Shown: positions 1 to 36,624 of the stretch, in pieces
How the letters are laid out: each line of letters starts with the position of its first letter
Position numbering within the stretch: position 1 is the first letter of the stretch
Assembly: GCA_022865215.1 (NCBI GenBank)
Contig: JALIDP010000005.1
Location: 1-36,624, forward strand
DNA length: 36,624 nucleotides
Origin: Candidatus Nanohalarchaeota archaeon QJJ-7
GTDB lineage: Archaea; Nanohalarchaeota; Nanosalinia; Nanosalinales; Nanohalalkaliarchaeaceae
Reading direction: 5' to 3'
Program-made: the position numbers and the translations under genes
Notes under the pieces: model-generated
Database searches by the model: none
Told to the model about the DNA's origin: nothing
The model's input: the letters and a program-made list of their open reading frames with translations, nothing else

Positions 1-2624
1 TCAGCCAGTTCCTGGTGATCGCGCCCGTCCAGCTCCGCTTCAACCTTGGGGATGTCATCTCCCAGCTCGGGCCCTGCTTCCTCGTAGTCCAGCTTCACCT
101 CGTATTCGAGCTCCACTTCCTCGAACTCCACACTCTTCGCGTTCAACCTCTCCTCCATAAGCTCTTCCAGCCTCTCCACAGCTTTCTCGACACCCTCTCC
201 ACCTCCCACAGTAACCTTCTTCACAGGATGTCTCAAGTTGATACCTTCCCTCTGCCGCAGACGGGAGACCGCTTCCTCGGCCTCCTGGAACACCTCCATG
301 GAATCTTCAAGCCCCTTGTCTACTCTCGCCCCGTCCACCTCAGGGTAATCTTCCAGGTGGATGGAGTTCTCTCCCTCCCACCTGTATTCCGCCATGTAGG
401 GGGTGAAGGGCGCAAGGACCTTCATCAACTGGCCAGTCACCTCTCTCAGAGTCCACTCTGCAGCCTTCCTGTCTTCACCGCCGTAACCTGGGCGGAGACG
501 GTCCCTTATCATCTTGATGTAGGTCCTGGAGAGATCATTTGCCGCAAAGTCCTCTATCTCTCTCACAGCCCTGTAAGCCGTGAAATCGGGCTCGCTCGAA
601 TATTTCTTGACCGCCTGTACCATAGAGTTGAGCCTTGACAGGATCCACCGGTCCTCGAGCTCCAGATGTTCAGGTTCTTCACGCTCAGAGGTGTAAGTAT
701 CACGGTAATTGAACGTGTTCCAGAGGATGTTCATGAAGTCGAAGGACTCCTCCACCTCGTCCCACTCCCAGCTCCAGTCCTCGCTCACATCCTTTGTAAG
801 TATGTAATACCGCAACAGGTCTCGGCCATATCTCTCTATCACTTCTTCCGGCCTTACAATGATCCCCTTCGATTTGGACATCTCCTGGCCTTCCAGCTTC
901 ACCTTCCCATGGTAGACCACGTTCTCGAAAGGACGGGTATCGTGGGTCATCAGAGAGGTTATGAACTGGCTGTTCCACCATCCTCTTATCTGGTCGAAAC
1001 CTTCCTCTTCCAGGTCCACAGGACCTTCTTCTTCAAATGTAAATTCCACGTCCGGGTGTTTCAACGAAGCCCAGGGGGCAACACCTGAATCGAACCAGAC
1101 GTCCAGGACGTCAGGTATCCTCTCCATCGAACCTCCACACTCGCTACACTCCAGTTCCACCCGGTCTATGTAGGGCCTGTGAAGGTCGTCAGGAACCTCC
1201 GGAAGTTCACTCCTGGATCCGACAACCTGCGTGTTATCGCACTCATTGCACTCCCAGATCGGTAACGGGATCCCCCAGTAACGCTGCCTCGATACCGGCC
1301 AGTCCCCTAACTGTTCCAGCCACTCCTCGAACTTCTTTCCAGACCATTCAGGCACCCAGTTGACCTTATCGTTCTCCTCGAGAAGCCGGTCCCGGAACTG
1401 TGTCGCACCGAAGAACCACTGAGGTACCGCCATCTGTAACAGCGGTGTATCACACCGCCAGCACTTCGGGTATTCGTGGTTAACCTCCCCGCTGTGAACC
1501 AGCGCGTTGTGCTCTCTCAGGTCCTCCATTATAGTCTCGTCAGCCTCCTTGACATCCATACCCTCGTATTCACCCGCTTCTCCTGTGAACTCGCCCTTGA
1601 GGTTCACCGGGTTGATAAGCGGGAGGTCTTCTTCCTTCCCCATCTCATAGTCTTCTTCCCCGTGACCGGGTGCGGTATGTACCAGGCCTGTACCCGATTC
1701 CAGGTCCACGTACTTCTCCGAAAGAACCACACGACCGGTCATATCGGCCTGTACCGGAACTTTATCTCTCATCGGATGGGTGTATTCCGTACCTTCCAGA
1801 TTCTCGCCCTCCACAGTTTCAATCACTTCGTAATCCTCCACACCGAACTCTTCCATCAGCCCTTCGACCAGTTCACTGGCTATCCAGACCTTCCTGTCAT
1901 CGAAATCGACTAGCGAGTATTCGAAATCAGGGTGGACCATGACCCCTGTGTTAGCGGGCAGGGTCCACGGAGTAGTGGTCCAGATAAGCAGCTCCTCGTC
2001 CCTGCCATGGACGGGTAAAGCCACGTATACTTCCGGATCTGTGATGTCTGTATACTCTATCTCGTTGTACGCGACCGCGGTCTCACATCTCGGGCAGACG
2101 TGCACCGAATACTTGTCCTGGTAGAGGAAGCCCTTTTCATACGCCTCCTTGAACGTCTCCCAGGCTCCTTCGATGTAGTAGTTATGGAGAGTCAGGTAAG
2201 GGTTCTCCCAGTCCATCCAGACCCCCATCTCCTTGAAATCCTGGTTCATGTCCTCGATGTATTCCGTCGCGAAGTCTCGACACTCGTCTATAAAGTTGGC
2301 GACCCCGAAGTCCTCGATATCCTGCTTCTTCTCGAAACCCTCCTGCTCCTCGACCTTGTTCTCTATCGGGAGGCCATGCGTGTCGTATCCTGGCTGTGCA
2401 TGCACGTAGTAGCCGTTCATCCTGTGGAACCGGATAAAGTAGTCCTTCACGATCTTCCCCATCGCGGTCCCCATGTGCATCGAACCGGTCGGGTACGGAG
2501 GACCGTCGAGAAAGTAGAAGATTTCGCTCCCTTTGTTCTTCTCCAACGCCTTTCTACGGGTATCATCTTCCTCCCATTCCTTCTTCACCTTATCCTCTAT
2601 TTCTTCAGGATCGTAGTTGGCCAT
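1..2624 (-). CDS. ileS: Isoleucyl-tRNA synthetase (partial; C-terminus beyond window)
   Basis: Hand translation of the minus strand from ATG at 2624: MANYDPEEIEDKVKKEWEEDD...FLDGPPYPTGSMHMGTAMGKIVKDYFIRFHRMNGYYVHAQPGYDTHGLPIENKVE (HIGH-type motif) and ...GQEMSKSKGIIVRPEEVIERYG (KMSKS-type motif). The frame is open to the window edge, so it is absent from the ORF track. Confidence 0.93.
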   Translation of the reverse strand, partial: MANYDPEEIEDKVKKEWEEDDTRRKALEKNKGSEIFYFLDGPPYPTGSMHMGTAMGKIVKDYFIRFHRMNGYYVHAQPGYDTHGLPIENKVEEQEGFEKKQDIEDFGVANFIDECRDFATEYIEDMNQDFKEMGVWMDWENPYLTLHNYYIEGAWETFKEAYEKGFLYQDKYSVHVCPRCETAVAYNEIEYTDITDPEVYVALPVHGRDEELLIWTTTPWTLPANTGVMVHPDFEYSLVDFDDRKVWIASELVEGLMEEFGVEDYEVIETVEGENLEGTEYTHPMRDKVPVQADMTGRVVLSEKYVDLESGTGLVHTAPGHGEEDYEMGKEEDLPLINPVNLKGEFTGEAGEYEGMDVKEADETIMEDLREHNALVHSGEVNHEYPKCWRCDTPLLQMAVPQWFFGATQFRDRLLEENDKVNWVPEWSGKKFEEWLEQLGDWPVSRQRYWGIPLPIWECNECDNTQVVGSRSELPEVPDDLHRPYIDRVELECSECGGSMERIPDVLDVWFDSGVAPWASLKHPDVEFTFEEEGPVDLEEEGFDQIRGWWNSQFITSLMTHDTRPFENVVYHGKVKLEGQEMSKSKGIIVRPEEVIERYGRDLLRYYILTKDVSEDWSWEWDEVEESFDFMNILWNTFNYRDTYTSEREEPEHLELEDRWILSRLNSMVQAVKKYSSEPDFTAYRAVREIEDFAANDLSRTYIKMIRDRLRPGYGGEDRKAAEWTLREVTGQLMKVLAPFTPYMAEYRWEGENSIHLEDYPEVDGARVDKGLEDSMEVFQEAEEAVSRLRQREGINLRHPVKKVTVGGGEGVEKAVERLEELMEERLNAKSVEFEEVELEYEVKLDYEEAGPELGDDIPKVEAELDGRDHQELA

Positions 2625-2679
2625 GGACGTAAGGATGCTGAGGAACATTAAAAAATTACCGTGAGGAGGGTAAGAGAGT

Positions 2680-3126
2680 ATGAGCCACGAGCTGGAAATC
2701 TTCTGCGAGCAGAACGGGATCGAGGCCGAGTTCCGAGAGGCCCCCGGGGCAGAAACAGCAGAAGGAGCTGCGGAAGCTCTCAACACTACTCCCGAACACA
2801 TAATCAAGAGCCTCGTCTTCTTCGCGGACGGTGAACCCGTCCTTGTGATCGTCCGTGGAAGCGACCACGTCAGCGAGAGCAAGGTCTCTGAAGTCCTGAG
2901 AGCCGGTAAATGCAGGCTTGCGGAGCCAGAAGAGGTGGAGAAGGAGACCGGTTTCTCTGTCGGAGGGGTTCCTCCGGTAGGAGCGGGTCTGCCGAAGCTT
3001 GTGGATTCCAAAGTCCTGGAGATGGACAAGGTTTACGGCGGGGGAGGAAAATCGGACCGCATAATCGCTCTCGACCCGAGGTTCATAATCAGGGAAGACG
3101 ACCTGGTCGAGGACGTGACAGTGTAG
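2680..3126 (+). CDS. YbaK/EbsC-family aminoacyl-tRNA deacylase
   Basis: HIIKSLVFFADGEPVLVIVRGSDHVSESKV...FSVGGVPPVG matches the YbaK/ProX pattern. Confidence 0.85.
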   Translation: MSHELEIFCEQNGIEAEFREAPGAETAEGAAEALNTTPEHIIKSLVFFADGEPVLVIVRGSDHVSESKVSEVLRAGKCRLAEPEEVEKETGFSVGGVPPVGAGLPKLVDSKVLEMDKVYGGGGKSDRIIALDPRFIIREDDLVEDVTV

Positions 3127-3157
3127 CGATTTAAAACTCGCTCTCCTTAGATCTTTC

Positions 3158-4237
3158 ATGTACAGTGAAGCGATCTCCTACCTGGAATCTGTAGGGAAAG
3201 ACGAAGATGTTCTGATAGTCCACCACTGGGACATGGACGGAAGCGCCTCTGCGGCTATAATCTCCGAGGTACTCGAGGAGACGAGGGGGAGACCTGCGGA
3301 CACTATAGTCGTCCCTAAGGGAAGGAAACACAACGTGGGAAAGAGGGCGGAGAACGTGGTGGAGAACAAGGAGGTGGAGCGTCTGATCGTTCTCGATATG
3401 AACGTTCCTTCAGATCGTGTGGAGGAGCTCGCAGGACTCGGATCGGAGATCCTGATAATCGACCACCACAACTTCGACGAGGTTCCTGAAGATGCGGTTT
3501 TCGTTAATCCGCGACGGGAAGACGAGGAAGCATACGTGCCCGCGGCGAAGCTGTGCAACGACATCGCCTCCCGCTTCGATCTCGAACTGGACTGGATCGC
3601 AGGTCTCGGGGTTATACAGGACTTCGCGGTGGAAGGTCACGAGGAGTTGTTCGAGCAACTGAAGGAGGATTACCCGCGCTACTTCCCTGAAAATATAACC
3701 CAGGAGGAGATGGCGAAAAACTGCCGTTACGGCGAATATTCTTCGATCATGAACATCAAGCCGTACAACCAGACGGACAGGTGCGCGAGGCTGGCGCACG
3801 ACGCACTGTTGAAATCTGACGGGTTGAAAGAGCTGGAGATGCAGGACGAGTACGGGAAACTGGAGGAGTACTACAGGCAGATGCAGACGGAAGTGGAACG
3901 CGCCACGGAACGGTTCAACGAGGAGAAGCAGGTGTTCGAAGAGGAGAAGCTCGTTTTCTTCGAATTCGACTCCGACTTCCACATCAACTCTTCCATAGCT
4001 ACTTCCATCTCGCTGGACGACCACGACTGGATCTATCTAGTGGCGAACACGCACGGCGGCGAGGCGAACGTCTCCGCGAGGTGCCAGTCAGGGAGGGTGG
4101 ACCTCGGATCACTGCTTCAGGAGGCACTGCCAGAAGACACAAAGGGAGAAGCTGGAGGTCACAAAAGGGCGGCAGGCGCTTCTTTACCCGTCGAAAGGCT
4201 GGATGAGTTCCTGGACAATCTCAGGGGAAAACTCTAG
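3158..4237 (+). CDS. DHH/DHHA1 family phosphoesterase (archaeal RecJ-like)
   Basis: VHHWDMDGSASAAI, IIDHHNFDEV and C-terminal GGHKRAAGASL motifs. Confidence 0.88.
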   Translation: MYSEAISYLESVGKDEDVLIVHHWDMDGSASAAIISEVLEETRGRPADTIVVPKGRKHNVGKRAENVVENKEVERLIVLDMNVPSDRVEELAGLGSEILIIDHHNFDEVPEDAVFVNPRREDEEAYVPAAKLCNDIASRFDLELDWIAGLGVIQDFAVEGHEELFEQLKEDYPRYFPENITQEEMAKNCRYGEYSSIMNIKPYNQTDRCARLAHDALLKSDGLKELEMQDEYGKLEEYYRQMQTEVERATERFNEEKQVFEEEKLVFFEFDSDFHINSSIATSISLDDHDWIYLVANTHGGEANVSARCQSGRVDLGSLLQEALPEDTKGEAGGHKRAAGASLPVERLDEFLDNLRGKL

Positions 4238-4887
4238 TTCTTCTGCAACACCAGGAAGAGATGGTCCTCGTGGAACGGTTCCAGCTTCTTACCCGCCAGG
4301 ATCTCGAATTTGTCTTTCAACCGTTCTTTCGATTCTTCGAAGACTTCTACCGGTTCCTTCTCGCTCGAGACCGACTGGGCCTTGATAGCGAGGAAGACAT
4401 GACCGTCCTCCTTCAGGAACATCTCCGCGTTCCTCTCCAGGATGCGGACCTGGCCCTGCTGGGCCACGTCCTGGTAGATCACGTCGACCTTCGAGCACAG
4501 AGGCGCGTACTCTTCTGGCTTCCTCGCGTCCGCGAGTATCGGAGCAACGTTCTCCCGCTCCTCAACAGCTGAGAGTATCTTCCTTGCGATCTTTGGCGAG
4601 TATTCTACGGCGTATACCATTCCGGAGGAAACGATGTCTGAGAAGTGAGATACGGTAGTGCCTGTAGAAGCTCCCAGGTACAGGACCTCTGAGTCCCGAT
4701 CGACCGGAAACACGTGAAGGTCTTTCTTCATCGCAGCCGCTGCCTTGGAACGGTCGGGGTTCCAGGACCGGTACTCCGTTCCGACCTCCTGCACCGTCCG
4801 TTCTCCATAGACTGTCTCTCCTGGAACGAGGTTCTCGGTGTAAAACGTGTCTTTCTCCTGAAATATTCCGGGAAAGATATCATCCAT
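4234..4887 (-). CDS. flpA: Fibrillarin-like rRNA/tRNA 2'-O-methyltransferase
   Basis: YRSWNPDRSKAAAAM, VLYLGASTGTTVSHFSDIV, VDVIYQDVAQQGQ, FLAIKAQSV; adjacent to Nop5. Confidence 0.95.
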   Translation of the reverse strand: MDDIFPGIFQEKDTFYTENLVPGETVYGERTVQEVGTEYRSWNPDRSKAAAAMKKDLHVFPVDRDSEVLYLGASTGTTVSHFSDIVSSGMVYAVEYSPKIARKILSAVEERENVAPILADARKPEEYAPLCSKVDVIYQDVAQQGQVRILERNAEMFLKEDGHVFLAIKAQSVSSEKEPVEVFEESKERLKDKFEILAGKKLEPFHEDHLFLVLQKN

Positions 4888-5896
4888 CCTTTATCTCCTC
4901 GAACGTTTCTTTCACTTCGCCTCTCAGTTTGTCGCCCCTGTAGTCGTCCCCGTACTGGTCCAGCCTCGCCGCTATCGATGCCTTGTTCGCGAGGACCCGC
5001 GCCATCTTCCCCTGTTCCTCCTGAGAAACTTTCCGCACGTACTCGTGCATGAAAAGAACTCCATGCTTCGGAGCGTCTCCTTCTCCCCTGACGTGGCGGA
5101 ACATCGCCTTCTCCGCCCCGAGGACCTGTACGGTGGATGAAGGCATCTTCGCCAGTTTCTCGAGTGAACCCGCAAGCGAGATCACGCGGGCAGCTAGCAC
5201 AGGTCCGAGGACTGCGGAAAGGTTGGGAGCCACTTCTTCAGCCAGCTCCTGCACGTAGCTCTCCACTTCCTCTCTCAGCCTGTAACCCTCCTCCAGTTCT
5301 CCTGCCAACTTCTCCAGTATCTCAGCATCTCTCCCTGTTATATCCATACCAGTACTTCCTTCCGCAAGCGATCTGTAATCTTCTTTATCCCCTCTATCCG
5401 CATCCTCTGCCACAGTTCCCGCAAATTCCCCGTTGTCACTGATCTCTTCTTCAAGCTCCGGGAAGTGGAGCGAGTACCACGGACGGAGACGTTCGGAGAG
5501 CTCGTTGTTCCTCTCGTCCAGGTCCTCAAGAGCTCGGACAGCCTGGACTACCAACTGGTCCCGGTCTCCCGATTCTCTGATCCCCTGCTCGGTCAGTTCT
5601 CTCGCCACCTCTCTCTGAAGCTCGTGGATCTGTTCCTCATCAATACCTGAGATATCAGACATCCTCTCTGTACTCAATATGACTTCATCCGCCGCGCTGT
5701 ACTCTTCCTCCAGCGGCTGTTCCTCTTCAAGAACTTCAGGAAGCTCGGACTCCTCGAACTTCTCTGAATCCACCAGCTCTTCCCCGTCGAACACGTAGAT
5801 ACCTGTGACAGTCTTAGCCAGTTCCATACGTTCTGAATCTGGGTACGCAAGACTTAAAGTATAGAGGAGGAGTTCTCCCCCGTCACCTACGTTCAA
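4880..5896 (-). CDS. Nop5/Nop56/Nop58-family box C/D RNP core protein
   Basis: PNLSAVLGPVLAARVISLAGSLEKLAKMPSSTVQVLGAEKAMFRH...KHGVLFMHEYV is the NOSIC/Nop-domain signature. Confidence 0.94.
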   Translation of the reverse strand: MNVGDGGELLLYTLSLAYPDSERMELAKTVTGIYVFDGEELVDSEKFEESELPEVLEEEQPLEEEYSAADEVILSTERMSDISGIDEEQIHELQREVARELTEQGIRESGDRDQLVVQAVRALEDLDERNNELSERLRPWYSLHFPELEEEISDNGEFAGTVAEDADRGDKEDYRSLAEGSTGMDITGRDAEILEKLAGELEEGYRLREEVESYVQELAEEVAPNLSAVLGPVLAARVISLAGSLEKLAKMPSSTVQVLGAEKAMFRHVRGEGDAPKHGVLFMHEYVRKVSQEEQGKMARVLANKASIAARLDQYGDDYRGDKLRGEVKETFEEIKDG

Positions 5897-5948
5897 TCCT
5901 TCTCGGGCTCCTTTACCTGTTTTCGAAGGGTTTATAAGAACTTGTCCT

Positions 5949-5962
5949 CCGGTTTAAACCGG
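5949..5962. repeat. 14-bp perfect palindrome CCGGTTTAAACCGG immediately 5' of the S17e ATG
   Basis: Read directly; a TTTATAAG box lies at about 5931-5938. Confidence 0.85.
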
Positions 5963-5963
5963 T

Positions 5964-6155
5964 ATGGGACGCGTACGCCCGAGACACGTGAAGAGGCTCT
6001 CAAGGCAGCTAGTTGAAGAGCACGAGGACCGGTTCGAAGAGGACTTCGACCACAACAAGGAGGTCCTCAAGGATATGGAGCTGGTCGACAGCAAGAAGCT
6101 ACGGAACCGAGTTGCAGGATACATCATCAGCGTTCTTGAGAACAAGAAGTTCTAG
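5964..6155 (+). CDS. rps17e: 30S ribosomal protein S17e
   Basis: MGRVRPRHVKRLSRQLVEEHEDRFEEDFDHNKEVLKDMELVDSKKLRNRVAGYI. Confidence 0.93.
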   Translation: MGRVRPRHVKRLSRQLVEEHEDRFEEDFDHNKEVLKDMELVDSKKLRNRVAGYIISVLENKKF

Positions 6156-6604
6156 TCTCCGTTGAGGTCATCCCAGACCCGGTTCAGGTTCTCGATATCC
6201 CCCTCATCGAGACGCATTTTCTCCACAGTCTTCTCAAGCTCATCTAAATCCTCCCGCATCTGATCAAAATCGTACTCTATCCACTCATCTTCTTCAACAA
6301 CCTCCTCAAGCTCATGTTTCCCAAGTTCATATCCTATAGCGTTCCTTAGAGCTTGCGCTTTATGGACTTCTTCCTCCTCCGCCTTCGTGTAAAAGCCCTC
6401 GATTACACCGTCATTGGAGTCTCTGAAGGTCACTTTACCCTCGTGTTCGGAGAAATACCGGAGAGGGACCTTACCAAGGAAAGGTTCAAATTTGGAGGCA
6501 GCAGTCCTGATAGCCTCACCCCCACTCTCGTACTTGCTATCCACTAACTCCTCTATACCTCTACGATAGCTCTTAGGTAGCCTAATGGACTTCGTCTCGG
6601 CCAT
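6152..6604 (-). CDS. Ribbon-helix-helix-like DNA-binding N-terminus with acidic C-terminal region; uncharacterised
   Basis: N-terminus KSIRLPKSYRRGIEELVDSKYESGGEAIRTAASKF resembles RHH/CopG. The internal ATG at 6604 is preferred over 6613 because TTTATAAT lies about 27 nt upstream. Confidence 0.6.
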   Translation of the reverse strand: MAETKSIRLPKSYRRGIEELVDSKYESGGEAIRTAASKFEPFLGKVPLRYFSEHEGKVTFRDSNDGVIEGFYTKAEEEEVHKAQALRNAIGYELGKHELEEVVEEDEWIEYDFDQMREDLDELEKTVEKMRLDEGDIENLNRVWDDLNGD

Positions 6605-6702
6605 ATGTAACATTCAAAGAACAAATATTATAAACAAATAACTGGTTGTGCCGCGGTATAGATAATCTTAGGACATTAACAGATGAGGAAATCTGCCAGA
6701 AA

Positions 6703-7050
6703 TCAGCGGTGGATGTGAGCGTAGTCAGGAGTGGCGATCAGCCAGTCCTCATCGATCCCTGCAACGTCACCGTCAACGGAACGTACCGTCTTCTTGATCC
6801 TGTCGATCGCACGCTTCAGGTCGGTCATGTCCTTGTCCCTCAGGGGCTTGATCTTCACCCAGACGATATCCCCGTTACGGATCATGTCCTGGACAGGCTC
6901 CACGTCCCCGTACTCGTTAAGAGTATGGACACGGATCTTCACCTCCCCGGACTCTTCCTCAGTAATCTCGTCAAGTTCTACGTATTCGTCTTCATCAAAG
7001 CTTTCTACCTGGGCGCTACCTCTCGAACCAAAAAGTCTGTCTAGTGGCAC
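6703..7050 (-). CDS. sepF: Archaeal SepF-like cell division protein
   Basis: VQDMIRNGDIVWVKIKPLRDKDMTDLKRAIDRIKKTVRSVDGDVAGIDEDWLIATP follows the SepF core fold pattern (DUF552). Confidence 0.8.
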   Translation of the reverse strand: MPLDRLFGSRGSAQVESFDEDEYVELDEITEEESGEVKIRVHTLNEYGDVEPVQDMIRNGDIVWVKIKPLRDKDMTDLKRAIDRIKKTVRSVDGDVAGIDEDWLIATPDYAHIHR

Positions 7051-7119
7051 TGTCCTATTTCCTCCTTTAACACAGTCTAGCTTTAGAAGACTTAAATAGC
7101 TTGTCCTAACGCGACCGGC

Positions 7120-7383
7120 TCAGTCCTCGGTGTCCGCGCTCTCTAACGTGGAAGCGATATTCCAGATCTCGGTCCTCGTATGCTGTGCGATGTTAGGATC
7201 GTTGGAGACCTCATCGAGATAAGAAGCCGCGGTGTTGATACGGACAGAGAAATCTTCATCCTCGTCTCTAAGAGTATCGATACATCTGTCCAGAGCGTCC
7301 TTCACGTTGCTCGGGACTGAATCGTCCTCTTTCAGACTTTCCATCTGCTGTATTGCTCTTTCCAGTTTCGACATCGAAGACAC
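7120..7383 (-). CDS. UPF0147 family protein
   Basis: SVPSNVKDALDRCIDTLRDEDEDFSVRINTAASYLDEVSNDPNIAQHTRTEIWNI matches the conserved UPF0147 pattern. Confidence 0.82.
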   Translation of the reverse strand: MSSMSKLERAIQQMESLKEDDSVPSNVKDALDRCIDTLRDEDEDFSVRINTAASYLDEVSNDPNIAQHTRTEIWNIASTLESADTED

Positions 7384-7385
7384 CT

Positions 7386-7721
7386 TCAGCTTGCGAGAGA
7401 GCCATCTCCCGACATCTCACCTCGAAGCTCACTCTGAGATTCCTGCAACTTTTCCTTCAGCTGGTCCTCCTTCCTCTGGAGAGAATCTACCTTCATATCC
7501 AGATCCTCTTTCTTCTCTTCAAGTTCTTCCTCCAGCTCCTCTCGGTCTCTCCGGATAAGGAGTTCACCTACAGACCGGTAAAGCTCTTCTGTCTCCTCAT
7601 CCATCTCCTCCAGCGCCATCTCGACCTCCTCCTTCTGGGTCTTCAGGTTCTCTTTCTGCATCATTATAGTCTGTAACTGTTGCTGGATCTGCATCATTTC
7701 TTTCTGGTAGTCTTCTTCCAT
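7386..7721 (-). CDS. pfdB: Prefoldin subunit beta
   Basis: QQQLQTIMMQKENLKTQKEEVEMALEEM...ELYRSVGELLIRRDREELEEELEEKKE coiled-coil/beta/coiled-coil; superoperon context. Confidence 0.88.
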   Translation of the reverse strand: MEEDYQKEMMQIQQQLQTIMMQKENLKTQKEEVEMALEEMDEETEELYRSVGELLIRRDREELEEELEEKKEDLDMKVDSLQRKEDQLKEKLQESQSELRGEMSGDGSLAS

Positions 7722-7722
7722 T

Positions 7723-7947
7723 TTATTTCACCTTTTTCTCCATAAATTTGGTTGCGAGCCGGGTCAGCATCAACGCGGTGTTTGCCCCGCCTCTTAGCGA
7801 TCCGAGCTTCTCCGACTCCACGCTTATCTCGAGTTTCTCGCCGGCACTAGTATCGAAACCGACCTTATCCGAACTCCTGAGTGACGGGGAGACCGCTTTC
7901 CTCACGTTCCCAGGCTCTTCCACGTCCAGTTCGAGGTCGGCTCTCAT
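7723..7947 (-). CDS. Pcc1-like KEOPS subunit
   Basis: Small protein ending ...GSLRGGANTALMLTRLATKFMEKKVK; conserved position between rpoP and prefoldin beta. Confidence 0.62.
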   Translation of the reverse strand: MRADLELDVEEPGNVRKAVSPSLRSSDKVGFDTSAGEKLEISVESEKLGSLRGGANTALMLTRLATKFMEKKVK

Positions 7948-8081
7948 CTCGCCTTCACTGGATTGGATTCTTCAGACCTCTTCTTCAGCACTGCCCGACC
8001 TGAACAGTGGGGGCAGATTATCTTATCCCCTAGGGGGTCGATATCGACTTCGTTCTCACATTTCGTGCAAACGTAACTCAT
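7944..8081 (-). CDS. rpoP: DNA-directed RNA polymerase subunit P (Rpo12)
   Basis: Hand translation: MSYVCTKCENEVDIDPLGDKIICPHCSGRAVLKKRSEESNPVKAR, 45 aa with CxxC...CxxC. Too short for the ORF track. ATGA overlap with the L37Ae stop and overlap with the Pcc1 start. Confidence 0.9.
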   Translation of the reverse strand: MSYVCTKCENEVDIDPLGDKIICPHCSGRAVLKKRSEESNPVKAR

Positions 8082-8287
8082 GATTCCACCTCAAGTTCAT
8101 CCTTAGCCTCTTCAAGTTCTTCGACTTCTTCCTTCTTCGCTCTCTTTAACATCTGCTCGGCACCTGTATCCGGTTCATATGCGCCTCCTGCGATCTTGTT
8201 ACCGCATTTTCCACATTCCCATATACCCGAAGCTGTCCTCTCCAGCTTCCCTTTTCCACATTCCGGACATTTTTTTGTCTCCGGCAT
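8078..8287 (-). CDS. rpl37ae: 50S ribosomal protein L37Ae (short form)
   Basis: KKCPECGKGKLERTASGIWECGKCGNKIAGGAYEP matches the L37Ae zinc-ribbon core. The canonical N-terminal arm is absent. Confidence 0.88.
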   Translation of the reverse strand: MPETKKCPECGKGKLERTASGIWECGKCGNKIAGGAYEPDTGAEQMLKRAKKEEVEELEEAKDELEVES

Positions 8288-8317
8288 AGAAAATCACCTT
8301 ACACAGGCTTTTTAAAT

Positions 8318-9127
8318 TCACTCCTCGAGCGCTTCTCTCACCGTATCGCGCAGGAAACCTGACATTTCCTCGGTCATACTGACTATATCAATCGCATCAC
8401 TGTCAGAGATAGGCCGTTCCTTTCCTTTCTGGAGCGATACCAGGTTATCGTCGTCATTCAGAGTCACTGTCAACCGGGCTGATTCAACATCTTCTTCCTC
8501 GCCCGTAGTATCCAGCAAAATGTTGTCCCCTATCTTTCTCCCAGTCAATGTTACAGGGATTCCTTCCGCAGGGATTTCCTCTCCGTCCTTGTCTCTGTCT
8601 ATCTCATCCTCTTCCTCGTCATAGTAAGGGAACGTCCCGTCAAGCAGTGCCGTAATCGCCCCGAGGAAAGATGCATCGATAAGGTTCCCATCGAAGTCTA
8701 GTACATGGATATCCACGAACAGCAACCAGCATTTCTCTCCTTCCTCGATACCGAGATCTTCCAGGTCGATTATACCCGATTCACGTATACCCCGGTCCAC
8801 GACCCGTGCGAGTTCCACAGCTTCGATAGTCGGAGGACCTGACTCCCAGTCTTCCGAAGCCATCGGTCCAAGCTCCGCGTTAGTTATCAGCGTACCGGAT
8901 TCAGGCGAGTCATCGTACGGTTCATCTACTTTGGTAGAGATACCTACAATCAGTTTCGTATCCCCCATCTCAACGTAGGCAGATCCATCCGCCGTCTCCC
9001 GGATATAACCGGATTCTAATTTGATATCTCTGAAATCTTCCATGTCACGGTTATCCAACCGTTCCCCATCCTCAATCATCTCTTCTATATACTCCTGGTT
9101 GATCTCGAGCTGTGTCTCTCTTCTCAT
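8318..9127 (-). CDS. rrp42: Exosome complex RNase PH-like subunit Rrp42
   Basis: GSAYVEMGDTKLIVGISTKVDEPY...NAELGPMASEDWESGPP...WLLFVDIHVLDFDGNLIDASFLGAITAL. Confidence 0.94.
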   Translation of the reverse strand: MRRETQLEINQEYIEEMIEDGERLDNRDMEDFRDIKLESGYIRETADGSAYVEMGDTKLIVGISTKVDEPYDDSPESGTLITNAELGPMASEDWESGPPTIEAVELARVVDRGIRESGIIDLEDLGIEEGEKCWLLFVDIHVLDFDGNLIDASFLGAITALLDGTFPYYDEEEDEIDRDKDGEEIPAEGIPVTLTGRKIGDNILLDTTGEEEDVESARLTVTLNDDDNLVSLQKGKERPISDSDAIDIVSMTEEMSGFLRDTVREALEE

Positions 9128-9852
9128 TGTCTTATCGCCTCCATAGAGTCTTTCGCAACTTCTTTCTGTATCTCGTGGAGTTTCTCACAACCCTTCTGTG
9201 CCAGTTCCAGGCCCTCTTCCAGGTCGGAAGGAGGGATATCTCCATCCATCTGGAGCAGGGTTATCTTGTCGGGGTCCGCGTCTATCATCGCTACAGGGAT
9301 ATCAGCCTTCCCGTAAGCGTCTTCCTCACCCGCCACATCGAGAACCATCGTATCCTCAAGCTTTCCTACTGCAGAAGCCTGCACTATCCCCCTCATCGGG
9401 ATACCTGCATCGACGAGCGCGAGACCCGCCGCAGTTATACCAGTTACACGGGTGGAAGCATCCGCTTCCAGAACTTCTACAAGCACTTTTATCTCCGCCT
9501 TGGGAAACTCTTCCAGGAAAACAGCTGGTTCCAGGGCCTTCTCTGTAACGAGAGATATCTCCTTGTCCCTCCTGCCAGGTGCAGGGTTCATCCTGTCGTC
9601 CACCGAGAACGGTGCCATGTTATACCTCGCGTTCAGGACCGCCCGGTCCGGCTCTCTCATATGTTCCGGGTGGAGCTCCTGCGGACCGAAGACCGCTGCC
9701 ATGACCCTTGTATTACCAAGTTCCACGTAGGCGGAACCATCGGCTCTCTTCAGTGTATCCATCTCCATCTCTATCTCACGGATTCCGTCCGGGGATCTTC
9801 CGTCCAGTCTTTCTCCATCGATTATCAGGTCTTCCTTCTCTTTCTGCGGCAT
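9124..9852 (-). CDS. rrp41: Exosome complex exonuclease Rrp41
   Basis: RSPDGIREIEMEMDTLKRADGSAYVELGNTRVMAAVFGPQE...NARYNMAPFSVDDR...EVLEADASTRVTGITAAGLALVDAGIPMRG...DAYGKADIPVA. Confidence 0.95.
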   Translation of the reverse strand: MPQKEKEDLIIDGERLDGRSPDGIREIEMEMDTLKRADGSAYVELGNTRVMAAVFGPQELHPEHMREPDRAVLNARYNMAPFSVDDRMNPAPGRRDKEISLVTEKALEPAVFLEEFPKAEIKVLVEVLEADASTRVTGITAAGLALVDAGIPMRGIVQASAVGKLEDTMVLDVAGEEDAYGKADIPVAMIDADPDKITLLQMDGDIPPSDLEEGLELAQKGCEKLHEIQKEVAKDSMEAIRQ

Positions 9853-10604
9853 CAGATATCACCTCCGTTCTCTTCAAGCCACTCCTCCATCTTCTCTGTC
9901 AGGTTATCTGTGTGCGCTTCATCAGCGACCTTCCTGATAGCCTCTACAGCGAGCGACTCTCCTGTACCATCTATCCATACCCGACCGTTCTGTCCTATAA
10001 CTATCATCGTATCCGTCGCGTCCTTGATCATCTCCACCATAGTCCCCTTAGAACCGATTATCCTCGGGACCTTGGCAGGCGCAACCGATATCACTCGTCC
10101 GCCTTCTAATTCCCTGGCGTTCTCGTGCTCCATAGAAAGTTTCACGTCCATACCCTCGGTAACCCCCTTCACCTTCGCTACTATAACGTCCCCGATACCG
10201 TACCACTGGGATATATCATCATCGTGGTCCACGTACTCATCCACTGCTGCGTTCACGTGCATAAAAGCACTCCACGGACATCCTATATCAACATTCCAGT
10301 TGGAAGGGCCGACACGCTCCACTTCGCCTATAACCAAATCTCCCTGGCTCGGAACGTAAGGGTTGTATCTTGGGATAACCTGTACAGAATCCTCTGAACG
10401 GAAGTCTGCAGCTCCAAGGAATCTAGAACGGATAGTACCTCCTGACTCGAAGGCTCCGTCCCCCGCTGTAAACTCTTCGCCTTCGTACAGCTCCTGTCCA
10501 GGAACTACGATATCTCCTTTTTCCACTTTCTTAGCCATCTTTTCGCACCTTGAATCGGAGAAGTTAACGTACCTTGCAACACTTCTCCTCTCTTCTTTTC
10601 TCAT
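9852..10604 (-). CDS. rrp4: Exosome RNA-binding subunit Rrp4 (S1 + KH)
   Basis: VIPRYNPYVPSQGDLVIGEVERVGPSNWNVDIGCPWSAFMHV and KH segment VPRIIGSKGTMVEMIKDATDTMIVIGQNGRVWI. Confidence 0.94.
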   Translation of the reverse strand: MRKEERRSVARYVNFSDSRCEKMAKKVEKGDIVVPGQELYEGEEFTAGDGAFESGGTIRSRFLGAADFRSEDSVQVIPRYNPYVPSQGDLVIGEVERVGPSNWNVDIGCPWSAFMHVNAAVDEYVDHDDDISQWYGIGDVIVAKVKGVTEGMDVKLSMEHENARELEGGRVISVAPAKVPRIIGSKGTMVEMIKDATDTMIVIGQNGRVWIDGTGESLAVEAIRKVADEAHTDNLTEKMEEWLEENGGDI

Positions 10605-10651
10605 TTAAAGACAAACTAGAAAACTTTATATACCTGATTCGAAGGAAGGAA

Positions 10652-11449
10652 TCAGTTTCCGTCGGAACTGATCCCAGAAAGAAATTCTTCCAACTCCGAC
10701 ATCTCGAAAGAGCCTATCCTCTCACCCCCAGGAATACCGCCCCATGTCCCAGTTACCTTCACTAGGTCCAGCCCTCCATCAACTCTCTCCCCCGTCCTTA
10801 CAATCTCTCCTGTATGGGTGGGAAGGAGAAAGTTGTTTCCTTCTTCCCTGATCCTGCCCACATACAGGTCCACCTTTTTCTCCAGTCCCGAATTCACCAT
10901 CCCTATAAACTCATCATCGATAGATTCCTTCCCCGTATCCTGCGCACTTCTCCCGAGCTCCATATAGACAATTGCCTCTTCACGCCTCCTAAGATCGGAA
11001 AAATTAGGAAGATCGCTGTAGGATTCTCGTAACTCGTTGTAAATCTCATCCAGCTCTTCTGCGGTATCCCCCACCGGACAGGATATTCTATCGGAATCAA
11101 CGTCCACACCTATGGACATCCTCCACAAACCCTTCTCTACAGCTTCAGAATCCGAAAAATCCAGATTATCGGAGGATCCGTATCCTGAGCGGTGATGCTC
11201 CACGTAAGCTTTTCCAAACAGTGTAACCCTATACTCCTCTTCCTCCACCATCCCAAGTGAATCGAGATCTCTTACAATCCTTTCCTCCTTCTTGGTCCGC
11301 CCACTAGAGAGAGTTTCGCTTTCTATCCTCTGAAGGACCCTGTAATAATCCTTCGTATCCGATATTTCACCGATATCACAGGCCAACCTTGAAACCTCTT
11401 CCTCCAGCTCTTGATAGCTCTTAACAACTTCTGATGATGTTGTCATCAA
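10652..11449 (-). CDS. Uncharacterised protein inserted in the exosome superoperon; possible N-terminal winged helix
   Basis: 265-aa acidic ORF, codirectional with flanking genes. IESETLSSGRTKKEERIVRDLDSLGMVEEEEYRVTLFGKAYVEHH looks wHTH-like. Confidence 0.6.
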   Translation of the reverse strand: MMTTSSEVVKSYQELEEEVSRLACDIGEISDTKDYYRVLQRIESETLSSGRTKKEERIVRDLDSLGMVEEEEYRVTLFGKAYVEHHRSGYGSSDNLDFSDSEAVEKGLWRMSIGVDVDSDRISCPVGDTAEELDEIYNELRESYSDLPNFSDLRRREEAIVYMELGRSAQDTGKESIDDEFIGMVNSGLEKKVDLYVGRIREEGNNFLLPTHTGEIVRTGERVDGGLDLVKVTGTWGGIPGGERIGSFEMSELEEFLSGISSDGN

Positions 11450-11484
11450 AGAGAAAATAAAACTCTACTTTTTTATTAAAGCAG

Positions 11485-12171
11485 TCAGATGTCGGTCACT
11501 TCAACTTCCCCGCTCGTTATCTCCTCCAGCTTCTCCATCAACTTGGTGGAGACGCCCGCAGGAATCTTCACACGGGCCATGAACGCATCGTTCCCCCACT
11601 CCTCTTTCAGGACCTCAGAACTCATCTCCTGGATCTTCCCGTAAGCCTTCCCCGAATACTTGCTCGGCACCCTTATCGCTATCTCCTTCTCCTCCATCGA
11701 GATAGGGATCTTCGGCCGGATCGCATCAAGGACCTCCTGCACCTGTTCTTCAGCATCTTTCATCGCTTCCACCTGGATCCCGGTCTCTTCCATCGCATTC
11801 TCTATCCTCTTTGGCGGATGAGGAGCGTTGGTCTGAGGGTTCATCGCCCTCCTCGCGATTATGTTCACCACCTGCTTCCGCTTCTCCTCCCTGAGTTGAT
11901 TCTTCTGTTCAGTGGTGAGCTCCATCTCACCTTTCTCGAAAAGTTTCTCTGCAGCCTCCACGATGTTCCGGGTACCGAACTCGTCCTCCACGTTCTCCAT
12001 AGAAGCCTTTTCTGCAGCTGCAGCGTCAGTGAAAATCTCTTGGACAAACAGAACACGATCGAAAGAATCTATCTCATCTCGCCTGTAAGCAAACGCTTCG
12101 TCCGGGTCAACCAGGATCTCGAACTCCCTCTCGTTAGAATACTTGACGGTTATAGCGTCTTCCGGATCCAT
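11485..12171 (-). CDS. Ribosome maturation protein SBDS (Sdo1)
   Basis: DAITVKYSNEREFEILVDPDEAFAYRR...FEKGEMELTTEQKNQLREEKRKQVVNIIARRAMNPQTNAPHPPKRIENAMEE. Confidence 0.95.
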   Translation of the reverse strand: MDPEDAITVKYSNEREFEILVDPDEAFAYRRDEIDSFDRVLFVQEIFTDAAAAEKASMENVEDEFGTRNIVEAAEKLFEKGEMELTTEQKNQLREEKRKQVVNIIARRAMNPQTNAPHPPKRIENAMEETGIQVEAMKDAEEQVQEVLDAIRPKIPISMEEKEIAIRVPSKYSGKAYGKIQEMSSEVLKEEWGNDAFMARVKIPAGVSTKLMEKLEEITSGEVEVTDI

Positions 12172-12213
12172 ATCGAGGAACTACTCAGAGAGGTTTAAAA
12201 CGGTTACCTGAAA

Positions 12214-12915
12214 TCAGAGTTCGAAACCTCGATCCTCAAGATCTTCAGGCATCAACCGGTCGAAATCTTCCTTTCCGATGACCGACATCTCGATGTTGCT
12301 GATATCGATGTCCTCTTCAGCCTCCTTGAGTGCATCGAGTGCGAGCTGGATCGCTTCGTCCTCTTCCATCCCTTCCTCGTACTCCTCACGGAACAGGTCG
12401 TTCGCATTCTCCGCACCTCTACCGATCGCTATGACGTTCCATTCCTTGAGGATTCCTGAAGGATCGGTCTGGTAGAGCTCAGGTGAATCCCGGGCCCCAC
12501 CGACAAGCATCGCCACACCGAACGGTCGCACACCCCCATACTGTGTGAACATCTGCTGCCTGTCCGCAAGGAACTTGGCCATCGCAGAAGTCGGGATCGG
12601 CTCGTCGTAGAGCATCACATTCCTCTGCGCCTCCTCCCGTGCCTCGTTAAGAAGTGCTCTACCATCAGATACCAGCCCTGAAACCGTAACTCCTATATGA
12701 TCATCGACCTCGAAGACCTTGTCCGGGTTCCTCGACTGTAGTTCAGGGTTCTCACGTGTCGCCGCGAGTATAACTCCTCCATCGAATGTTACCCCTATCG
12801 AAGTTGAACCCTTCTTTACAGCTTCTCTCGCGTACTCCACCTGGAAGAGGCGGCCTTCAGGAGAGAAGATAGTCTTCGCACGGTCGTACTGCATCTGCTG
12901 GTTACCGAGTTGCAT
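12214..12915 (-). CDS. psmA: Proteasome subunit alpha
   Basis: QYDRAKTIFSPEGRLFQVEYAREAVKKGSTSIGVTFDGGVILAA; canonical 20S alpha N-terminus. Confidence 0.96.
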   Translation of the reverse strand: MQLGNQQMQYDRAKTIFSPEGRLFQVEYAREAVKKGSTSIGVTFDGGVILAATRENPELQSRNPDKVFEVDDHIGVTVSGLVSDGRALLNEAREEAQRNVMLYDEPIPTSAMAKFLADRQQMFTQYGGVRPFGVAMLVGGARDSPELYQTDPSGILKEWNVIAIGRGAENANDLFREEYEEGMEEDEAIQLALDALKEAEEDIDISNIEMSVIGKEDFDRLMPEDLEDRGFEL

Positions 12916-12974
12916 CTTGTTATCCTCCTAGAACCTGTCCTACGGTTTCGCTGGAAGTTTTATAAAATGAATGT

Positions 12975-13400
12975 CTACCCGCTGGCCAGTATATCAAATT
13001 CATCAAGCTCATCTGGTACCTTCTCCCGCTTCTCATCATATTTAATCTCCTCCCTATAAGTTCCATCCTTATCTACAAGCCATTCAACGATTTCGGGGGT
13101 TTCAGGAACCCTCGATACATCAAATCTCTCTTCATCTTGGTAGTCTCCTCTAGAGTTATTTTTCTCCTCCAGGAGTCCATGGATACTTTTTTCCACAACT
13201 GAATCAGAACTATCTACTCCAAGTTCATCCGTTATATTGAGTATCAGTGCGAAGGTTGCATGCTTCTGTTGAGACTTATTCTTGTAGGCATGAGAGAACT
13301 GTCCTATTATCTGCTCATACCTTTCATCCGGATCAATATCTAGATAATCCGATATCTCAAAAGAAAGACGATGGAGCTGAATCAATTCTTGTTTCTTCAT
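12975..13400 (-). CDS. Uncharacterised protein
   Basis: 141-aa acidic ORF, codirectional, no dense competing ORF on the other strand. Confidence 0.55.
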   Translation of the reverse strand: MKKQELIQLHRLSFEISDYLDIDPDERYEQIIGQFSHAYKNKSQQKHATFALILNITDELGVDSSDSVVEKSIHGLLEEKNNSRGDYQDEERFDVSRVPETPEIVEWLVDKDGTYREEIKYDEKREKVPDELDEFDILASG

Positions 13401-13456
13401 AGAAAAGACAGGCAGATAGACTAATAAATACCTAATACATCAGGGATGCATTTTAT

Positions 13457-13912
13457 TCAAGTGAACCCTTCGTATCCCGCATCATCCTCTTCCGGTTCTT
13501 CCACTTCTTCTCCTTCCTCTATATGCCTGTTTTCTATAGGATCTTTCTCCTGCTCTTCCACTTCCTCGTGACCCCCCAGGATCTTCTCACCGAGTTCCTG
13601 TAGATCCGTATCGGACTCTTTCTCTCCCCCATCCAGTCTCACCTGTGTATCCCTCCCCTCCCCGTAATTTAGAGAGAACAGGGCCTCCGCCAGAGTCATC
13701 ACCACGCCCTTGTGGCCGGTCATGGCGCTGTGTACTGAGGCAGGGCTGACCTCCAGACCGGTGTAATCGTTGAGCCTCGACCCTTCCACCGCCTCCTCCA
13801 GATCCTGGGATCCGTACTGAACTACGGTATACTCGCCCGTCTCTCGCGCGTAGATGTGCCTCATAACTTCGGTCAGAAGCCTGTGAAGATGAGGCCGCGC
13901 ATGCTTTTCCAT
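13457..13912 (-). CDS. Uncharacterised protein with acidic C-terminal tail
   Basis: 151-aa ORF; N-terminal compact domain (HLHRLLTEVMRHIYARETGEYTVVQYG...) and very acidic tail. Preferred over the overlapping 13587-13925 frame. Confidence 0.58.
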   Translation of the reverse strand: MEKHARPHLHRLLTEVMRHIYARETGEYTVVQYGSQDLEEAVEGSRLNDYTGLEVSPASVHSAMTGHKGVVMTLAEALFSLNYGEGRDTQVRLDGGEKESDTDLQELGEKILGGHEEVEEQEKDPIENRHIEEGEEVEEPEEDDAGYEGFT

Positions 13913-13972
13913 CAGGGCCTGTCAAAGTATTATCGAGAGACGCTTAAAAAGAGATACTGACCAGAGGGATAT

Positions 13973-14341
13973 TCAGAGATACTTCTCCCGTGCAGAATCC
14001 ATGGTCCCGGTCACTCCCAGGATCTGGAGGGCGGCTTCTTCTCCCCCTATCTCCTGGACCAGAGCGAGTGCCGCCCTCACCTCCTCCACGTAATCCTTTT
14101 TCACTTTCACCGCGCCTTTCTGCTCCTCCTCGTTGAACATACCTTCGATTATCCACGGATCTGCCTTCGCGGTACCTTCCTGACCTAGGAAATCGAGTAC
14201 CGAGTCCCACACAGCGTCCAGAACCTGGCCCAGTTCCCTGTCCTTCCGGCAGATGATCTCGAAGACTATATACCTCTTCTTTTCCCGTAGAGACGAGGGA
14301 AGAGTCTGGAGTTTCTCGCTAATCCTGGACCACCTCCACAC
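13973..14341 (-). CDS. RNase P protein component Pop5 (start uncertain)
   Basis: LPSSLREKKRYIVFEIICRKD...AVWDSVLDFLGQEGTAKADPWII...VEEVRAALALVQEIGGEEAALQILGVTGTM. The ORF-track start (14410) would overlap Rpp30 heavily; GTG at 14341 gives only a short overlap. Confidence 0.84.
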   Translation of the reverse strand: MWRWSRISEKLQTLPSSLREKKRYIVFEIICRKDRELGQVLDAVWDSVLDFLGQEGTAKADPWIIEGMFNEEEQKGAVKVKKDYVEEVRAALALVQEIGGEEAALQILGVTGTMDSAREKYL

Positions 14342-15047
14342 CCGGCCGCACGAACTCGTCCGAAGTGACCTCTTCAGCCCTCTCCAGGACTCTTTCAGGA
14401 ACCTCGGCAACGGTACCGAAGCTCTCCTTCAGGTCCAGTCCGAGGATCCGCGGGAAAGCTGACAGTTCCCGGGGAGCCCTGAGATGCCAGACTGATGAGG
14501 CACCGCTGGAAGCTATCAGCGGAGCACCGAAATGTTCGCATAGTCTCACATTTCTCCTCATATGTGACAGGACGTGCATCCTCACTTTCCCGTAGGTCTC
14601 CAGAAGCTGGCGGAGGTTGAGCTGTACAGCGACGTTGTTCTCCGCGGCCTGTCGGGCTATAACGTGATCCAGACCTGAATCTGTCCTGTCCCTTTCCGGG
14701 TGCGCGAGCACATCAACCCGTGAATCCGAGGACGCTGCCCTGTTGACCTCCGCATCTCCACCGTGCACCACGACCACTTCCACCCTCTCCCTGAACCTTC
14801 TCAGCATGTCCTTCAGGTCCTCCGGGTCTTCTGGTCTCAGCTTCGCCCCGAGGTGTAGATCAAGAGGAGCCTCTGCTCCTTCTATAGCCTGGGCCGTCCT
14901 TTCAATATCTTTCTCCTCGGCCACGTAATCAGAGACCGCTAAACCGTCAAAACCGAGCTTTTTAGCCCTATCAGCCAGTTCCTGTATAGAATCATCTCCC
15001 GAAGATAGCTCGGACTGGATATCCAGGTCGTAGAACCTCCGGTCCAT
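14319..15047 (-). CDS. RNase P protein component Rpp30
   Basis: FYDLDIQSELSSGDDSIQELADRAKKLGFDGLAVSDY...VDVLAHPERDRTDSGLDHVIARQAAENNVAVQLNLRQLL; PHP-like TIM fold, adjacent to Pop5. Confidence 0.92.
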   Translation of the reverse strand: MDRRFYDLDIQSELSSGDDSIQELADRAKKLGFDGLAVSDYVAEEKDIERTAQAIEGAEAPLDLHLGAKLRPEDPEDLKDMLRRFRERVEVVVVHGGDAEVNRAASSDSRVDVLAHPERDRTDSGLDHVIARQAAENNVAVQLNLRQLLETYGKVRMHVLSHMRRNVRLCEHFGAPLIASSGASSVWHLRAPRELSAFPRILGLDLKESFGTVAEVPERVLERAEEVTSDEFVRPGVEVVQD

Positions 15048-15092
15048 AGACCTGCCTTTATAAATGAAACTTAAATCAGTGATGGAGAAACA

Positions 15093-15668
15093 TCAGTTCT
15101 CGCGGTTACCGCTCGATTTCTTGGACGGCCGGGCCTTCTCGGCACCTTTACCTTTGTTGTTCAGGCCTCTACCTTTCTTGCCCGCGGAGGTCTTCCCTCT
15201 CTCAGCTCGCCCGCTCTCTTCAGTTATCCAGTTGATATCATCGTCATTCTTGATCTCCGGGTGTTCCGGATCTACCAGTATAACTTCGAACCACTTATGA
15301 GTTCCGTCTTCTGCAACCTGGTAGGAGTTGAGGATCTCCATGTTCGGATGCTTCTTTGAAACACGTTCCTCGACTATCCTCTGGTGGGACTTTGATGGGG
15401 AGAACTTTGTCTGCCCAGCCCTCTTCGGACGCCTACCTCCTGTCGGCCTCCTCCGTTTCCGTCCTCCTCTCTTCACTCTACCTCTTACAACACTGAAACC
15501 GTTCTTCGCTTTATAACCTAGAGAACGTGCCCTATCGATACGGGTCGGGTTTTCGACCTTGACTATCGAAGGTTCTCTCCGCCACTTCACGAGCCTCTCT
15601 CGCCATAGTTCGCCGAGATTCTCCTTCGGGTTCTTCCATGCGTCCCTCACATGCTTGTAGAGGCCCAT
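15093..15668 (-). CDS. rpl15e: 50S ribosomal protein L15e
   Basis: [17 protein letters not shown]...[43 protein letters not shown]. Confidence 0.95.
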
Positions 15669-15756
15669 GGGGTCACAGAAGTAGGAAATCTTTTAAAGCA
15701 TGTTCGGACGGCGCAACTGTTATAAACAAGAGAGGAGAGTTCAGGAATGTGATAAG

Positions 15757-16146
15757 ATGGGTCCAAGAGGAAAGATGATCATCGGGGCGATAATGGTCGT
15801 CCTGGGAGTCTGGTGGTACATACCCAACGGCCCGTTCAACTCTGCCGCAGTTTCGTTCTCCACGCTCACAAACCTGCAGAGTCTTTCAGTTGCTGTGCAG
15901 GGAGGTCTAGGGCTCTTGCTCGTCCTGGTAGGAGCGTTCGTCGTCTGGATAGAGCGCGATGAACTGAGGATCAGGAAAGAGATGGAGTCCCGCGAGTTTG
16001 GTGAGCAGGTGCAGGAAAGCGTGGAAGCAGTCGCGGAACAGGCCGCAGACGATAAAGAAGAGGAAGAAGGATTCGTCTGCGACGAGTGCGGAGACGAGTT
16101 CGACTCGGAACGTGGCCTGAGTATCCACCAGGGACAGAAGCACTGA
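15757..16146 (+). CDS. Two-TM membrane protein with C-terminal C2H2 zinc finger
   Basis: Two hydrophobic stretches (MIIGAIMVVLGVWWYI; LGLLLVLVGAFVVWI), then FVCDECGDEFDSERGLSIHQGQKH (CxxC-x12-HxxxxH). ATG at 15757 is preferred over the track start. Confidence 0.75.
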   Translation: MGPRGKMIIGAIMVVLGVWWYIPNGPFNSAAVSFSTLTNLQSLSVAVQGGLGLLLVLVGAFVVWIERDELRIRKEMESREFGEQVQESVEAVAEQAADDKEEEEGFVCDECGDEFDSERGLSIHQGQKH

Positions 16147-16155
16147 GGAACCAAC

Positions 16156-16443
16156 ATGGCTCCCATAAGACGTATCGTCCTCGATGTACTGAAGCCGCAC
16201 GAACCCTCGATGCTCGAACTGGCAGAGAGGTTGGCAGACACTGACGGTGTCGACGGGACCAACGCCACGATGGTGGAGATAGACGAGGAGGTCGAGAACG
16301 TCAAGGTCACCGCGACAGGCGATGACATCGATTACGATGCGGTCAAGAGGGAGGTAGGGGATATGGGTGGGAGCGTCCACTCGATAGATGAGATAGTCTG
16401 TGGCGAGAAGCTGGTGGAGGAGAGCAAGACCCCGCAGGACTGA
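16156..16443 (+). CDS. DUF211 family protein
   Basis: IRRIVLDVLKPHEPSMLELAERLADTDGVDGTNATMVEIDEEVENVKVTATGDDIDYDAVK follows the conserved archaeal DUF211 pattern. Confidence 0.88.
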   Translation: MAPIRRIVLDVLKPHEPSMLELAERLADTDGVDGTNATMVEIDEEVENVKVTATGDDIDYDAVKREVGDMGGSVHSIDEIVCGEKLVEESKTPQD

Positions 16444-16448
16444 ATACG

Positions 16449-17033
16449 ATGCTGAAAGAAAATCTGGGTTTTCTGAAAGAAGCTTTCAGGAGGGAAGAGG
16501 TCCGCTCCATCTCCAGACGTTACTTCATCTCGAACGGATTCGATGGGACACTGACCGCCATCGGGATCACTGTCGGATCTTATCTTTCCGGAGTACCTTC
16601 AGGTATGACCGTAGTCAAGATAGGTATCGGAGCGGCTGTCGGGCTCGCCACCTCCGGTCTCTGGAGCGTCTGGGAGATAGAGCGGGCAGAAAAGTTGGCG
16701 GAACTCCAGAAGATGGAGGACGCGATGCTAGAGGAACTTGAAGGGACGGAATTACAGGAAAGGAAAAAAGAAGCGAGAGTGGTCAATTCGCTCATGAGCG
16801 GTACCGGTCCGGTGGTCGCGATGCTGCCTATAATCTCACCCTTCCTTTTCGCGCCTTCCGCTCTCTCGATGTTCGGGGCAGTGATGGCGTCTGTCGGGAT
16901 AGGTATAGGGGTCCTGTTCGCCTTCGGTTCCTACATGGGAGAAATATCGAAGCAGAAGTGGTGGAAAGCAGGTCTGAGGATGGGTCTGGCCGGTCTGGTC
17001 GTCGCGTTGATCAACGTGCTATTGCCGGGCTAG
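16449..17033 (+). CDS. VIT1/CCC1-related integral membrane protein (TIGR00267-like)
   Basis: ISRRYFISNGFDGTLTAIGITVGSYLSG resembles the VIT1/CCC1 first helix; several TM segments. Confidence 0.75.
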   Translation: MLKENLGFLKEAFRREEVRSISRRYFISNGFDGTLTAIGITVGSYLSGVPSGMTVVKIGIGAAVGLATSGLWSVWEIERAEKLAELQKMEDAMLEELEGTELQERKKEARVVNSLMSGTGPVVAMLPIISPFLFAPSALSMFGAVMASVGIGIGVLFAFGSYMGEISKQKWWKAGLRMGLAGLVVALINVLLPG

Positions 17034-17554
17034 TCGAAGAACTTGCGAACCGATTCCCTGGCGAGCCGGTCGATAATTTCCTGGCCGTTTTCCACCATCA
17101 TATCTGCAGCAACCGCAACCTTTTCTGGATCAGATATCTCTGGAGAACCCATAAATCTCGCCTTTACATCTCCGTCCACCTGTACCTGGACATCTGAACT
17201 CGTCTCTAGATCTTCAATGATGTTCGTTATCTCCTTATCAGGATAGTGCCAGGGATATATCAACTTCATCTCGATAGGAGAGGTATCCGCAGGATCGTAC
17301 CTGAAATCCATGCGACCAGTGATATCAGCCTCTCCCATCCTTTCCTCGTATTTACGTTCAGGATCCTGAGCAGGGATCTCGACATTCCCCTGGTAATCTA
17401 TCACCGCTCTGATAGAGCTGATCGCTCCGTCTTCAAGTTCCTCCACAGGACGATAGTTGCCTGACTCACCGTCCAAGAAGAATGCTCCGTACGACTCCAT
17501 CGCAGATATAAAGGAGTCCCTGCCTTCCTCATAAGAAGAGGTATCGGTAGCCAT
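17030..17554 (-). CDS. Uncharacterised acidic protein
   Basis: 174-aa ORF, convergent with the VIT1-like gene with a CTAG stop overlap. Confidence 0.6.
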   Translation of the reverse strand: MATDTSSYEEGRDSFISAMESYGAFFLDGESGNYRPVEELEDGAISSIRAVIDYQGNVEIPAQDPERKYEERMGEADITGRMDFRYDPADTSPIEMKLIYPWHYPDKEITNIIEDLETSSDVQVQVDGDVKARFMGSPEISDPEKVAVAADMMVENGQEIIDRLARESVRKFFD

Positions 17555-17606
17555 AGAGCCCTCTGAGACGGTAAGGATTAGCTATCATTAAGAACTTTAT
17601 GGGTGG

Positions 17607-19388
17607 TCAACCCGCATAGTACTCTCCTGAATCCCTTTGCTCCCGGTCCTTTCTACTACCAGGCTTGTTGGCTCTCGGCCTCGCGGTCTCCGGATCTCTC
17701 CGGAAGGTAACTTCCATCGTCTCGAGGAACTGGTTGACACCGGCTTCAGCGCCTCGGGGCTCTGTACCGTAACCCTCTTCTCCTGGATTTCCTTCAAACA
17801 CTATAGCCCGATCCGACACGTAATCGAGGAGTAAAAGGTCGTGATCGATGACCATGCAGGATGTCTCCTCTTTCTCCACGAAGGTCCGCAGGTTCTTCGC
17901 CAGAGAGACTCTCCTGTCAACGTCAAGATAGGCAGAGGGCTCGTCCAGCAGATAGATATCCGCGTCCCTGGCAAGGGCGAGAGCTACCCCCACTCTCTGT
18001 AACTCTCCACCTGAAAGGTCCTGCACCCCTGATTCGTACAGCGTCTCCAGGTCGAACGGTTTCTTTATACGGGACTTGAACCTCTGGGAGTAGATGTCAG
18101 CTTCCTTTGATAATCGCTGTCTCACTGTCCCCTCGAAATCAGTGTCTATGTACTGGGGTTTATAGGAGATATTGGCCCCCTCAGGGACCTTCCCACCATC
18201 AGGTTCCATCGCCCCAGCCAGCATCTTCGCGAACGTTGTCTTACCCAGCGCGTTCCTTCCAAATATACCGATCACTTCCTGCTCGTGGATGGATCCTCCC
18301 GAAGTTTCGAGAGAGAAGGAGCCGAAATCTTTCTCTAAAGTAGGGAAGGACAGGACCTCATCATCCTCTACCACTTTCCTCTCCTTCCGAGTATGGAAGT
18401 CGATAGACTCCTCTCTGATCTGGAGGTTCTGTTCGGGCAGCTTACCCTCCAGGAACCGGTTTATGCCTTTACGGACTCCCATCGGGTCGGATACGACACC
18501 GAATCCACCAGGCTCACCGTACAGTAGATGGATGTTATCGGATAACAGGTCGAGGGTGGCGAGGTCATGCTCCACGACCATGACCTTCCTGTCCTTCACA
18601 ACATCTCGCAACAGTCTTGCCAGCTTCAGCCTCTGGCCGACATCCATATAGGAGGACGGCTCATCCACTAGGTACAGGTCTGCGTCCTTCAACAGGGTGG
18701 CGGCGACCGCCACTCTCTGTAACTCCCCGCCTGAAAGCTCTCCAAGGTCTCTATCCGATATATCTCTAAGTTCCAGCCGCTCCATCAGGTCTTCGAGCGC
18801 ATCTCTCTCATCGTTCTTCTCGAGTAACTCGATAACAGTTCCAGAACTCTCTTCAGGGATGCGATCGACCTGCTGGGGTTTGTAGGCCGCTTCGACCCCT
18901 CCATCCTTCAGAGCTTCGAGGTGGTTCTGGATCCTCTGGCCCCTGAAATCCTCTATAATCTCGCCCCATCCACTCTCCTCTGAGTAATCTCCGAGGTTCG
19001 GTTTGAGAAGCCCCGCGAGGATCCTCAAGGCAGTGGACTTTCCTGTACCGTTCCTGCCGAGCATCCCCACAACTTTACCCTCTACAGGAGCGGGAAGTTC
19101 GTACAGACGGAAAGAGTTCTCTGCGTACTGGTGGATCAGCTGACCTTCTTCAGTCGGCAGCCTCATGATCTTTATCGCATCGTTCGGTATCTTCTTCTCT
19201 ATCAGACGGTGTTCCTCCATCACGTTCTCCTGGTCTATATGTAGCTCTCCTTCATCGTCGACATGGAAGCCTTCACCACGACCTGAACGGTTCAGAGGGT
19301 CGTACTTGACAGCTATATCCCTCACTTCATCGGTCACCTTGTCCTGGTCGATGACCGCGATGTACTTCTCCTTGTCCAGTTCTGACAT
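17607..19388 (-). CDS. ABCE1/Rli1 ribosome-recycling ATPase lacking the FeS cysteines
   Basis: Twin ABC domains (GMLGRNGTGKS, LSGGELQRVAVAATLLKDADLYLVDEPSSYMDVGQR; GIFGRNALGKT, LSGGELQRVGVALALARDADIYLLDEPSAYLDVDRR) and ABCE1 C-terminus TFRRDPETARPRANKPGSRKDREQRDSGEYYAG. The N-terminal region is full-length but Cys-free. Confidence 0.95.
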   Translation of the reverse strand: MSELDKEKYIAVIDQDKVTDEVRDIAVKYDPLNRSGRGEGFHVDDEGELHIDQENVMEEHRLIEKKIPNDAIKIMRLPTEEGQLIHQYAENSFRLYELPAPVEGKVVGMLGRNGTGKSTALRILAGLLKPNLGDYSEESGWGEIIEDFRGQRIQNHLEALKDGGVEAAYKPQQVDRIPEESSGTVIELLEKNDERDALEDLMERLELRDISDRDLGELSGGELQRVAVAATLLKDADLYLVDEPSSYMDVGQRLKLARLLRDVVKDRKVMVVEHDLATLDLLSDNIHLLYGEPGGFGVVSDPMGVRKGINRFLEGKLPEQNLQIREESIDFHTRKERKVVEDDEVLSFPTLEKDFGSFSLETSGGSIHEQEVIGIFGRNALGKTTFAKMLAGAMEPDGGKVPEGANISYKPQYIDTDFEGTVRQRLSKEADIYSQRFKSRIKKPFDLETLYESGVQDLSGGELQRVGVALALARDADIYLLDEPSAYLDVDRRVSLAKNLRTFVEKEETSCMVIDHDLLLLDYVSDRAIVFEGNPGEEGYGTEPRGAEAGVNQFLETMEVTFRRDPETARPRANKPGSRKDREQRDSGEYYAG

Positions 19389-19418
19389 GATTGAAACTTG
19401 ACCTCCTGGCTTAAAGGT

Positions 19419-19925
19419 TTACTCGTAACTGAGAACTATCATCTCTCCTGTTAGATCTTCGACTAGATCCCGGAACTCCTCCTTGGTGAAAGGTACACGT
19501 GGTTCATAGTCCTCGTCCACGGTCACCTTTTTTTCCTCCCCGTCCGGCCTGTAAACTGTTCTTATCCCCTCATATTCCACAGGAGAGAGAAGCTTATCAA
19601 CAACCTCAGTGACCTCGCCTGTATCCTCCACGACACGGATAGACTTATCGAACTCGTCCGCTATCTTTTTCACCACACGTCCGTCCCTACCAACGACCTT
19701 CGGACCGTCACCTTTGCCTGTCAATATAACTACAGCGTTGGAGGTCTGGACCGTCCTCTTGATGGTGATGTCCTCGAGAGTCCCTATCTTGTCAGAAAGC
19801 CGGTAGAGAAGCCGGGATAAATCCACATCTACTTGAGTGATATCGCCATCATCGAGCTTCGACCTGCATCCGTTGCAGAGTATGTCATCGTTCTCCAGGC
19901 AGACACTGCATAGCGGTGTTTGCAT
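19419..19925 (-). CDS. Zn-ribbon + KH domain protein (archaeal NusA-like family)
   Basis: CSVCLENDDILCNGC and KH core AVVILTGKGDGPKVVGRDGRVVKKIADEFDKSIRVVED. Confidence 0.75.
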   Translation of the reverse strand: MQTPLCSVCLENDDILCNGCRSKLDDGDITQVDVDLSRLLYRLSDKIGTLEDITIKRTVQTSNAVVILTGKGDGPKVVGRDGRVVKKIADEFDKSIRVVEDTGEVTEVVDKLLSPVEYEGIRTVYRPDGEEKKVTVDEDYEPRVPFTKEEFRDLVEDLTGEMIVLSYE

Positions 19926-20003
19926 CCTCTGTAGTAGAGGGAAAGCGAATCTATTTAAAAGCGTTTCCTGGGCGGATAAAAGCGTTGGAGGCTACAAGGA
20001 ACT

Positions 20004-21173
20004 ATGAAGCTCGGTATCGTTGGAAAACCGAACGTGGGCAAGTCCACCTTCTTCCGCTGTATCTCGGATGTTAAAGCAGAAGTCGGAAGTTACCCTTTCA
20101 CGACTGTCGACCCTAACACAGGTATAGGTTACGTGCGGGTTGAGTGCGCGTGTAACCGGCTTGAAACAGGATGCGATGCGGACAGGTGCCACGGAGGGAA
20201 GCGGTTCGTTCCCGTTAACGTTTCCGACGTTGCAGGTCTCGTACCTGGAGCTGCGGAAGGACGGGGGATGGGGAACGAGTTCCTGGACTCGGTGAGGGAG
20301 GCAGACGTATTGATCCACGTGCTGGATGTTTCAGGGAGGACAGACGAGAAGGGGGAACCAACGGAGGATTACGATGTTTCGAAAGACGTCGAATTCGTGG
20401 AGAACGAGTTCGATTCCTGGATGCTATCGCTTGTACAAGACCGCTGGGACGAGCTCCTGAAAGGTATGAGGAGCAGTGATCTCCAGCCGGAACAGGTGAT
20501 AGCCGAGAAGTTCTCCGGTCTCGGCATCGGGAGGAGAGAGGTTGGAAGTGCACTCGACGCGGACAGGTCTGAGATGGAGGACTGGGGCGAGGAGGAGCTT
20601 GAAGGGTTCGTAAAGGAACTGAGGCAGGAGGCGAAACCTGTGTTATACGCGTGCAACAAGGTAGACGTTCCCTCGTCCGAAGACAACCTGGAACGTTTGA
20701 GGGAGGAGTTCCCGGAAAGGACCTTCGTACCGATGAGCGCACAGGCAGAACTGACTCTTCAGGGGGCGGAGGACCAGGGAAAAGTTGAATACGTTTCCGG
20801 CGATAACGGTTTCAAGGTTATCGGAAAACTGACTGGGGAACAGGAAGAAGGGCTGGAACATGTGGAGGCGTTGATAGACAGGCACGGAGGAACAGGCGTC
20901 CAGAGAGTCCTGCAGGACGCGGTCTTCGACCTTCTAGACATGATAGTGGTATACCCTGTCGAGGACACAGGGAGTTACGAGGACCAGCACAGTAACGTGT
21001 TACCAGATGCTGTACTGTTGCCGAGCGGCTCGACACCGCTAGACCTGGCCCGGGAGATACACAGCGATATAGCCGAGGGCTATGCGAAGGCTGTTGACGC
21101 GGAGAGCGGGAGGGCTATAGGGAAGGAAACGGAACTGGAAGGCGGGCAGATAGTGAAGATAGAAACGGGCTAA
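20004..21173 (+). CDS. YchF/Ygr210-type Obg-family GTPase with TGS domain
   Basis: GKPNVGKSTFFRCISD, DVAGLVPGAAEGRGMGNEFLDSVREADVLIHVLDVSG; NKVD motif in ACNKVDVPSSEDN. Confidence 0.93.
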   Translation: MKLGIVGKPNVGKSTFFRCISDVKAEVGSYPFTTVDPNTGIGYVRVECACNRLETGCDADRCHGGKRFVPVNVSDVAGLVPGAAEGRGMGNEFLDSVREADVLIHVLDVSGRTDEKGEPTEDYDVSKDVEFVENEFDSWMLSLVQDRWDELLKGMRSSDLQPEQVIAEKFSGLGIGRREVGSALDADRSEMEDWGEEELEGFVKELRQEAKPVLYACNKVDVPSSEDNLERLREEFPERTFVPMSAQAELTLQGAEDQGKVEYVSGDNGFKVIGKLTGEQEEGLEHVEALIDRHGGTGVQRVLQDAVFDLLDMIVVYPVEDTGSYEDQHSNVLPDAVLLPSGSTPLDLAREIHSDIAEGYAKAVDAESGRAIGKETELEGGQIVKIETG

Positions 21174-21328
21174 CAGCCTGCTACCGGCCCCCCTCTCTTC
21201 CAGACTCTCGTTCTATGAATCCCTGAAACCGTATCTTATATATGTCACACCTGAAAAACTTTTTTTAAATGAGTGTGGTATAATATCCGGAGGAAAGATT
21301 TACAGGTTATAGCCTCGTGAATGTGACG

Positions 21329-22537
21329 ATGAACACGGTTGTCGGGGCAACAGTCTTAATGGCGGTGTTAGTAGTAGTCCTGACCCTCTCTACCGGAACC
21401 TCACAGGCCGTTCCAGATATCTCTGATATCTCTGACTTCAAATCCTCTTCAGTGAACGATATGGAGTCTACACAGGATACTGATCAAGAAAATACTGATG
21501 AGAACACTGACGAAGAGACGGAAAATGGAGATTCTCAAGGCTCTATACAGGAGTATGAAACGATTGGTGGCGGGTCGCCTTACATCCAGAAGGTTGAGTC
21601 GGAAGGAGGGCAGACCTTCTGCAGCTCTTCAAGCGGCGATATTGTGGTCCAAGAAGGTAGTCTGACTGGTTTGAAGGATGCTTTAAGTATGGCAGGTCAG
21701 GATGACGTGGTCTACATCCCGGGGGATATGACTATCGATATGGAGTTCAACACCCAACTTCAGGTGCCGGAGGGCGTGACAGTTGCCAGTAACCGAGGAT
21801 GCAATGGCGCTGAGGGCGCACTTATCACGACGGATATGAAGCAGGAGGATGACTGGGTCGGTGCCGACGAGATAATCCTGAGCGACAACACACGCATCAC
21901 CGGGTTGAGATTGGAAGGTCCCTATGGCGAAAGTGATTTTTTTGAATTCAAGGATGACTACACCAACGGTATAGAAGCCGGAGGCGCTTCAAATGTTGAA
22001 ATCGATAATGTAGAGGTTTACGGCTATCCCAACGGTATCCACGGCGGGGATTTACATGTACATCACAGTCATATCCACCACAACTCCGAGGAAGGTCTCG
22101 GATACGGGATCTCATCTCCGAAGACAGGATCGTTAATCGAATACAACTATATGGACTATAATAGGCATCATGTTGCGGGAAGTGGAGACAGCGATGTGGG
22201 CTATATTTTCCGGTATAACGTTATAGGGTCTCACGGTATGATACACTCTCTCGACATGCATCCGCCAGGCGGAGATACAATCAGGATACACCACAATACG
22301 ATCAAGTTCCAAGGAAACGCAAACGTCAGAATTAGAGGCATCCCAGAAAACATCGCCGAGATACACCATAACTGGTTCTATAATGATATAAGCCCCTGCA
22401 CCGGTGAAGGGCACTGTGCTATAAACCAGCGGGAGGTTTCAGAATTTACTAATTTAGATTTCTATGAAAATCATTACGGTACCAGTGAACCGGCCTGTGG
22501 AATAGGGGCGCCCCGCGAAGGATGCCCTCCTCCTTAA
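21329..22537 (+). CDS. Secreted parallel beta-helix protein, pectate-lyase-like
   Basis: N-terminal signal/TM segment (VVGATVLMAVLVVVLTLSTG), acidic Thr/Asp/Glu linker, then beta-helix repeats ITGLRLEGP...NVEIDNVEVYGYPNGIHGGDLHVHHSHIHHNSE...SLIEYNYMDYNRHHVAGSGDSDVGYIFRYNVIG. ATG 21329 or GTG 21317 start. Confidence 0.78.
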   Translation: MNTVVGATVLMAVLVVVLTLSTGTSQAVPDISDISDFKSSSVNDMESTQDTDQENTDENTDEETENGDSQGSIQEYETIGGGSPYIQKVESEGGQTFCSSSSGDIVVQEGSLTGLKDALSMAGQDDVVYIPGDMTIDMEFNTQLQVPEGVTVASNRGCNGAEGALITTDMKQEDDWVGADEIILSDNTRITGLRLEGPYGESDFFEFKDDYTNGIEAGGASNVEIDNVEVYGYPNGIHGGDLHVHHSHIHHNSEEGLGYGISSPKTGSLIEYNYMDYNRHHVAGSGDSDVGYIFRYNVIGSHGMIHSLDMHPPGGDTIRIHHNTIKFQGNANVRIRGIPENIAEIHHNWFYNDISPCTGEGHCAINQREVSEFTNLDFYENHYGTSEPACGIGAPREGCPPP

Positions 22538-22564
22538 GAAACAGAGTCATGAAGATAAATCGGA

Positions 22565-23665
22565 CTACTTCGTTCTCAGTTCGACAACGTCCTCATCCTG
22601 CAGGACGTGGTCCTCCCCCACCTTTTGCTCCGGAAAGTCCGCGCTGGAACCCCAGATCCTCGCGTGCTTGAAGTTGGAGAAGTCTCCCGCAAGAGTATCA
22701 AGGACTTCTCCTATCGTGGAACCTCTATCGACTATCAGCGGCTCCTCCCTGTCCGGATCCTTACCCGGCTTCTTCATATAGACCCGCATGAACCGAAGTT
22801 TCTCCCATATCCTCTTCTTGAGTTCCTCGACACCTTCACCGGTCTCTGAGGAAAGCATGACAGCTCCAGGGAACTGGTCCTCCAGATCTTCCATCTCCCC
22901 TTCTGATACCTCATCAACCTTGTTTATCGCTCTCACTGAGGGCATATACTCGCGGTTATCGGAGAGCGCGTCCACCAACCTATCCAGATCCAGGTCCTCC
23001 CTAAGGATCACTGAAGCGTTTACGAGACCCTTCTCCCTCAGAAGTTCCTCCACAGTCTCCATGTCAAGCCCTGACTGATCAACAGTACTCTTCACGGTCA
23101 TCCCCCCGGAATCTTTCCTCGTGATCTTGACTTCCGGCGGCTCCTGGTCCAGCCTCAGACCCGCATCGTAGAGCTCCTGCTCCATCTCCTCGAACCCGGA
23201 AAGCTTCTCCGGGGAGGCCATCATCAGTACCAGATCGGAGTTCCTGACCACGGAAAGGACCTGCTTCCCTCCTCCTTTTCCCTGGGCTGCACCGCCTATC
23301 AGCCCTGGAACGTCGAGGAGCTGGATCTTGGCGCCACGGTACTCCAGCATCCCTGGCACGACTTCCAGAGTTGTGAACTCATAGGACCCGGTCTCGGAGT
23401 CAGCGTTGGTTATCTGGTTGAGGAGCGTCGACTTTCCTACCGAAGGAGGACCGACTAGCGCGACTGTCGCATCACCCTTCTTCTCTGCAGAGTAACCGGT
23501 GTAACCTCCTCCTGTCTCTTTTGATCTCTTCTCCCGCTCCTCCTTCAATTCAGCGATCCTGGCCTTGAGCCTCCCACGCTCCGTCTCTGTCGCCTTGTTA
23601 ACAGGGGTCTCCTCCAGCTTCTCCTTCAGCTTCTGTATATCGTCATCGATGCCCATGTAGAGCAA
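22565..23665 (-). CDS. DRG-family GTPase (Rbg-like) with TGS domain
   Basis: VALVGPPSVGKSTLLNQITNADSETGSYEFTTLEVVPGMLEYRGAKIQLLDVPGLIGGAAQGKGGGKQVLSVVRNSDL. Confidence 0.95.
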   Translation of the reverse strand: MLYMGIDDDIQKLKEKLEETPVNKATETERGRLKARIAELKEEREKRSKETGGGYTGYSAEKKGDATVALVGPPSVGKSTLLNQITNADSETGSYEFTTLEVVPGMLEYRGAKIQLLDVPGLIGGAAQGKGGGKQVLSVVRNSDLVLMMASPEKLSGFEEMEQELYDAGLRLDQEPPEVKITRKDSGGMTVKSTVDQSGLDMETVEELLREKGLVNASVILREDLDLDRLVDALSDNREYMPSVRAINKVDEVSEGEMEDLEDQFPGAVMLSSETGEGVEELKKRIWEKLRFMRVYMKKPGKDPDREEPLIVDRGSTIGEVLDTLAGDFSNFKHARIWGSSADFPEQKVGEDHVLQDEDVVELRTK

Positions 23666-23838
23666 CTCCCGAGAAAAGGTTAAGAAAACCCCGACCGGTT
23701 TAAAAGCGTTCGTGGGGAAGAGCGAAAAGAGAGATAACCACTTTAAAGTTACAAATTTTCACTCAAACAAGGCTTTTCTCCCCGCATGAAAGAGTCGTTT
23801 ATAAAGATTTGAAACATACGCCAGTAAAGGTGGTTCTT

Positions 23839-24300
23839 TTGACAGAAAAGACAGAGATAGACGATCTAGATAGAGAAATCCTAAACGTGCTACTTGAAGA
23901 AGGCAGGAAATCTTTCAGACAGGTAGCAGAGGAAGTGGACTCGACACCTGCAACGGTCATAAACAGGGTCGAGAGGTTGCAGGAAGAAGGAGTCGTCACC
24001 GGTTACAGTGCGGATGTCGACTACCGGAAGCTGGGATACGATGGGCTCGCAGCTGTGGAGGTCGTCTACAGGGGAGGATCCCTGGACGAACTCAAGGATC
24101 AGGTGAAGGAGTATAACAATGTGGTCAGCGCCTACACAATCACAGGAGACACCGATCTACTCCTCCTGGTGAAGTTCAGTGACAGGGACGATCTCAACCG
24201 TTTCGTGCAAGAAGAGCTGGCAGGTTCGGGTAAGGTGGACAAGACCATAACACATGTCGCGCTCGAGGTTCTGAAGGAAGGGGAAGAACCTCCGCTCTGA
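23839..24300 (+). CDS. Lrp/AsnC-family transcriptional regulator
   Basis: EIDDLDREILNVLLEEGRKSFRQVAEEVDSTPATVINRVERLQEEGVVTGYSADVDYRKLGYD. TTG at 23839 follows a GGTGG SD-like site and a TTTATAAA box; the ORF-track start is 23809. Confidence 0.9.
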   Translation: MTEKTEIDDLDREILNVLLEEGRKSFRQVAEEVDSTPATVINRVERLQEEGVVTGYSADVDYRKLGYDGLAAVEVVYRGGSLDELKDQVKEYNNVVSAYTITGDTDLLLLVKFSDRDDLNRFVQEELAGSGKVDKTITHVALEVLKEGEEPPL

Positions 24301-24370
24301 ACCTTCGTAACCTCCGGGTGAATGGATTTTTATATCTCCCTTGCGAATAGGTGTATAATCGGTGTAAGGC

Positions 24371-24991
24371 ATGTTTAGGAGCATCAAAAGGTTCTGGAAC
24401 AGTCTATTCGGTTCAGAAAGCGATATCTCCCTCGGTATCTACGGACCTCCCAACGCTGGTAAGAGTACTCTAGCCAACAAGATCTCCGAAGATCTTACAG
24501 GTGAGGAGTTGAGTAATGTTTCGGAAGTACCACACGAAACGAGAGAAGTGGAGAAGAAAGAGAAGGCAGTGCTAGAATACGACGGTAAGAAGGTGCAGAT
24601 GAACCTCCTCGACATGCCTGGCATCTCCACCAAGGTCGACTTCAAGGACTTCACACAGTACGGGATAGATGAAGGGGAAGCCAAGAACCGTGCGAAGGAG
24701 GCAACGAAAGGAGTTGTAGAGGCTATAAAGTGGCTGGACGATGTCGATGCCTGCCTGGTCCTCTTCGACTCGACCGAGGACCCATACACCCAGGTAAACG
24801 TCACAATCGTCGGGAACCTGGAGGCAAAGGATATCCCTATCCTGGTGGTAGCGAACAAGATCGACAAGGAAGATGCGGATCCGGAAGCTGTGAAGGAGGC
24901 ATTCCCACAGCACCCGTTCTTGGAGATATCTGCGAAGGAGGAAGAAAACATCGAGAAACTTTACAAGGAGATAACCCACCGCCTGAGCTAA
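24371..24991 (+). CDS. Era-like/Rab-like small GTPase (archaeal family)
   Basis: GIYGPPNAGKSTLANKISEDLTG, NLLDMPGIS, VVANKIDKED; followed by DUF2073. Confidence 0.9.
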   Translation: MFRSIKRFWNSLFGSESDISLGIYGPPNAGKSTLANKISEDLTGEELSNVSEVPHETREVEKKEKAVLEYDGKKVQMNLLDMPGISTKVDFKDFTQYGIDEGEAKNRAKEATKGVVEAIKWLDDVDACLVLFDSTEDPYTQVNVTIVGNLEAKDIPILVVANKIDKEDADPEAVKEAFPQHPFLEISAKEEENIEKLYKEITHRLS

Positions 24992-24992
24992 A

Positions 24993-25367
24993 ATGGACGG
25001 GATCCCGATAGAGTTCGTCGCCAAAAGCAGACTCCAGGATAAAGAGTTCGCAGACAAGCTGGACCTGATCCTGGAAGAGGTGCAGGAGGGCAAGATACTG
25101 ATCCTGGAGGAGACGCTGTCACCGCAGGAGGAAGGCCGTTTGATCCAGGGAGCGATGGAGAGGGCTGGAGAAGAATTCCCCGGCATCGAGTTCTCCACTC
25201 TGGAAGGTCACGAAGATGTTTTCGACAAGTTCTTGAACAATATCTATGACGTTGTAGGGAGGAACAGGAGGAGAGGACTGACGATAGTCGGGAACTCTGA
25301 TGTGATGGGGGAAGTAGAAAAACAGGAGGATTCAGTGTCATTACTGGCTACAGCGGAGGAGGACTAG
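24993..25367 (+). CDS. DUF2073 family protein
   Basis: EFVAKSRLQDKEFADKLDLILEEVQEGKILILEETLSPQEEGRLIQGAMERAGEEFPGIEFSTLEG; conserved context. Confidence 0.85.
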   Translation: MDGIPIEFVAKSRLQDKEFADKLDLILEEVQEGKILILEETLSPQEEGRLIQGAMERAGEEFPGIEFSTLEGHEDVFDKFLNNIYDVVGRNRRRGLTIVGNSDVMGEVEKQEDSVSLLATAEED

Positions 25368-25368
25368 A

Positions 25369-25815
25369 ATGGCTCACAGGTGCATGAACTGCGGGAAGGA
25401 GTACGAGGAGGGTGACGACGCGCTTATAGCGGGGTGCGAAGAATGCGGCTCCACTCTTTTCCTGTACGAGCAGGAAGGGGAAGAGGAGCTCGACACGTCC
25501 GAACTGACCGAGGAGAAGAAGTCAGTGATGGACGAGATAGACAAGTTTTTGAGGGACGTTAAGAGCCGTGTGACTCCTGCCGATGATTTCCAGTTCGACC
25601 TGCAGTCCATCACGGTGAAAGAGGACGGCGTTTACGAGATAAACGTTCAGAAGCTTCTCGAAGAGATCCCGCTTATCGTGGAGATCAAAGACGGTGAATA
25701 CCGCCTCCACCTCGCCTCGGTGTTCAGCAAGGGTAAGGAGAAGGGCCTGAAACTGGAAGATCTGGATCTTGACGAGGAGGTCAAGGAGAAGATCCGGGAG
25801 AACCACTCCGCGTAA
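25369..25815 (+). CDS. Zn-ribbon protein (COG3364-like, OapB/C-type)
   Basis: HRCMNCGKEYEEGDDALIAGCEECGSTLFLY; third gene of the GTPase-DUF2073-Zn ribbon trio. Confidence 0.8.
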   Translation: MAHRCMNCGKEYEEGDDALIAGCEECGSTLFLYEQEGEEELDTSELTEEKKSVMDEIDKFLRDVKSRVTPADDFQFDLQSITVKEDGVYEINVQKLLEEIPLIVEIKDGEYRLHLASVFSKGKEKGLKLEDLDLDEEVKEKIRENHSA

Positions 25816-25823
25816 CTGATTTA

Positions 25824-27734
25824 ATGGTGGATACCCCTTTCTCTGGTATGCCTATAAAGTGGCTTGAAGAGACAGGTGAGGAGAGAGTCGTTGGTAAAAA
25901 AGGTTCTAGCCTATCGAGAGCGAAGGAATCCGGTCTTGAGGTCCCCCGGGGTTTTGTTATCACTGCTCCTACATTCGAAGATTTTGTGCAAGAGAGAGAT
26001 CTGGAGGAGCGGATACAGAAGATCCTGGACCGCACGGACAGGAACGACCTTGAGAGCGTGAGGAGGGCAGAGAACCAGATAAGGTCACTCATAGAGGATG
26101 AAGAGGTCCCGGAGGAAGTGAGGGAGGAGATAGAGGAGGCTTACGAGAAGATCAACATGAGCGAGGAGGTGAGGAGCGCGGGCGAGGAAGCTGTCGATCT
26201 CGTCGGTGGTCAGAGGGAGACGGAGTTCGTTGCGGTACGGTCCTCTCCCACAGGTGCGAGGATTCCAGGGGCGCATCACTCGGAGCTCAACGTGAACGGG
26301 AAGGACGCGGTCATAGACGCTTTGAAGGACTGCTGGGCCTCACTATATTCTTCGGAAGCGCTTAGCATGGAGGAGGAGCTGGGAAGCATCCATTCCATGG
26401 CGGTCATAGTGCAGAGGATGGTGGAACCGGAGGTCTCGGGTTCCGCGTACAGCAGTGATCCTCTGGGAAGAGAGGAGACTCTCGTGGAGTCGGTCTGGGG
26501 TCTCGGGACAGGACTCTCTTCAGGTACGGTGACCCCTGACAGGTACCTGATAGACGAGCGGGGAGAGGTGCAGAGCAAGGAGATAGCCAACAAGGGCTGG
26601 AAGATAGTCAGGGATCCTACATCAGGCAAGAACCTGAAGCAGAGAGTTTCCGGTAACAAGAGGGATTCTGAAAGCCTGGAAGATAATCGCTACTCAGAAC
26701 TTGTCGAGACCGTGAGGAAAGCTGAGAACACTCTCGGGGGAGATGTCAAGGTCGACTTCGCCCTGGCCAGGAACGGTGTCCAGATCCTGGACGTGGAGAA
26801 GACTCAGGCTTCTGGCGGTGAAGGGCGGGAGAGGGAAGGTGTCGTACGGGGGATAGGAGCGTCTCCGGGAGAGGTCGAGGGAGAGGTGAACGTGATATAC
26901 AGCGATACCGACATCGAGAAGATAGAGGATGAAGAAGTGGTCGCCTCTGTGGAGGCTGCGGAACGGCTTATACCTATTTTACACAGGGTCTCAGGTATAG
27001 TTTCGGATGAGGGAGGGGTCTCATCCAACCTTTCAGTTCTCGCCCGGGAACTCGGAGTCCCTGCGATAGTCGGGACCAAGAACGCGACCGACATGCTGAC
27101 ACGGGGGGAGACCGTGACAATCAACGGTTACACAGGAACTGTTTTCGAAGGAGAGAAGGAGAGTGCGGAGGTGGAGGTCAGCCAGTCTTCAGTGGGAGAG
27201 GCTCCCCTGACCGCGACCCATGTTAAGGCACTGAATTCTGTTTCTCCAGATGCTGAAGGGGCTGTAATCCCTGATTATATCAACCCGAGGAAGGCGGAGC
27301 AGGTCGCGAGAGAATATAGGCCTGAACGGGTTTGGATCCGTACAGACCCGAGAGGTTTCGACCAGCCGAACCTTGGAGTTATAGGGAGGAGAGAGGACGA
27401 GGCGGACGGTGTCGTGCTGGAATCCTACGGGAACGTTATGAGGACGCCAGACCTGGTGACCAGCGGAGTCTCGTTCCTCGGGATCGATGTCGGCTCGCTG
27501 GAGGATGATGGTGGAAGGGAAGCGCTGATGAACGCTGTGGAGAAAGTAGGGGAAGAGGCAGAGGGTGCGGAAACCGCTGTACTAATGGATGAGACTGATC
27601 CCGGATGCGTGGAGAAGGCGGTCCAGAGCGGTATCGACACGGTCGCGGTCCCGGAACACGAGGTCTCCAGGGCAAGGAGGGCTGTGGCGAAGGCGGAGAG
27701 GAAGTTCATGCTGGACAGGCTGAGGGAGCTGTAA
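25824..27734 (+). CDS. PEP synthase/PPDK-like protein, atypical (phosphocarrier His replaced, shortened C-terminal domain)
   Basis: VPRGFVITAPTFEDFV, VAVRSSPTG, MAVIVQRMVEPEVSGSAYSSDP, WGLGTGLSSGTVTPDRYLI, VRGIGASPGEVEGEV, GIVSDEGGVSSNLSVLARELGVPAIVGTKNAT. Confidence 0.85.
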   Translation: MVDTPFSGMPIKWLEETGEERVVGKKGSSLSRAKESGLEVPRGFVITAPTFEDFVQERDLEERIQKILDRTDRNDLESVRRAENQIRSLIEDEEVPEEVREEIEEAYEKINMSEEVRSAGEEAVDLVGGQRETEFVAVRSSPTGARIPGAHHSELNVNGKDAVIDALKDCWASLYSSEALSMEEELGSIHSMAVIVQRMVEPEVSGSAYSSDPLGREETLVESVWGLGTGLSSGTVTPDRYLIDERGEVQSKEIANKGWKIVRDPTSGKNLKQRVSGNKRDSESLEDNRYSELVETVRKAENTLGGDVKVDFALARNGVQILDVEKTQASGGEGREREGVVRGIGASPGEVEGEVNVIYSDTDIEKIEDEEVVASVEAAERLIPILHRVSGIVSDEGGVSSNLSVLARELGVPAIVGTKNATDMLTRGETVTINGYTGTVFEGEKESAEVEVSQSSVGEAPLTATHVKALNSVSPDAEGAVIPDYINPRKAEQVAREYRPERVWIRTDPRGFDQPNLGVIGRREDEADGVVLESYGNVMRTPDLVTSGVSFLGIDVGSLEDDGGREALMNAVEKVGEEAEGAETAVLMDETDPGCVEKAVQSGIDTVAVPEHEVSRARRAVAKAERKFMLDRLREL

Positions 27735-27768
27735 CTCCTTTTTAAAGCTCTGAGAAAGTTTCTCACAT

Positions 27769-28719
27769 ATGGAACTCGAAGAGGCGCTGGATAAGGTGGA
27801 AAGAGAGGGCTACGAGAGTGTAGGGCTCCAGGGACCTGCCGGCCTGAAAGGAGAGATGCTGGAGATAGCAGAGGAACTGGAGGATAGGGGTGTGGAACCA
27901 CTACTGCTTGCAGAGGCCACGTTCGGCGGCTGCGACCTGGCGGACCACAAGGTGGAGGAGCTGGGAGGTGAGGCACTGGTACACCTCGGCCACTCACCGT
28001 TCTACCTCGGCAGCGGAGAAGTCAGTGGCGACAACATCGATGTTTTACACGTCCCGTACCGGCTGGACCGCGACTTTGTACCCGTACTTGAGGAGGAAGC
28101 GGACAGGATAGAGGAGGAGAAGCTCGGAGTCCTGACCACTGCGCAGCATACGGAGAACGTTGATGAAGTCATGGAATGGTTGAACGAGAACGGGTTTGAT
28201 GCGGTAAGAGGGGGAAAAGGTTCCCGTGTCAGGAACGAGGGACAGGTGCTCGGATGTGATGCGGGCGCCGCACTTTCTATAAAGGACGAGGTGGATGCGT
28301 TCCTCTATGTTGGATCTGGAAAGTTCCACCCTGAACAGATAGCCAGGCACGGGAAGACCTACGTGCTCGACCCGGTACAGAATAATCTAGAAGAGTTAGA
28401 AGCGCTCTCTCAGGACGAGTATCTCCAGCAGCAGTACGCAAGAGTTCTGAAGCACAAGGATACGGAGAACTGGGGCGTGATAGCGACGATAAAAGAGCAG
28501 CAGCCCGGGACCGTTGTTGATTACGTTAAGGACAAGCTGGAGGAGCACGGAAAGAACGTGCACGTGTTCGTGGGCGACAGGATAATGGAGAGCGACTTCA
28601 AAGGTTTCGATATAGATATCTTCGTCAATACCGCCTGTCCTAGGATGGTGGATGACTTCGAGGATTTCACGTTAGTGAATCCTGAAGCACTGAACGTTCT
28701 GGACGAGGTCCGGGATTGA
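27769..28719 (+). CDS. dph2: Diphthamide biosynthesis enzyme Dph2
   Basis: GLQGPAGLKGEMLEIAEEL, GGCDLAD, GQVLGCDAG, NTACPRMVDDF; the three cluster-ligand Cys motifs are present. Confidence 0.94.
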   Translation: MELEEALDKVEREGYESVGLQGPAGLKGEMLEIAEELEDRGVEPLLLAEATFGGCDLADHKVEELGGEALVHLGHSPFYLGSGEVSGDNIDVLHVPYRLDRDFVPVLEEEADRIEEEKLGVLTTAQHTENVDEVMEWLNENGFDAVRGGKGSRVRNEGQVLGCDAGAALSIKDEVDAFLYVGSGKFHPEQIARHGKTYVLDPVQNNLEELEALSQDEYLQQQYARVLKHKDTENWGVIATIKEQQPGTVVDYVKDKLEEHGKNVHVFVGDRIMESDFKGFDIDIFVNTACPRMVDDFEDFTLVNPEALNVLDEVRD

Positions 28720-29055
28720 CTATTCCTCTCCCAGGATCTCATCGATCTCGTCGGACGCTTCCCCCCTCGTCATCTCTTCCAGCTCTTCCTCTTCGTAACC
28801 TCGATCCCTGAGGATGTCTCTCTGCTTGTCGCTGACCGACTTGGAACGCCATTCTTCGCGGTCCTCCTCCTCATCTGGCTGTGGAAAGCCTCGCCTCTGC
28901 TCGCCTATCTGTTCAGTCCTGCGGTCCCTCCCTATCTCTGCAAGAACCGCTTCTGTCAGTTCGGCAGCCTCCTCAGAATCCATACCCTCCTGTCTCAACT
29001 CTGTATAGACGTGTTTCGCGGTCTCAGTCCACCTTTCAACGTCTTTATCGGCCAT
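28720..29055 (-). CDS. Uncharacterised protein with C-terminal SDKQRDILRDRGYEEEELEEMTRGEASDEID helical motif
   Basis: 111-aa ORF. The C-terminal motif resembles a short domain seen appended to diverse proteins. Confidence 0.6.
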   Translation of the reverse strand: MADKDVERWTETAKHVYTELRQEGMDSEEAAELTEAVLAEIGRDRRTEQIGEQRRGFPQPDEEEDREEWRSKSVSDKQRDILRDRGYEEEELEEMTRGEASDEIDEILGEE

Positions 29056-29105
29056 GCACCAGTTTTCCTCTCAAAGCTTAAATCAGCGTGGCCCTACACA
29101 AGGTT

Positions 29106-29735
29106 ATGGACAAGACACGGCTCCAGATGCTGCTCTCGCGCCTGAAACCCCTGGAGGACCCGGATGCAGAACTGGAACAGTACCGCACCTCTCCTGATAT
29201 CGCTGCAGATGTTCTCAACCGGATGGAGCTGGAAGGAGCATTGGAAGGAAGAGCTGTGGACCTGGGATGCGGGAACGGCGTATTCGCCATCGGTGCAGGT
29301 CTTTTGGGTGGAGAAGCATTAGGTATCGACTCGGACATGGAAGCGGTGGAGACGGCGAGGGAGAACCTGGAGAGGGTTGAGGAGGAAACAGGAGAGAATC
29401 TGGATGTGGAGTTCAAAGAAAAGGATGTTAAGGACCTGGAGATGGATGCAGAAAGCGCTGTCACAAACCCTCCTTTCGGGGTTCAGAAGCGGGACATGAA
29501 CCGGGTCTTTCTCCGTGCAGCGTTCGAGACCGCTCCCCTTGTCTATGCAATCCTCCACAGATCGGAGATTAACCCACGGGAGACACAGGAGTTCCTGCAG
29601 AACTTTGCATCGGACAACGGTTTCGAAGCGGACGTTGTCGCCACGTACGATTTCCCGCTCCCGAGGACCCAGGAGTTCCACGAGAAGGAGAAGAAGTATA
29701 TAAAAGTGGACCTGTACCGCTTCTTACAGGTGTAA
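29106..29735 (+). CDS. METTL5-like N6-adenine rRNA methyltransferase
   Basis: AVDLGCGNGVFAIGAGLLGGEALGIDSD, VTNPPFGVQKRDMNRVFLRAAFETAPLVYAILH (NPPF motif). ATG 29106 is preferred over GTG 29088. Confidence 0.88.
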   Translation: MDKTRLQMLLSRLKPLEDPDAELEQYRTSPDIAADVLNRMELEGALEGRAVDLGCGNGVFAIGAGLLGGEALGIDSDMEAVETARENLERVEEETGENLDVEFKEKDVKDLEMDAESAVTNPPFGVQKRDMNRVFLRAAFETAPLVYAILHRSEINPRETQEFLQNFASDNGFEADVVATYDFPLPRTQEFHEKEKKYIKVDLYRFLQV

Positions 29736-29738
29736 GAA

Positions 29739-29987
29739 TTGGAACTAGATGTGCGTGAACAGGACGGTAAATTGATTGTGGCGCCTTCGGAACGGAACCA
29801 CACTATGATGACTCTCCTGAAGCAGCCTGTCTGGGATGCGGGTGGGAAGGCCGGTTACAACCAGGGGCATCCATACGAGGGTAGCGGTGGAGAACTCGTT
29901 ATCGAAGCCGAAGACCCTGAAGAGGTTCTCGAGGAGGCTGTAGAAACGGTACGGGATGAGCTGGAAGAGTTCAAGGACGCTTTCTGA
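29739..29987 (+). CDS. rpoL: DNA-directed RNA polymerase subunit L (Rpo11), divergent
   Basis: MELDVREQDGKLIVAPSERNHTMMTLLKQPVWDAGGKAGYNQGHPYEGSGGELVIEAEDPEEVLEEAVETVRDELEEF; HT..(N/T)LL and PHP-like/GYN.HP motifs, TTG start. Confidence 0.75.
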   Translation: MELDVREQDGKLIVAPSERNHTMMTLLKQPVWDAGGKAGYNQGHPYEGSGGELVIEAEDPEEVLEEAVETVRDELEEFKDAF

Positions 29988-30293
29988 TCATACCTTCTCG
30001 ACTTCTTCCTTCCCGATCAGGTACCTCACGGTCAGGTATACGAGGAACGCTATTATCAGGAAGTCAAGTAACGCACCTATGATGTGGCCGATCCCGAACT
30101 CAGCCTGGTAAAGCGTCACGGTGGCTTCTCTCCAGCTCTCTCCGGGAAGGATCACTCCTATGATAGGCATCAGTACGTTTTCCACGAACGCATTCACCAG
30201 GTCCTTCGCCGCTGTACCGATAACGATCGCTATGGCCAGCCCGATAACGCTGTACTCCTTCAGGAACCGGATGAAGTCCTCGGATACCTCCAT
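29988..30293 (-). CDS. mscL: Large-conductance mechanosensitive channel MscL
   Basis: LAIAIVIGTAAKDLVNAFVENVLMPIIGVILPG...FLIIAFLVYLTVRYL. Confidence 0.9.
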   Translation of the reverse strand: MEVSEDFIRFLKEYSVIGLAIAIVIGTAAKDLVNAFVENVLMPIIGVILPGESWREATVTLYQAEFGIGHIIGALLDFLIIAFLVYLTVRYLIGKEEVEKV

Positions 30294-30345
30294 AAAAAGG
30301 TTTTTTCACCCCCGATTATTAATGTTATCGCGAACAGTTTCTTCC

Positions 30346-30927
30346 ATGAGAGCTGTGAAGGACGAGGTCAGGCTTCTAGGGGTTGATGATGCCCCGTTCG
30401 AGTTCGAGGACGAGACTACAGAACTGGTCGGGACTGTCTTCCGTGGAGGCGACTATATCGAAGGAGTTCTCGTGGAAGAGGTCGAGGTGGACGGGTTCGA
30501 CGTGACCGAGAAACTGTTGAAGATGGTGAACGAGAGCAGGCATAAAGATCAGATCCAGGCGGTCCTGCTTGATGGTGTAACTTTCGCGGGTTTCAACGTT
30601 GTCGACCTTGAAAAGGTCGCGGAGGAGGGGGAAGTGGGTGCGATAGCGGTGAGCCGGAACGAACCGGACAGGGAGAGGATGGACAGAGGCCTGGATAACG
30701 TGGAAAAAAAGCAGGAGAGGAAGGAGATGATAGATAAAGCTGGGGAGGCGAAGCGGCACGAACAGGATGAAGGCCCGGTGTTCTTCCAGCATTCAGGTAT
30801 CTCGGAGGAGAAGACACGAGAAGTTCTGGAGCTGGCGAACGTCCGCGGAGTCCTTCCGGAACCGGTGCGCGTATCGCATCTCATAGCCGCAGGTCTAAAA
30901 AGCGGCGAATCAAAGGGAAGTGCATAG
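30346..30927 (+). CDS. DUF99 (endonuclease dU-like) family protein
   Basis: KDEVRLLGVDDAPF...VGTVFRGGDYIEGVLVEEVEVDG...IQAVLLDGVTFAGFNVVDL. The start at MRAVKDE replaces the longer track start. Confidence 0.88.
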   Translation: MRAVKDEVRLLGVDDAPFEFEDETTELVGTVFRGGDYIEGVLVEEVEVDGFDVTEKLLKMVNESRHKDQIQAVLLDGVTFAGFNVVDLEKVAEEGEVGAIAVSRNEPDRERMDRGLDNVEKKQERKEMIDKAGEAKRHEQDEGPVFFQHSGISEEKTREVLELANVRGVLPEPVRVSHLIAAGLKSGESKGSA

Positions 30928-30929
30928 AT

Positions 30930-31376
30930 ATGGGGTTGAAGAACGATGTCGCTTTCGTTGCTGTAGCACTACTCCTGGCCTACGGGATCTACCAGACTGT
31001 AGGTCTAGCTCTGGGGACGCAGGTGCCCGTGGTGGCAGTCACTTCGGGTTCCATGGAACCGAACCTTCACCGCGGAGACATGATAGTTGTCGAGGGAGAA
31101 CCATGGGAGGAGATAGAGGTCGGTGAGATAATAGTTTTCGAATCAGGAGACATGCCGGTACCGGTTATCCACCGGGTTATAGAGAAGAACGAGACAGCTC
31201 TCCAGACTCAAGGGGACGCACTGAATACCCAGCACGAGTTCGAGAAGCACATAACCGAGGACCAGGTGATGGGGACAGCCCTTTTCTCGATCCCGATGAT
31301 AGGCCACGTGAAACTGGTGCCGACCTGTTTCTACCTCCAGATCCAGCGGAATAATGTCCCTCCCACGATCTGCTGA
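30930..31376 (+). CDS. Archaeal signal peptidase I (S26B type)
   Basis: VVAVTSGSMEPNLHRGDMIVVEG with catalytic Ser, VIHRVIE with His, N-terminal TM. Confidence 0.9.
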   Translation: MGLKNDVAFVAVALLLAYGIYQTVGLALGTQVPVVAVTSGSMEPNLHRGDMIVVEGEPWEEIEVGEIIVFESGDMPVPVIHRVIEKNETALQTQGDALNTQHEFEKHITEDQVMGTALFSIPMIGHVKLVPTCFYLQIQRNNVPPTIC

Positions 31377-31415
31377 AAAATCTACTTTTAAGCCTTCAGT
31401 GCCGTTTCCCACCAC

Positions 31416-32162
31416 ATGAAGCTGCTAGGCCGGTTCGAGACGGTGGAAAGCTATCCCGCCATATATGACCCTGAGGCGGACGCAGCAGTGGTTTCGGACC
31501 TGCATCTCGGTCTCGAATCGCTGATGGCTGAAGGCGGGGTATTCATGCCGAAGTTCCAGCTGAAGGAGATGAAGGAGGATCTTGAGGAGCTGCTGGAACA
31601 GACCGGTGCGGAGAAGCTTATCGTCCTGGGAGACGTGAAGCACGAGTTCTCCGAAACCTCGAAAGGAGAAAAGGAGGAGGTTCAGGAACTGCTCGACTTT
31701 CTCTCCGACAGGGTAGAGGAAGTACTGTTGGTCAAAGGAAACCACGACAACTATCTTATATACGCTGTAGAAGATTACGATCACGTGGAACTGGAGGACA
31801 GATTCGTGCTGGAGGACGCGCTCTACATCCACGGACATGAACTGGTCGAGGACCTGGAGACCTTCGATGCCTCTTACGTAGTTATCGGACACGAGCATCC
31901 TGCACTAGCGCTGAAAGACGAGGTCGGTGTAAAGGAGAAGCTCCCCGCATTCCTCTACGGTGAGATGGATGACGGGAGGGAATTACTGGTGCTTCCTGCG
32001 TTCTCCAAACTGGCAGATGGTTCCCAGGTCAACCAGGTGAGTGAGGAGGAGCTGATGTCACCGTTCCTGAAGCAGAAGATAGATATAGGCGAGATGGAGG
32101 CAGTAGGTGTTGACAGGGAAGCAGGACTCTTCGAGTTTCCCTCGCTCCGTAAACTGCGGTAG
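31416..32162 (+). CDS. Calcineurin-like metallophosphoesterase
   Basis: VVSDLHLGLE, VLGDVKHEF, VKGNHDNY, YIHGHE, VIGHEHPAL. Confidence 0.9.
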   Translation: MKLLGRFETVESYPAIYDPEADAAVVSDLHLGLESLMAEGGVFMPKFQLKEMKEDLEELLEQTGAEKLIVLGDVKHEFSETSKGEKEEVQELLDFLSDRVEEVLLVKGNHDNYLIYAVEDYDHVELEDRFVLEDALYIHGHELVEDLETFDASYVVIGHEHPALALKDEVGVKEKLPAFLYGEMDDGRELLVLPAFSKLADGSQVNQVSEEELMSPFLKQKIDIGEMEAVGVDREAGLFEFPSLRKLR

Positions 32163-32171
32163 CAGTTTACG
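32148..32171. repeat. Perfect hairpin, 10-bp stem: CGTAAACTGC-GGTA-GCAGTTTACG
   Basis: Read directly; spans the metallophosphoesterase stop codon. Confidence 0.9.
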
Positions 32172-32187
32172 TCGATCGAGTTAAATC

Positions 32188-32237
32188 GCATCTTTCTCGG
32201 AGAAAGATGCTCGAACATCGTTCCGGAGGAACGATGT
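32188..32237. repeat. Twin perfect hairpins: GCATCTTTCT-CGG-AGAAAGATGC, TCGA, ACATCGTTCC-GGA-GGAACGATGT
   Basis: Two 23-nt perfect 10-bp stems with 3-nt loops separated by 4 nt, in a convergent intergenic region. Confidence 0.92.
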
Positions 32238-32269
32238 GATCTCCGGTTTATCGAGCTCCGTAAACTGCG

Positions 32270-32662
32270 CTAGTGCAGGATGTTACCCTCTTCGTCAGGA
32301 TCGTAGATATCGGCTTCGTTCTCCTCCCTCTCCTCTTCCTCCATCTCTTTCAGTTTCTCCTCCTTCGCCTCTTCTTTCAATTCCTTGAACCTCTTGCTGG
32401 CCATGTCCTCTTCTGATCCATCGGAAGATTTCTCTTCTTCTCGAGGTTGCCTTACCGGTGAAGGTTCCGGTTCAGGGGAAGCCTCCTTCCTCTCCGGAGA
32501 ACCTGTTTCGGCGGGAGAACTTTGATCTTCCACCTTCTCCTCCCCCGGCTGTATGTCCAGTCCTTTAAGTCCTGAATCTTCGGAACTTTCCTTTCTTTCA
32601 GGACTCTCGTCACTCTCCAGCTTGGACTTGATCTTGTCCGCGGGGTCCTCCTCGAATTCCAT
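32270..32662 (-). CDS. Uncharacterised, highly charged low-complexity protein
   Basis: MEFEEDPADKIKSKLESDESPERKESSEDSG... Start at 32662 supported by TTTAAATA centred about 25 nt upstream. Confidence 0.65.
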   Translation of the reverse strand: MEFEEDPADKIKSKLESDESPERKESSEDSGLKGLDIQPGEEKVEDQSSPAETGSPERKEASPEPEPSPVRQPREEEKSSDGSEEDMASKRFKELKEEAKEEKLKEMEEEEREENEADIYDPDEEGNILH

Positions 32663-32685
32663 ATGAAAAGGATATGACTGCTTAT

Positions 32686-33339
32686 TTAAAACAGTCCCGG
32701 GAGTAACGCCATTAACCCGGGAGATGAACCTGCTTTGAGCCCGTAATAGGCCACGAATCCCAGGAAGCTTTCGTAAGTCAGGAACCCTAGGAACGAGTAG
32801 ATAGCGAAGGTCCGGATGTTCAACCGGGCGATCCCTGCCGGTACTGCTGCCCATCCACCTATCCACGGGACTATCCTGAGGAAGTACATACTGAGCCTAC
32901 CGTGTTCAACCACGATCCAATCCAGAAACCTCCACTTCTTTGAGTTCCTGTCAGAGATTAAACGTTCGCCTGCAAGCCTCGATATCAAGTAGATGACAAA
33001 GTTGAACGCTGTTATCGTGGCCGCACCTATGATCGCTATGATTAGAACATCCAGGGGAGAATCAGCAACCTCCAGGACATAAAGAGGGGTAACTGTCTCG
33101 GCCGGGACAATTAGGAAGAGAAGGAGCCCTTTGATGGAAGAGGCTCCGATATAGGCCCAGATCCCGTAGGTGGCTATAGCTGTCTCGAGGGCGGAATAGG
33201 CAGTGCCCGCGATACCGCTCACAGGGCTGTTCTCCAGCATCTGGAAGAGGTCTATAACAGCTCTTCCCTGAAGGTATCCCAGGGGTGAACCTACTGACAG
33301 ACCTATCATCAATGCCTGGACCTTCTGGAGTATGGACAT
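32686..33339 (-). CDS. DedA/VTT-domain (SNARE-associated) membrane protein
   Basis: Several TM helices; FLDWIVVEHGRLSMYFLRIVPWIGGWAAVPAGIARLNIRTFAIYSFLGFLTYESFLGFVAYYG is the VTT signature region. Confidence 0.78.
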   Translation of the reverse strand: MSILQKVQALMIGLSVGSPLGYLQGRAVIDLFQMLENSPVSGIAGTAYSALETAIATYGIWAYIGASSIKGLLLFLIVPAETVTPLYVLEVADSPLDVLIIAIIGAATITAFNFVIYLISRLAGERLISDRNSKKWRFLDWIVVEHGRLSMYFLRIVPWIGGWAAVPAGIARLNIRTFAIYSFLGFLTYESFLGFVAYYGLKAGSSPGLMALLPGLF

Positions 33340-33458
33340 CAGGTAGGGGTTCCCCTTCCTGTAATAAATAACCGCGCCCTTTACCCCTTATAGGCCGGTA
33401 TTCCGGGAGTCGAAACCCTTAAATAGTTGTCAGGCGCAGCCATTTCCAGTGGTAAGAT

Positions 33459-33803
33459 ATGGTTGATGTACCGGACGAGGTTGACAAGGAAGATCTGGCA
33501 TTCCCGCATTCGCGGATAGTAAACATGGTCAGGGACGAGACTAAAGATGGACAGTATGTAAGGAAGTCGGTCTATCATGGACTGAATCTTCTTTTGGGTA
33601 ACATCGCAGAGGATATAATCGACAAGCTCGTGCAGACAGATGCTGCGTACATCGAAAAACACGATCTCGACCGCGCCTCGCGGAAGTACGAGAACATCGA
33701 GGAAGTGATGGAGGAGAAGGAGAGGATCATCAAGCATCTCCGCGCGTTGGAGGAGGACGTGAACAAGCTCTCAAGGGACATCGAACGTGCCGGGATGGAC
33801 TAA
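33459..33803 (+). CDS. Histone-fold protein with C-terminal coiled-coil extension
   Basis: LAFPHSRIVNMVRDETKDGQYVRKSVYHGLNLLLGNIAEDIIDKLVQTDAAYIEKHDLDRASRKY aligns by eye to archaeal histone helices 1-3; followed by EEVMEEKERIIKHLRALEEDVNKLSRDIERAGMD. Confidence 0.72.
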   Translation: MVDVPDEVDKEDLAFPHSRIVNMVRDETKDGQYVRKSVYHGLNLLLGNIAEDIIDKLVQTDAAYIEKHDLDRASRKYENIEEVMEEKERIIKHLRALEEDVNKLSRDIERAGMD

Positions 33804-33806
33804 ACG

Positions 33807-33828
33807 CATCCGAGCGTCAGCGAGGATG
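33807..33828. repeat. Imperfect hairpin CATCCGAGC-GTCA-GCGAGGATG
   Basis: 9-bp stem with two mismatches and a 4-nt loop. Confidence 0.65.
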
Positions 33829-33856
33829 GAACCGCGATGAACTTCAAGTGGAAGTC

Positions 33857-33906
33857 ACCTGCTTCCATCGGAAGCAGGTTCAAACAGCGTTCCAGGGGAA
33901 CAATGT
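33857..33906. repeat. Twin hairpins: ACCTGCTTCC-ATC-GGAAGCAGGT, TCAA, ACAGCGTTCC-AGG-GGAACAATGT
   Basis: First stem is perfect (10 bp), second has two mismatches; same 23/4/23-nt geometry as 32188-32237. Confidence 0.88.
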
Positions 33907-33921
33907 GGGGCGCCTCTTAAG

Positions 33922-34140
33922 ATGGAATGGGTGAAAGCAGGTAAGAACGAGTGGAGGCTCTCATCCCCTGATTTTGAAGGAACTGCTGTTCTCAACCAGA
34001 CCAATGAAGGTTACATCGCATTGGTCAGAGTAGAGGAGAAGCAGTTCGACATGGAACTTTTGAACGACCGCGAGTTCTTCGAGAAGGAGGAGGAAGCGAT
34101 GGAGTTTCTCAGGGACAGGATGGACCGGGACAGTTACTGA
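33922..34140 (+). CDS. Small uncharacterised protein
   Basis: 72-aa ORF MEWVKAGKNEWRLSSPDFEGTAVLNQTNEGYIALVRVEEKQFD...; composition consistent with a real gene. Confidence 0.55.
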   Translation: MEWVKAGKNEWRLSSPDFEGTAVLNQTNEGYIALVRVEEKQFDMELLNDREFFEKEEEAMEFLRDRMDRDSY

Positions 34141-34181
34141 ATCTTCTACACTCTTTTTATTAGCACCAGAATTCCAAAATG

Positions 34182-34192
34182 CTTATATATAA
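34182..34192 (+). promoter_or_regulatory. Archaeal TATA box (CTTATATATAA), leaderless-type spacing
   Basis: Centred about 26 nt upstream of ATG 34213. Confidence 0.7.
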
Positions 34193-34212
34193 CTTCCTCT
34201 AAGTAACAACAT

Positions 34213-34509
34213 ATGCTTGGTGGGGTGGACTCCTGGGAGGACACTGGAATAAGCGGGATCCTGGGAGACCCAGACGACGATCAGAACAGCTGGAGATCTG
34301 TCCCTCAAGGGATATCTCGGGCCTACGAAGAAGATGTCAGTGATCAAGACGAAGGAGTTTCAGAATCCCGAGATCTAGACTACTGGGAACCGGAAGAGAA
34401 AGGAAGCAGTGGCGCGGGACTCGATCGGGGTTTCAATCCACAAAAAGATACTCTCCGGAATCGTCAGAGCATACGAGAAAAGAGAAGGTATGAACAGGAA
34501 GTCTGGTAG
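34213..34509 (+). CDS. Uncharacterised, probably disordered protein
   Basis: 98-aa ORF directly downstream of a strong TATA box. Confidence 0.55.
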   Translation: MLGGVDSWEDTGISGILGDPDDDQNSWRSVPQGISRAYEEDVSDQDEGVSESRDLDYWEPEEKGSSGAGLDRGFNPQKDTLRNRQSIREKRRYEQEVW

Positions 34510-34566
34510 TCTGTAAAACTCGAAATCTTTTTAAGGCAGTTCCATGTAGCTTCATGAAGGGCATCC

Positions 34567-34950
34567 TTGGAAATCGAAAATCTAGCCCGAAAGCTGAGTC
34601 GAAAATCCCGGCAAACTCCCGGTTCTTCCACGTTCCTTCACGTCATCGACCGGACTTCCTATCCTTCACATTCCTACAATCTCGTACTGGACAGTGAGGA
34701 AGGGTGTTTGAACCCGGAAAATGCCTACCAGGCCAGGCACGGCGAGAACGTCCGTGTTGACGAGGTCAACTCGGAATTCTTCGGCAGTGAAGACCTTCTG
34801 GACCCGGCGATGTTCGTCGAGAGGATGGACCGATACGGGGACCTCGAAACGGTGCAGGAAGGACTGGAAGCAGGTGACGGGAACTATCCCACTGTAACAC
34901 TGGAAAGAGACGGAGAAACAGGAGCGTACCTGGACCCTGAAGCGGTGTAA
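34567..34950 (+). CDS. Uncharacterised protein (start uncertain)
   Basis: 127-aa ORF with acidic composition; TTG start in the track. Confidence 0.5.
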   Translation: MEIENLARKLSRKSRQTPGSSTFLHVIDRTSYPSHSYNLVLDSEEGCLNPENAYQARHGENVRVDEVNSEFFGSEDLLDPAMFVERMDRYGDLETVQEGLEAGDGNYPTVTLERDGETGAYLDPEAV

Positions 34951-34951
34951 A

Positions 34952-35362
34952 TCAGGGTTTCAGGCGTTCCCGGACCTGTGAAGAGCCGTCAGTGTTTCCC
35001 TCGTATTTCCCGATGCGCACGATTTCGATGTTCCCGAAACCCTGTACCTCAAGCTCCTCCTCCAGTTCTTCAGCATCGCGGTCCTGGTCGTAACCCAGTG
35101 TTATGATGTCCGGACGCAGCTCCTCCACGGAGTCGAATATGTTTTTCTCCGAACCGAGGACCGCCCGATCAACCATCTCCAATGCCTGGACCACCTTCCG
35201 ACGGGACTCCTCGTCAATACCGAGTTCCTTGTCGCTGGAGACACGGGAATCCCGCGCTATAACGACCACGAGTTCATCCCCCAGTGATGCCGATTCCTCC
35301 AGGTAATGGAGATGGCCGGGGTGGATGATGTCGAAGGTTCCCTGCGCCATGACCTGTTTCAT
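34952..35362 (-). CDS. ribL: Archaeal FAD synthetase RibL / cytidylyltransferase-like
   Basis: MAQGTFDIIHPGHLHYLEESASLGDELVVVIARD (HxGH) and GSSQVRERL near the C-terminus. Confidence 0.88.
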   Translation of the reverse strand: MKQVMAQGTFDIIHPGHLHYLEESASLGDELVVVIARDSRVSSDKELGIDEESRRKVVQALEMVDRAVLGSEKNIFDSVEELRPDIITLGYDQDRDAEELEEELEVQGFGNIEIVRIGKYEGNTDGSSQVRERLKP

Positions 35363-35406
35363 AAGTGCCGGTTCAGGGTGGAGCTTGAAGAACCTTCCGG
35401 AGCAAG

Positions 35407-35413
35407 TTTAAAT
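35407..35413 (+). promoter_or_regulatory. TATA-like box TTTAAAT
   Basis: Centred about 25 nt upstream of ATG 35435. Confidence 0.55.
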
Positions 35414-35434
35414 CTTGGCTTTAACCAGATGTAT

Positions 35435-35740
35435 ATGAGCGCTGAAGAGAAAGCGGGAGCAATCGACCGCGCCCTTGAAACCGGAAACTGGGAACGGATA
35501 GTTAACGAAACCCGCGCCAGGTTCAATGAGGATCTCCCCAAGGTCGAGTCCAAGATAGGCGACCAGGGATACGGCGATGTCGAGAGGCAGGGCCGGAGAG
35601 TGTCCTACGACCAGGAAGACGGAATCGTCCACGTAATCCAGGAGTACGAAACCTCTGTCGGACCTGTAGAGGTGCTCGCTGAGGTCTCGGAAGAGGAGGG
35701 CTACACGGTCGAGATCCATCATCGCAGGAACAGGAACTGA
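35435..35740 (+). CDS. Uncharacterised protein
   Basis: MSAEEKAGAIDRALETGNWERIVNETRARFNEDLPKVESK... The start is inferred from the leaderless TATA spacing; upstream ORF codons overlap the ribL 5' end. Confidence 0.55.
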   Translation: MSAEEKAGAIDRALETGNWERIVNETRARFNEDLPKVESKIGDQGYGDVERQGRRVSYDQEDGIVHVIQEYETSVGPVEVLAEVSEEEGYTVEIHHRRNRN

Positions 35741-35775
35741 ATGGCTTAAATATTTTTGTTATAAATTAGTGGTTA

Positions 35776-36285
35776 ATGTACTCCGGATTCATTGAAACTA
35801 TCGAAAAATCACCAAGACCGGAAATTATCGCAGGTTTTGACGATTTCATGGAAGAGATCGGGGAGGTCTACACCGAGGCGAACAGCCAGGACATCGAACT
35901 CGTTCCTGTAGAACAGAGGTTAGCAAGGGCTTACGCCGGCCCGACCGTGGCAGGCACTAACACCGACAGTACGACATACCACGCCTCCACTCCGGAGAAG
36001 GAAGCAAATATAGAAGTCGAGGTCCGGGACTACTCCCGTCCCGACCTGGAAACGATGCTGGAGAATCAAGGCGGAAGTGCAACCATCAGCACGGACGCAT
36101 CTAGAAACCACCTGAGAGACATTGTTCTGAAACTGGAGGAGGGTTCAGACCTCCTGTTCGACCTTGTCGGGGACGCGGCCTACGACCTCCTGGAACCATA
36201 CGCGGCCGATTACGAGCGGGACGAGACCGGGAGTGAAAGACGGAGAAGGTTCGTGTTCGAGCGCAGGGACGTTGAGAGACTCTAG
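35776..36285 (+). CDS. Uncharacterised acidic protein
   Basis: 169-aa ORF; TTAAATA box centred about 26 nt upstream of ATG. Confidence 0.58.
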   Translation: MYSGFIETIEKSPRPEIIAGFDDFMEEIGEVYTEANSQDIELVPVEQRLARAYAGPTVAGTNTDSTTYHASTPEKEANIEVEVRDYSRPDLETMLENQGGSATISTDASRNHLRDIVLKLEEGSDLLFDLVGDAAYDLLEPYAADYERDETGSERRRRFVFERRDVERL

Positions 36286-36624
36286 GAGAAGAATTTCTCC
36301 ATCTCCTGCCATGGGGCCTGAGTAACTGTGAAGTCCTCCTCCGGCGGGAACACCTTTCGATAGTTGCCCCAGGTATACCTCTCGTCCATGTAAACAATCA
36401 CGCCTTCATCGTTCTTTGAACGGATGCACCTCCCTGCGGCCTGCATAGCACGGTTCATAGCGGGGTACGCGTAACCGTAGTCCCAGCCCCGGTCGAACTT
36501 GTAGTCGTAAAAGTCGATCAACGACTTGGTCTCCAGGTCCGGACGTTGCAGCGGCAGACCGACAACAAAGACGGCGTTCATCAGTTTCCCGGGGTAATCG
36601 ACACCTTCACCGAACGACCCGCCG
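36282..36624 (-). CDS. XPD/Rad3/DinG-family helicase, C-terminal part (partial)
   Basis: Frame continues upstream of the listed ATG: GGSFGEGVDYPGKLMNAVFVVGLPLQRP (motif V region), then NRAMQAAGRCIRSKNDEGVIVYMDERY (motif VI QxxGRxxR). Confidence 0.88.
   Translation of the reverse strand, partial: GGSFGEGVDYPGKLMNAVFVVGLPLQRPDLETKSLIDFYDYKFDRGWDYGYAYPAMNRAMQAAGRCIRSKNDEGVIVYMDERYTWGNYRKVFPPEEDFTVTQAPWQEMEKFFS

Follow-up and report, generated by a model that had tools for sequence, protein, structure and literature searches.

A twin-hairpin module of Nanohaloarchaeota that probably belongs to a short insertion element resident in tRNA introns

The origin of archaeal tRNA introns is an open question, and the family of hairpins described here is found within tRNA introns, beside tRNA genes and in protein genes. 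The closest described case is that of the transposed tRNA introns of the Thermoproteales, where similar introns occur across tRNA specificities in one lineage (Fujishima et al. 2010, reviewed in PMC4090602). In terms of that review's account, both cases have introns common to tRNAs of different specificity within a lineage, but the copies described here share a covarying structure, not a near-identical sequence, and also lie at the starts and ends of protein genes. Introns have been recorded in 15 of the 39 tRNA genes of Nanohalococcus SVXNc (PMC10266531). Rickettsia palindromic elements, going by their description in the literature (PMC6649704), are likewise small, non-autonomous, hairpin-forming and found within genes (here within a 400-aa ORF in a relative, G001). 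They belong to another phylum and have another sequence, whereas tRNA introns are the main home of the present family, and in that account their repeats are reported to lose identity over time, in contrast to the stems here, which stay paired. A mobile-element model for Caldiarchaeum also explains intron gain, and tRNA fragments adjoining tRNA genes, by insertion, but the insertion is 1.8 kb long and encodes a recombinase (PMC3293823), in contrast to about 60-300 nt and no recombinase gene here. Eukaryotic introners are transposable elements which become introns where they land (PMC9860276); they are spliceosomal, whereas the tRNA copies here would be removed by the archaeal tRNA-splicing route. 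The present family is allied to transposing tRNA introns and palindromic insertion elements, and we consider that the twin hairpin probably forms part of a short insertion element of Nanohaloarchaeota, which would be non-autonomous, rich in palindromes and resident in tRNA introns and would spread by insertion.

The window, ie the whole stretch of 36,624 nt that was analysed, is contig C30 of a 753-kb, 34-contig, 78%-complete archaeal assembly (G000). It carries two copies of the twin module (Table 1), which share the 23 + 4 + 23 nt layout reported in a first-pass annotation. In the copy at 33857-33906 the first stem is paired at 10/10 positions, also as annotated, and the second at 8/10, with a G.A and a C.A mismatch; both stems of the copy at 32188-32237 are perfect. 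A strict twin test, which the 8/10 stem fails, therefore counts 1 in the window, the 32188 copy, compared with 0 in each of 60 dinucleotide shuffles. Exact hairpins of 10 bp with a 3-nt loop numbered 10 against 0.3 expected, and longer stems were absent, in 410 kb of G000 sampled as stretches that were partly picked because their contigs held matches. The pattern ACN4TTCCN3GGAAN4GT occurs 12 times in G000, and its reversed control has no occurrence there.

Table 1. Positions of the two copies and their parts in the window
Feature	Position	Strand	Remarks
Copy 1, inserted segment with twin hairpin	32163..32245	.	3' end of metallophosphoesterase gene; twin covariance model R2 match 32183-32240
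Upstream copy of duplicated target	32135..32162	+	Last codons and stop of metallophosphoesterase gene
Twin hairpin of copy 1	32188..32237	.	32188-32210, TCGA, 32215-32237
Downstream copy of duplicated target	32246..32273	+	Direct repeat with 32135-32162, 82% over 28 nt
Copy 2, whole inserted element	33804..33921	+	Between stop of ORF 33459-33803 and start of ORF 33922-34140; covariance model R1 match 33806-33925
P1 hairpin CATCC/GGATG	33807..33828	+	P1 covaries across copies
P2 stem	33842..33921	+	5' arm CTTCAAGTGG 33842-33851, 3' arm CCTCTTAAG 33913-33921; twin in tip
Hairpin 1 of twin module	33857..33879	+	10-3-10; ACCTGCTTCC-ATC-GGAAGCAGGT
Linker TCAA	33880-33883		Joins both hairpins
Hairpin 2 of twin module	33884..33906	+	10-3-10, two mismatches; ACAGCGTTCC-AGG-GGAACAATGT
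GGGGCG, weak putative Shine-Dalgarno-like stretch	33907..33912	+	9 nt before ATG 33922

Short copies in contigs C6, C7 and C8 consist of a core which is devoid of the twin hairpin, and the latter is therefore an insert in a larger element. The common core is made up of P1 (CAYYC..GRRTG), the stretch TGGAACC..TGA and P2, whose stem ends in CTTAAG or CCTAAG. The twin module is located at the P2 tip (four copies), in the P1-P2 interval (C31 and the first C26 module) or alone. Among the copies P1 occurs as CACTC/GAGTG, CATCC/GGATG and CATTC/GAATG, and P2 as AAG/CTT, AGG/CCT and AGC/GCT. When eight core sequences were aligned with the twin removed, 4 of the 12 pairs were changed on both sides, 97.9% of cells paired and the covariation score was matched by 0/500 shuffles. 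The imperfect hairpin that the first-pass annotation saw at 33807-33828 is real, being the conserved P1; the parallel it drew with a hairpin at 32148-32171 fails, since the latter is a duplicated gene end together with its reverse complement. The GGGGCG of copy 2 is replaced at the same place by GGGGTG in the C8 copy and by GGGAGG in the C26 copy.

The core covariance model, R1, matched 17 places in G000 and others in the relatives G001, G007, G017 and G006. The twin model, R2, found about 15 places in G000 and more in four related Nanohaloarchaeota (G001, G014, G008 and G025); among 197 archaea its matches were confined to five genomes of this order, apart from G147, whose seven matches, five of them with equal scores, are probably an unrelated repeat. 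Plain blastn in 59 relatives gave nothing outside G000, and the copies in the relatives surfaced only with covariance models. A scan of the GTDB species genomes for the pattern returned three loci in Nanohalarchaeota QJJ-9 and two bacterial matches, which were taken as chance. Rfam 15 gave no match at the gathering score in the window and none at E<=5 in 31900-34200; in 13 loci that bear introns and copies nothing but tRNA scored above threshold, and no Rfam group I match, ie no group I intron core, was found in the introns or the element. The earlier view of a dispersed structured family to which no named family corresponds is therefore upheld, on the one side by covariation and the covariance-model matches in G000 and its relatives and on the other by Rfam. 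The family is real, unnamed and restricted to a lineage, and its loop pattern is its oddest feature. A fixed small-RNA family was rejected as the sole reading because the copies lie in unrelated contexts and in both orientations.

In the stretches of G000 mentioned above, which were partly selected for matches, 6 of 13 twin places and 8 of 15 core places lay within 400 nt of a tRNA, a distance that takes in 5.5% of bases. ARAGORN placed introns in the anticodon-loop region, around the matches, in the G000 tRNAs for Ser, Lys, Cys, Trp, Arg and Gln. The R1 places in the relatives are mostly tRNA introns, or lie in the interval separating an intact tRNA from a repeated tRNA end, and many of the relatives' twin modules adjoin a tRNA or are in a tRNA intron (Thr, Met, Asp, Ala, Trp and Glu). 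The tRNA-resident copies occupy an intron position between exons that are otherwise intact, which the two copies in the window, where no tRNA gene was found, do not. In the tRNA-Met of G014 a basal stem, GAAGATC/GATCTTC, carries the twin, a topology also seen in the C15 copy of G000 and in the P2 of the window. As regards the terminal inverted repeats expected of a MITE-type transposon, inverted core pairs fill much of the tRNA-Lys intron and of the G007 tRNA-Gly intron, but most copies have one end only. The minimum-energy folds of nine pre-tRNAs gave no clear bulge-helix-bulge, so that we infer splicing from the intact tRNA exons and the ARAGORN assignments; by eye, CUUG/UAAG with 3-nt bulges fits the tRNA-Thr of G017. 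The element would be tolerated in tRNA genes because the tRNA splicing endonuclease and a ligase would remove it from the transcripts. Some tRNA introns (L069, L071, L091, L068) share a second motif, about GGTTACGCTC..GGACGCAA, in their 5' half.

Target duplications, which in a MITE-type transposon would be of constant length, vary across the copies from about 4 to 48 nt. On the tRNA side they include TTGAG in tRNA-Ser and 3' tRNA ends beside tRNA-Phe, and the insertions there follow the same plan as 32163-32245, namely a repeated tRNA end with a stretch complementary to that end. At seven G000 loci (C8:41-371, L049; C15:219, L050; C29:2379, L053; C10:14330, L056; C31:8890, L057; C8:9287, L064; C11:5566, L065) a tRNA gene has its own 5' or 3' end partly copied in its flank, along with small hairpins and a segment that is complementary to this copied end. 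The tRNA-Phe of G000 has three versions of its 3' end, in a layout that recurs in G007 (L085). Duplicated 3' and 5' tRNA ends and sites in the anticodon loop are also what would be expected if larger elements had been integrated by an integrase at tRNA attachment sites, in the manner of SSV/pNOB8, and then lost, leaving relics, and a comparable model exists for Caldiarchaeum (PMC3293823). We regard this as the strongest of the alternatives, though an improbable one: the targets in protein genes (with duplications of 4-28 nt) share no tRNA-like core, and structure is conserved in the elements themselves and not just at their borders.

The second-hairpin pattern was located at C1, C8 and C26 and twice in C30, and a 114-nt query retrieved an element of approximately 110 nt at C8:11372, C30:33819, C1:8192 and C26:2611 (87-100% identity), with some weaker pieces. 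These four near copies each abut the ATG of another, unrelated gene, the genes being EF-1beta, an S27ae-like gene and an epimerase (by Pfam) and the conserved ORF at 33922. ORF 33459, upstream of copy 2, was considered as a prefoldin; Pfam gave one sub-threshold match, to another family, and it is now called a conserved ORF. Its ortholog in G009 and G011 is followed by the junction TAA-G-ATG, without the element, and in G005 the next gene follows the ortholog directly. No element stands at the EF-1beta start in ten relatives, among them G001, which belongs to the same family; at the metallophosphoesterase gene end (32162) none lies behind the ortholog in 10 relatives. Judged by these empty sites in relatives, the three protein-gene copies tested (33804, the EF-1beta start and 32162) are lineage-specific insertions. 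Since the same family is found in tRNA introns, beside tRNA genes and as apparently recent protein-gene insertions with empty sites, it offers defined copies on which to test insertion, target duplication and splicing.

At copy 1, positions 32162-32179 are complementary to 32251-32268 (18 nt, 83%). The 28-nt duplication (32135/32246) speaks against an IS200/IS605-derived palindrome element, which would insert without target duplication; the 33804 junction is ambiguous, as an insertion into TAA|GATG that duplicates nothing would also account for it. By eye, a short repeated target is present at the other start-codon copies (TAAGATGAA in C26, approximately TAAGATG in C1 and ATGG in C8), although the duplications are only 4-5 nt at two of them and some may be chance. 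A further start region, at C32:17300 in a gene which we take from its sequence to be nrdR, reads ATGAACTGC..twin..ATGCGTTGC. At one site in G001 (C57:5034, L184) a twin module is bracketed by two copies of about 48 nt of a gene start. The element may be inserted at staggered breaks, whose repair would duplicate between a few and about 50 nt of the target. In protein genes it would survive when it lands on a stop-start junction or a start codon, because the start codon would be kept or duplicated and the end of the element would provide a Shine-Dalgarno-like stretch.

The exact position of the four copies at a start codon, with such a stretch 9 nt upstream, would equally suit a cis-regulatory RNA, ie a structure in the 5' UTR controlling translation of the gene behind it. 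This we think unlikely, as the downstream genes are unrelated, both of those tested are without the element in relatives, and the other copies are mostly in tRNA introns or behind genes.

The first-pass annotation had also claimed compensatory changes in the stems, and here the covariation test was positive. In a model of the twin module built from eight G000 copies, 12 of the 20 pairs were changed on both sides and 96.9% of cells paired. The covariation score was reached in 0/500 shuffles, and sliding the partners destroyed pairing, although the alignments (A2 and A4) were hand-cut and their own sequences supplied the structure, a bias towards it relative to the slid controls. The two-sided changes fall on 7 pairs in hairpin 1 and 5 in hairpin 2, so the description of a variable first stem and a conserved second stem was wrong because both helices vary with compensation; the C15 copy differs in both stems, while one and the same first stem is common to the four close copies. 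The compensatory changes show that the paired arms are maintained. They are no proof of RNA function by themselves, since template switching in replication can produce multiple compensatory changes, and inverted loops, as its footprints (PMC8794818), and compensatory changes in the stems of dispersed hairpins thus need not mean a functional RNA. The stems may be kept paired by selection for the folded form, by template switching or by both.

Template switching could also be taken as the whole explanation, in which case the element has no function, the hairpins are made and kept perfect by that process and the similarity between sites is due to chance. Loop inversions, one of the listed footprints (PMC8794818), do occur here, as between the C1 and C26 copies (ACA vs TGT). 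Such an account is nevertheless very unlikely given the sequence shared outside the hairpins, the fixed 10-3-10 geometry and the fixed TCGA linker, and copies of about 100 nt that are 87-89% similar at unrelated loci require copying of an element. Least credible, and rejected, is a conserved short peptide (M-[TN]-F-K-W-K-S-P-A-S-x-G-S-R-F...) encoded by the element and made immediately ahead of the downstream gene's product. All four close copies do have an open frame, with its stop 1 nt before the next ATG, but the codon differences are 43 nonsynonymous against 11 synonymous, the loops are the most variable sites and the tRNA-intron copies cannot be coding.

Among the four near copies, on which the excess of loop changes rests, 27 of the 36 loop sites compared are different, which at 75% is the value expected for random letters, against 9/240 in the stems and 3/72 in the linkers and flanks (about 4% for stems and linkers). 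The combination of randomised loops and conserved stems gives a measurable trace of the way in which copies arise. The mobile element may, more speculatively, be an archaeal counterpart of the introners, a structured element which seeds tRNA introns across the phylum, enters mRNAs and has its loops rewritten at each copying event; opening of the tip or template switching would do the rewriting, leaving random loops on fixed stems and linkers.

Some individual copies have features of their own. The twin modules of G025 C11 (L159) and C24 (L161) are near-identical with one hairpin loop inverted (TACAAA/TTTGTA), and in G008 (L171/L189) the two stems occur in swapped order with other loops. At G001 C56:22606 (L181) an open ORF of 400 aa that resembles a CCA-adding enzyme contains a twin module in frame, which may be either translated through or spliced. 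The twin module in a small ORF at G000 C21:710 (L194) brings a stop codon, and the frame continues beyond the insert.
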